Part shown: piece after piece, positions 1 through 64,000 of the stretch
How the letters are laid out: each line of letters begins with the position of its first letter
Position numbering within the stretch: position 1 is the stretch's first letter
Source: Thamnidium elegans
Taxonomy: Eukaryota; Mucoromycota; Mucoromycetes; Mucorales; Mucoraceae
Assembly (NCBI GenBank): GCA_025201345.1
Contig: JAIXMG010000011.1
Span: 558,001 to 622,000 of the forward strand
Direction of reading: 5' to 3'
DNA: 64,000 nucleotides
The notes under the pieces: generated by a model
Told to the model about the DNA's origin: nothing
Database searches by the model: none
What the model saw: the letters and a program-made list of their open reading frames with translations, nothing else
Program-made: the position numbers and the translations under genes

Positions 1-296
1 CATTGAAAGGGCTCAATGCACTCTTAACAAACTTGACTATATTATTCCACTAAGTTCCTAATATACCACATTAAAAAAAAAGAAATTCTCAAAACATATC
101 CTAATTTCCTCTGCGCACACATTAATTCCTGGGGGGGGGGGGTATTACAGTTATTCAATTGAAATACTTGGAAAACAACAATTGCCCTTCAAAGTGTTTA
201 TACATGTTTATTTAAATAAAAAAAAAAGGAGGGGAGAGAAAGATGTACGTGAAAAAGTCTAAAGTTTTTTTTTGCTATCCAATTTTTTTTTGATTA
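1..296. other. AT-rich sequence without a gene
   Basis: No convincing coding frame is visible. The stretch contains homopolymer runs, including a G10 tract near 131-140, and probably the 3' UTR of the Mdm35-like gene that ends at 297. Confidence 0.5.
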
Positions 297-750
<454 letters not shown>

Positions 751-911
751 TTATGGTTTTAATGCGATAATAGTAGTATTTTACAAGATATGTCTTAATA
801 ATATCATGATATTCTTAGCCGGTATTTCAATACTTTGTTTTACCTGTATTCATATTCAAAAATAGAGTGTCATCTACTTCACTGCAAAATGTAAATATAT
901 GTAAAAAAAAT

Positions 912-2478
912 TTAATTTATTATTTCACTTTGACTTGCGGACCAACCAGACAAATACGCTACCCAATTATACATGTACCCTAACAGTGAATGAGAATCTA
1001 AATCCGTCACTTGTAAATTATGTTGTAAATCTTCACTAAATATGAATTCTCTAGGTGGACCATTTAATTTTAATGCATCATTATATAACTCTATAGCTTC
1101 TTCCATATTTTCTTGCATATATTCAATTCTTTCTATATTAGGTGGATGGCTTGACCCAAACCAAGAATTTACAAGTGAGTCTAAAAATTCTCGTACGCCG
1201 TATTCAAGGTCTTTGTATTTCTCTGGTTCGTCTGGTTTTGGTATCGATCTTTTAGCTGCGTTTAATGCTCTGTTTTCTATTGTTACTGGTTTCTCTTCGT
1301 GTTTATTATCTTGCTTTAATTCTACTTCTAGGTCAGCCATTCTTTGCCACACGTCAACGGCTATTCTAGGATCGTACCCAGCTTTAGCTAATATTTTTAG
1401 ACCTACTAAATCAGCCTCCTTTTCTAATCTGCGGTTGTATGTGGTTTGTGTTTCCATGGTGATAAATGTTGAAATGTATTCGTTGATAACTTGGTTGATA
1501 TATGGACCTAATGATTCCGTGACGATCCAAAATACGCCACGAGTAATATCTCCCAACATAAACATCAATGAAGCAAAGCCATGCTGTTCAACAAAATGAC
1601 GTTGTATAGAATGCGCAATCTCATGAGATAAAATAACAGCCATACGAGTTGTATCGTATTCCATTTGATCAATTAAAAGGTTATAGACAATTAAACGAGA
1701 ACCTGCACACATAGCATTGACTGTTGTTGAATCCCAAATGACATTAATTTCAAAGTCACGTTGAGGAGGTCTTGATAAATCTACTGGTTCGTCTTCTTCC
1801 TCGGTAACTAATACCTCGGCATCACCTACAGTTGGTACCACTTGGATTTGTTTACTACGTTGGTTCTTTGATTCTTCATCGTAATTTCTTACAGGTGAAC
1901 GAATATCATCTACAGCAGCCGCGGCTAAATTATCTACAATGGTTTGAAGCCACATGACCACCTCACTATCTTTGGGAGCTACAAGACCACTTTGAGATTC
2001 TAGTAAACTATCAATTTCGGCTTCTACTATTTCGGTTTCTTCTTCTTCACTTAGATAAATTAGTCTTAATCTTGAAGTATTTGGAGCCTGATTTTTTTTT
2101 TTTTTTTTTTTTTATTTATTTATTTATATTAGTAATTATACAACGTAAATTTTTTTCGTACTTAGGTACCTGATCTAATCCTACGGCCAGTAAAAATGTG
2201 AAACCAAATAAAGGTATACCAGCTAATACTTTTGCTATTGTATCTGCTTTACCACCTCTTCTAAAGGTATGAGGTAATAAAGTTAAAGAGGTCTTTGAAG
2301 ATAATGAAACAAGACTAACGAGCTTTCCAGTCTTTAGAGCACCGAGAATGAAGAGTGGAATGGGGAAGATTGGTACTTTAGTTGGGTTGGTTGCATGCAA
2401 TGGTCGAGAAATTATTTTGGTGGGTAGTTTGCATATTGAACGACTTAATTTTGTGGATTTTAAAATTGATTGTATCAT
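912..2478 (-). CDS. OMA1: Oma1-like mitochondrial inner-membrane metalloprotease (M48)
   Basis: Exon 1 (2170-2478) and exon 2 (912-2087), separated by an 82-nt intron (2088-2169) with a long A tract near its acceptor, encode 494 aa. The start ATG at 2478 opens a basic N-terminus consistent with a mitochondrial presequence, followed by a hydrophobic segment at about residues 81-100. The M48 zinc site HEIAH is at about 258-262. The third ligand is in EKEAD near residue 327, and the SHPPNxERI motif follows. Oma1 is the stress-activated protease that works with Yme1 in mitochondrial quality control. The insert between the hydrophobic segment and HExxH is acidic and probably flexible. An N-terminal extension in the same frame up to 2607 reads into a dispersed repeat and was rejected as coding. 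Confidence 0.9.
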
Positions 2479-2545
2479 TTCTTGGTTTTGATACCTTATC
2501 GTGACACCTAAAATATTATAATAAAAAAAAGAAAAAGGGGGAGAA

Positions 2546-2650
2546 TACAGTGCGTCCACTCTCAAATAAAAATAAATTGGAACATTCAACCAATTAAATT
2601 CGAACAAAATTTGAACTTAATTTGGAACACCCTTCAAACTTCAGTTGGAC
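2546..2650 (-). repeat. Dispersed repeat, copy A
   Basis: Read on the minus strand, this segment matches 11596-11742 on the plus strand. Shared blocks include TTAATTGGTTGAATG and a GTTCCAA...TTCAAA...TTGTTCGAA series, then TTGAGA-TGGAC-CACTGTA. It lies just upstream of the OMA1 start. The second copy sits just in front of a MULE pseudogene, so it may be transposon-end sequence. No family is assigned. Confidence 0.6.
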
Positions 2651-2689
2651 TTTTTTTTTAAGCAACTTTCGAAATGATTTTTAGAGTAT

Positions 2690-3175
2690 TGTGTAAAGTT
2701 GACAAGGTAAGATAAACGAATATCATTACATGCTTCAGTTATTCTTTGTGTGAGCGTTACAGACTCCATAAGCTGCTTACCCCTTCACTTTATGCTTAAC
2801 TATAGCCCAGAATTGTTTGATTGGAATAAATTCTGGAAGATATACACATTTGTAGTCTTTGTGTCTTCTCCTACCATCTGGTTTATAGAAATATGACCGT
2901 TTATTATTAGCTGTAGTTGAAGAATATATAGGTCTATTATGTTCTGATACAACAGACTGTGATCCTGTCTCGGCTGGAAATAACACTTCCTTCTATCCTT
3001 GTACCAGAACTAGTTTTCGCGGGTTAACATAGTTATCGTAAGGTGAAGACGTATAACAAGCTTGTGGTTTCGAAAACTTAAACAGATCTTTCTGCTTTTG
3101 TTTTCGGTCCTTTGGTGGCGAAGTTCAGTTCCATCTTGAAGTGCTTCTTTTTTCAAGAAAGGTAAAAGGTAAATT
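2690..3175 (-). pseudogene. Tc1/IS630-type transposase remnant
   Basis: On the minus strand a fragment reads YLPEFIPIKQFWAIVKHKV. This matches the last catalytic block of Tc1/mariner/IS630 transposases (YxPxxNPIEQFWxxxKxK), with the catalytic region diverged. It is followed by a frame resembling the usual C-terminal helix (ESVTLTQRITEACNDI). Upstream frames contain further scraps separated by stops. It is not functional and belongs to a different subgroup from the remnants at 8.5 kb and 61 kb. Confidence 0.7.
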
Positions 3176-3315
3176 TTGTTCATTGATTTAAAATCCCACT
3201 AGCTGCTAATAATTGTAAAATGTATTTTAGCTATGTATTGTCTAAACATCGTCTAAGTGCAAGATCTAAGTGAAAGAAAATTGGTGATCCTCTCTTTTTG
3301 GTCATAAAAAAAATC

Positions 3316-3418
3316 GTCTTCTACTACTTGACGTTTTCCGAAGTTCTACTACCTGGTGTTTTCCGAAGTTCTACTACTTTGGTGTCTTCCGAAGTTCTAC
3401 TACTTTGGTGTCTTCCAA
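3316..3418. repeat. ~25-bp tandem repeat (minisatellite)
   Basis: About four head-to-tail units share the core TTCCGAAGTTCTACTAC followed by TTGGTGTC or a variant. The copies touch each other without unique spacers, so this is a minisatellite and not a CRISPR array. Confidence 0.8.
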
Positions 3419-3491
3419 AGTACAGGTTTTTTAACATGGTTTATCAAGTGGTTATCTTATGAAGAAGTATTGACAATGGAGGAGTGTATTA

Positions 3492-3656
3492 ATTGCGGCT
3501 GAGGCGATCCCCCTCTTCTATCCTCCAAATAGTACAACTGAAGACGTCTTAGGAGGTGCCTATGGGCGAGTGCAATTTATTGCTGCTGGAATGTTCACTT
3601 CCAATTATCCTCATAGCAATACCTACTTAAGCGTGCCATTCCACGACTATAGATAA
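3492..3656 (+). pseudogene. Short ORF remnant, probably of a mobile element
   Basis: An open frame of 54 codons starts without an ATG and reads IAAEAIPLFYPPNSTTEDVL through VPFHDYR to a stop. Its composition is protein-like, but no intact gene surrounds it. It sits between a minisatellite and decayed transposon sequence. I recall similar patterns in Mucoromycota repeat-associated ORFs but cannot name the family. Confidence 0.3.
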
Positions 3657-4339
3657 CTTGTTACCCCTTTAGTTGTCCTATTCTACATAAACTCATATCT
3701 TAATCATGAGATGAGGACTGGTAATAAGCTTGTAGTCTAAGAGCTACAAGCTAATCCTGGTGCCTTTCTTCTTCTATCCTTTTGCGACAGGCTCCATCTC
3801 CATCTCTTGAAACGTTTTGAAGAAAAGATAAAAAAAAATATACATCGTTTTAAAAGCGCTAAAATCTAATGGTCATAAAAACTAATAGATGTATCTCTTA
3901 AACTTCGAATAACCGTTATAATATACTGGTAGCTCTTAGCTATGGGCCATGAAAAAAGAAACTATGTTACACCTGGGGTCTTTCAACGCTACACGCTGAT
4001 TATACTTATTTGCCAAATGATTACCATACGGTGAGTCCACTCGCAATTAGACACTTTTTCGAAAATTTTGGTGCTGGTACTGCTGTTGGTGCTTGTATTG
4101 ATATTAGTGTTGGTGTTTATGTTGGTGTTTGTGCTGTATCTGGTGTTCTAGTTGCTGTGAATATGATGGAAAATAATGGTAAATGATTTATTTATTTATC
4201 TTGCTTCTAAACTGACCTAGAGTATAATTTCTTTCTCTTATAAAGGTGGTTACGTCTCTTTGAAGTACTGCTGTTTATAATTGAATTGGCTTTTGAAAGC
4301 AAAAGGACATCATGGTTGCTAATATGGCTTTTGTCAAAT

Positions 4340-4645
4340 TCGTCGCCTTCTTTTCCCCTGTTCTCGTTTACGAAAGATTCGTGCAGTCTAACCTGCATGT
4401 AATGACACATCAACCATACTGATATCGTAGGGGTTGTATTTGGAGCTATTTAGTCCCCTGATATTTTTTTTTTTAGCAAGCTCGTTCTTTTGTTGGATAT
4501 TACATATAATACCAATGGGTTTGTAAAAGCAACGAACAACTTTAAATGATTCTGTCTCCTTCTCTCGTTCTCGTTTACGAGCGGCTTGCGAAGTTTAGCC
4601 TGCGTGTAATGATACATCAATCATGCGGATATCGTAGGGAGGTTG
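4340..4645. repeat. Direct duplication of a ~95-bp segment
   Basis: Segments 4340-4440 and 4552-4645 are diverged direct copies about 210 bp apart. They share CTCGTTTACGA, GTCTAACCTGC or GTTTAGCCTGC, GTAATGA-ACATCAA and GATATCGTAGGG. No coding frame is convincing. The neighbouring 3660-5230 sequence holds a G/T-rich degenerate repeat near 4075-4160, a short TA run near 4950 and nothing else I recognise. Confidence 0.65.
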
Positions 4646-5935
4646 GATTGATGGTACTCTTCTTGGTAGTATTCTCTAAGGAAAATAATATCATGGAGTA
4701 GCTGTGTTTCTGTTAATACTTATCCTTCTTTATATATATTATCACATTATAGACAGTACGTATGTTATGAGGCTTGAGCTAGTGTACTTCCTCGTGGTTA
4801 GTCTTGGGAAACTTTCACTTTGGAAACTGTGATATTAACGGATACAAAACAAAAGTTATATCAAAAAATAAAATAAAAAAGTAAAATAACTAGATAATTA
4901 TCAGATTAAGAATATTATTGTTTTTATTAATGAAAAAATGTGTGCCTTATATATATATATATTATGGGTTGAATAAGCGCTTATCATTAATGTGAAACTT
5001 AGACAGTTTCAACGAGACATTAATGAATGAGCAATTTGGAAAGATAAATTGATTCTTTAGAAGGTCAATTACAATATCAGCGATGCGTATTATGTTTCTA
5101 ATTGACTTCTTTAACAAAAGACATAAGATAGAGGCTTGTTGATTATAAATAATGTGACAATTATTTATGTAAACCAGTTTTCTTCTGTTTGTCAAGAGTT
5201 TAAGCAGTCTTTTAATTTTATGATCAAAGCGATAGAACAATAGAATATATCTGAGATTAACTTGTAAATAGATACTGTGATTTGTGTATAGCTTATGTAA
5301 GTGACATATGAGGGTATGTCTTGTATAAGTATATATAAATTAGTATTATTGAAATATAATATGTAAATATAACAGAAACTTTTTTTTCCTTATTGTAAAA
5401 GCATTAGTAACTTTTTTTTAAAAATAATAATTGTAAAAAGAAATGTAGTTGTTTTTCTTTATATAAAAAATGTTTTCAAAAGTCTTTAGTCTCTTGGGCA
5501 TGTAGTATTTTGATAATCAAAGTTTTAAATTTTATTTAATCACAAGAGTATAACGACCACCCCCATTTTTGAGCTGTCTAAAGGAGCTGTTATCCTAGGT
5601 GACCTTAAACTCGTACAACATATGAAGGTAATAAATAGGTAGTATCACATTAGCCGTTTTTTCTTTAAAAAAAACGTTTTACGAGTATACTCTTCACTTT
5701 TAATTCACTAGTGGAAAACCCCACTAACAAGAGTGTTGCTAGAAGAATAAACGCGTTTTCCTTTGATTTAACCTACAGTAAAGAAAGTATAAAAGAAAAG
5801 TCGTAGCCTGGGCTAGGCCAGGGTTTCCTATGAAAAGAGAAAGGTGAGTATAACCCCATCGATGCTCCAAGTAATCCTGAGAAAAAAAAAGTCAGTAAGT
5901 ATATTGATAATACAAGAATAAAAAAACATACCAAA

Positions 5936-6066
5936 AATCGTATCGTTCACATCGTATTCCACATCGTATTGTCTGCCTTGTATTCCACATCTTATTCTAC
6001 GTCGTATCGTCCACATCGTATCGTCCACACCGTATCGTCCGCATCGTATCATCCGCATCGCCCCGT
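5936..6066. repeat. ~12-bp minisatellite with CATCGTATCGTC core
   Basis: About ten imperfect copies of CATCGTATCGTC (with TCC/CCGC and ATTC variants) follow one another. A minus-strand frame passes through them, but its composition (RYGVDD, TMWTIRR) is only the repeat translated. The flanks 5240-5935 and 6067-6254 hold no gene that I can support. Confidence 0.75.
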
Positions 6067-6254
6067 CGAAAGATCCTCTTGTTATATGTAAGTGAAGAAG
6101 AAGAAGGAAAAAAAGTAGTGTTAGCGTTTTATAGCGAATAAAAAATAAGAACAACCTTTAATTAGCCATCAAGTAAAAAACTACAACTAAAAATATTAAA
6201 TAAAAGCAATCGTTTTTAGGTGGGGGGAGGGACACTGGTTTATACGCAAAGTGC

Positions 6255-8328
6255 CTAATTTTCTCTTCTCTTTTGATTCTTTCTTGTGACAGACACAAAT
6301 CGACCATTGTCTTCCGGAGTTGTTGCACAGCTAATTTTTGGTATAACACGAGAGTCCTCTGTATTATTAAATGATCTTTTTAAAGATGATTTCAATTTTT
6401 GTCTTGCATCTTGAGAAGAACTGAGCATAATTGAATTGTTTGTAATTATTGATTTTAAGCTCAAAAGTGCAGATAATAAAGGCAAAATATTTTCAGATAA
6501 ATCTTCAATTTTGTACGGAACAGTAAAATTATTGGAGCGAGTTATACGGCAGGTGTAGTTTACAGGATTATCTAATATGTCAATATACAACGTAAGACCT
6601 AAAGGGAGAAAGTAAGTAAAAGAATGAACATGAAACTATCTTATGCTTACCAAAAGTCAGAAGTCCTATAACATTCAAGCTCTTCCTTAAATTACTATCA
6701 TAATTAACATTCTCAAACAATTGTAGGAGGGTGTCTTTCATTGCTTTAGGGCACTTCATGCCTCTTTCAAGTATCATGTTCGTATTATTGTCATATGATT
6801 TCTCCTCTCCAACTCCAAGTTCCAAAGTTTCATTCCTCCTAATGATAAGATCTTGTCTGTGTCCCATTTTTTTATTAGTGAGCTTTTCTAAGGAGGAAGG
6901 TAAACGATCTTTGTTTCTTCTTATGCTACTAGCATAGGAGCAAACTTCACCTCTAAAAAAGAAACCAATAAGTATAACTTTCAATATTACAAGTTATTGC
7001 ATACCTCACAACGCTAACATCTTGAACGGTTTCAAGAAGTTTATCAATCATTGTCCAAATTCTGTTTTGGTACCATCTTTCATTATTAGCCCGCTTAAAA
7101 TTGCCTTCGATTTCATAGAGTGGGAGTAAGTTGTCTAATGTCCGACAAATCCAGTCCATATCGGCATGCTTCTTGGGGTCATAACACTGGTAAAAGCTTC
7201 TTACCATTAGCAGCTGCCTTAAGTCACTTGTATTTTTCACATTATTAAACTTATTCAAATAATCAGCCAGCTCGTCGCTGATCTCTGGTATATGTACAGG
7301 CTTGATTGCTTTAATTTCTTTGAGTTGCTTTTCAGAGAAAACTTTGTACAGTAAATAGGATTTGTCGTCAGGGTCGAGGATCCACGAATGGCAAAGACTA
7401 TTTAAAGGATGTTCAGTAAACTTTCTAGATCAATATAAAGTATAAAAAACTTACTGTTCGAAAGAACAATGCATCCCAAAGTTATATAACTTATCTTCGA
7501 CGTACGTACCGTCACTTAACATCCACTTTTTATCATTTTTCATCAAAAGAAACTTGCTGTGAAAAGTCTGTAAGAAATTGTTGTCATATTCTTCTCCTTC
7601 TTCTTCTCCTTCTTCTCCTTCTTCTCCTTCTCCTTCTTCTTTTTCTTTTTCTTCTTTTTCTTCTTCTTCTCCTTCTCCTGCTTGATTTTCCTATAAAGAT
7701 AAATTAGTACAGGATTCTTTTCTTTTTTTTTGCTCATATCATACTTACAAATTCCGCGTTAAAAAAGTTGTCTACAAAGGACTAATCTTGTTTTAAGTTA
7801 GAAAGAGTTGTTTCGTTTGTGAATTTAACTAACGTTATCAACCTCAAAGCTATCATCGAAAATGTTCTGTCTGTCACCAAAATTCTTGGCTCCTTGCCTT
7901 GAGAGTTTTGCGCCTGTAATTTTACCTTCTGTTATAGCTTTGTTTTCTTCTTTTTTTAAAGTAGCAAGCCTTTCTTGTCTGGTATACTCTTCAAAAAACT
8001 CACGTTTGATAGTGCTGTTTTTGTATCTCTCAAGTACCGCTTTCGCGTACGATTTTAGAGAAGCAGGGCATTCATCAGAGCTGCTTATTTTAGATAAAGA
8101 ATTCATTAAAATACTGTATAGAAAGTTAGGGTTTGAGCCCCAATTCGTCAAAGAGCTAAAGTAGTCAGCAATCACTAGTTCGGGATTTGGCCAATATTTT
8201 ACTTCTAGGCGCAAAACCTTGGGTAATTGGAGCATTCTTCTCAATTCATCGGTAATCGTGAAAGATCCTTTCAATGATTTCAATAGTGGTTTTTTAGTAG
8301 ATTTGGTATTTTTTGAGCTTTCAGCCAT
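6255..8328 (-). CDS. 609-aa protein of a Mucoromycota-type family with D...ExK signature
   Basis: Six exons fit without a stop: 7834-8328, 7749-7781, 7455-7690, 7005-7424, 6651-6952 and 6255-6598. Introns are 52, 58, 30, 52 and 52 nt. The third intron (7425-7454) is remarkably short but has GTAAGT and TAG ends. The second exon is only 33 nt. Residues ~180-210 form a Glu/Lys-rich acidic run. The block at 396-446 (GEVCSYASSIRRNKDR ... GHRQDLIIRR ... LELGVGEEK) has D429, E444 and K446 spaced as in PD-(D/E)XK nuclease cores. The C-terminal part (LTLYIDILDN, RITRSNNFTVP) has the look of a large anonymous family I associate with Mucorales genomes. A decayed relative lies at 14.4-14.8 kb. Nuclease activity is inference, and a domesticated or active mobile-element protein is possible. 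Confidence 0.75.
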
Positions 8329-8505
8329 TTTTAATGTTAGTTAAAGAGATTGGTGAATGTAGATTTATTTTAAAGCGCGTCGAAGTATTGATTTTTATTG
8401 TATTTTTCAGCAATTAAGAAAAATGTTGGACCAATTAAGCGAAAATTGACTAATAAAATAAAAGCAATTAGTAGAAAGCATTTTTCTCACTATTATTAAC
8501 GAAAA

Positions 8506-9645
8506 ATGGATATTGACTTTGATATGAACGAGATTTCTCTACGCGACGAAGATACTGAAGCCGTACCCGAGATTATTGTTAGTGTGATGTAGATGATGAG
8601 GAAGAAATGGGAGTATAATATAACTGCATCATCCAGGAGTTAGATGGAGATGCGACGATGGAGCTGAAGAAAGGGCACGAGGATAATGAGCCCAATAACA
8701 GCTCTGACGAGGAGGAAAATGAAGCTGATGCCCGGAGTAGTGAAAACTATTTGAAAGAAGAGAAGCCTCTCAGAGACCTGGCTGAAAAAAAAAGACGACG
8801 CTAGCAATGCTAGACGTGTATACACTCAGCAGGATATCAATAAACTCATTGCTCTGTTAGTTGAACAAGTGCCTATAAAAGATGCAGCTTTAAAAACTGG
8901 AACAAATGAAAAATCAGCCTACTGCTTCAAATCGGAGTGGCAGAAAACTGGGGAGGTGCCTCAACAGAAGAAAAGAAGACGTAGAGTGGGGACTGTCTCT
9001 GAGCTTACTGAGAAGCACTTCAAGTTTATTATTGACCTCATTGATGAGCATTCAACTATAACTGTCGCCGAAATACACGAGCTGTTGCTCCAAGAGTTTC
9101 CAGGTCTCTCTGTAAGTCCATCAGCAGTATATAGACATCTTAGGACCAGCTGTGCACTATCTATGAAGAAGTTGGAAAAGATTTCAGTTGCTAGAAATTC
9201 AGAGAAAGAGAAAAGAAACAATCCTTCAATGGCTAGCTGATAAAGAAATGGACTTCGAGATCAATTGCGTATTTTTAGATGAAGCAGGATTCAATCTTCA
9301 CATGACACGTACCCGTGGCTGGTCTAAGAAGGGTGAATCTGCTAAGACAACTGTACCTGTTTAAAAAGGCACTATAGTAACCATCCTTGGTGCCATCTCA
9401 AGTGCCGGTCTTATTGATATTTCTTTGAGAAAGCCAATAATGGCTTCGGGAGCTAAGAAGAGAAGAGTAGATGGTAAGGTTGTTACAACAGCCAAAGTTG
9501 GAACACGGGCTGAGCATTACCTATATTACTTGAGCAATGCGATGGATGTCCTTGACCGAAACAATATGGGAGTATTGTCCATTGATATACTGTTAAATAT
9601 GAGTCCTATAATTTCGTTAAAAGTCAAAAATAAGATGGTTTTTTA
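8506..9645 (+). pseudogene. Tc1/IS630-type transposase pseudogene, 3' truncated
   Basis: The region begins with an ATG-initiated acidic leader and runs through several stops into a helix-turn-helix part (YTQQDINKLIALLVEQVPIK, then PSAVYRHLR). After a frameshift near 9215 the catalytic part follows: CVFLDEAGFNLHM with the first Asp, then GTIVTILGAISSAGLIDIS. The second catalytic block (MDNAxIH) and the NPIEQFW block are absent, so the 3' third is lost. Stops near 8580 and 9362 also break it. Confidence 0.8.
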
Positions 9646-9853
9646 TTAATTTGCAAAAGGAAGGTTATTTTATATAAAAGTGAGACCTGATAAGCAAATT
9701 TTTTTTTAGAAACTATAGGCGCTCGACAGAGTAAAACAAATGGAAATATTTAATACTATGTAAAGCATAGAATGCCATTTCCAATCACGTAAAAACGTAT
9801 CCTGATGACTTTAACAAATTGTAAGTATCAGACACTTGGTTTCTAGTTTCCAC
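9646..9853. repeat. Diverged leading unit of the 517-bp tandem array
   Basis: From about 9755 the sequence resembles the second half of the 517-bp unit (for example CATTTCCAATCA and GACTTTAACAAA beside CATCTCCAATCA and GACTTTAGCAAA). It is clearly more diverged than the two identical units that follow. 9646-9754 holds nothing I recognise. Confidence 0.55.
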
Positions 9854-10887
9854 GCTTAGAACTGATGCGGTGCTCGAACAGATTACCATCTCCATAGCAT
9901 GAACTGTAGGAAATAATCAAACAAATTCATGTTTAGTACAAAGCACTCCTAATGCTTGCTTCCATTCTAACTTTTCGTCGTTTGGCACTAAAGTGACTAT
10001 TTGGCTAGATATTTCCACAAGGCTAACAAAGGCTACATCAGCATGTTTTGCTTTAAATTTGTTTTCCAAGAAAAAAAAAGATCAACTCATCCATAAAAAA
10101 AAAAAAACTAGTTAGCATAAAGTATTTTTTCCTTAATATTTTTACGTGTACCTCTTAACAAACTTTGAACGATTATATTGAACACGTCTAATACTACATT
10201 AAGCACAGATTACCATCTCCAATCATACGAGGTAATACCCTGGCATGACTTTAGCAAAATGTAAACAGCAGATACTTGCTTCCTTGTTCGCCATCTGTCG
10301 ATTGGCACGACGGTGACAAACGGACGAACTAATTCCACAAGGTTTACGGCTGCCGGTATTAGGAATTCCCGCTTAGAACTGATGCGGTGCTCGAACAGAT
10401 TACCATCTCCATAGCATGAACTGTAGGAAATAATCAAACAAATTCATGTTTAGTACAAAGCACTCCTAATGCTTGCTTCCATTCTAACTTTTCGTCGTTT
10501 GGCACTAAAGTGACTATTTGGCTAGATATTTCCACAAGGCTAACAAAGGCTACATCAGCATGTTTTGCTTTAAATTTGTTTTCCAAGAAAAAAAAAGATC
10601 AACTCATCCATAAAAAAAAAAAAACTAGTTAGCATAAAGTATTTTTTCCTTAATATTTTTACGTGTACCTCTTAACAAACTTTGAACGATTATATTGAAC
10701 ACGTCTAATACTACATTAAGCACAGATTACCATCTCCAATCATACGAGGTAATACCCTGGCATGACTTTAGCAAAATGTAAACAGCAGATACTTGCTTCC
10801 TTGTTCGCCATCTGTCGATTGGCACGACGGTGACAAACGGACGAACTAATTCCACAAGGTTTACGGCTGCCGGTATTAAGGATTCAC
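9854..10887. repeat. Two identical 517-bp tandem units
   Basis: GCTTAGAACTGATGCGG starts at 9854 and again at 10371, and the two 517-bp units appear identical along their length. A broken third unit continues to about 10945. Each unit has two diverged halves of about 250 bp. Both carry CTTGCTTCC, a TTGGCAC-A...GTGAC block and TTCCACAAGG, and both carry GATTACCATCTCCA. The array is therefore a small higher-order repeat. On the minus strand the halves translate to related peptides (VNLVELVRPFVTVVPIDRW beside VSLVEISSQIVTLVPNDEK), so the ancestral unit may have been coding. Confidence 0.9.
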
Positions 10888-10949
10888 GCTTAGTATGAAG
10901 CACTCCTAATGCTTACTCCCATTTTAACTTTTTGTTTTTAATTTATAAC

Positions 10950-11595
10950 TGAAAGAGAAACAAAAATTGGGTTCTGCTATTTGCACAGGTTACACAAAAC
11001 ATGGGTGTCGGACCGTGAAATATATAAAACTTTGACGTAGAGAATAAGCCGAGTTATAGAAAAAAAATATGCTGTTTGCAGTAATATTAATAAAAAGGCT
11101 TTTACTACCGTTAAAAAACTCAGAATTGCAGTTCGACACAGCAACTTGTAGTAAACCATAGTATCACTATAATCCCATAATCGTATCGTCGTTCGAATCA
11201 ATATCTCGATCCTTTTTCATACAGGACGAATCTGTTAGAATAGCATGTATATTATTTTATTTTTATTTATTCTGAAGTATAGGCTAAAGTGCTTTTACTT
11301 AGATTTGAAATTCAAATCAAGCATTTCATCATCTATCTTCAAACTCAATTAAACAGCCAAAACTTTAAGAAATACAAGTATATTAGCAATTGACAACCAA
11401 ATATCTCCCTTTCCTTTCTAATTTTCTCTTTCTTTCTTCTTTATGATATTAATAAGTCCTATATCAAGCAAGATAAAAGAGGGAGGTATCAGTTTCATAC
11501 ATAAAAATAATAGTTTTCATAATGATACTCGATTTTATTTATTTATTTTTATAGAAGTACATGGCTCAGAAAGTGTTTGAACTGAATTCACAATA
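10950..11595. other. AT-rich sequence without a gene
   Basis: No coding frame of convincing composition and no known motif was found in this stretch. Short pyrimidine-rich and TTTATTTATTT tracts occur. Confidence 0.4.
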
Positions 11596-11742
11596 CGTTC
11601 CAATTGAAGTTCGAATGACGTTCCAAAGTAAGTTCAAACTTTGTTCGAAATTAATTGGTTGAATGCTCCATTTTATTTTCAAAAAATGTGCCACCAAGTT
11701 CAAAAAGTGCTTGATTTGAGAATGGACACACTGTACAGTGTT
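11596..11742 (+). repeat. Dispersed repeat, copy B
   Basis: Partner of the minus-strand copy at 2546-2650. It ends in the palindromic CACTGTACAGTG and lies ~180 bp ahead of the MULE pseudogene, so it may be part of that element's left end. Confidence 0.55.
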
Positions 11743-11918
11743 CACAGCACCAATTTGTGTGATTTTAAATACTTTTGTGTACTTTCAAATAACCTACTTG
11801 TGGCGTTACATTTTAAGAAGGGGATTCAATTTTTTAATATTTAGCCGACAAAGCCATCGCCCTGAAAAAAATTCAAATATGAGGTCATGTTTTTACTTAC
11901 TTTTCAAGCAATAAAAAA

Positions 11919-14101
11919 ATGTCATTGGCCTTAAATATCAAACCATACATTTCTATTCCTGAGCAAATGAACCATGTTTTAGACGCTTTCCCAGAGACAC
12001 ACGCTGTTATGTGAGTTTCTGGAAGATTATGTCATACAAAGCCTGAAAATTCGACAGCAACTGTCAAAAGAAGAAGAATTGTCTCGTATTCTTGGTACAG
12101 GGACTACTATTGTCATAGGAGTGGTAAAAGTAATTGCATCCTTCTAGACGTAGCGAAAGTCTGGGAGCCTCTTCTAGACCGCTCCAAAAGGCATCTAAAA
12201 GAATTGGTGTCCTGCAAGTATGAAAGTTACTTGTTATAAGGATGATCCCAGCAACGTTGTTTTCACTTTCCAAAAACAACACAATCATACAGTTGGGACA
12301 AAAGAAGATTTCTGCTTTCTTCCTGTTTCAAAAAGCACAAAGGAGTTTATTATGCAGAAACGTATCGAGGGATATGAATGCCGAGATGTGCGTGTATCTA
12401 TTCAACGTCAATTGAATACCTATATTCAAAGTAATCTTCATATTATTATAGGTGAAAACTATAATAATAATTACGCTATTATTCACAGAGACCAAATAAT
12501 TGATCAAAATGAAGTATACAATCAATACAAGAAAATTCAAGAAACTGCTTACAAAAAGAATAACGATCAATATGATTCAGTTCATTTATGGATGCAGAGC
12601 CTTTCTATTGAAAAGGGATACGACTATTATCTCGGTAGCAGCTTTAGTACCAACTTTACCTTTGCCTTTTTGTCTCCTTTGCAAAAAAATATTTTGTTGC
12701 AATGTCCATACTGGTGTTTAGACGCGACACACAAAACTACCGATATCAAATTTTTTTGCTGTATACTGTTGTTGTTCGCCATCCAGTCACTGTTACAGGT
12801 TATACCGTAGCTTACTGCTTTACTACGAGCCACGGTGTTTCTCCAATTGTTCCATTCTTAAAATTCTTAAAAAGCTTAGGATCTACCAACATACAAAAAA
12901 TTACGATTGATGTTTCGAACGTCAGATTGAATATCATTAACATTGCATTTCCAGAAGCTAGAGTACACTGGTGTCTTTTTCATATCGCTCGTGCTTGATA
13001 TTCAAAAATTCGTGAATATGTTAAGTGCGGTAGTTCTGAAACAAATGGTCTAATTCATAGGGCATTAAAGCAGATGATGTAGAAAAAATCACTTCTGAAT
13101 TTACCATCAAACTTGCAAGTTTTTTGAACTGCTTTGGTAAGTATACTGATTTGATCAGATACCTTAGAACGTATTACTATTTGCATGATTCGTTTATGCG
13201 TTGGGCTTCTTGTTATCAACCTGATATCTATACAAATATGGAAACGAACAATTACGTCGAAAGCTGGCACAACCAGCTTAAGACGACGTATTTAAAAAGA
13301 AGACCTAACAGGAGAGTCAGTGATGTATCCAAGTAATATTAGAGCAATATAATTTAGACATAGTTTTATACAAGCGTGATACCCGTTATCAACTTACATA
13401 AAACTATATACAGATACAATGTTAGCTACATATTATTTTGATCCTTTTGTACTACGTTATAAGAATGATAAATATGTGTATAACAAAGCATAGTATAACA
13501 GCTAAATGTGATAAAATAATACATTTTCTATAATCAGTGTGCTCATCCATAAAAAGGTTATGCATCTATATGCTCTTTTTAACTTATAATCATGTTATGC
13601 TGAGACCATCTTATTTATTTTCTGAAAGTCTATAAAAAGGCTCTTATTTTCAATTTAATAAAACAATAATCTCTTTCAGTCTGATAAACTTTTCTTTTTT
13701 ATTTTTCTTTTTTGATATTTACTCTGTCAATATCACAGTCGGTCGGTTGATTTACGTGTTGGTACACGATGCTGGAGCAGAACGTAAAACAATTAATGTT
13801 GAAGGTAGGTAGAATGGGACCCGAGAAAAGAAGAGGAAGAAGAAGACAACGTGATGCAGAAGAATTTGCGATGGAAGTAATTCCAGATATGATCCAAAGC
13901 ATAAATCCCTGTACAAACACAGTAAAATCTTTTACGGATTCTGACATTTCTTATGAAATTGAGAAAGTTCAAGCAAGCATACAAGCACCCTACAAAACGA
14001 AATACAAGCCGACAGCAATCCCAGGCCTGAGTCCCTTGTTTACACAATCCAAATTGCAAAAGTCGGCTATGAGAGAATCCGCAGCGGTGCACTTAAAATA
14101 G
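11919..14101 (+). pseudogene. MULE (Mutator-like) transposase pseudogene, interrupted
   Basis: The pieces appear in the family order but in shifting frames. First comes a zinc-binding-like N-terminus (YSWYRDYYCHRSGK, KASKRIG, then KQHNHTVGTKED). The DDE core follows, with YWCLDATHKTT near 12720 (first Asp) and KITIDVSNVRLNII with RVHWCLFHIARA near 12900-12990. The C-terminal ETNNYVESWHNQLKTTYLKR block is near 13240-13300. The tail (GRLIYVLVHDAG, GRMGPEKRRGRRR, FTDSDISYEIEKVQ) resumes only at 13740, after a ~410-bp insertion. Several frameshifts and stops make it inactive. Family identity is clear; the element's ends are not defined. Confidence 0.85.
13325..13736. mobile_element. ~410-bp AT-rich insertion within the MULE pseudogene
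   Basis: The MULE frame stops after NRR at about 13315 and picks up again with RLIYVLVHD at about 13745, so this DNA was inserted into the element. It is AT-rich and has no coding potential. Its ends resemble each other in inverted orientation (CAGTGATGT near the left end; the complement of the right end reads CTGTGATAT, and both continue with AGTAA). This fits a small non-autonomous DNA element, but the terminal repeat is imperfect. Confidence 0.45.
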
Positions 14102-14107
14102 CCACTA

Positions 14108-14178
14108 CACTTAATAAGTGATTAATTCTAGTGACTTTCGCTCGCAGCGGTTGCACTAGTATAGTCACTTAATAAGTG
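14108..14178. repeat. Paired CACTTAATAAGTG palindromes
   Basis: The perfect 13-bp palindrome CACTTAATAAGTG occurs at 14108-14120 and again at 14166-14178, bracketing 45 bp that contain TCTAGTGAC and CACTAGTATAG. It starts seven bases after the last MULE codon, so it may mark that element's right end. Confidence 0.55.
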
Positions 14179-14394
14179 ATCAAAAAATAAAATTTAAAAA
14201 AGTCGCTACATCTAGTGTGCATATTTCCTCGACTTTCTTTTTTCCTTAATAAATTTTAATAAATTTTAATATCAAATGAGCAAGATGTATACCGAGTATT
14301 CTTAACAAAGTATTGCTTATACAATCTTTCATGCTCCCCTTCTCTATCGCGTTTGATGTAGGTTTTTTCTTCTAGTTCTTTTCTTCTAGTTTAA

Positions 14395-14766
14395 ATAAAC
14401 TTCCGAATGAAGAAATTGAAGAAAATGACATTGAAGAGCAAGAGTTGATAGTGAACTATATAGATCCTATCATCAGTCCTCTGCTATGATCCTGGCCATG
14501 ACAAGCTGTTTATCTGGTAAAAAATATTTATAATATAATATAATTGACTTGGCAATAAAGATACTGACTCTTCATTCAATAATTAGGTTGAATCGTACTG
14601 TATTACAGAACTATGAGAAACGCCCTGACGCTGGATGTGTCGGTTTAAAAAGAAAAAGAATTGATTGTTACGTCGGTTTTGTGGAAGTAAAACCATATTA
14701 TAAGAAGAAAGACACTGTTAAAACGCATGAAGTCTTGCTACGGCTGTCATTATTTGCACCAAGGCG
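14395..14766 (+). pseudogene. Broken relative of the 609-aa D...ExK family
   Basis: Fragments read LPNEEIEENDIEEQELIVNY, IDPIISPL and, after an intron-like gap, KRPDAGCVGLKRKRIDCYV then GFVEVKPYYK and THEVLLRLSLFA. The RPD...GFVEVK block parallels RQD...LGVGEEK of the gene at 6.3-8.3 kb. No C-terminal half is present: the frame runs straight into a dispersed repeat at 14767. It looks truncated by that insertion. Confidence 0.6.
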
Positions 14767-14880
14767 AGCCAGAGCGATAATATTTAAGCGGTGGCGGTTG
14801 TGGAAGCGTCGTAGGGCTTACACCAGCGGTATCGCTAAAATTTGGCAGGGAAAAAAAAATTAGCGATATAATTTCAATTT
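14767..14880 (+). repeat. Dispersed ~115-bp repeat, copy 1
   Basis: This block (GAGCCAGAGCGATAATATTT ... GCGGTATCGCTAAAATTTGG ... TTAGCGATA) matches the reverse complement of 34857-34976 at roughly 90 percent identity. The end holds a TATCGCTAA / TTAGCGATA inverted repeat. In both places it abuts a truncated ORF. A MITE or element terminus is likely. Confidence 0.7.
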
Positions 14881-15189
14881 CCTTCTTTTCAATTACAGTT
14901 CAAGTGTCGAATAAATTCTATTAGAATTGTGTGAGACACTCAAGAAATCTGATTTGCTTTAATCTTCTTTTTATTAAAATAAAATAAGAAATAAATAAAG
15001 TTTTTCTTGACTTCTAGTATAAGACCAATCTTCGAGCGAGGTCATTTGGGAAGTAGTGGGTGGGGGAAATCATATTTTTTCTTGCGACATCATTTTGGCA
15101 AAAGGTATATACATTATATGTTCCCGAGAAAGAAAAAAAATTACAATCATTTTTTTTAAGCCAGTAACTTCCATTTTATATTTATACGT

Positions 15190-15226
<37 letters not shown>

Positions 15227-15367
15227 TGTTTTACTATTTATTTATTTTTCTATTATCTTTCTACAATTCATAATTGATATCACTATTTTTTTTTTAGAAA
15301 AACAGGTACCCCCGCCCAATGGAAACATTGATTCGGATTGAATTTATCCGAGATATACAAAAAAAAA
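14881..15367. other. Intergenic sequence with poly-T runs
   Basis: No gene recognised. It holds a T29 run near 15194-15222 and the 3' flank of the SSSCA1-like gene. Confidence 0.4.
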
Positions 15368-16406
<1,039 letters not shown>

Positions 16407-16526
16407 GTTTAAAGTTTTAAAAGAAAGAGAAAAAGTTTGAAGGTTTTTTTTTCTTTTTTTCCTTTTTTTGTAAAGAAAAAAAGCGGCATTTTAATATTTT
16501 AACTGTCAGTTTAAATTATTTTTATT

Positions 16527-18900
16527 CTATGGTTTGTTTTGATGAATTGCAATCCATCCTTCTCGACGAGGACTTGCCTTCTTCGCCCATAATTCTAAGA
16601 ATTTGCCTCTCTTTAATTCGGAGTCATATACAGCTCTCGGTAATAAGGTCTCGATCATATCGTATACACCAATAGGTTTAGGTACAGTAAATTCATCATG
16701 GATCCATTGATTTCTTGGTAATTCAAAGTCTATAATTACATCGGGAGATCGCTGATGTCTTAACTCAAATCCTTCACCTTTTTTAAACATCAATAGTATT
16801 TCCTTTGTAGAACTAAAGTATGGACTTGGTTCGTCTAGTTGCACATTGTTTACTGATTTTTTAAACCAAACTAGGTTTTCAACATATTTACAATCTATAC
16901 AGATATATTTAATCATCTTGACATTTTTTTTTTAAAAAAAACAAAGGGGCACTTACTCATGGTATACATAATACGCACAATATCTGCTTGAATTAACTTG
17001 TGTGACCAAACGAAAATCATACCAGCTGTCATATGTGTAGACACTGGCTCTATTAATTTTTGAAAATCCATCAAGTTCCAAGTACAGCTACCATCATTCT
17101 TTCCATCAGCAACATAAAACTCCCATGGTGGATCAACCAAGATACACTCTAAAGATGATGCATCTGTTGCCGGTTGTAATATATCGTCTAATAACGGTAT
17201 ACAGTCATTAATATCATTTAATTCTATATAACTTTGCTTTGATTCATCTATCTGAGTTTTGGCTGATAATGGTTGGATTCTTTTGACTCCACTGTATAGA
17301 TCGTTAGGAATTCGAACATGCGATATAAATTCGTCGGGTGTATCAACTTTTCGTTTCTTGACACCAGTAAAGAATCGTGAGAGTGAGGATTGTTGGATTT
17401 TAGAGGGCGTGTCACTAGAACTGGTGGATAGTGGAGGTGGTTGAGATGTCTTTTTAACCATGCTCTTTTGTAACAGTCTAAATTTAAATTATATCAGTGA
17501 TTTAGATAAAAGATGCAAGTAAAAAAAAACTTACAATTCAGTTGTGATAAGACTTCTACGCCAGTCTTGTTTAGCATACCAGTACTGATCTCTATTATAT
17601 TTATCAAGGTAAGGTCTATATATATATATATATAAAGTCAGTTACAAGAAACACAGTTCATATTAAAAAATAAATTACATTAAAAACTTTCGATAATTTT
17701 GTAATCTATCGTTCCATTCAGTCTCCCAATCTCGAGCTTGCAAATGAGCTACCTCAGGTTCAGATTCCATCATCATAAAATCATCTTCTCCCTCAATAAA
17801 TTGTTTTGGTGGCATCTTTTTAACTAAATCAGATATATTGGATCGCTTTTTGGTTACAATTCGAGGCGTTGTCACTTTGGGTTTGGGTTTGGGTGTGGTA
17901 AGGGATTGTCCTGAGCGACCATGAAATTCTTTTAACCATTGATCAATGTTTTTTTCGTCCTCTTTTACTTCTGGGTCCTTCCATTCTGGACCCAATTCCG
18001 TATTTGGTACAGTACCAGATAATCGTTCCTTATGTGTTTGCTTTAGTTTTCCATCGACTGTGATGTAACTGTCGTCTTGTAGTTTACCATCACTAACTAG
18101 TTTACGATAATAGTTCATACATTGGTACCCAACCCGATGAGGAATACCACAACTAAATAAACCCCAAGATGACCCGATCTTGTAACCTTTACTGATCCAT
18201 TCGTTGTACCTGTTCATAAATAATTTTTGTTCCTGTGCTGACCAGCCACCATTTTGTTGTCCCTCACCAGGTGCAACAAATCTATAGTAAAAACCTTCTG
18301 GACTCTGTATTTTTTTTTTTCACTATATACATTAGTTTTGAGATGATGTTTTTTTTTTGAAGTAGTAATGTAAATTCTTTACCATGTATCTATTTTCCCA
18401 TGCTTTTATACGCGAACCTTGCCATTGCTTTACTGATTCTCTGGTAAAAACATCTTCTCCTACTCGTTTACGTTTTAAGGTAGTCGTGGTTGTAGATTTA
18501 GGTGATGGTTCATCGTTTACAGAAAGTGACTCGAACCGAGGTGTTTCGGTATCAACGAGTTCATCCATCTCCATGGTTTTTAAAGTGGCTTCTTGCCAAA
18601 ATGATTCATCTTCCTCCATGTCTATATCACCTTGTTCTTGCTTGATTTGTTGTAAAATATATAACGGTTCTTCCATACGGCCCTTTCCTTTTCCTTCGAC
18701 CTGGGGGGGGGGTTAATAAATTTAGTTGTCCAAAAAGATTGATCTTTTTCTTTTACCTCTGGTAATTCTTGTAAAGAAAGTTTCAATGATTCAGTAGGTT
18801 CTTCTTTTAAAATTGTGGTCTTGGACTTTGATAAACTAACTACTTTTTTACTGGAACCAATCTTTGGTATAAAAGACGACGATCCACCCCATGAGGACAT
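16527..18900 (-). CDS. Predicted SANT - PIP box - MT-A70 adenine methyltransferase
   Basis: Six exons fit without a stop: 18757-18900, 18383-18700, 17679-18304, 17535-17615, 16957-17477 and 16527-16894 (introns 56, 78, 63, 57 and 62 nt; 685 aa). Residues ~155-235 (SPEGFYYRFVAPGEG, WSAQEQKLFMNRY, WGLFSCGIPHRVGYQCMNYY) form a SANT/Myb-like domain. An Arg/Lys- and Pro-rich linker follows. A PIP box (QSSLSRFF, ~419-426) and basic KKRK come next. The C-terminal MT-A70 domain has the catalytic DPPW at ~505-508, then LVWFKK and KPIGVYDMIETLLPRA...GWIAIHQ. The intron 17478-17534 joins the SANT and MTase parts. Its GTAAGT donor itself makes the only stop, and the phase is kept. If it is not spliced, these are two tandem genes (17531-18900 and 16527-17461). 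By homology the enzyme methylates adenine N6, probably in DNA. Confidence 0.82.
17369..17392 (-). other. PCNA-interacting (PIP) box coding segment
   Basis: Codons here read QSSLSRFF, an exact QxxLxxFF PIP box. It is followed within five residues by KKRK, which can serve both as the basic flank favoured by PIP boxes and as a nuclear localisation signal. It lies in a disordered linker ahead of the methyltransferase domain, where it would be accessible. Confidence 0.8.
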
Positions 18901-19081
18901 TTTTTTTTTTTTTAAAAAAAACTCGAAAGTTGAAGAGGCGGGTTTTTTCGCGAATAAAAAAGAGAAAAAAAAAAAGGGCGCTGCTTTAAAAATGTCAAAC
19001 ACGTAAAACTGGTTTTTTTTTACAAGATTTAAGCAAATATTGGTTCCCTTTTTCTTTTCTCTATTTCTCTAAAAATAATAA
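18901..19081. promoter_or_regulatory. Presumed upstream region of the MT-A70 gene
   Basis: The methyltransferase gene starts at 18900 on the minus strand and an ORF remnant starts at 19082 on the plus strand, so any promoter lies here. A T/A dyad (T run joined to A run) touches the start codon. No specific factor site is recognised. Confidence 0.35.
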
Positions 19082-19466
19082 TATGGAAAGTAAAACTCAA
19101 TACATAAAAAATCATTTGAATGGTTTCCAATTACAATTACAATTTTTTTTTCAAACACTTTAATTTCCAAAACAGAGCCTCGGCCGAAAAGGATTTCAAA
19201 TTATTACTTCGAAACAATATTAATTATAAGTGTAGAGATAGCTGGTCAGCGCTTATTTCTTTTGCCGAGGAAATAAATAATTTAGGCTTCAATAACGTAA
19301 GTGTTTCATTAATTATAGTAAGCTATGGTCTAAAGCGTTACTGTGGTACTTTAATACAGAGACTTTGGATGCTTTTTGGAGGAAAAAGGTACTGTTAAAC
19401 ATTACAAGAAACAGCAGCGAGCTAGCTGCGATAAACGAATTTGAAAGCTATTCAGAAAACAGACTA
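19082..19466 (+). pseudogene. Unrecognised ORF remnant interrupted by a MITE
   Basis: Frames separated by intron-like gaps read MESKTQYIKNHLNGFQLQLQ, AEKDFKLLLRNNINYKCRDS, WSALISFAEEINNLGF and LWSKALLWYFNTETLDAFW. The composition is clearly protein-like. The phases do not join cleanly, and the last frame ends in the MITE at 19467. I do not recognise the family. It is most likely a decayed gene, though a poorly resolved intron model is possible. Confidence 0.4.
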
Positions 19467-19723
19467 CAGTAGCGGCTCTATTTAAGGGTGACCAAAATCT
19501 GGAAGAAATCCACCCTTGAATGTGATAAAATAATTTGAATTGATCTTCATAAACTAATAAGTTTATGATAAAGCAATATCTTTTAGATTTATTTAGTGGT
19601 TTTTTGTTATTGAATTCCACCCTTAAATCGAATAATGGTAATAGTGGTGTAAAAGCTGTGGACCGAAGAAGTTCTAGAGAAATACACCCTTAAATCGGAC
19701 ACCCTTAAACAGAGCCGCTACTG
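19467..19723. mobile_element. Tc1/mariner-type MITE, 257 bp, TA target-site duplication
   Basis: The ends are inverted repeats of about 24 bp. The left end starts CAGTAGCGGCTCTATTTAAG and the right end finishes CTTAAACAGAGCCGCTACTG. Both are flanked by TA (19465-19466 and 19724-19725). Internal copies of CACCCTT-AA lie near each end. The interior has no coding capacity. TA duplication and size fit a non-autonomous Tc1/mariner element. Confidence 0.88.
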
Positions 19724-20059
19724 TACAAGTATCTCATTCGATAATGTGAATATTTGATCTTCTATTGTGGTCACTAACCCTTTATTTTTAGCTCAAGAGA
19801 AAGTTCTCTTACACGTTTGATAATGATGCCAATAATACCAAAACTAATAAGAATATTGTGCTATCCTGAATAAGCTATTTCCGTAACAGTATCACGAACA
19901 TCTTTTATAAGGACAATCAATTAGGTACAGATTTATTCATAGTAAATCGGTACTTGTCAAATAAAGCTGTAATTACATAATTTAAATAGTAATCAAATGC
20001 TAAATATATCGCTCGTATATCAGGCAGCAACGAAAAGAAAACCTGTATTCATAAAATTT

Positions 20060-20650
20060 ATAAAAACGTAGAAGTGATAGTTACATCGCTTATAATAAAC
20101 AAAAATTAAATATTTTACGTTGGGAAAGTGAAAATGTTGACGATAAGGATGATACGGTACGTATTACCAGATTTACAGGTTTAAGGACATGTTATATCAA
20201 CTATTTAAAAATAATAGAGGGGTATGGGATCAGGATGATATATTTTTGTTAACAGCAGTTTCAGACTTTATTCGCCAATCTGTCGAAAAATTGATGGATG
20301 AAAATGTTAAACGGATTAAAGGTACTGATGCATTTCACTACGTATTTGTTGTCCCTTCGGAATGGGAAGAGGAGATCAGATATGTCTTCATTCGGCCTAT
20401 TTTTGTTCAAGCCAATTTAATGAACAAAATCGCGTTGACATATCGCCTCCTGTTTTGAACTTTTTGAATAGCGGCGCTTCTTTTCTCTTAAGTATTAACA
20501 AGTCGAAATTCGAAAGTATTTGGTGGTTTCTCAACATACGTCGTAGCCTAGAAAAAATTGTAAGAGTACCATGCCTTTAAATTGTAAGATAACGCCTTTA
20601 ATTTTTTTTGTGAAGTCGACTTGAATAACCGCCCACGTCGGGCAAAAGTG
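20060..20650 (+). pseudogene. Hsp70-like (actin-like ATPase) pseudogene fragment
   Basis: The fragments LNILRWESENVDDKDD, DIFLLTAVSDFIRQSVEKL and YVFVVPSEWEEEIRYVFIRP resemble the Hsp70/HSPA12-type actin-like ATPases expanded in Mucoromycota. Frames shift near 20180 and 20390, and neither nucleotide-binding end is complete. The 19.73-20.06 kb stretch before it holds no clear gene. Confidence 0.6.
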
Positions 20651-21005
20651 ACTTAGAGGTCTAGATGAGAGAAGAGGGGACGCTTGGGGGAAAAACAATA
20701 AACAAAGATGCACAAACTGTCCTTAATGAGGAAGCTTGGGGGACGCTGTGCGCCATTTTTTTTAAAAAAAATATTCTCATTTATTTTTAACCGTGAAAGG
20801 TAATGACTCCTCTGGGTGTATTGTTTACGACACAAGGAGAGTGACCATATCACCTAAGTTCCTCGAATTATTAGTGGGTGGCCAGTTAGCACGGAGAGTA
20901 ACCATATCACTACGATAGCCTAAATTGTTAGGCAGTAGCCAGGAAAACCCAAGGCCGCGACACAGAAAGAAAATAAACTACCACCAAAAGGAAAGCACCA
21001 GAGGC

Positions 21006-22571
21006 TTACTCCTCATCATCCTCATCATCTTCGAAAATCGAAGCACGGGTGTACTTGACAGCAGGAGCAGAAGCAACCATATGGAATGGTGTAAGCTTCT
21101 CTCTACTATCAAAAAAAAGAAGCACCACTATCTGTGCCTTCTTTTACCTCCGATTCAATACTAGTAGTATCCATGATATCAGGCTCGTCTCTATCAGTGG
21201 TATCCATTGCAGCAACCGCTTTAATGAAGCTAGCACGAGTATACAAGGAAAAGCCACCAATACCAACGCTTGATTGGGTACCAGCCTTAACAATGGAATC
21301 AGTTCCAAAGAAGGCGTAGGACTCGTCGATACCCGAAGAGGAGTATCTAACAGCAGTCGAGGAATCAAAGACAGACCTATCCATATCCATGTCTTCAGCG
21401 GAATCTCGAGAAGAAGAACTACAAGGCTCACACAAAGACATGTCACTGGTTGGCTGCCAACGATTTTCAGTACCTGTTAATCTTAATTCAGTAGCAGGAG
21501 GGGTCCAGCATCCACCGAAAAAAGAGTAAGTCTCACCATCAATCTTGGAAACAGAACCGGGAAAAGATAACATCTCAGTGTCCTTATCATAAAGACTATC
21601 AAAACGCTCCGTCTCACAAGGAGAACAAAGATCGACAGACAAAGAGACATCATCATCGACAACGACTTCAGAGACCAAGGCATCACCGGAACAGGAGCAA
21701 GAATCATCATCGGCAACGACTTCAGAGACCAAGTCATTACCGGAACAAGAGCAAGAATCGTCATCAGCAACCAGATTATCAAGGAATGTCGTATCGCGAA
21801 CATAAGGCTTCTCAGCTTGATTGGGCTCCAAAGAATCTTCAATTAAGATGGTAGGACTCAAACAAAGACTTTTGCTACTAGAGTTAAGACCATTTTTTTT
21901 TTACCGTAATAGCAGCATCAAGAACACCTACTTCTTCTCCTTCAACAGGTGGCACTACTTCTGCAGGAGTGAAGCTATACTTAAGGTATGCGCAATCACA
22001 ACCATTGAAAAGTGAGCACTCTGGGACAAGGTGAAACTCCGGGTCCTCAAAGAAGAAGTCCAGATCATCATCACGACCAGGCACATAGCTACTGGAGGGT
22101 TCAGGTAAAACAAATGTAAGTTCATCATCAGCCGAAGCTGGAAAAAAAGAAATAATCCTATTTTTTTTTTAAAAAAAATAATGCATTACTGGATATTAAT
22201 ATAATAATATTTAACTTTTAATTGAATATTTTAATACTTACAACAACAACGTAAAGCGGCAGAGAGAAAGGGTAAAGGTCAAACAAGGCACGTCTGTTAC
22301 AAGTTCGAAGTAAAATATCACAAAGAGGAAAGTAAAGAATGAGTTAGTAAGTGAGTCAGTAATAGCCTAAATAAGATGTATATATATATATATATATAAA
22401 TTAGCAAAACAGCATAAATTTACACTATTTTCAGAAATTATTTGCGCAGTTGTAAAAATAAAAAATTGCAGTTTTTTTTTTTTTTTTTTAGGTCTATAAA
22501 GTGGGCAAATAATTTCTGAAAAGTGTCTTGTGGTAACTTTTATAATATAATATAGTACTTACTGTAAACAT
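21006..22571 (-). CDS. Acidic Ser-rich protein, left-arm copy
   Basis: Mirror image of 30171-31737; exon structure and comments are given there. The same A10 homopolymer frameshift (21894-21903 on this side) is present, so both copies share the lesion or the same base-calling error. No known family. Confidence 0.5.
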
Positions 22572-22859
22572 CTTGAATTCTTGAGGAAAAAAGAGGAAAA
22601 AGAGAGAAGAAAAAAAGTGGGCGTTCTTATAATAAAAAGCTTGTTATGGACTTGTGTAACACACCTTAGAGCCAATTCGAGGTTTTATAATTCTATTAGG
22701 GCGTATTCTTTACTTTCATTTACTTTGAAAATTACAAAATGTAAGATGGAACATGAAACATGACTTGACACACTGCTTACGACAATTGCGCTGTAATGAA
22801 GTCAGTGGAGTATACAATCTTAAAGAAAAAGGATCCTTTTTTTTTTAAAAAAAAAAAAA

Positions 22860-23215
22860 ATAGAAAAAAAAAGCATTAGAGCCCAAACTTATTTGTCGTT
22901 GTAAACGTTTTAATTTGTTACTGAGTGCCCAACCAGTGTTACAGACTGGCGGAAGCAGGGAGGGAAAGATGAACGGTGGCAAAGAAAGGGAAATAGGCGG
23001 ACAAGAAGACAAAGGGCAGACAGGAAGAGATGTAACCACCAACTCTTTTGGTTCTTCGGTCAAAAGAGAAACACCAGGAGGGAGTGCCTCTTTTAACAAA
23101 TCTCTCGGAGAGAGAGGTTTACAAGCCTTTACAAGAAAGGATTTTTACCAAGCTTGATACGAGGCGGTAGTTGGTACAAAAGCACAGTAGCTTTTCGTGT
23201 CCCAAAAGGACGAAC
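22860..23215 (-). pseudogene. Degenerate exon 2 of the Pro-rich gene, left-arm copy
   Basis: Homologous to exon 2 of the intact gene at 26679-27139 (shared GSSFWDTKSYC, ALPPGV and EEPKELVVTS) but carrying stops and frameshifts. It is mirrored at 29525-29880. A 46-base A tract follows at 23251-23296. Confidence 0.65.
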
Positions 23216-23248
23216 CAGGTAAAAATAAATTTTGTTTACACATTTGCG

Positions 23249-23301
<53 letters not shown>

Positions 23302-23975
23302 TGACCACATATGTCCACCTTTTAAAATGACTTGTACAAGTGTTTACTTCAAAAAAAAACCCCTATAGTTGAAGTGCATACTTCCCTTTTCTTTTTTGAT
23401 GTGAGTTTTATCTATAGCTAATAGTTTTTAAAGAGGGGAAATGAACCTACCGGGTGGTAAGATAGTACTTTCCTGTAACTGTGGGAATATTTGGAAACCA
23501 ATCAGATTTGATTGTTTGGAGGTAAATAGATATGGGTGACTTTAGTATAAAAAATATCAGTGTTTACTAACCAACGTTGCTCATTTATGCATTAATTTAG
23601 GGGGTTTGTGACACAAAAAATACTTCAATTTTACCCCCACTTTCCATTTCCGTATATATCCACAGTTGAAACGACTTAGTTTTAATATAAAATAAATATA
23701 TATATACGCTTCCGTTATGATAAGCACATGCTTTCCCGAGAAGAGATGTATAAAAAAAAAAAAAAAGTCGTGTTTATTTATTTTTAAAAATGTTTATTAC
23801 TAGTACATTATCTACAGCAATAGTGACAGAATATATCATGATTGAACTAAGATACTGTAGTCAAGTTTACTAAAAGCTTTACTAAAAAAAAAAAAAAAAA
23901 AAAAAAAATGAACAAGACCCAGAGGGTATATATTTTATTTAATACAAAAATGAATTTATTTTACAAAAGAAGAAA

Positions 23976-24571
23976 TTAAACAGAGTCATCAGCTATATAC
24001 TTTCTGAGCTTTGAGTTTTCTTCTTTTAATTTATTAATTGTAACAAAATTGCGATTGGCAATTTTATGCTTCTCTTCAGCATTCTTCTTTTCCATAGACA
24101 TCTTGATTGCGATCAAGTTTTTCATGTCTTTAGACAAACCGCTTACTTCAGTTTCCAGCTTCAAACGATCTTTTAACAAATCTTTGATATAATTATCAGC
24201 GATTTTCTTGTCTCCTCTTGCTAGTTCCACGTCGGTCTCCAGCATATACACCCTACGTGGGCTTTTGACAATTGTATCATTCATGCTTTGAAAATCCTTA
24301 ACAAAGGATCGAAGATACAATTCGGTTTTGAACAAATCTTTCTCAAGTTCTTCAATACGAAAACTGTAATGTTGTTGTTTTTTAGTATAGTGCGTGATAT
24401 ATATCGGTATATATTTAATAATTACCCTGAGGATTTTAAACAAACCATTGAAATGGTTTTTAAAACAAAAATAAAGAAACATGTTTGTAAAAGAAACAAA
24501 CATGTTCTAAATTTTTCTGATGCCATATAGTCAAGCATGGTTTCTGTTGGTATTGCGTTAATAAAAGACAT
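23976..24571 (-). CDS. 177-aa membrane-anchored coiled-coil protein, left-arm copy
   Basis: Reverse-complement twin of 28169-28764; see that entry for the protein. It appears intact, with the same 62-nt intron. Confidence 0.7.
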
Positions 24572-25446
24572 TTGAATATTGATAAATAAAAGAAAGAAAT
24601 TGGTAACTACACAAAAAAAGAAAAAAAAGGTAGTTATATACATTACGACTGTTGTTTGTAAGTGGCGTAAAATTCGTACTTTATAAGTTAATATTTCGTC
24701 ATTTTGTTAACTAATGGGGTTACTTCGCTGTTCCCATAGTGTTTATATATATGTCATAAGTCGTTTTAACTGTGGAAATGGAAAGTAAGGAGTAGAGTTT
24801 GATTTTATCTTGTTTCACGAACTTCCCGAATTAATGCATATATGAAGAGAGTTCGTTAAAATAAAGATAACGGAAGTCAAAAAAAAAACAGCCGTAGTAA
24901 ACACTGATATTTTTATACTAATCAAGTTTGGTATCCAAGTATTCCCACTGTAATAAAAATATAAAGAAAAAACCAGTTTTTATTTATTTATTCTTAATCA
25001 TTGATTGTTCCCTTTGAAATTATTTATAATGATCTAGATCCTCCTACAATTTTTTTATAGAAGAATTTGCTTACAGTCAAACAGTTACCTATCTTAGCAT
25101 CCAGTAGGATTATTTCGCTACTCCCTTCCCCTCTTTAGAAACTATTGGCTCTCGATAAAACTCATGTCAAAAAAAAAAAAAAAAAAAAAGAAAGAAAAGT
25201 ATGCACTTCAAACTAGAGGGGGGTTGTTTTTTAGAGTAAATATCACGTCTACCATAAACTATATGACAAATCATCTTGAAACGTGGAAATATGTAGTAAA
25301 GTTCGAGTTTTTGTTGTGTCGCAAATGTGTATATATATGTAAACAAATTTTTTTTTCATGATGAGGTCATTCCTATTTTTTTTTTTTTTTTGATATAAGA
25401 CTTTTTTTTCTATTCGTTTTCTTTACTCTTCATATTTTAAACAACA

Positions 25447-25537
25447 ATGCTACCTATAGCCTTTATCGCTATCTTCTTAGGTTCGTCCTTCATCTCGCTG
25501 TTCAGTGACAGGACGACCTCACTTTTCCCAGCCTGTC
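25447..25537 (+). pseudogene. Orphan exon 1 (signal peptide) of the Pro-rich gene
   Basis: This is the mirror copy of exon 1 of the gene at 26679-27294. It encodes MLPIAFIAIFLGSSFISLFS and a GTAAGT donor. On this side the donor runs into the unique spacer, where no partner exon is present, so it is an orphan created by the palindrome boundary. Confidence 0.7.
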
Positions 25538-25562
25538 GTAAGTAACTTTTTTTTTTTTTTTT

Positions 25563-27178
25563 AAATCGATTAGGATTAAAAATTTTGCAGCTGTAGCATA
25601 TGAATAAATTTTTCACCTTTACTTTCAGACTTTTGTAATGTTATTCCGTTATGATTGTTTACGCCGATGACATAGTCATTCACTTCCACTCATTGTATTA
25701 TTTTAACTAGTCAGCGCTTTCAAGGTATGTATATATTTGCATAACGCAGGAAGTTTGTTTTTACCGACTTTCTGGTTCCATGTATACATTGTTATATTAG
25801 TATTCATAACAAACATAACAAAAAATAACCCTTTATAAATGTCGTATTTGAGGATGATATTTATATTATATCATTGCGAGAGAGTAATAAAGGAATCAAA
25901 GTAATATATAGATAAAATCATGTTTGTATACTACTTATAAGCTTGCTTTAATTTTATTGGTGGATTACTATCTTGGGAATCGTGTGAGAGAAAAAAAGGA
26001 CACTTTAGTTTGATCGTACCGATCACTTGGGTTCTTATATTGCGTTGATAGAAGATAACATGTAACATGTAACATATCGATATATTGATTTAACTATTAG
26101 CTGTGTATATAACCACGCCTACTTCTCTCTCTCTCTCCCTCTCTTTTCTTTATCAGTAGACGAAACGGCTTGTTTTTTAACTTATTATCTTTATCATAGA
26201 TCTAAGGTTTGATGAAGAATGACGCCAGCTATCATGTGAATCGTGCATGAACAACTACACCCTTTTCTCTTATCGATGTAGTGAATTAGCTTGTTGTTCC
26301 AATTTTTCGTCATTGATTTAACACGCCAACCTTTTTTTGATTTACTTAAAAACGGAAGGTAGACGGAGGGGTATTTTAATAAAGAATAGTGGCAACTATC
26401 ATGTGAATCATGCGAAATTTGAAATACAGATTATTTTTTCTATTCGATTTATATTTTTATTACTTATCAACATGATCCCTATCATCATAGCAACCATTGT
26501 AAACAACTACATATAGTATTGTGCGTTATACCTAACTGAACTTCACTTAAAATAATTATAATATACATCTATAACTAGAAACAAACGCGAGTATGATTAA
26601 GATAGGTATACTTGTAAACTTTAAATAATAATAAATAAAAAAGAGTCTTAAGATTTTTTTTAAAATTTTTATTTTATTTTAATAACGAGCCATTCGATTG
26701 CCTATTATATAGACAATCGTCAGGCCCGTTATAAACAACATCATTTCGTTGTCAGGGTAAAAAAACCCTGACTGATGTTCTTTTGACAACTCTTTTGCTG
26801 TTGAAGCAAAAGAGTTAGTTGGCTTCCAACCAGTGTTACAGGCTGGCGAAAGCAGTGAGGGAGAAGAAGGGGAACGAAGCGGGCAAGAAGACAAAGGACA
26901 GACTGGGAGAGGGCGAGAAGAGACAGGACAGGCAGAAGGAGGAGGAGGAGAAGTAACCACCAACTCTTTTGGCTCTTCGGCCAAAGAACAAACACCAGGA
27001 GGGAGTGCTTTTTTTAACAAATCCCTCGGAGAGAGGGGTTTACAAACCTCCACAAGGAAGGTTTTTTGCCAAGCTTGGCCGGAGGGGACAGTTGGCACAA
27101 AAGTGCAGTAACTTTTTGTGTCCCAGAAGGACGAACCAGCTAGAAAATAATAAGTATGTAAAGGTTACTAAATGAAAA
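25563..27178. other. Unique spacer of the giant inverted repeat
   Basis: About 1.6 kb separates the arms. 25563-26678 is AT-rich and without a gene; it contains a CT-rich run near 26130 and a short TAACATG tandem near 26060. The right part holds exon 2 of the Pro-rich gene. Confidence 0.8.
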
Positions 27179-27294
27179 AAAAAAAAAAAAAAAAGTTACT
27201 TACGACAGGCTGGGAAAAGTGAGGTCGTCCTGTCACTGAACAGCGAGATGAAGGACGAACCTAAGAAGATAGCGATAAAGGCTATAGGTAGCAT
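26679..27294 (-). CDS. 183-aa signal-peptide, Pro/Ser-rich protein with C-terminal membrane segment
   Basis: Exon 1 (27204-27294) and exon 2 (26679-27139), joined across a 64-nt intron with GTAAGT and CTAG ends, keep frame. The N-terminus MLPIAFIAIFLGSSFISLFS looks like a signal peptide. Then come a Cys-containing part (PGSSFWDTKSYCTFVPTVP), a Pro/Ser/Cys-rich stretch and a C-terminal hydrophobic segment (MMLFITGLTIVYIIGNRMARY). This could be a GPI-like or single-pass surface protein. Exon 1 lies inside the right arm and exon 2 in the spacer, so the gene straddles the palindrome junction. The family is unknown. Confidence 0.6.
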
Positions 27295-28168
27295 TGTTGT
27301 TTAAAATATGAAGAGTAAAGAAAACGAATAGAAAAAAAAGTCTTATATCAAAAAAAAAAAAAAAATAGGAATGACCTCATCATGAAAAAAAAATTTGTTT
27401 ACATATATATACACATTTGCGACACAACAAAAACTCGAACTTTACTACATATTTCCACGTTTCAAGATGATTTGTCATATAGTTTATGGTAGACGTGATA
27501 TTTACTCTAAAAAACAACCCCCCTCTAGTTTGAAGTGCATACTTTTCTTTCTTTTTTTTTTTTTTTTTTTTGACATGAGTTTTATCGAGAGCCAATAGTT
27601 TCTAAAGAGGGGAAGGGAGTAGCGAAATAATCCTACTGGATGCTAAGATAGGTAACTGTTTGACTGTAAGCAAATTCTTCTATAAAAAAATTGTAGGAGG
27701 ATCTAGATCATTATAAATAATTTCAAAGGGAACAATCAATGATTAAGAATAAATAAATAAAAACTGGTTTTTTCTTTATATTTTTATTACAGTGGGAATA
27801 CTTGGATACCAAACTTGATTAGTATAAAAATATCAGTGTTTACTACGGCTGTTTTTTTTTTGACTTCCGTTATCTTTATTTTAACGAACTCTCTTCATAT
27901 ATGCATTAATTCGGGAAGTTCGTGAAACAAGATAAAATCAAACTCTACTCCTTACTTTCCATTTCCACAGTTAAAACGACTTATGACATATATATAAACA
28001 CTATGGGAACAGCGAAGTAACCCCATTAGTTAACAAAATGACGAAATATTAACTTATAAAGTACGAATTTTACGCCACTTACAAACAACAGTCGTAATGT
28101 ATATAACTACCTTTTTTTTCTTTTTTTGTGTAGTTACCAATTTCTTTCTTTTATTTATCAATATTCAA

Positions 28169-28764
28169 ATGTCTTTTATTAACGCAATACCAACAGAAAC
28201 CATGCTTGACTATATGGCATCAGAAAAATTTAGAACATGTTTGTTTCTTTTACAAACATGTTTCTTTATTTTTGTTTTAAAAACCATTTCAATGGTTTGT
28301 TTAAAATCCTCAGGGTAATTATTAAATATATACCGATATATATCACGCACTATACTAAAAAACAACAACATTACAGTTTTCGTATTGAAGAACTTGAGAA
28401 AGATTTGTTCAAAACCGAATTGTATCTTCGATCCTTTGTTAAGGATTTTCAAAGCATGAATGATACAATTGTCAAAAGCCCACGTAGGGTGTATATGCTG
28501 GAGACCGACGTGGAACTAGCAAGAGGAGACAAGAAAATCGCTGATAATTATATCAAAGATTTGTTAAAAGATCGTTTGAAGCTGGAAACTGAAGTAAGCG
28601 GTTTGTCTAAAGACATGAAAAACTTGATCGCAATCAAGATGTCTATGGAAAAGAAGAATGCTGAAGAGAAGCATAAAATTGCCAATCGCAATTTTGTTAC
28701 AATTAATAAATTAAAAGAAGAAAACTCAAAGCTCAGAAAGTATATAGCTGATGACTCTGTTTAA
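28169..28764 (+). CDS. 177-aa membrane-anchored coiled-coil protein, right-arm copy
   Basis: Exon 1 (28169-28314) and exon 2 (28377-28764) join across a 62-nt intron in frame. Residues ~22-45 are hydrophobic (TCLFLLQTCFFIFVLKTISM). From residue 50 the protein is charged and heptad-like (IEELEKDLFKTELYLRSFV ... KLEEENSK-type repeats at the end), so a coiled coil is likely. No family is recognised. The left-arm copy is at 23976-24571. Confidence 0.7.
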
Positions 28765-29438
28765 TTTCTTCTTTTGTAAAATAAATTCATTTTTGTATTA
28801 AATAAAATATATACCCTCTGGGTCTTGTTCATTTTTTTTTTTTTTTTTTTTTTTTTAGTAAAGCTTTTAGTAAACTTGACTACAGTATCTTAGTTCAATC
28901 ATGATATATTCTGTCACTATTGCTGTAGATAATGTACTAGTAATAAACATTTTTAAAAATAAATAAACACGACTTTTTTTTTTTTTTTATACATCTCTTC
29001 TCGGGAAAGCATGTGCTTATCATAACGGAAGCGTATATATATATTTATTTTATATTAAAACTAAGTCGTTTCAACTGTGGATATATACGGAAATGGAAAG
29101 TGGGGGTAAAATTGAAGTATTTTTTGTGTCACAAACCCCCTAAATTAATGCATAAATGAGCAACGTTGGTTAGTAAACACTGATATTTTTTATACTAAAG
29201 TCACCCATATCTATTTACCTCCAAACAATCAAATCTGATTGGTTTCCAAATATTCCCACAGTTACAGGAAAGTACTATCTTACCACCCGGTAGGTTCATT
29301 TCCCCTCTTTAAAAACTATTAGCTATAGATAAAACTCACATCAAAAAAGAAAAGGGAAGTATGCACTTCAACTATAGGGGTTTTTTTTTGAAGTAAACAC
29401 TTGTACAAGTCATTTTAAAAGGTGGACATATGTGGTCA

Positions 29439-29492
<54 letters not shown>

Positions 29493-29524
29493 CGCAAATG
29501 TGTAAACAAAATTTATTTTTACCT

Positions 29525-29880
29525 GGTTCGTCCTTTTGGGACACGAAAAGCTACTGTGCTTTTGTACCAACTACCGCCTCGTATCAAGCTTGGTAAAAAT
29601 CCTTTCTTGTAAAGGCTTGTAAACCTCTCTCTCCGAGAGATTTGTTAAAAGAGGCACTCCCTCCTGGTGTTTCTCTTTTGACCGAAGAACCAAAAGAGTT
29701 GGTGGTTACATCTCTTCCTGTCTGCCCTTTGTCTTCTTGTCCGCCTATTTCCCTTTCTTTGCCACCGTTCATCTTTCCCTCCCTGCTTCCGCCAGTCTGT
29801 AACACTGGTTGGGCACTCAGTAACAAATTAAAACGTTTACAACGACAAATAAGTTTGGGCTCTAATGCTTTTTTTTTCTA
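29525..29880 (+). pseudogene. Degenerate exon 2 of the Pro-rich gene, right-arm copy
   Basis: Mirror image of 22860-23215. It shares GSSFWDTKSYCAFVPTTAS with the intact exon but then stops. The upstream acceptor AG is lost, and a T47 run precedes it. Confidence 0.65.
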
Positions 29881-30170
29881 TTTTTTTTTTTTTTAAAAAA
29901 AAAAAGGATCCTTTTTCTTTAAGATTGTATACTCCACTGACTTCATTACAGCGCAATTGTCGTAAGCAGTGTGTCAAGTCATGTTTCATGTTCCATCTTA
30001 CATTTTGTAATTTTCAAAGTAAATGAAAGTAAAGAATACGCCCTAATAGAATTATAAAACCTCGAATTGGCTCTAAGGTGTGTTACACAAGTCCATAACA
30101 AGCTTTTTATTATAAGAACGCCCACTTTTTTTCTTCTCTCTTTTTCCTCTTTTTTCCTCAAGAATTCAAG

Positions 30171-31737
30171 ATGTTTACAGTAAGTACTATATTATATTAT
30201 AAAAGTTACCACAAGACACTTTTCAGAAATTATTTGCCCACTTTATAGACCTAAAAAAAAAAAAAAAAAAACTGCAATTTTTTATTTTTACAACTGCGCA
30301 AATAATTTCTGAAAATAGTGTAAATTTATGCTGTTTTGCTAATTTATATATATATATATATATACATCTTATTTAGGCTATTACTGACTCACTTACTAAC
30401 TCATTCTTTACTTTCCTCTTTGTGATATTTTACTTCGAACTTGTAACAGACGTGCCTTGTTTGACCTTTACCCTTTCTCTCTGCCGCTTTACGTTGTTGT
30501 TGTAAGTATTAAAATATTCAATTAAAAGTTAAATATTATTATATTAATATCCAGTAATGCATTATTTTTTTTAAAAAAAAAATAGGATTATTTCTTTTTT
30601 TCCAGCTTCGGCTGATGATGAACTTACATTTGTTTTACCTGAACCCTCCAGTAGCTATGTGCCTGGTCGTGATGATGATCTGGACTTCTTCTTTGAGGAC
30701 CCGGAGTTTCACCTTGTCCCAGAGTGCTCACTTTTCAATGGTTGTGATTGCGCATACCTTAAGTATAGCTTCACTCCTGCAGAAGTAGTGCCACCTGTTG
30801 AAGGAGAAGAAGTAGGTGTTCTTGATGCTGCTATTACGGTAAAAAAAAAATGGTCTTAACTCTAGTAGCAAAAGTCTTTGTTTGAGTCCTACCATCTTAA
30901 TTGAAGATTCTTTGGAGCCCAATCAAGCTGAGAAGCCTTATGTTCGCGATACGACATTCCTTGATAATCTGGTTGCTGATGACGATTCTTGCTCTTGTTC
31001 CGGTAATGACTTGGTCTCTGAAGTCGTTGCCGATGATGATTCTTGCTCCTGTTCCGGTGATGCCTTGGTCTCTGAAGTCGTTGTCGATGATGATGTCTCT
31101 TTGTCTGTCGATCTTTGTTCTCCTTGTGAGACGGAGCGTTTTGATAGTCTTTATGATAAGGACACTGAGATGTTATCTTTTCCCGGTTCTGTTTCCAAGA
31201 TTGATGGTGAGACTTACTCTTTTTTCGGTGGATGCTGGACCCCTCCTGCTACTGAATTAAGATTAACAGGTACTGAAAATCGTTGGCAGCCAACCAGTGA
31301 CATGTCTTTGTGTGAGCCTTGTAGTTCTTCTTCTCGAGATTCCGCTGAAGACATGGATATGGATAGGTCTGTCTTTGATTCCTCGACTGCTGTTAGATAC
31401 TCCTCTTCGGGTATCGACGAGTCCTACGCCTTCTTTGGAACTGATTCCATTGTTAAGGCTGGTACCCAATCAAGCGTTGGTATTGGTGGCTTTTCCTTGT
31501 ATACTCGTGCTAGCTTCATTAAAGCGGTTGCTGCAATGGATACCACTGATAGAGACGAGCCTGATATCATGGATACTACTAGTATTGAATCGGAGGTAAA
31601 AGAAGGCACAGATAGTGGTGCTTCTTTTTTTTGATAGTAGAGAGAAGCTTACACCATTCCATATGGTTGCTTCTGCTCCTGCTGTCAAGTACACCCGTGC
31701 TTCGATTTTCGAAGATGATGAGGATGATGAGGAGTAA
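30171..31737 (+). CDS. Acidic Ser-rich protein with hydrophobic N-terminus, right-arm copy
   Basis: A 9-nt exon (ATGTTTACA, 30171-30179) joins 30377-30501 and then 30586 onward in frame. It encodes a hydrophobic leader (FFTFLFVIFYFEL ... LLLIISFFPASADDE) and an acidic region (PGRDDDLDFFFEDPEF). At 30841-30850 an A10 run shifts the frame; one base fewer would make it continuous with the long frame to ~31595. That frame carries repeats (VADDDSCSCSGNDLVSEV, VADDDSCSCSGDALVSEV, VVDDDVSLS). A last intron (31597 to about 31648) leads to KYTRASIFEDDEDDEE and the stop. The frameshift may be a base-calling error or a real lesion. No homologous family is recognised. Confidence 0.55.
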
Positions 31738-31972
31738 GCCTCTGGTGCTTTCCTTTTGGTGGTAGTTTATTTTCTTTCTGTGTCGCGGCCTTGGGTTTTC
31801 CTGGCTACTGCCTAACAATTTAGGCTATCGTAGTGATATGGTTACTCTCCGTGCTAACTGGCCACCCACTAATAATTCGAGGAACTTAGGTGATATGGTC
31901 ACTCTCCTTGTGTCGTAAACAATACACCCAGAGGAGTCATTACCTTTCACGGTTAAAAATAAATGAGAATAT

Positions 31973-33560
31973 AAAATACAACGCTATTTTACTTATCAGT
32001 CGCTTTCCTTTGATACCATTGTAAAATAAAACTGAATTTGTCATCTGTAAATATGAATAACAGGAGGTAATATTAAAAGCTCTTACATTCAATATAAAAT
32101 ACGTTAGTATGATAAATAAGGCGTACGACATCGGTGATAACATATCTTGCAAAGTGCGTTCTAGCTTTTAAAACAAGATGACTACCATCACATTTTATTT
32201 TACGCATCCTAGAAAAAAAAAAGAGCTAATACTGAAAGCATATTTCTTTAGCATATATCGTATTATCTACAAGGATATAGCTTTCGAATAAATATAGTTT
32301 TTAGAAAACTGAATCAGCTTTCATCAAGATAAAAAAGTCGCCATTATATTGATTTGACAGTTTACATATCTTCGGTTACAGCTTCCACTAGAAAAAAAAG
32401 GGGGGAGAGGAGGGAAGTTTATTTAGATGCGATAAGATTATAATAAAATATGAACGTTAAAGCAAACAGAACACCTAGAATATTATACTGGATTTGGTAT
32501 GCTTCATTAGGTCGGCGCTGATATTCTCTCCGGTCCAACAGCCTTGATATCTGTTCCATTCTTTATGTACAGTATGTCTTTTACATTAGATCCTAATACT
32601 ACTGACATTGTGTAATTATATCACTGGAAACATAGTGTAAAGTATCCTTTTGAAAACCTCGATACAAGAACAGCCGTTGTTTAACTACGGGTTATAAAGG
32701 TGGATCATGAAGTTCGGGTATAAGAAAAGAAGATGTATCAATTTCTTATTCGTAATTAAGGTCATCTGCTTCTTTAATTAACTATTCGTGAAAGGATATG
32801 TTGTAATTTTTTGCTGTTGTTAAAATAAAGCAAGCTGATATCTTTACATTTCCAGATAAATTTTTATTTCTTAATGAACCCGATATAATACTGACAATGC
32901 CACTAAGAACTGCGTCGCTAGATTTATCGACGGCGTTAAAACACAGCGTTATCGGTTGAGTTTATTTAAATCCCAATAATTTTTGACCATTAATAAAAAA
33001 AAGCATTACAGTATATGTCGGGAAAAAATGTGCAATCTATTATTTATATGTGAATTTTGTTGTTATTCTACATTGTATACAAAAGAGGAGGGTATATGTA
33101 TTTTATAGTTCGGTCTTATTTTTTATATAAGCAAAAAGTAAATAGAGCACGGCCAACAACATGGAAGATAAAAGCAATACTCTTGAGAAATAAGCTATCA
33201 ATGTATTGAGTAAAAAAAAAAGGCGTCAGAATACAGTGTAAGTTTAAATTTAAGCATATAGTTACATTATTAGAACCAAATTAGTCTGGCCGATAGCAAA
33301 AGGTCTTACAGTAAAGCCCTATATATTATAAGTAGTAACAGAAATACTAAATAGATAAAGTAAGAATAATTTAGTGTTATAGCTATTTAATTATAGTAAG
33401 TGACTATTCATCTTATCTCATTTCAAAAAATTATGACATGACTGACATGACACAAGATGTACAAAGTCCAAGAACAAAAGAACTTTTATTTTATTTTATC
33501 GAAAAGAAGAAAATAGAAGTATTTATAGTTTTTTTTAAAAAAAACCGAAAAAAAAACCAA
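31973..33560. other. Long AT-rich region without a supported gene
   Basis: Scattered short frames only. A few peptide-like scraps (SMSFTLDPNTTDIV near 32570) suggest decayed coding sequence, but no family can be named. Confidence 0.4.
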
Positions 33561-34578
33561 TCAATAACGTCTTCGCTGGGTGGGACTGCCATCATCTCTG
33601 TCCTCAGCAAGTCTTCTTTTTTCGGCAATACTTATCTGTTGGGAATCAATTTCTTCTTGTAAGTTTGAAATTGAAAAAGACTCCTCGACGTCAACCTAAT
33701 AATACAATTAAAAAAAAGGTGGATAATACTGATATTTATAAAATAAACAATTAACAAATAACTTAGGACTGGTCTCTTGTTCTTCTTTCTTTTTCCATCA
33801 TTACGGATAGCAACGGACGGCAAATGAAACGTTAACCAAGAGTCAAGGACAAGACTCAAGGGCAAACAAGCTTCAATTGTCAATGTCTCCAAGACAATGT
33901 GTTCGACCACAAAGCTTGTAGTGACCTGCTCATCCGCGCTTAATCCGCTCCAGAGAAAGTCAAGACCCTTACCTGCATACTTGGTACAACAGAACAAAAT
34001 TATCAAAGCATTGGTGTTATTGTACGTATCATTTGCATCTTGTTCCCGTGCAGCCGTTTCTTCGTCGACCGTCGACATGCCATATTGGACATTAGTCTCT
34101 TCCAACCAAAGGATGCACATGGCGATGATCAAGAGCCTTTCAGATTTTGCTCCAGTTATTCTCTTCATGGCATCCTTCCCGTAGCGACGGTTACCACGGT
34201 TACTTCTGGCATTACTGTTGATCTCTTCAAGTTTATCTTGGTCATCCAAGATATCAAAAGAGACAGGCTCAACAAATCTTCTATTGTTGCTAGATGAGTT
34301 TGAACCTTAATATATAATAATTAGAATCGAGTAGAACATCAGTACTATATATCTTCTATATTGGTCGAAGAATTACCTGAACCCAAAGAGACCGAGCGAG
34401 CAGAGAAGCTTCTACCACCTTGCAGAATGGCCAATATATTCGACAACATACTCTTCATTTCACTTACTTCTCCGATAAGTGATTCGATTTTTGCAGAATT
34501 CGAAGTAATGTTCTTGTTGAATAGTACGTCTTGTAAGAAGTTAGAAGAGTCCCAAGAAAGTTCGTTGTTGTTGGACAT
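33561..34578 (-). CDS. Unrecognised 290-aa protein with N-terminal coiled coil
   Basis: Exons 34377-34578, 33770-34305 and 33561-33695 (introns 71 and 74 nt) join in frame. The second donor is GTCCTA, which is weak, so that junction is the least certain. Residues ~25-55 are heptad-like (SAKIESLIGEVSEMKSMLSN). The middle part reads ITGAKSERLLIIAMCILWLE and VVEHIVLETLTIEACLPLSL. The C-terminus is charged (EIDSQQISIAEKRRLAEDR). No family recognised. The start is the ATG at 34578, about 150 bp from the TA-rich repeat zone. Confidence 0.6.
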
Positions 34579-34856
34579 TATTGCGGTATATTCAATTTTT
34601 TAAGAGTAAGAAATGAATTTTTTTTTTTATGAAACCCTCGGTTTAAATATAATTGTTAAAATAATTTTTTACGAGACATCGCCAAGAGGAAAAAACAATT
34701 TTAAAAAAAAGTAGAATATTAAATAGAGCGATAAAATAGAGTGTTATCGCTTCCCTAACCTCTGAATCCATTTTTTTTAAAAAACAAATGAAAAGAATCG
34801 GAATTTTGTTAGTTTTCTTTTTTTTTCTGTTTGGGGAAAATGAAGGAAATTGGAAT

Positions 34857-34976
34857 TCTATCGCTAATTTTTTTTTCCTGCCAAATTTTAGCGATACCGC
34901 TGATGTAAGCGCTACTACGCTTCCGCAACTGCCACCGCTTAAATATTATCACTCTGGCTCTTTTCTTTCAAAGGAA
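34857..34976 (-). repeat. Dispersed ~115-bp repeat, copy 2
   Basis: Reverse-complement partner of 14767-14880 (TATCGCTAA ... TTTTAGCGATACCGCTG ... CACCGCTTAAATATTATC ... GGCTC). Upstream at 34729-34750 a further GCGATAA ... TTATCGC pair occurs, so a larger element of about 250 bp (34728-34976) is possible. Confidence 0.7.
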
Positions 34977-35361
34977 AGAGTGCGGGTATAGCAGTGGTAG
35001 TTGAAAAGAATTGCGGAGGGGTATAGAAAGGCATATCTGGAGACGGTGGAGATTGCTCTGGTGTATAATAAGAAGCGTGTTGGGTTGAAGTAGGTTGTAA
35101 AGAGTATGTAATATTTGAACCATTTAAAGATACTATTCGTAATTTGAAGTGGCATTCAAAGGTTTTACTTTCCGCTTCTTCAATGCAACATGATTTTCTG
35201 TTTCTAACACAAGATATAACGTAATCACAATTTATTGGCGAATTTGATGCGGACGATTCATCAGTACCGTGACGTTCGCTTAAAGCATACTCTCTCCAAA
35301 AGCGACTGAATTTCCTACCAGCTTTTTGTTTAGCTTTATGAATAAAGCAGTTACTTCCCAA
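34939..35361 (-). pseudogene. Unrecognised ORF, C-terminus formed by the dispersed repeat
   Basis: A 140-codon frame (KAKQKAGRKFSRFWREYALS, YVISCVRNRKSCC, FECHFKLRIVSLNGSNITYS, then Pro/Ser-rich) ends with codons that lie inside the dispersed repeat. Upstream a +1 shift leads to MSFNRANNTRPHQQDTTF. Before that, beyond a T32 run, is a signal-like MRFLGFILSIFAFFVAAL near 35580. It could be one broken secreted-protein gene. The family is unknown. Confidence 0.35.
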
Positions 35362-35472
35362 ATAAATGTAGTATCTTGTTGGTGAGGACGGGTGTTATTA
35401 GCTCGGTTAAAACTCATATCTAAACTCGTTATAACGGAAAATAAAAAAGGTGAGATAAAAAAGAGGCAAAAG

Positions 35473-35514
<42 letters not shown>

Positions 35515-35789
35515 GACAAGCGTAAGAAAGTGCAGCAACAAAAAAGGCAAATATAGAAAGGATAAATCCCAAGAACCTCATCTCCAATCTTTCGGTAGAG
35601 ACCACACCATGATACGAGGTGAGGTTATCCCTGCGATTGTTTGCAGTGTCCACAGAACTTATTTTTTATATTACAAACGTCTTTTTTTCAATGCTGGTAA
35701 CAAGCTTACTTTTATGCATCTCATACTCGTCAATTACTTCAGGTCGATTTATTACAGTTACATGACCATTACTTTTTTCAATTTCTTTT

Positions 35790-37165
35790 TAGGGTGTCAT
35801 CCTAGTTGTTCCAAACGAAGACACAAATGATTTCACTTTCTTATCACGGTAAGAACAAACAAGGATTTTTCCATCACCACTGTTTATGTGCATCGTATAA
35901 TGACTTCAACGAGGAGCCTCAACTCGAAATGCTATATCAGTAGTAGGTATTCCCCTAGGCCAGTATCAATGTTTTGTTACTTGCATGATCGAATATAAGC
36001 CAAGTTCGCTTAGCATTCTTACCATATCCGGAGAACCAAACCAAGAGTCAGCAATTACTGTCCTTCCACTGGGGAACCAAGGTTTTACCAACCGTTTTAC
36101 TGTGGCAAGCAAGTTACGCATATCAGGATCATTATCATACTCCTTAGGACAAGTATCACTGACTGTATCCAGTGTCTTGAATTCTCGGCCGATTGGGTGA
36201 GGCTTCCGAGGTAACTTCTTAACATTGGATATACCAACACCTAGCCACTGATTCATTGATTCATCAATTACCAAATACTGGCAGGGTGTTAAGCAACTAG
36301 CACAATGATTGTTAAAAGCTTCAATAGGTAACCTGATCTAATACAACGGATCACGAGTAAACTTTTCGACAGAACATACTTCAAACACATGCATCTTCAT
36401 AATATCCTTGAATCTTTTCTGAGACATGTAATTATTACAATCGAGAGATAGTCTTACGTTACTGTTTCTAGCATTCTTAAAGGCTTTAATATCTCAATGT
36501 CTAACGGATGGCATTACTGATAAGATTACAATACATGTCAAATATTCAATAAAGTCAAATCAGTCCATGAAGTCAACGCCATTCTTGCATTGATGTTAAT
36601 ATTACTAACAAAAACATTGGCGTGTTCTAAGGGCAAAAAAAAACAAGAAGTGATCAACAGGATGACAAAATTTAGCGTTGACTAGATTTGATTTAACTTT
36701 TTTTGAAGCATAGCTATTGCTTGCCTGAGTACGACTGTCTATATAGACCCCTCCAGCAGCCCAATCTTCAGAAGGAGTCAAATCTAACTCTTCCTCTACA
36801 TCTTCATACTCCTCAGACTCGTCTTAATCATCCGACTCGTCTCTTATTACTTCTAGAACCACAGGAATACTATTGCCGACGCCCTTGTTGTTGCTGCTGA
36901 GGTTGTTTTGAGATTCCAGGTACCTATGCATGTTGCTGCAATTGGCATGATGAATGAAAGCGCTTCATCTAATTTCATTTCGTAACCATCATTACCATTA
37001 ACTTTGACACGACCAACAGTTGTTCCTTCGAAGCTGAGACCTACAGTGGTCATGTCGTACTTTTATTGTAAAGTTTCTCGCACGCCCTTTTCCTTTGTGA
37101 AGCGTAAACTTACAGAAACACGTAAATTGACGTCTAGTTTGGTATTAACACGTGGCATTTTAGTT
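35790..37165 (-). pseudogene. piggyBac-like transposase pseudogene
   Basis: The best block, 35966-36300, reads CQYLVIDESMNQWLGVGISN, RKPHPIGREFKT, DTVSDTCPKEYDND and then VIADSWFGSPDMVRMLSELG (the DSWFGS block). These are hallmark piggyBac core motifs, and they continue past a stop to YWPRGIPTTDIAFRVE and DKKVKSF. Upstream frames to ~37165 give MPRVNTKLDVNL, GYEMKLDEALSFIMPI and acidic residues with several stops and shifts. No terminal repeats were found. Confidence 0.85.
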
Positions 37166-37803
37166 AAACCTTAGTATAAGTAATTACTGAAAGTATAGAA
37201 AGAAAAAGTATTGTTAAAAGAACCAAAACATTTACTAACTCATATATTTTCAAATAATATATTTTTGCATTTTCTAATGATTCCCATTTTTTTTTTTAAA
37301 AAAAAAAAACTCAGGTGTACTCCCCAATACCCCTCACCGTAACCTCTATTGTCATATAAGGACAACCGTAAAAAGACTGTGGAACGAAATTATAAATTAG
37401 ATTGGTCTGAAAACTTTAAAGGTGTCACGTTACCATTAGGTAGAAGAAATTGAAAGTTTACCAAAAATCTATGTTAGACACAATAAGAATGCACGGAAGT
37501 CTGTTAATAATGGCCCCATATTATATGCATAAAAAAAGGACTTTGTTTTATTTCTTATTTTTATCTTACTAGGAAACCATGGGATATCATCAAGATCTAG
37601 TCATATTACAGATATCAGTAACATGGTTTGTAAGATGTTAAATTACGGCATTATTAGTGGCTTGCTATATGTACCTTATTTAGCAATATTCCCGTCGCTA
37701 TTTGGATAATTACACTGTTATTCAGGTACTCTAAATAAGGGTAAAAAAAAAAACTCTCCCTTTTTACCTTTTTATTTATTTTTTAGTTGCAAAAAAACTG
37801 ACA
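37166..37803. other. Intergenic region upstream of the BRE4-like gene
   Basis: No gene recognised. It contains a T/A dyad at about 37289-37310 and pyrimidine-rich DNA just ahead of the ATG at 37804. The promoter of the BRE4-like gene should lie here. Confidence 0.4.
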
Positions 37804-40800
37804 ATGAGTCATTCAGAAGATGCTAATGCTGATTCAGAAGATAAAAAACCAAGTTCAGGTTTATCGAATTTATTTAATAACCAAGACAAACCTTTAAATG
37901 CGTTTGTGATTACTTCAAGGCCTCCACCTCTTGTAAGTCACCATAGTGATAAGGAATCAACTTGTTCGTCGTCGTCAGCTTATTTCACTGCATCTTTACC
38001 AAATAGTTTGCATAATCCAGATTGGTCAGATCAAAGTGACGGGCTATCGAGAACAAGCTCCGTTTATGACAATCAAAGTGATTATGAAGTTATTTTAGAC
38101 GATGGGTCAAGGCAAAAACGAACAGTGTCTTTGTCGACATTAAAGTTGACTAGTTCAAATCAATTTTTACAGAATAGCTCCTCAGTGCTTGATCATTGGA
38201 TGCTAAACACTACTAGGCATAAAAAGAAAAGGTAAATATCTGTATATTTTAATACATAAATAAATAAAAATTAATTTATATATGTAGTAGTAAATCAAAA
38301 GAAAATACAGGATTATTAGATAACATGCCACTTTCTTTATCTTCCTCTTCTGATAATGAAGATGATGACTATAACGATAATAACACACCATCTAAACCTT
38401 ATAACCAACTATATAAACAGTGGACTCAATTTAAAAAACAGCATTTAAATTTATCTTATAAACAAAAGATGGTTTTAAAATGTAGTTTTGCATACATGAT
38501 AGGTTCGTTGTTTACGTTTGTACCTGTATTAAATGCGCTTTGCGGTACACATATTGCTAGTCATATGGCAGCTACAGTAACTGTATTCTTTAACCCAGCA
38601 AAGTCTGTAGGTGGTATTATTGAAGCAGCAGGGTTTGGGTGGTTGTATACGTTGGTAGCTTTGGCTCTTAGTTTGGCAAGTATGTATACAACCGGGTTCT
38701 TCTTACAGAGAGAGATGCCGTTAACTGCGTCTTGTGTCTCGGTGGGGGTTTGGCTTGCAGGAAGTACATTTGTTATATCTTATCTTAAAGCAAAAATAAA
38801 TACACCAAGTATTTTGATAGGTAAATTAAAATATATATATGTATATCTACTCACATGTCCCCGATGTTATCTAAATTATGTTACCCCTTTTTTTTATGTA
38901 GCGTCGGGATTAGCTTTTATCATTATATTTACAGTAATTATAAGACAAGGATCAGGGTACCAATACGAACTTGACTTTGATGTTATTACAGAAACATTTT
39001 CAATTGTTGCTATAGGTACAGCTATTTCAGTTCTTGTATGTATCTTTGTTTGGCCCATGTCTGCGTCTAAAAAGCTAAGAACCAATATTGATTCTAGTTT
39101 GTCTTCGACACGTGTGTTGTTAAAGCTATTAACAAAGACATTTTTGTTGGATGCTGATCTTCCTGAATTCGCTGCAAATAAAACGCTAGAGACTGCATTA
39201 AAGTCGCATACGACTTGTTTTACGTCGTTAAAACCGGCGTTAAAGGACGCCAAATTAGAATTTTATAATTTGGAGATGAGACATCATGCAAATGGATATG
39301 ATAAAATTGTAGAGAGTATTGAAAGGTTGGCGCAGCATGTTGGTGGGTTAAGAAGTAGTTGTGGCTTACAGGTTGAAGTGATGCAAAAGGCTAGTCATCA
39401 TACAAAGAATTATGGAGCGGTTCCTCCGTCTTCATTAAAAGAACAACAGGTTAATCAAACATTTAATTTAAAGGCTGGGCCTCAACGTAAAAAAATGGAA
39501 CACGAATTAAAACGCGAAAGAGAAATTGGCCAACATATTTCTTATTTTAATATTATTTGTAATAACAAAAAAGATCATGATGTTGCCGAAGAACCAGTTA
39601 TTAATGCGGAGAAGAAAGAAGGTGCGTTGGTACAGTTTATTCGAACAGTTAGGTCACCGATGAAATCATTAGCTTTTACCTGTAAACAAACTATTATTCA
39701 TCTGCAAGCAAGGTTTATGAGAAAGACAACACGAACTACACCTTCGTTTGGATTGATGCGACAGAATTTAGCAAACGCTATTGAATTATTTGAGTCTTCA
39801 CAGCATCAGGCTTTAATAAGATTTTATCAACGAAGGTTTAAAAAGGATATTACTATTAAGGCGGAAAGTATTCACTTTTTGACATCATCTGACGATATCT
39901 TTTTGGTATACTTTTTTGTGTTTTGTTTGGTAGAATTCGCTAAAGAGCTAATGACGTTGGTGGAGGCTGTACAAGTTGTGTTTGAAACGATGGAAGAAGT
40001 GGATAAAAGTACAAGTGTGTTTGCGTGGACTAAATTCTTTATGAACCGAACAGGTATTTTATACATACGTAACATGTATATACACGATGCTAATAACTAA
40101 TTCTTTTTTTTAAAAAAAAAAAAAGCCAGTAAGAATACCACTAAAGACGAAACCGATAGCCACGAAATATTTATCCCTAATAATCATAATACCGTAAACA
40201 CATTACATACACCGGCACCTAAAACCAAACTAAGAAAGTTCTTTCTTCGATTATGGGGATTCTTTTCAAAATTTAAGAGTTATCAGGTACGATTTGCATT
40301 TAAATCAATGGTCACTGCCGTGTTTATTTCAGTCCTAGCATTTATTCCAGCTACACAGACCTATTTCACTGAATTTAAAATGGAATGGACGTTAATTACG
40401 GTGATGGCAGTAATGACACCTACAGTAGGTGGTACTAATTTAGGCGCGGTTCTTCGTATATTTGCTACGGTTCTTGGGTGTATATTAGCAGCGGTTATAT
40501 ATACGTTGTTTCATGAGTACGTGGTAATGCTGTGTTTGTGTACTTGGCTTATATCGATCCCCAGCTTTTGGTTGATCTTGCATCATAAGCACGGTAGGTT
40601 TGGGTTGTTTACGTTGCTGGCATATAATTTAGTTGTACTATACAAGTATAAGCATCGTGATGACGAATCAGTTGATGTGTTTGAGCTGACATGGATGCGA
40701 TGTGTTGCTGTTTCGTTGGGTGTTTTGATTGGGCTGTTTGTAACGGCATATATTTGGCCTTATGAAGCTCGTACCGAAGTTAGAAAGGGACTCTCGGATT

Positions 40801-41640
40801 TACTGTTAAGGTTATCTTGGCTTTATAAGCAATTGGTTGCTGTGTACTCGGAAGAAGATAATTCAGATATTTACCTTGCTACTGCTGATGAAATTCACGT
40901 AGGCGCGTCCATGAAAAAATTGTCGGTTCCTATAGTAGATCCATCTATTTTAACTAGACAAAATAAGTCAAGAGCTCTTGGGCTTCAAAAGATTGAACTG
41001 TCTATTCAACTAGGTATATTTAACCTACAATCTTTACTGGTTAATGCACCCAATGAACCTCGTCTTAAAGGGCCGTTCCCAACAAAGACATATACTGCCA
41101 TGTTAACCAGCTGTCAAAATATTCTGGATAATTTCTTATCGCTACGAATTGTTATCTTGAAAGATGTTTGGGCTATTCATATTCGTCATAATTTCTTGCT
41201 GCCTGCTTCACAAGAGTTTATGGAAATGGCAGGTAATGTGTTTTTGTATTTTTATCTGTTGGCTTCGGCTCTGCAGTTAAAGACACCGTTGCCTCCGTAT
41301 TTGCCTCCGGCTGAAAAGACTAGAAGGTTGTTGATGAGTCGGTTACAGCAATTGCAGGTTGTTATGGAAGGGTCGATTCAGAGTGTGGAGTTGTCAGAAG
41401 AAAAGAGAGATGAGTGTTATATAGTTTATTATGCTTATGTTGTACTGATGGAAAATATTATTCGGGAATTGGATTCGGTAAGAGGGAGGTTTTTTTTATA
41501 TGTGTTGTCATACTGATAGACTTTTTTTTTAAAAAAAAAAATAGCTTGGAGGTCATATGAAAGACTTGTTCGGGTCGTTGGTTCCCGAAGATCAATGGGC
41601 GAGGTGTTTTGGACAGGAAATAGATTTAGAACAAAATTAA
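37804..41640 (+). CDS. BRE4-like multi-pass membrane protein (ArAE/DUF2421 type)
   Basis: Five exons (37804-38231, 38288-38820, 38902-40053, 40126-41477, 41545-41640) give 1186 aa without a stop. A low-complexity Ser/Asp-rich cytosolic N-terminus of ~160 residues precedes a first membrane block (ASHMAATVTVFFNPAKSVGG, SVGVWLAGSTFVISYL, ISVLVCIFVWPMSASKKLR). A long helical middle follows. A second membrane block (MVTAVFISVLAFIPATQTYF, VMAVMTPTVGGTNLGAVLRI, VLIGLFVTAYIWPYEARTEV) comes next, then a helical C-terminus. The two-block layout and the FVWP/YIWP exits match the fungal brefeldin-A-sensitivity (Bre4) and aromatic-acid-exporter-like family. The transport substrate is unknown. The introns at 40054-40125 and 41478-41544 end in a T-run/A-run dyad. 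Confidence 0.85.
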
Positions 41641-41775
41641 ATAATTACGATATCAGAAAATAATTAAGTAATAGGATACCACCATTTTCTCATATACATT
41701 TAGACAATAAATAAAAGCTTTATTATTTGGTTTTTTTTTTGAAATATCGCGGTTATATATATACATGTATACTGT

Positions 41776-42171
41776 TTAATGGTTAATTTTGTTATCAACA
41801 TTTACGATAATTGTATCATGGTCATTACTAGCGGGTGGTGCGGGTGGTGAAAGTGGCGCAGGAGCAACTGCTGCGGGAGCAGGAGGGGCAGGTACTGGCT
41901 CTGAATCTTCCATTCCACTCGTTCCAATCTTAAGATTGGTATTTAAATCTAAACCGAAATTTCCACAACATCCTTTACCGTATGTTCTCTTGTTAAGTCT
42001 TCCTCTTCTTCTTTTACCGGTAGTATGTTTCAATTTTCTTGGGTTAAAAACAAATGCCTTTGCGTCAAAGGGTTCTTCGACATTTATCATCTCTCGCTTT
42101 TCGATGGTGGGAGCTGCTTTGACAGCAACGATAAGTGCGGTGGTAGCGATAAGTAGTTCAATGAAACGCAT
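41776..42171 (-). CDS. Small secreted precursor with dibasic processing sites
   Basis: A single exon encodes 131 aa. MRFIELLIATTALIVAVKAA is a clear signal peptide. Lys-Arg sites follow (TIEKRE, TGKRRRGR, LNKRT) that suit Kex2-type cleavage. They would free a short Gly/Cys segment beginning TYGKGCCGNFGLDLNTNL. The C-terminal third is Pro/Ala-rich (PAPPAPAAVAPAPLSPPAPP). No family is recognised. It could be a secreted peptide or a cell-wall protein, and the processing is inferred from the motifs alone. Confidence 0.72.
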   Translation of the reverse strand: MRFIELLIATTALIVAVKAAPTIEKREMINVEEPFDAKAFVFNPRKLKHTTGKRRRGRLNKRTYGKGCCGNFGLDLNTNLKIGTSGMEDSEPVPAPPAPAAVAPAPLSPPAPPASNDHDTIIVNVDNKINH

Positions 42172-42547
42172 TTTAAGTATTTAATGATAATTTGATAAAA
42201 TAGAAGAAAATAAAAAAATAAAAGAGAGAGAAAAATGGTTATTTTACTTTGTCTTTATATTATTTTTTATTATTTGTTACAAAATTCGAAGTTGTCTACA
42301 TTCCTTCTGTCGCTGTTTCACTTCGATATAGATAAATTGTATTATTGTGGAACACCAATTGAACCCGTAACGACTGTAAATGAAAAACCAGACTGAAGCG
42401 GATAATTTTATATAACTAAAAGGTTAAATAGTATCCTAATTTCAATAATGACACGTACATACCAAACAAATAAAGATAATCGGGTAGGACCCGTAATAGA
42501 AAATTGAAGAATTTTAGTTGTTAAGGTGTTCGGAGGAATTTTTTTTT

Positions 42548-43765
42548 TTAAAATTGTTTAGCTATTCTTAAAAACACTTGTTGACGAAGAATAGGACTTA
42601 AAAATAATCTTCCAGTGGTTGTAAAAAATAAAACTGTCAATATGTTACAAATTATATGGTTTATACCCGTTGGATCACTCTTGAATTTTCCTGTTCGGTA
42701 GGTTGCTTCTAATGCGACAATCATACCATGAATTAAGAAAAAGACTGTTAGTTCAAATGTAATTGTACGTGTTGCGGCCGCAATCATTAAATCATGGAAT
42801 AGTCCACTAATGGCAAATATCAATAGTCCGGCCTTAATACGTGCAAAATTTGTTGGTTGCTCGAATTTTTTGGTACTCATTTTTGTGAATATAAGTTGGT
42901 GGAACATATGACTGACTAATCTATTCCATCTTTTACTATACAGTATACATATATATAAACGTTAATATGTCTATACACTTTTTTATGTAAACAATTCGTC
43001 TTACTTCCAAAAATCTTTAGGACTATCAAAAAATAAAAATCGTTTAAATAAGGTTATAAGATATCAAGGGGTAGGAAATCACTATACAAACAAAACAACA
43101 AAAAAAACTAACCTACTAGCTATAAATGGATTATCGAAAATATCTTTAAACCTAATAAGAGATAAAGATTGAGCAACACCCATCACAATATCGGTAACAC
43201 CAAGCATACAATAAATTCGAACCGCCAATATATAAGTTATAAATAAAGCTTTGGGGCTATAAAACGGTAAAGATAAAAGATCTGACAAGTCATTAGGGAG
43301 TAAGCCATCTAAAAAAATCTTCATAGACGCAAACTTTAATAATCCACGTGCTGCTTTTTTTAACCCTTCCATTCTTATTTCATTTGTGGTTTTTTTAGTT
43401 GGACTATCGTCTTGAAATGTAACTGTTTTAAAAAACATGGTTATCCAGTCTTTTACGGGTAGGTTTGATTTGGCGAGAAATACAACTTGGGCTGCAGTAG
43501 ACCATGGATGAAGCATAAAACTAATGTTACCAAAATCATACTTTGATGCAAATAGAATAGGTAATAGAAAGTGGTAGATACCAATAAGGTATCGAAGTTT
43601 GGTTGGACTGATAAATGGTGATAGTTTGGTATCGTATTTTATTAACAAGTAATCCAAAATGAAAGTAAGGGTGTATCCTATGGTTAAAGTTATAGGCGGT
43701 ACTATAATGGCCGGTGGTAATGCAATATCCACAACATATGATTTGTAAAGAGAATTATTACTCAT
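42548..43765 (-). CDS. Wax-synthase-like MBOAT acyltransferase
   Basis: Exons 43113-43765, 43005-43022 and 42548-42935 join to 352 aa. The middle exon is 18 nt and supplies SPKDFWN of the family signature NPF-x-S-x-x-DFW-x-x-RWN (here NPFIAS|SPKDFWN|KRWNRL). The introns are 90 and 69 nt. Several hydrophobic segments are visible, and the likely active-site His lies in ISGLFHDL. The pattern matches fungal and plant wax-synthase-domain proteins, which esterify acyl chains at the ER, some in secondary metabolism. The substrate is unknown. Confidence 0.82.
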
Positions 43766-43769
43766 AAGT

Positions 43770-43787
43770 ACAAGTACAGTATATATA

Positions 43788-43818
<31 letters not shown>

Positions 43819-44010
43819 GAAAAGGTAAATAAAATGAAGATCCTGGGCTAAAAAATATTGTACATAAAAAAAGTTTAAAGGCAGCCGAGATTATAGTATG
43901 TGGCTGGGAACCACATGAGGAATATATACATCATCACCAAAGAAATATATATTATATTTTACTGTAAGAAAAAGAAAGTGACGATGGTATAGAATGAGTA
44001 TTACAAATGT
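43770..44010. other. Short intergenic region with poly-A run
   Basis: Contains an A28 run at about 43791-43818 and no gene. It separates the wax-synthase-like gene from the 3' end of the TANGO2-like gene. Confidence 0.4.
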
Positions 44011-45041
44011 TTATTTCAGATCAAAATGATGTACAACATCTTTATATTCACCAGGAGTTGCTAGGGACATGTCTTCATTATACCAATCCCGTTCTATAAA
44101 TGTTACACGATTATTATGATCTATAAGAACCACTGTACTTGTCTTTGTTGCATAAGTAGGTTGTTTAATCGTCTTTATAGGAAAATCGAATTTTGGTATA
44201 CATATACGCTCTGAAAGGTCAGTAAGTACCTGAGGTAAATGAGTGGGATCATTCATAGGTTTACTTGTCCTGCAAAAAGAAAAAATATATGCATATAGAT
44301 TATTTTGATAGCTTTTTTTTTTGTTATTTTTTGTTGTTACCCTAATAAATCAAATAACGCTTCAGTCATTTCTTCTTCATCCTCTCCGTCATATTTACTA
44401 AGGATATCCTTAAGTATTTCTTGTCCTTGCTTTACCTTTGGCCAAGGCATAGTCAAGACAGAATTAGAAAGACCTATAAGTTACATAGTGTTAAAGAAAC
44501 GCAATTATAACGTCATATCTCTTTTTTTTACCATAAACGATGCCAGGTTCTAATTCAGTTATTGGTTGATTTTCTCGATTTGTATAATATTCCATTTCAG
44601 TTGGTTGTTTGGCAAAATCAAAACAGACCAAACTGAAGCCACCAAAAGAGGTTTGCTGATCTTTCACATGTTGAACAGCTGTGTGAACTGTTTCGGAGCT
44701 CCAAAGGAAATCCCTGACTAAGACTCCTCTTGAGACTTCACCTTGAAAGTTTGTCTCTCGAAAGTTCGTAAGAGCAGCAAACCTTCCTTCCTTCGTAATA
44801 CCTAACCATGTACCAAATATGTTTTGTTCCAAGTCGGTACCAGCCAATATATTGTCGTGTGGTGGGTCCCAGAATTTTGCTCGTGAGGTAGGGCGCTGTA
44901 AGAATTCATCTCGATTAGCTGCAAAGACACTTTTTGTGAATGTCATTAGTATATAAAAGTTACCCAACATCCCTAAGTTTGATATATAACTTACAAGCGG
45001 TATTTTGGGTGGTTATCAACTGTCCAAAATAAGATACACAT
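44011..45041 (-). CDS. TANGO2-like NRDE-domain protein
   Basis: Four exons (44995-45041, 44532-44929, 44341-44473, 44011-44269) give 278 aa; introns are 65, 58 and 71 nt. The first exon, easily missed, supplies MCILFWTVDNHPKYRF, so the protein starts with the usual Cys at position 2 and the NRDE motif falls at residues 21-24 (AANRDEFLQRPT). The family pattern continues with WDPPHDNILAGTDLEQNIFG, TWLGITKEGRFAALTNFRE and FSLVCFD. TANGO2 homologues are linked to mitochondrial or secretory-pathway function and proposed roles in haem or lipid handling; the biochemical activity is unsettled. Confidence 0.9.
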
Positions 45042-45841
45042 ATTTTAATATTATATTATTTGAAAAGAGAAAGAAGGGAATATTTGTTTTTATTTATATG
45101 ATTTATTAAAGGCTCGATGCATAGTATTACAGGACGATACAAGCCACAATATACCTAATTTAGAACAATATAGCACTGAAAACATCACGCACTCATTTTT
45201 TAAATAAGAAACGTACACTTGTATGACAGGCTAGTTTGGTCAAATGCTTAAACGAATACATAATTTAATCGTCTTTTTGAATTTTTTTATCGTATCGTTT
45301 TTTATATCAGCATACATACCAATGGTTTAGCAGGTTTGCCTTGCTTACTCAAGCATACTTGGTGTCAATTATACAGATATAACTACCAAAAAATAACAGG
45401 TACTTTACGTGTAAAAACGACTCTTTTTTTTTTAATATCGTGAGAAAGGAAATTGTAATATATATAAATATCACGATGATTAAATAAACCTCGTTTTATC
45501 ATGGTTGAATAAACCCCCATTTTATCATAGTTAAATAAACCCTTTTTTATCATGATTAAATCAACTTGTTTATTTCATCCTTTTTTTTCCTTTCCTTTTT
45601 TTTAACAATGAGTTCATATACAAGCAAGTGTCTTTTATATAATCAAATGTGGAAATACAGAATACAGTTGACAAGACTTTCATTCGCCGTCTTATGAAAT
45701 ATTGTGGACATGTCATCGATAAATGCCCTGTGGGGAACCAATTGCTTTAACTATATGCATACATGAAATAAGAAAAATTGTAAGCAATCTTCTTTTTGAA
45801 ACACCCAAAGCACGTTATTTAAAGAAATTGCCATCCAACTG
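45042..45841. repeat. Non-coding stretch with ~29-bp tandem repeat
   Basis: Positions 45472-45567 hold about four imperfect units of TTTATCATGGTTGAATAAAC followed by CCC-type spacers. Similar sequence (CCCCCTATTTTATCGTGAAT ... CCATTTTATCAAC) recurs at about 46954-46999, bracketing the degenerate ORFs between. The rest is AT-rich without a gene. Confidence 0.6.
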
Positions 45842-46690
45842 TTGGGTTCAAGAGCATTTTTTATGAGTAAAAAAACAATTTCGGACTTCTTAAACACACC
45901 ACTATCAGAAATGGTTGCACTTGGATATGTATTAACAAAACAAGAAGTCTCACTGCTTAGTTTGGAATGCAGGGATAATCCAACAGTACAGATGTTGTAT
46001 AGCATCTCCAGTATAGTGCTTGAGCATGAAATACGAGACAAAGAAAGGACAGTTGAAGTATTGTTGAACGACAATGAAAACAACCGGAATCAATATAAAA
46101 GGATATTAGAGGCAATTGAAGAGGATGGAAGTGATTCAAGACGAGCACGAATGTACGCAAATGATGCCTTGATATATAATGAAACATGTATACGAAAGTA
46201 TACTAAACAACTTTCCAATTCGTCCATGCCAGAGCCTTTAGCGTTATCACCAACAATTTAGGCAAGCAGCAGTAGCAAATCCACTCATAAAAATCCATTG
46301 AGAATCATTGATCCAAACCCAAAAAAAGACAGATATGGAATGGGTAAAAGAATTTGTTGAAGAATACAAGGCTACAAAAAAGAGAATGAATTGGAAAACG
46401 TGCATTGACGAAGGACGTAATGCTGACTATTTGGGAAGCTTAATCCAAAACAGTAATTATGTTTTACATCATTTTATCTTATTCATACCAGCACTATCTC
46501 TTATCCGTGTATCAAGAATAATAAATACGATAGGAGGTATAGTACTACGAAGCCAAGGTTTGGAGGATACTTTAAGAAGTATGACATTAAAAACTGGGAA
46601 CAGGTAACGAAGGGAAAATCAAGCATTGAGGCGGGCTTGACTGAATAGATGAGCGATTTATATGATTCGATTGTTCAAGTAAGCAAAAAA
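45842..46690 (+). pseudogene. Degenerate ORF pair, unnamed repeat-associated family
   Basis: One frame (45842-46261) reads KKTISDFLNTPLSEMVALGY, VLTKQEVSLLSLECRDN and RRARMYANDALIYNETCIRK. The next (46300-46607) reads DMEWVKEFVEEYKATKKRMN and IDEGRNADYLGSL. A third scrap (46608-46690) gives KSSIEAGLTE, stop, MSDLYDSIVQ. That scrap resembles KSSIATGMTDQMNNLYDRIV at 48.3 kb, so two decayed copies of one family exist. The function is unknown. Confidence 0.4.
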
Positions 46691-46995
46691 AAAAAAGTGT
46701 TTATATTTAAATAGTTTAGGTAAAAAGCAGATTAGCTTATACATTACATTTGTATTGAAAAGTTGAAATTATTAGACCAAGGACGATAATCTGAAGTAGA
46801 CTCTACAAAACATTCTTTGTCACGGATATTGGTACTTCTAGTCAGCGTATTTTTGCATAAAACGAGTTGGAACGTCATTTCTGGCGTGTTAAACAACACG
46901 TTGTATCTAGACATGTATATACAAATGATTAAATAGATCACACAAGAAAATAAGCCCCCTATTTTATCGTGAATAAAAGCACCTCCCATTTTATC

Positions 46996-46998
<3 letters not shown>

Positions 46999-47051
<53 letters not shown>
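46999..47051. repeat. Poly-T tract of about 52 bases
   Basis: An almost pure T run directly follows the copy of the TTTATCA repeat. It could be the tail of a retroposed sequence in minus orientation or a simple homopolymer expansion. Confidence 0.85.
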
Positions 47052-47057
<6 letters not shown>

Positions 47058-47078
47058 CGTCTCTTTTCCTTTTTAAAG

Positions 47079-47222
47079 ATGTATACCAAGTAAGTATTTT
47101 TTTTTAAAAAACGAGCTTATATTTTATATTCTTTTATTATTCTAATTTTTTTTTTTAGCGTTTTTGTTTTCTTTATGTTCATACAAATGGGATACGGCTC
47201 AAAGCATAAGAGCACATGTTAA
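47079..47222 (+). CDS. Possible 24-aa spliced small ORF
   Basis: An 11-nt exon (47079-47089) with a GTAAGT donor and a second exon (47159-47222) after TTTTTTAG join in frame to MYTNVFVFFMFIQMGYGSKH plus four residues. It resembles a bare signal peptide. Splice signals are good, but such a short product in decayed surroundings may be chance. Confidence 0.25.
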
Positions 47223-47289
47223 AAATTATCCACCCTAACTGTAATACGTTATAGATACTGGGCTCCTTTTTTTAATACTTTACAAAGGT

Positions 47290-47980
47290 ACACGAAAAGT
47301 AATAATTTCTCCTTTTTCTAACTTTAACTCTTTGCGATCTCCAAGCTGCAACGACTTAAAACGAAGGAAATGATTCCAAGAATATGCAGCTTGGAACAAC
47401 TGTGTTTTCACTTGATAAAAGATTGGAAACAATGTAGAAAAAGTTTGATGCTGAAAACGCTTGACTATGATGAGACAAGTATCAGATATTTCGACCGGTC
47501 GTGCTTCTTTGAATATTAACGTACATATATACCAAGTGATGATAGCCAACCATCAACCATAACGACAGATTTGTAAACTCCTTCTACCGTTGATGCCAAT
47601 GCGTCAGATTCTAAGAATACCGCGATTTTACCGATGACAACTCGTCATACTAGAGCAGGAGCAACATCTGTAGTAACATTTTGATTTGCTAAAGCCTTGA
47701 CATTGTCAATTATTTGGTCTGAAAGGTTCAATGGATTAGGAATAAATTACTCAATTGTAGAGATGAACCGACTGGAACCAAACTGGAATAAAAAAAAAAA
47801 CCAGAAATCATACTATGACAGACGCAACAAAATTATCAAAAGGATCAAGGCCTATGCTAGTCAAAAGTCTATTTCGGACAAAGTTGCATTGCATAAAGCT
47901 GAGCAACGTAGACAAGACTCCAAGTATAGCCTTGACTATTTCAGTAAAAACATCGGTTTTTTTGTATGAAGGTTTTAAAG
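47290..47980 (+). pseudogene. GCR1_C-like (Crypton-type) domain remnant
   Basis: The frame at 47697-47969 reads LSIIWSERFNGLGINYSIVE, NRLEPNWNKKKNQKSYYDR, RNKIIKRIKAYASQKSISD and KVALHKAEQRRQDSKYSLDY. A W-x-E-(5)-GL...W...YY-RR-x-II...SL-x-x-xSK order is typical of the GCR1_C DNA-binding domain, also found in fungal Crypton-like elements. Upstream frames (to about 47290) show related scraps with stops. It is not a functional gene. Confidence 0.5.
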
Positions 47981-48173
47981 AATAAACGAGTCTCTGAAAT
48001 TCACAAAAAAAAAAAAAAAAAAAAAAGTAAGCATATGTTAAATCTGTATTTTGACTTGTAGACTCAACTCTTTCTTTTAGTTTAAAAGCTATCATTCATT
48101 ATTTGATGTAGTAGAGTTATAAAAGGTAAAGAGGGTTTCGATCCCTAATAATACTGTAGAAACGCTTAACAAT

Positions 48174-48470
48174 TTGGCATACTCTATTCTACTAGAAGAA
48201 GCCAAGTATGAAATGAATCTAGCGCTAAAACCCTCTTCGTCCAAAGTATTGAATCTGGTAGGAGGTGCCACGACGTCGATGTTTGAAGATTTTTTTCGAA
48301 AGCACTATACGACAAAGTTGGAGATTGCAAAGAACCCTAAATCTTCTATTGCCACTGGTATGACGGACCAAATGAACAATTTATATGACCGTATTGTAGA
48401 AAAGACAAATGAAGGGTTCCTATGCTTAGAGAACGTATCAAAAATATCCCAATCAAAATTGCCATCTTAG
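48174..48470 (+). pseudogene. Second copy of the unnamed repeat-associated ORF
   Basis: A 98-codon frame (SILLEEAKYEMNLALKPSS, VLNLVGGATTSMFEDFFRK, KSSIATGMTDQMNNLYDRIV) is related to the scrap at 46608-46690. It has no intact upstream or downstream part. The following 48480-49020 holds no gene. Confidence 0.4.
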
Positions 48471-49020
48471 AACGTATTGAAAGCACGTTTTTCTTAAGGA
48501 CCACATAGAGTGGCTCCTTGTGATACGAAATCAGTAAACAAGGCTCCCTATATACACCCATGTGGTCCGAAAAAAAATAACCCCGTAGTCCCTGACGAAT
48601 ACTGTTGAAAGTGTGCCGAATTATGATTGGGATGGACTGGCTAAATATTATCGTTAAACACATATTTTAGATAAAACATTAATTAAAGTTTCTTTTGCAA
48701 TAAAACTAGTCAGTTCTGCGTATATTGCTTACCATATTGGTGACTTGGTACTTCCTATGTCTCTTTCGTGCTTAAAATATTTCTAAAAAACATTGGATTT
48801 ATTGTTTTCCTTTAAGCACCGTTGAATAGAATCATCGCTCCATAGTATCGACGACAAGTGAACAGTAAAGCTTTAATACTCCTGAAAAACGCTCGTTAAC
48901 CCTTGGTACATTTTTTTTTTACATCCAAGAGAAAACAACAACAAAAAATAGTGATATTGTTTAAACTTTTATTTTTTTTATATGAATTTTTTTTTTTTTT
49001 TTGTAAAAATATATTTTCTT

Positions 49021-50167
49021 TTAAAAGTTACCGCAAATAGTTAATTCACGCATTTGTTGTAATACATCATCTACACGAGTATCTGCAGTCTCGTTATTAG
49101 GAGGAAAATAATGCCTTAAACCTTCTAATTGTTCATAACTCGATTGACTGAATCTTAATTGAGATTTAACTAGTGCTTCAAATGATGGATCGATATAAGG
49201 TACGCGTAACTCAATAATCTTTGGTAAATCGTTAATAATAACTGTGTTTATATTTTCATACATTTCTCTTGCTAAATTTGCTTCTTGTTCAGCCTATTAT
49301 TATTTTTAGTATGTAATTATATATATGTGGCAGCGTATAACTTACTCTAGGTAATTTTTGTGGATCTTCACTCGGTCTATCAACTAATTTTCTAACTTTT
49401 GATCTAGCAGCGTCATACTCTGATGACATTTTTTGACGACGTTTGATAGCTTCGTTTATTTCAGGAAAATAAGAGCAATATCTTCCTAATGGTTCAATTA
49501 CAGTAGCACGATATGCAGCGTCCTATTATAGTTTCCTTAATATATATATATATTGTTGTCAATTGTATATATGTACCAAATTTGATCTTGCTTCTTCGTC
49601 TAATTTTTCTATAGCCCTTTTATATTCTATTCCTGCAGAACTCATTGGAGTTGATTCATCATAAAATCCTTCCATTGTTACAGCGATACGTACTTGTGAT
49701 GAGGTCATGGCTATAATTATAATTTAATTTTTTTACTCCTTTTTTTCTTTTCTTTTTTTTTTTTTTTTTTTACCTCTCATGGAATCAAGATATCCTTTTG
49801 CTTCTTTCGCTAATTTTTCAGACTTTTTTTCAAGACTATTTTTTGTTTTTTTATTGTAGTGTCAATGTCAAATTGAAATAGAATTTTGGTTTAGCTGTTG
49901 TTACCTTTTAAATCTATCATATTCTTCTTCAAATTCGCTGTCTGTGGTTCTATCACTACTACCAGTTCTTTGTTTAATCTTTTTTTTTAAAAAAAAAGAA
50001 AAGGTGTCAATTTATGTATTACAAAAAAAAAAAAAAAAAGACATTTTTCTTACGCTTTGACCAGCTCTGTTTAAATTCTTTTTAAATCCTGATCTAAAAA
50101 AAATGTACAAGAAATTAATAAAAACTGTCATAATAAAAAACATTAGTTTAACCTACAAAAAACTCAT
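49021..50167 (-). CDS. hob3: Hob3/Rvs161-type BAR-domain protein
   Basis: Seven exons (50157-50167, 50054-50093, 49905-49978, 49774-49835, 49577-49710, 49346-49522, 49021-49293) give 256 aa. The first exon is only 11 nt. The order MSFLSGFKKNLNRAGQS, SDRTTDSEFEEEYDRFKR, EKLAKEAKGYLDSMRAMTSS, AGIEYKRAIEKLDEEARSNL, VIEPLGRYCSYFPEINEAIK and IDPSFEALVKSQLRFSQSSY follows the N-BAR fold of fission-yeast Hob3 and budding-yeast Rvs161 along its length. It lacks a C-terminal SH3 domain, as expected for this subfamily. The protein bends membranes in endocytosis and cell polarity, usually as a heterodimer with an Rvs167-type partner. The start is the ATG at 50167. Confidence 0.93.
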
Positions 50168-50734
50168 TTTTTTTAGGGATGTAAAGAGAGAGAGAGAAAA
50201 GAAAAAGAAAAAGAAAAAAAGAGAGAAAGAGGAAAAAAGAAAAAGGTAAATCCCTTGAAATAAAGGAAACCCTGCGGCTATTAAAATACTGTCTTGGAGC
50301 GTGTTTGATACTTTTTTTTTTTTGCGACAGACATGGGCTGTTAGGAGAATAACAAATGTGGAACTTTGTAAAACTTAACTATTTATTGAAATTCTACCTG
50401 CCGCTACGAAAAAAAGGGTAAAGGGAGTTTAACATTGGTTTTTGGCGAAATCTAGCTTTCAATAGCGTATCTGTTGGAATTAGTAAATATTCATGCAAGA
50501 GCCAGTATTTTCACCTTTCACCTTTCATACTCATCTCTCACCTCTTTCACGTCTTATAAAACATATAAATACTCCACTATATTTTATCATTATAACTATC
50601 CAATAATATTAACTAAATGTATTATTGAGTCCGGTCCGAACTACATATACCCCAAAGACTTTTTTACAAATATGTACACATTCTTGTTACTTTCTTCTTT
50701 CTCTTTTTATAAATAAAATAATAATAAAAAAAAC
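50168..50734. promoter_or_regulatory. Divergent intergenic region between hob3 and MED13
   Basis: The two housekeeping genes diverge from here, so both promoters should lie in these ~570 bp. It holds a purine-rich GAGAAAGA stretch near 50186-50245 and no ORF of convincing composition. No defined factor site is recognised. Confidence 0.45.
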
Positions 50735-51209
50735 ATGTCGAATTTAAATAGTCTTACTAATACATTAACTCTGGTAATATATATGACCTTTTTTTTTTTT
50801 TTGAGATTATCACCAAATTCAAAAACAATAAAAAAAAACTGCTGATCAAAAAAAAAAAAAAAAAAAATAGTGTGGTATATTAAATATTCGATATCGCGTG
50901 TATTCAGAAAGTTATCAAAAAACAGTTCTATTATCCTACTTGACACATGAAGACTTTATTAAAAAACCATCATATATAAAAAAAGAAAATTCGATTGTTA
51001 GTACGTTTCAATGTTTAATTGATTTAAATATTCCGTGTGTTTGGCAAGTGGCACCAAGTCAAGAAAAGGAAATGGTTGTGCTTGAATTATGGGTGTTTTG
51101 GTTTGATGATAGGCATACGGGGTTAATTGATGATCATTTACAATTGAAAGAATTAAAAGGTAACCACCGTCACCAAAAAAAAAGGGGGGGGGGGGGTTTC
51201 TTAACATAC

Positions 51210-51240
<31 letters not shown>

Positions 51241-54200
51241 AGAGCAAAAAGTAGGATCTTTTAATTGGGATCAAGTAATGTCAAATGGATTATCTCCAAC
51301 TGACTCTCCTCGACCAAATCGATCAGTGAATGAACATATATCTTTGACACCTAATAGCGAATACATGTTATTTATTAAATCAATTCGAAATTTAATTCAT
51401 AATGCAATGACAAAATCGGGTGCTTTTACGTTAGGTGAATTCTTTATATTTCCTGATATTGAAGACGATGATATTATTGATAGTGTTGCAGATCAATCCA
51501 AGGCTTCGACTATCAAAAGTACTATGATTGCATTTATGTATAATGTGTATCTTACTTCTTCCAACTTGGTGTTTCAACCGAATACTAGACGCATGAGAAT
51601 TAGATCTCTTACGGCTCAAGATATTTATATCAAAAATAAAAAAGGTCAGTTCCTTTTAAATATAACTGATGTTTTTTTTTTCATAAAACTAAATTTTATA
51701 CATAGTACTATTATGTCCAACTGGAGAACATGCTACTTTAATATCTTTTCAAAGTTTACCGACACCTGAATTACAACGACAAGTACTTGAACAATGGGCA
51801 GATTTTTATCAAATATCTTGTGCTCAATTGGTACCTTCTTCCAGTCAGCATTTCCCTTCTCTTGTTACAATTCGATCTTCTTCTGGAGATATAATCACGT
51901 ACCCTTCTATGCTTGTATTTGTACCAACCGATACAAAACTTTCTCCATCTGCGGTAGCTGGACTTAACGGCATAATGGGTTTAAACCATGGGTTGACTGA
52001 GGACTTGGGATCCAAGGTATCTCGGTCCGCGTATCATCAAAGTTTACAACCTAATGTTTCAAGTATTGATTATTGGAGCTATCGGGATCCTATTATTTAC
52101 GCTAGTAATGTGATGATTGATTCGTTATCGATGATGGATACCAATTATCAACAGGATCAACTATTGCTGCATAGAGCACTTATTGAACCCGTAGTGCCTA
52201 GCCCTATTATGACCTCGAAAAGTGTGATACCTATCAATACTACACCGTTGTTGGGAAATGCTATACCGTCTGATTATAAGGCTTATACTACTCCACCTAA
52301 ATCTTCGGTCAATTCAAGTATGAATCTAATTGAGTTTACTAAACATCAGTTTCAAATTGACGATGAACCGGTAGAAGCTATTTTGGATAGTCTTAATCCG
52401 TTAGATGATCCTAATGTTATGGTACAGGAAAATAAAAGTATAGACAATGCTGATCAGGTAGCAGTAACTAAAACTGATGATGATATTTCTTTGTTGGCTC
52501 AATCTAATCAAGCTATTAGCAATACAGAAAATTTACAGCAACAGGATATAGCAGCGATGGAACAACCTATCGATAACTTTAATTTAATATACAATGATGG
52601 TATTGTAGCTAGAGATGCGTGGGATGAAGACTTTGCTGATTTGGATTTGGATGTTACAGAAGCAGATTTTGATTTCTTTAAAACGCCTGCACCTGCAGCA
52701 GATAATGTTCTTAACATTATACCGATACAAGAAGAACCAAAAAATCCACCGATTATTATTGAACAAACTGTAGATGACGATGATGTAGTGATGAAGGATA
52801 CGCCAAACAATGATAGTTTATTTACACCGTTTGTAGTTAGTCAGGATGGATCTGAACGAGGAAGCGTTGAGAGTAGTAGTGGCCATGTTACGGTGGAGTC
52901 GAATGATTTATCAATGTCACAAAAGAAAACTTATCAAAAAATTACACCCGCACATGATAATAATACTTGCTTTGTTCCGCGAGATTTTTTACCGGTCCCT
53001 ATTAATACAGCAACTATTGATGCAAAGTATGAACCAGGTGGTAAGTTTATGTATCCTGCAAGCAAAGAAAATGTACATCATTTGAAAAGAGAATTGTATA
53101 GCCCGGATTATGTACCTACTACAAATAAAAAGGCGATGACAAAGTTGGCAGTGGAGAATGTACAGGAAAGTAATACAGATGTGGAAATGACGGATGTTAA
53201 ACAAGAAAGTAACAGTAGTAGTACAAGTGAAAGCTCTAGCAGTAATAGTAGTAGCAGCAGCAGCAGTAGTAGTGGTAGTAGTAGTAGTGACGATGATGAT
53301 AGTAATTCGGAAGACTCTGGTAATGATTCGGTCACAATTGAACAAATGGTAGATAAACGACTTCGATCACTTAAAAAGTTTCAAAAGAGTGTAGTCTATA
53401 GTCTGTTAAAGGCAACGCCGGCTTCTTTACCCACTGATCGGTTTCAAAATATTGATTATGATACACCTTTTGCATCAGTGTTGGCGTCAGATAGTTATAT
53501 CAAACCTATCAAGTGGAGACAAAGTAAAGCAATGGAAGAATCGATAGAGTATTTATGTCAGCAGGCTGTTTGGGGTGGATACCCGTTTACAGGTGGATTA
53601 GCCGAGGTTTCTGAAAATGGTGGAGAGTTTGAAGTTGAGAGTTCCAAAGTACTTATGGCACGCAGAACAAATATTATGCAGATGACACGCGGTGTCGTAA
53701 CGCATGTGCCATCGCTTCAAACGGATGCTAATAGGTTAACTATACGGTTTAAGAATACGTTGAAGCATGTGTTTTTGAGACATAGGAGTTTCGAAAATGA
53801 CGATGTTCATGCGTTGGTGGAGGAAGAGATTTCTATGCGTCCCAATGCTTATGCTGGTAATCCAGTACTAGGGTCTATTGACGTTAAGGGGCCGTTGACA
53901 ATTCAACAGTATTATAGTTTGAATGGTATATGAGTTATTTATTGTTTTTTAAAAGCAGGTATAGTTACTCACATTTTTTATTGTTTAGAAACTCATCATC
54001 AAACGCATTCAAAGTACGGCAAATATCAAATTAAAAAGAAGAGACCAGATCAACCTAATTTTAATTCATTAAAACAGCCAGATATTGTAGTCTCTCGAAA
54101 TGAAGATTTTTTAGAGGGATCACCAAAAATGTTGACGTTTTGGGAAAAACTTGGATTAGAGCCTTGTTCATCAAAGAAACAGTTAAAGTATTTAGTTATG

Positions 54201-55887
54201 TATCCTGAAAATAGAGATATTGAAGCTTCGGTAACTCAGTTCTTTAAAAACCTGAGTACGGTGTATGATACGTGTCATCTTGGTAAACATATGCCTGGTC
54301 ATATAGGACCATATCGTCATGGATTAGTTCCTGTTCCATTATCAGGTATATAAAAAAAAAAAGTTTATAAAAGAAGAAAAAGTAACTTACAGGCATAAAA
54401 GCGGCAGAGAGTAATGAAACTAGTGTCAAATCAAGGTTAAAAAGTTATGAAGAAACGTGTGAGGATCTAGGTAGAAATCTAGCGATTTATGATGGAGATC
54501 ATCCACACCAAAATTTAATCTATACAGTTATTTATATGGTCAACCCTGGGCCGCACATGTCATCTTATTTGGATATGTGTCGATGCTTTTATAAATTGAA
54601 ATCGGCCTACGTTCAAGTATCTGGACGAAACGATCAAAGTAGAATCGAGTTACAGATGATACCTATTGATCATATACTACGTTCTTCAGCGTTTAGTGGG
54701 TATACTTTGTTAGGTATGAAAGATATTGCATTTTCTGTTTATACGAAATGTTTTGAAGTTGTTTCAAGAAAGGTAAAAGATATATATATATAAATTAAAA
54801 AGTAACGGGAGTGAATAATTTTTTTTTTTTCTGTGTGTGTAGAAAAATCTAGAAATTATAACAGATTTATATGCTCCACCATTCATTCTTTCTAAACCTA
54901 TTCCAAAAAAGATTCAGTATAAATTAAATGATATCAGAGCGTTTCCAATTTTATTAGATCAAGATGCTAATTTACATATGGCGTATTGTTTTAGTTATGA
55001 TCGTGTTTGGATGGCAGTGGTTTGGACAGACAGTCAAGGAGAATTACTTGAGTATGCGTTGTTTCCCAGAAAGACAGCTTATAGAGATGCATGGGAACGT
55101 ACTTTAAAGATAGCAAAGAGAACAGATTTTCCTTGGACTATTGTGATTACTAAAGTGGGCTTGATGTTTAATGACGAATACTTGCACTGGATGAGATACG
55201 TATCAAATTCACATAAATACTGGATTACGATTATTGGTATCGATTTAGAAACTGGACTTAATCTTCATTTTAATACAAGTCCAATGGATACAAGTACAGG
55301 TAGTGATAAAAATCAATTGACACCTACTTTATTGAACTCGTCAGGGAATAGTCAGACTACACGAGGATATGTACAAGAGAAAAATACGCAAAATAGTCAT
55401 ATTGATATGATGTTCAATGAAGCACAAAGTCTGGTATTAAATCATAGAATATCTTATTCTCAAAAGAGAGAACGTGCTTACAAGGGTATCTTGAGAACAG
55501 AAGCAATTACAGAAAAAGAAAGATGGATGTCGCCTCTAGCGACAGGGTATCTTATTCATCACCCTATTCAGAATAAGAATTTGAATCCATGTATAGAACA
55601 ATTTAATAATGAACCATTTGTAGCAGAGGTACATATATAAAAAAAAGCTTATCCTATTATGTGTATGTACATAACGCGCTAAAAAATAAACTATTATATA
55701 GATTCATTTGTTATATAATCATACACAACATTCAGCTTATATAACATTACAAGATATTATTAAACGATTATATTCTCTATCTTTTATTAACCCTATACCT
55801 TCCAACCATAGTTGTATTCCGTTTCATGTGGTGTTAGCTGAACGACTAAGTCGGTTATTGTTAATCGTTGACGATTCCTTAAAATAA
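50735..55887 (+). CDS. MED13: Mediator kinase-module subunit Med13
   Basis: Eight exons (50735-50773, 50871-51159, 51255-51644, 51706-53925, 53989-54345, 54393-54772, 54843-55628, 55702-55887) join to 1548 aa. The N-terminus (ILNIRYRVYSESYQ, NIPCVWQVAPSQEKEMVVLE, LWVFWFDD) fits the Med13 N-terminal domain. An acidic middle (WDEDFADLDLDVTEADFDFF) and a run of Ser/Asp follow. The C-terminal part from about residue 980 (LTFWEKLGLEPCSSKKQLKY, YTVIYMVNPGPH, MAYCFSYDRVWMAVVWTDSQ, WTIVITKVGLM) is the Med13 C-terminal domain. Med13 links Cdk8-cyclin C-Med12 to core Mediator. The third exon has an AAGTAG double acceptor (51250-51254), so one residue may be optional. An ATG-led start with a 13-codon first exon was chosen because the next exon continues it in phase. 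Confidence 0.92.
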
Positions 55888-55979
55888 ATATTAAAACACC
55901 GCTTTTTTTTTTATTAAACACTGTACTTTTTTTTTTTTTTTCTCTCTTCCTTTACTAAAAAAAGTTAAAAGGGTTTTAA

Positions 55980-56918
55980 ATGATGAGTGTACCTAATCAA
56001 GGTAAAAATAAAATAAACTGATAACCAAGTATGCTTGTACTTTTTTTTATATGTGACTACAGACCTTCTTAAAAGTAACACCTTACAATAGAAACAAAAG
56101 TATTGGAACAGTTCATTACTATTCGACATAAACTTTCAGCTTTAAAAAAGGACAGAGAATCTTATGTGGATGCTAAATTGATTATCTCTCTTTATGAAGA
56201 AACCGTAACTCAAATTGAAAATTTGGACCATATTCGTACAGGTGATATTTGGAGTACGTCTTCTCGGAATAGACTAAACGATGTGTTGGATGATATCATG
56301 ACTCTTTTGTCCTTATTCTTTATGAGTATTGGTAGAAATAGAGAGAGTAAGTTAAAATTATAACAACAATTATAAAAGGTATTATACTTAATGATTTTTT
56401 TTCTTTATAGGTCCTGCTGTTTATGTACAACTTGTAACTGTGGAGGTAAAAAAAAAAAGTGTGTATTTTTATTAAAGGTACAATGTATTTATGCAAAAAT
56501 TATGATCATAGCGTTATTTAGATCAATTGGCACATATGGGAACTTATACAGATACAATATTATTGGAAAATAAGGAGAGATTGGATGATATCGAAGAAAT
56601 TCTTTATGCAGATACAACCGATTCTTGTTTTGTTAAAGTATTAAAGCACAAGTTAAAAAAATGCAGTAAGTTTATTATAATTATTTCTTGGGAAGTACGC
56701 AAAAAATAAATAATATTATAATTTTTTGTAGAGGAAACTTTATCTTCTTTATTGTTAACTACGCAAGACGTTTCACCTGTGTTAAAACCATTGCATGACG
56801 AGTTGATTAATATTAGAAGACAGTTGGCACTTTTAGCTCAAAAAACAAATGGATATACTGCATCTGACATTATTGAGTTACAGGAAAAGGTAATACACAC
56901 GCACACACACACACACAC

Positions 56919-56953
<35 letters not shown>

Positions 56954-57748
56954 CTAATATCATAAATGAAATAGCTTCGTAAATTGAGTACAAGTAAAGA
57001 CAAACTATTTGAATCAAACCCAAATGGAAAAGCACTTATCGAAGGATTATTCGAACAGCTATTTGAAGAAGCAGATGACTTAAAAGCATCTACTAATAGT
57101 GTATCTGAATCATTAGCACCTATTGTGGAAAGATTAAAACAAATCAAGTGTCAGCTTGAACGGTTAGCATTAACTCATAAATGGACTTTAAGAGAAACTG
57201 ATTTATATACTTATCATGTAAGTTATTTATGAGTATACACATACATTTTAAAAAGGAAAGATATTAATCTTATTTTAGTTGCAACTGCAAGAAGTTGAAA
57301 AGTTAAGACAAGATGGTAAATTTAAAGACCCTGAATCGGATACAATCCCCGAAGGACAAGCAGTAGTAAATTTTTTGTTACGTGGGTGTTATCGTATTAT
57401 GGCTAAAATGTTGAGTGAGAATGTACCTGTAGCAGAAGCACTTATGCCAGTACATAACCAATTAAGTACAGTCAGAAGATGTTTAATTGAAGTTACTAAA
57501 TGGGGAAAACCTGATTCTGGTATATATTGTAAAAGTTGTATTGGGTTTTTATATATATTTAATCATATTATTTAGTGCGTGACCTTTATCCATATCAAAT
57601 GAAATTGGCAAGTATTGATAATATGAGAGTCAATGGTACTTTTTGTGATGAAGAAGGAAATATTCCGGAAGGTCAAGCTATTTGTGTTGCTTTACTTAAT
57701 GAATGTTATGATACGCTTCATGAATTAATCGCTCTTGCCGATTCTTAA
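55980..57748 (+). CDS. UPF0662 (DUF2408) family protein
   Basis: Eight exons (55980-56001, 56092-56346, 56411-56445, 56512-56665, 56732-56889, 56975-57217, 57279-57519, 57576-57748) give 426 aa. Two tandem ATGs open the frame (55980 and 55983). The protein is mostly helical. The C-terminal half (LQEVEKLRQDGKFKDPES, TIPEGQAVVNFLLRGCYRIM, KMLSENVPVAEALMPVHNQL, WGKPDSVRDLYPYQMKLASI) matches fungal UPF0662/DUF2408 proteins, whose function is unknown. The fifth intron (56890-56974) holds CA and TA microsatellites. It lies ~90 bp downstream of MED13 on the same strand. Confidence 0.88.
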
Positions 57749-57932
57749 AAAAAAAACAAGAATAAAAACAAATGAGGACTAGCTAAGTCTGCTTGTATAT
57801 CATGATTGATTGCTGGTTTTTTTTTCTTTTTTAAGTAAATAAAAGGCGTAAAAAAGCAAAAATAAAAAATAAAGCCGGTTTTTTTTTTTCACATCTTTTT
57901 TTTGTATCTTTTTTTTTTGTATCAAAAAACAA

Positions 57933-58679
57933 ATGTCTAGTATATTACGTCGGATTTGTGCGTGCTGTTACAAAACTTCAGTAAATGATGAAAGTGAACT
58001 CACGGCCGGTAGACAAGAACTTTCAGGACAAGAACAAGTCCGCACCATCGCTTGGAAAAGTTCTATCTCTAGTCCTGTTGATATGAGAGGTGTAGCGACT
58101 TGCGATTCCGTAGTAAAGAAACCAGACGATATTGAACAACCGGGGTTACGTACTGCTGCTTGGATCGGTACAAGCGAGGGAACTCAAACTGGGGAAGATG
58201 AAGGGAGTGCTCCTGCTGCTTCTGGATGGGAACCTACACAAGCTCAAATTAAAGAGGAAAGAGATAAAGAAGACCTACCCTATCCTTGGGAAGAAGTGTA
58301 TGCTAAAGGATTTGTTCCATTTGATGGTAAAACAATCGGTCCTTCTTGGAGAGAGTTACCTGTTCAAAATGTGTTACCAGATGAACCTGAACAAAGCTCT
58401 GTAAAGGTTCAACACGATACTGGCTCCGTACAAGGTCAACATGCAGTTGATACTGCCTCTGAAAGTCAAATGAGTTCAAAGGGTGAAACTGCTATAGCTC
58501 AGGATAAATTACGTTCTGATAGCCCTACTGCTACGACTGGGGACGCTGAAGTTAAGACTGCAGATGTTAAGGAAACGCCAATCGAACAAAAAAAAGAACA
58601 AACGCCAGAACAAGCAAAGATACAGGAGAAAAAACGCGTTAAAGAACAAGCGGCCGCGATCAAACTTACTACAGAATAA
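57933..58679 (+). CDS. Unrecognised 248-aa acidic, low-complexity protein
   Basis: A single ATG-led exon. The N-terminus MSSILRRICACCYKTS has closely spaced Cys that could be palmitoylated. The middle has an aromatic block (YPWEEVYAKGFVPFDG, PSWRELPVQNV) that may be the conserved core. The rest is Glu/Gln/Lys/Thr-rich and likely disordered, ending in a helical KEQTPEQAKIQEKKRVKEQA. No family is recognised. Codon use and the intact frame argue for a real gene. Confidence 0.68.
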   Translation: MSSILRRICACCYKTSVNDESELTAGRQELSGQEQVRTIAWKSSISSPVDMRGVATCDSVVKKPDDIEQPGLRTAAWIGTSEGTQTGEDEGSAPAASGWEPTQAQIKEERDKEDLPYPWEEVYAKGFVPFDGKTIGPSWRELPVQNVLPDEPEQSSVKVQHDTGSVQGQHAVDTASESQMSSKGETAIAQDKLRSDSPTATTGDAEVKTADVKETPIEQKKEQTPEQAKIQEKKRVKEQAAAIKLTTE

Positions 58680-59268
58680 TAACAAGAACTAAAACCAAAA
58701 GTAATAATAGTTATTTATTTGGTCAACTTCTATGCACTGATAAAGCTTTGATAGATTTATTTTAAAACATGTTAATAAACTATTCAATATCTTTTTAATA
58801 TCACTGATACAACTTGAGGCGTAAATAACAATTATATATATATATATATATATTTGGAGAATATGACCTACTTACTATATGTATATGTTCATGTTATACA
58901 AATAAAATATTAATAGGTTAATTAGGTGCTGTCAAATCCTACTTTAAATGATATACGACCCTTTTCAGCAAGCAATGAAAAAAGATAATAATAAAAAAAG
59001 CGTTGAAGGAAATGACGCATATCAAACTATTCTTCTCTTTTACATTTACACCATTATATTTAATGATTATCAGTAGTGCGGTAGCTCTATCCAAATTGAT
59101 CTTTATATATCTACACAAACCCCAACATATCGACTTAACCAGAGATCTTTTATTTTTCCTGCTAGTTTTAAGCTCAGATACTTATTTAAAAAAAGGCAGG
59201 CTTAAAAAAAAATACCGGGGCAAAAGGTATTTTTTTCTCTTTTTTCCTTTTTTAAAAATAAAAATAAA
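58680..59268. other. Intergenic region with TA microsatellite
   Basis: Contains a (TA)n run near 58834-58851 and pyrimidine-rich DNA before the UMP kinase start. A 100-codon frame at 59003-59305 is hydrophobic and overlaps the kinase start in another frame; it was not accepted as a gene. Confidence 0.4.
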
Positions 59269-60393
<1,125 letters not shown>

Positions 60394-61180
60394 AAAAAAA
60401 AGTGTACCCAAAAAAAAGTTACTTTGTGCCAATAATTTCAGGAAATAATGTACTGGAATTTTATTTTTGAGTGTGTACCTTACAAAGGTCGTGTTACATT
60501 CTGTTTAATAGGACAACAAATCGTCAAGTTATTTAGTCGAAGGGGGCATAACTTTGTTACAGATCTTAAATAAAAACAAAAGAAGTTACGAATTTATAGT
60601 TTTTGGTGGCTTTTACTAGTTCAATAGACACTTGAAGTTTGAGGGGATTACTTTCGTTGCCTAACACTTTATCTGTATAAATAATCCCTTCTTTACAAGC
60701 CTGTACCTATGCAAACGGATAATCTTGACATCGAGGATTATACGACTAGGTAATTTTAGAATAGACGCCTTGCTAGTTAACGGAAAGATATACATACCTA
60801 TTAAAGTAGGGGATACGCTAGAGTTGATCTCCTTGGCTCAAAAAGATGCCTGTCTTCTCTTTATCATCCAATTTTTGTTCGTTCGGATAGATGTCACAAA
60901 AAGACGAAATTTTCATTAGCCAACGAGGTCTCTAATTTCAAAACTGTTTTTATCTCTACTCTTGTCTTTTCACAAAGCAAGCAAACAGAAGAAGATGAAA
61001 CGCTGTACTTTTGTGTGGCGGTATACGTTCTATTTACCCTTTCAGACAAATATTAATTACTGTGCCTACGTCTTTTAAAACCGTTTCGCCACTATACACA
61101 TAACTAATTGATTAGTTTAAATCACATTTTTAAGTGTGGAAGAGTATATCAGTTACCCTTTTTCGTAGATACTAAATAAG
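60394..61180. other. Intergenic region with decayed coding scraps
   Basis: A 64-codon frame (60725-60919) of protein-like composition (RLGNFRIDALLVNGKIYIPI) is present but isolated. No family is recognised. Confidence 0.35.
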
Positions 61181-61189
61181 AGGGAACAT

Positions 61190-61620
61190 GAAATACTTAC
61201 TTTTCGGAAGTAAAGCAACAGCAAAAAAAAAACGGTAGAACTGTCATAGGCCATTATTTCAACTTTATTGCCGGTACTTTGGTTGTATTAGATATCCACG
61301 AAGAATTTAAAGGATATTATATGATTATGGATAATTCGCTTATCCCTACGGCTGTTTATATTAAAAGACTTATCGTTAATCGAGGATACGGTTATGTTTA
61401 TCTTCCACCCTACTCCCTTAAGCTGAATTCGATCGAGCAATTTTGATTTGTCATTAAAAGCAAGCTTAAGAGAGGAAGACTTCTTGAGAGCGAAATATTA
61501 ACTCTAGAGTCACTGAAGCTTGCCACAGTATTCATTTCAGTGATCTCGAAGGCTTTTGCTGCTACTTTGCTTCAAAGTTTGAAGCATGTCTTAATAAAAG
61601 CCTCTTTAAATTAGCACATA
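61190..61620 (+). pseudogene. Tc1/IS630-type transposase remnant, 3' half
   Basis: The frame reads TVIGHYFNFIAGTLVVLDIH, GYYMIMDNSLIPTAVYIKRL, RGYGYVYLPPYSPKLNSIEQ then stop, FVIKSKLKRGRLLESE. The MDN block has the second catalytic Asp, and the PPYSPxLNxIEQF block is well kept with one stop in it. The helix-turn-helix and first Asp block are missing. It is nearer to the canonical family than the remnant at 2.7-3.2 kb. Confidence 0.8.
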
Positions 61621-61659
61621 TTTATGCATTTTAAAATTAAACACTTTTTTTTTTTTTGG

Positions 61660-61805
61660 ATAATTAAGTAGTGACTGTTGTCCGAACCGGAACGCCTTTT
61701 TTTTTTTGTATGTGTGTGTGTGTGTGTGAGTGCGTGTGGTAATTGATATATGTCAAACGCTCAGCGACATTGATATCAACCTTCTTCTAAAAATATCTAG
61801 CAATA
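61660..61805. promoter_or_regulatory. Upstream region of the uS12 gene with GT repeat
   Basis: A (TG)n run at about 61710-61730 lies ~80 bp ahead of the start codon in a pyrimidine-rich stretch. The promoter of the ribosomal protein gene must be near; no specific box is assigned. Confidence 0.4.
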
Positions 61806-62578
61806 ATGGGTAAGATATACCAAAATTTTAAAAGCGAAAACCTTGGATTACAGTACAGAAAGAGATGAGATGATTACGATTGACGATGCAGATTGGATTA
61901 GTAACGACAATGATGACAGTGTGGATGGATATATATATATATTTTTTGTTTTTTTTTTTTTTGCAGCGAAAGATTTTTTTTAATTCAATGTGGAATTACA
62001 TCATGACAACAATAAGATATATATAATAAATAATAACCCAGTAAAACAACAACTCTACCTCATCTCTTGACGTCTCCATGGCAGCGAAAACAATATAAAA
62101 AAAAAATAAAGAATAGTTGAATTGAACTGTATCTTTTTTTGTAGGTAAGGGACAACCTAGAGGTTTGAACGCAGCTCGTAAGCTCCGTATTCATCGTCGT
62201 GATCAACGTTGGGCTGATAAGCAATACAAGAAGAGAGCTCTCGGAACTGCTTTCCGTTCTTCTCCCTTCGGTGGTTCTTCTCACGCCAAGGGTATCGTTC
62301 TCGAAAAGATTGGTGTTGAAGCCAAGCAACCTAACTCTGCTATTCGTAAGTGTGTTCGTGTTCAACTTATCAAGAACGGTAAGAAGGTTACTGCTTTCGT
62401 TCCCAATGATGGTTGTTTAAACTATGTTGATGAGAATGACGAGGTCTTGATTGCCGGTTTCGGTCGTAAGGGTCGCGCTATTGGTGATATTCCTGGTGTC
62501 CGTTTCAAGATTGTTAAGGTCGCTGGTGTCTCTCTTCTTGCTCTTTATAAGGAAAAGAAGGAGAAGCCTAGATCATAA
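61806..62578 (+). CDS. RPS23: Cytosolic ribosomal protein uS12 (Rps23)
   Basis: A four-base exon (ATGG, 61806-61809) and exon 2 (62145-62578) encode 145 aa, the usual eukaryotic length. [40 protein letters not shown] and [20 protein letters not shown] are diagnostic, including the KQPNSA loop at the decoding centre. The 335-nt intron is the longest in any accepted gene here; I looked for a snoRNA in it and found none convincing. Codons are strongly biased (GGT, AAG, CGT), as expected for high expression. Confidence 0.97.
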
Positions 62579-62907
62579 ATAATTTATTTTTTTACTCAAA
62601 AAAAAATATATTCTTTTTCGCTTTCTTATGTGAAAGTAAATAAAAAAAAACTACAGTTTTCTCTCTCTTCTTTAATCATGTATGTATGAACTTGTTAGAT
62701 GTTTCTGGTTGATTCTCGTATAATTTGAGTTTTAAAAAGTAAAAAGTTGTTCATGGGAATTTACACGGTTTAATTGGTTAAAATGGATAGAATATGGTGG
62801 AACTTCGTGATTTTTTTTTTGCATATAAAAAGCATTAAAAAAATCCCTTGTAATTACTTTTTTCTTTTCTATTGTGTTGTATTACATACAAAAAAAAAAT
62901 ATTCAAT
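62579..62907. other. Intergenic region between uS12 and DnaJ genes
   Basis: AT-rich with A and T runs, no gene. It holds the uS12 3' end and the DnaJ promoter region. Confidence 0.4.
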
Positions 62908-64000
62908 ATGGGTAAAGACTATTACGCTATCCTTGGTATCTCTAGAGACGCAGACGAAGATACGATTAAAAAAGCTTATCGTAAATTAGGTAAAAGATTG
63001 AACTGCACATATTAATATAGTATTGACACTAACATTTTAAAACAGCATTAAAATGGCATCCCGATAGAAACAAAGATAAATCAGATGTAGCAAACGCAAA
63101 GTTTCAAGAAATAGGTGAAGCTTATGAAGTTCTAAGTGATAAAAATAAGCGAGCCATCTTTGATCAGTATGGTGAAGAAGGTCTTAAAGGACGTGGTCCC
63201 GTACCAGACGAAGCTGGTGGTGCTGGCGGTTTCCCAGGTGGTTTCCCAGGCGGTGGAGGCGGAACTTTTCATTTCACTTCAGGTGGTGGTGGTGGAGCTG
63301 GTGGGTTCCATCCTTCCGATGCTGATGATATCTTTAAACACTTCTTTGCTTCATTTGGTGGAGGTGGTGGCGGTATGGGCGGTATGGGCGGTATGGGCGG
63401 TATGGGTGGTATGGACGATGGTATGGGTGGTTTCTCTTTTGGTGGCGGTGGTGGAATGCCTCGTGCCAGTCGTGGTTTTGGTCAACAACAACGTCAATAT
63501 GCTACACCGGAAAAACCTCCTGCTATCAAACGTCCTTTACCTATCTCGCTTGAAGACCTCTATAAAGGTGCTGTGAAACGTTTGAAGGTGACTCGTAAAT
63601 TACGTGATGCTTCCACTGGTCGTCCCGTATCTGCTGATAAAATTTTAACTATCAACGTTAAACCTGGTTGGAAAGCCGGTACCAAAATTAAATTCGAAGG
63701 TGAAGGTGACGAACTTGAAAATGGTCAAACCCAAGATATCGAATTTATTGTCGAAGAAAAATCTCACGCACAATATAAACGTGAAGGCGATAATTTACGT
63801 ATTACAATTCAACTTACGCTAGTAGAAGCTTTAACTGGATTCCGTAAAACTATTAAAACTCTTGACGATCGCACTCTAAGTGTCAACAATACTAAATCAG
63901 TCATTCATTCTGGGCAAGAATCTCGTGTTGCTAATGAAGGTATGCCTAACTCCAAAACTGGAAGAAAAGGCGATTTAATTATTACATATGACGTTAAATT
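62908..64000 (+). CDS. Class II (type B) DnaJ/Hsp40 co-chaperone, 3' end beyond window
   Basis: Exon 1 (62908-62989) and exon 2 from 63046 (56-nt intron) encode an N-terminal J domain with [20 protein letters not shown], the HPD motif in [12 protein letters not shown], and [15 protein letters not shown] helix III. A Gly/Phe and Gly/Met-rich linker follows, with [10 protein letters not shown] encoded by a short tandem repeat. The C-terminal substrate-binding domain begins [20 protein letters not shown]. There is no zinc finger, so it is of the Sis1/DNAJB type. It stimulates Hsp70 ATPase and delivers clients. The frame is open to the window edge; roughly 30-60 residues are missing. Confidence 0.93.

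Follow-up and report, generated by a model that had tools for sequence, protein, structure and literature searches.

Does a fungal 6mA methylation complex carry its own attachment to the replication clamp? The question is raised by a gene of Thamnidium elegans for an MT-A70 protein with a PIP-type motif in the linker ahead of its methyltransferase domain. The gene lies on the minus strand of a 64,000-nucleotide stretch of contig JAIXMG010000011.1, which we call the window and to which the coordinates below refer. In DNMT1, a PIP box targets the enzyme to replication forks, where it maintains 5mC. For adenine, passages of a 2026 review (PMC13297926) describe a PCNA-recruited maintenance of 6mA by the Tetrahymena AMT6 complex, and state that the role of the fungal MTA1c complex (Mta1, Mta9, P1), as de novo methylase or as maintenance methylase, is still to be determined. 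For Mucor, PMC11258239 reports that deletion of either mta1 or p1 results in the loss of all symmetric 6mA sites.

A Myb-like and MT-A70 gene with a PIP-type motif in its linker

The features of the gene are the following, all on the minus strand.

18900-16527: whole gene, six exons, 685 amino acids plus stop (gene model built by hand, GT..AG introns)
18900-18757, 18700-18383, 18304-17679, 17615-17535, 17477-16957, 16894-16527: exons
18047..18442: Myb-like domain, approximately aa 135-240, with the intron 18382-18305 inside (borders approximate)
17392-17369: PIP-type motif QSSLSRFF, aa 419-426 (read from the translation)
17368-17348: basic flank TGVKKRK, aa 427-433, directly 3' of QSSLSRFF (direct reading)
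16545..17149: MT-A70 domain (PF05063), aa 500-680, with the intron 16956-16895 inside
17123..17134: DPPW motif, aa 505-508 (direct reading)

The PIP box rule asks for Q at position 1, an aliphatic residue at 4 and two aromatics at 7 and 8, and QSSLSRFF agrees with it at all of these positions. The motif departs from the PIP degron rule, T-D at positions 5-6, by having S-R there. Seventy-eight residues separate QSSLSRFF from DPPW. The earlier note had reported QSSLSRFF followed by TGVKKRK ahead of the DPPW domain, and the gene model bears this out, with all three in the same exon and the linker predicted to be disordered. The interval given there, 17360..17400, contains the motif, while the basic cluster extends 12 bases beyond it.

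The best match to the window protein is the annotated protein P0001 of Thamnidium elegans. Over the region searched the identity is 98%, and P0001 shares the architecture, with 8 residues fewer than our model at one splice junction. We rejected the alternative of two adjacent genes in place of a fused one, as homologues of several genera are annotated with the Myb-like and MT-A70 domains in one protein. The MT-A70 assignment scores 36.8 bits for PF05063 (cut-off 23.9). The Pfam family Myb_DNA-binding has no match in the window protein itself, but 8 of the 35 family members reach E <= 0.1 (best 6e-5); the best match of the Myb region to PDB sequences, at E 0.025, is not significant. A six-frame Pfam search of the genome does not report the gene, an omission probably due to the divergence of its MT-A70 domain and to the intron within it.

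AlphaFold models the Myb-like region of P0001 (pLDDT mostly around 90) and the greater part of its MT domain as ordered. Residues 390-434, which include the motif (411-418 in this protein), have pLDDT < 50, and no strand is modeled at the motif site. The linker carrying the PIP-type motif is thus predicted to be disordered and accessible.

Conservation of the motif

We call homologues of this gene's type window-type, and those of a paralogue found on contig C45 Mta9-type. The first set has 28 homologues, 25 from named fungi together with P0002 and P0004 (73% and 65% identical to the window protein) and P0027, a transcriptome protein; 25 of the 28 have the consensus at the aligned place. One of the 28, P0028, is a Mta9-type paralogue, which leaves 27 window-type proteins. 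A profile search added ten more, including Tieghemiomyces, P0153 and a pair from the amoeba Balamuthia. Over both sets, Q..[LIM]..[FYW][FYW] occurs in 31 of the 37 window-type proteins and is missing from six. These are Calcarisporiella, in which the site is spanned and the motif lost; P0154 and P0155, whose fragmentary sequences stop short of the site; and three near-misses, QLTLSSFV in P0027 and QLDLSFW, one residue short, in the two Balamuthia proteins.

When only fungal or fungus-like homologues with sequence across the site are counted, 31 of 32 keep the consensus while linker shuffling expects 0.22, under a null that ignores kinship and with rows that include several congeners as well as P0002, P0004 and P0153. 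Shuffling the window protein's own linker produces the loose consensus in 1.5% of cases and the exact QxxLxxFF in 0.1%. Chance composition is not the cause of the conservation of the motif, and we discard a chance motif as an explanation. The description in the earlier note of an exact QxxLxxFF with a basic flank stands, and the refutation it had proposed, absence of the motif from close orthologues, did not occur in the alignment.

The conservation concentrates on the anchor residues. In a reduced alignment of 22 rows, Q, L and F are present in 95%, 95% and 91% of the rows, and the octamer always ends in F or W; the majority residue at positions 2, 3 and 6 reaches 36-45%, and the S at position 5 reaches 82%. 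The PIP octamer ranks top for conservation among 233 linker windows. The conserved stretch of window-type proteins extends past the motif, and residue 430 is K or R in 21 of the 22 rows. The motif ends in FF or YF in Mucorales, Umbelopsis, Endogone and Bifiguratus, and in FW in Mortierellales and in Tieghemiomyces, which we take to lie outside Mucoromycota; the assignment of these fungi to orders is likewise our assumption.

As a separate observation, the two Balamuthia proteins (P0156 and P0157) and P0027 have the same Myb-like domain as the window type plus the near-PIP stretch, and both Balamuthia models stop before any MT-A70 domain. The architecture may predate fungi.

A probable partner subunit of the DNA-6mA branch

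Against PDB profiles, the window family scores 101 bits with MTA9, 101 with MTA9-B and about 52 with MTA1. METTL3 and METTL14 have no match to the family profile up to E 0.01, and we rejected an RNA methylase of the METTL3/14 type, which has no match to the window protein up to E 1. These comparisons support placing the protein in the DNA-6mA branch of MT-A70 and not in the RNA branch; by sequence, its nearest class is that of the MTA9/AMT6-7 partners and not the catalytic Mta1. The C-terminal end of window-type proteins, LELWAKK..RREGW, has the Mta9 form, to be compared with LEIFGRK..RDYWVTIGN in Mta1/AMT1. The two types also differ at the catalytic motif. Among the 27 window-type proteins of the first set, 25 have DPPW (P0027 has DPSW, and P0026 is without the stretch); a cruder motif scoring gives 28 of 37, the remainder being fragments or mis-picked places. 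For the 120 Mta9-type proteins listed, the scoring gives DPPL in 102, DPPF in 12 and DPPW in none. We take the window protein, with its DPPW and its Mta9-type end, as a probable partner subunit that may or may not be active itself.

In a tree, Tetrahymena MTA9 and MTA9-B group together with support 100/99. A clade of MTA9-B with the fungal window type is rejected at AU p 0.008, where each Tetrahymena row consists of two joined partial pieces and the AU test was run after the first tree was seen. We thus set aside orthology of the window type to MTA9-B, a protein that we infer to be AMT6. Because the tree rejects that clade, the PIP-bearing fungal version looks independent.

Genes for the other proteins concerned are also in the genome. 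There is a Mta1 gene on contig C18, a Mta9-type paralogue without a PIP box on contig C45 (1128000-1132500), and a canonical PCNA gene. The PIP consensus is found in none of the 120 Mta9-type relatives listed. A comparable QTRVQDFF is present in the genome's FEN1-like gene (read by eye); it shares Qxx(aliphatic)xxFF with the window protein, but in PIP proteins such as this one the motif is near the protein end, whereas in the window protein it is in an internal linker, and the FEN1-like motif has V at position 4 in place of L.

A PCNA ligand or a remodeled hairpin

The window type and Mta9 align profile to profile over the MT region with E 3.3e-48, and the alignment puts the motif on an older element. 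Mta9 has QDRNGNYF at this place, its Q opposite Q411 of P0001 and its YF opposite FF, with basic residues following both. The Mta9 block is recognised in 110 of the 120 Mta9-type proteins listed, with D at position 2 and G at position 5 invariant under a pattern that permitted D or E at 2 and G, D or N at 5. In the one such protein modeled, Mucor Mta9, a beta hairpin is predicted at the block (strands 199-207 and 213-221, pLDDT around 57-60). This coincidence is the basis for a different reading, in which the motif is a remodeled structural lead-in of the MT-A70 domain, an altered MTA9 hairpin that packs on the partner subunit and is not a PCNA ligand. That conservation runs on beyond the motif fits such a reading, and part of the conservation of the motif could be structural, given the coincidence. 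However, window-type proteins have lost both the D and the G, and all 31 of those with the motif have L at position 4, under a pattern that permitted L, I or M; positions 2, 3 and 6 vary, and the model of P0001 has neither a strand nor confident structure at the site. We regard the structural lead-in as unlikely, though a real rival. The alignment is most simply read as a hairpin that gave way to a docking motif, with residues already in place being reused.

There are three other readings. PIP-like motifs can bind several partners, and the motif might be a true PIP box for repair or for another role at the fork, or bind a partner of the Mlh1 or Rev1 type in place of PCNA, with no role in 6mA maintenance. 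Two DNA repair genes are up in the Mucor mta1 and p1 deletion mutants (PMC11258239), which agrees with a repair role. Against it, the protein falls in the AMT6/7 branch, members of which co-occur with AMT1 across eukaryotes (PMC12695648), and Mta1 is encoded in the genome; we find this reading improbable. Another places the function in KKRKV as a nuclear localisation signal and makes QxxLxxFF incidental. KKRK does match the monopartite pattern, and several Mucorales sequences have comparable basic runs after the motif, but Mortierellales keep QxxLxxFW followed by RPVR, KPVR or RPIR, with no basic run, and the anchors are more conserved than the basic positions. It would take a great deal to make us adopt this one. 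Finally, the window protein could catalyze 6mA methylation itself, as a second enzyme on a PCNA tether, a proposal compatible with the PIP function and a rival only as to which subunit catalyzes. DPPW speaks for it, as does a second structural aligner, which puts MTA1 chains first; the MTA9 form of the C-terminal end and the profile scores speak against it, and we think a second enzyme quite improbable.

A candidate PCNA-tethered partner of Mta1

A PCNA-tethered partner of Mta1, acting in the manner of the AMT6 complex, is the most likely mechanism; the conservation of the motif, the class of the protein and the precedent of that complex speak for it. In this account, which we judge probable with some reserve, the gene encodes a further, MTA9/AMT6-7-like subunit of the fungal 6mA writer that combines a Myb-like domain, a linker PIP box and an MT-A70 domain. 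The window protein would pair with the catalytic Mta1, its PIP box would dock on PCNA behind the fork, and its Myb-like domain would hold the DNA while the resulting dimer remethylates hemimethylated ApT sites of the new strands. Mta9, as the other partner of Mta1, would form a replication-independent complex. If true, the two alternative partners would explain how one catalytic subunit could serve both replication and transcription, and the 6mA of early-diverging fungi would be inherited through replication, by a route that has its counterparts in DNMT1 and the ciliate AMT6 complex.

The likeness to DNMT1 is in the proposed logic, a maintenance methylation complex tethered to the clamp. The PIP box of DNMT1 is on the enzyme itself, while here it is on a likely non-catalytic partner, and DNMT1 and MT-A70 proteins have unrelated folds and modify different bases. 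The Tetrahymena AMT6 complex is closer. Like the fungus, it has an AMT6/7-class subunit with proposed recruitment by PCNA, in a genome with an AMT1-type enzyme and a second AMT6/7-class protein; AMT1 is reportedly in a complex with AMT6 that PCNA recruits (Wang et al. 2025). The fungal protein differs in its fused Myb-like domain, in keeping DPPW and in the rejected clade with MTA9-B. From the fungal Mta9 of MTA1c, which is of the same MT-A70 subclass, the window type differs in the features described above (DPPL or DPPF, no PIP box and, in the one modeled, a predicted hairpin in Mta9), and the published P1 or Mta9 of Mucor or Rhizopus may be window-type.

A further proposal is that the fungal subunit and the ciliate AMT6/AMT7 duplication have separate origins. 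Early-diverging fungi would then have a dedicated subunit for replication-coupled 6mA maintenance, with a PIP box built on the older hairpin site, and the split into PCNA-bound and PCNA-free partners would be convergent. We put this forward as a real possibility, leaning slightly against it.

The earlier note had named the protein an adenine methyltransferase and knew of no fungal MT-A70 protein described in a PCNA-tethered maintenance of 6mA. The first is right as to the DNA-6mA branch, by sequence, and has to be amended from an obvious catalytic enzyme to a MTA9-like partner; on the second, to call the whole principle undescribed would be too strong, given the report on the ciliate complex, and the fungal form does seem new. 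Our literature search for a PIP box or a link to PCNA in fungal 6mA enzymes found no description, with partial coverage, so that an earlier one is possible. What is new seems to be the fungal form, the fused architecture and the apparent independence, with the principle itself already reported for the ciliate. With a PIP box conserved on one particular subunit, the maintenance question of MTA1c becomes addressable by a few point mutations.

Other observations in the genome and around the gene

Relatives of the C45 Mta9-type protein are 94% (Mucor flavus), 73% (Mucor saturninus), 50% (Mucor lusitanicus) and 47% (Parasitella) identical to it; the two low values perhaps reflect a constraint that has relaxed where there is little symmetric 6mA. 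Nine of the 120 Mta9-type proteins listed are annotated as fusions with a cytidine deaminase (PF00383, PF08211), in Coemansia and Dipsacomyces (P0118, P0128, P0136, P0137, P0138, P0140, P0142, P0143 and P0028), and these are either true fusions or merged models of neighbouring genes. Two more genes, on contigs C56 and C2, have a Myb-like domain resembling that of the window family; no MT-A70 match is reported for either, and the Pfam Myb match of the C56 gene is below cut-off. A match to N6_Mtase (PF02384) lies at C45:862250-862618 within a 1113-aa open frame. Mucor MetB, the enzyme for asymmetric 6mA, is of this family, and on the basis of this match both 6mA systems may coexist in the genome.

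Downstream of the gene, a minus-strand open reading frame with a very long polyglutamine run occupies 15368-15910, and its sole Pfam match, eIF-3_zeta, is below cut-off. Just upstream, at 19465-19725, there is a 261-bp element whose terminal inverted repeats, 29 nt long, are 93% complementary. Pieces related to it have 82 matches in the genome, with 40 of 139 candidates scored, and the element looks like a member of a non-coding transposon family.
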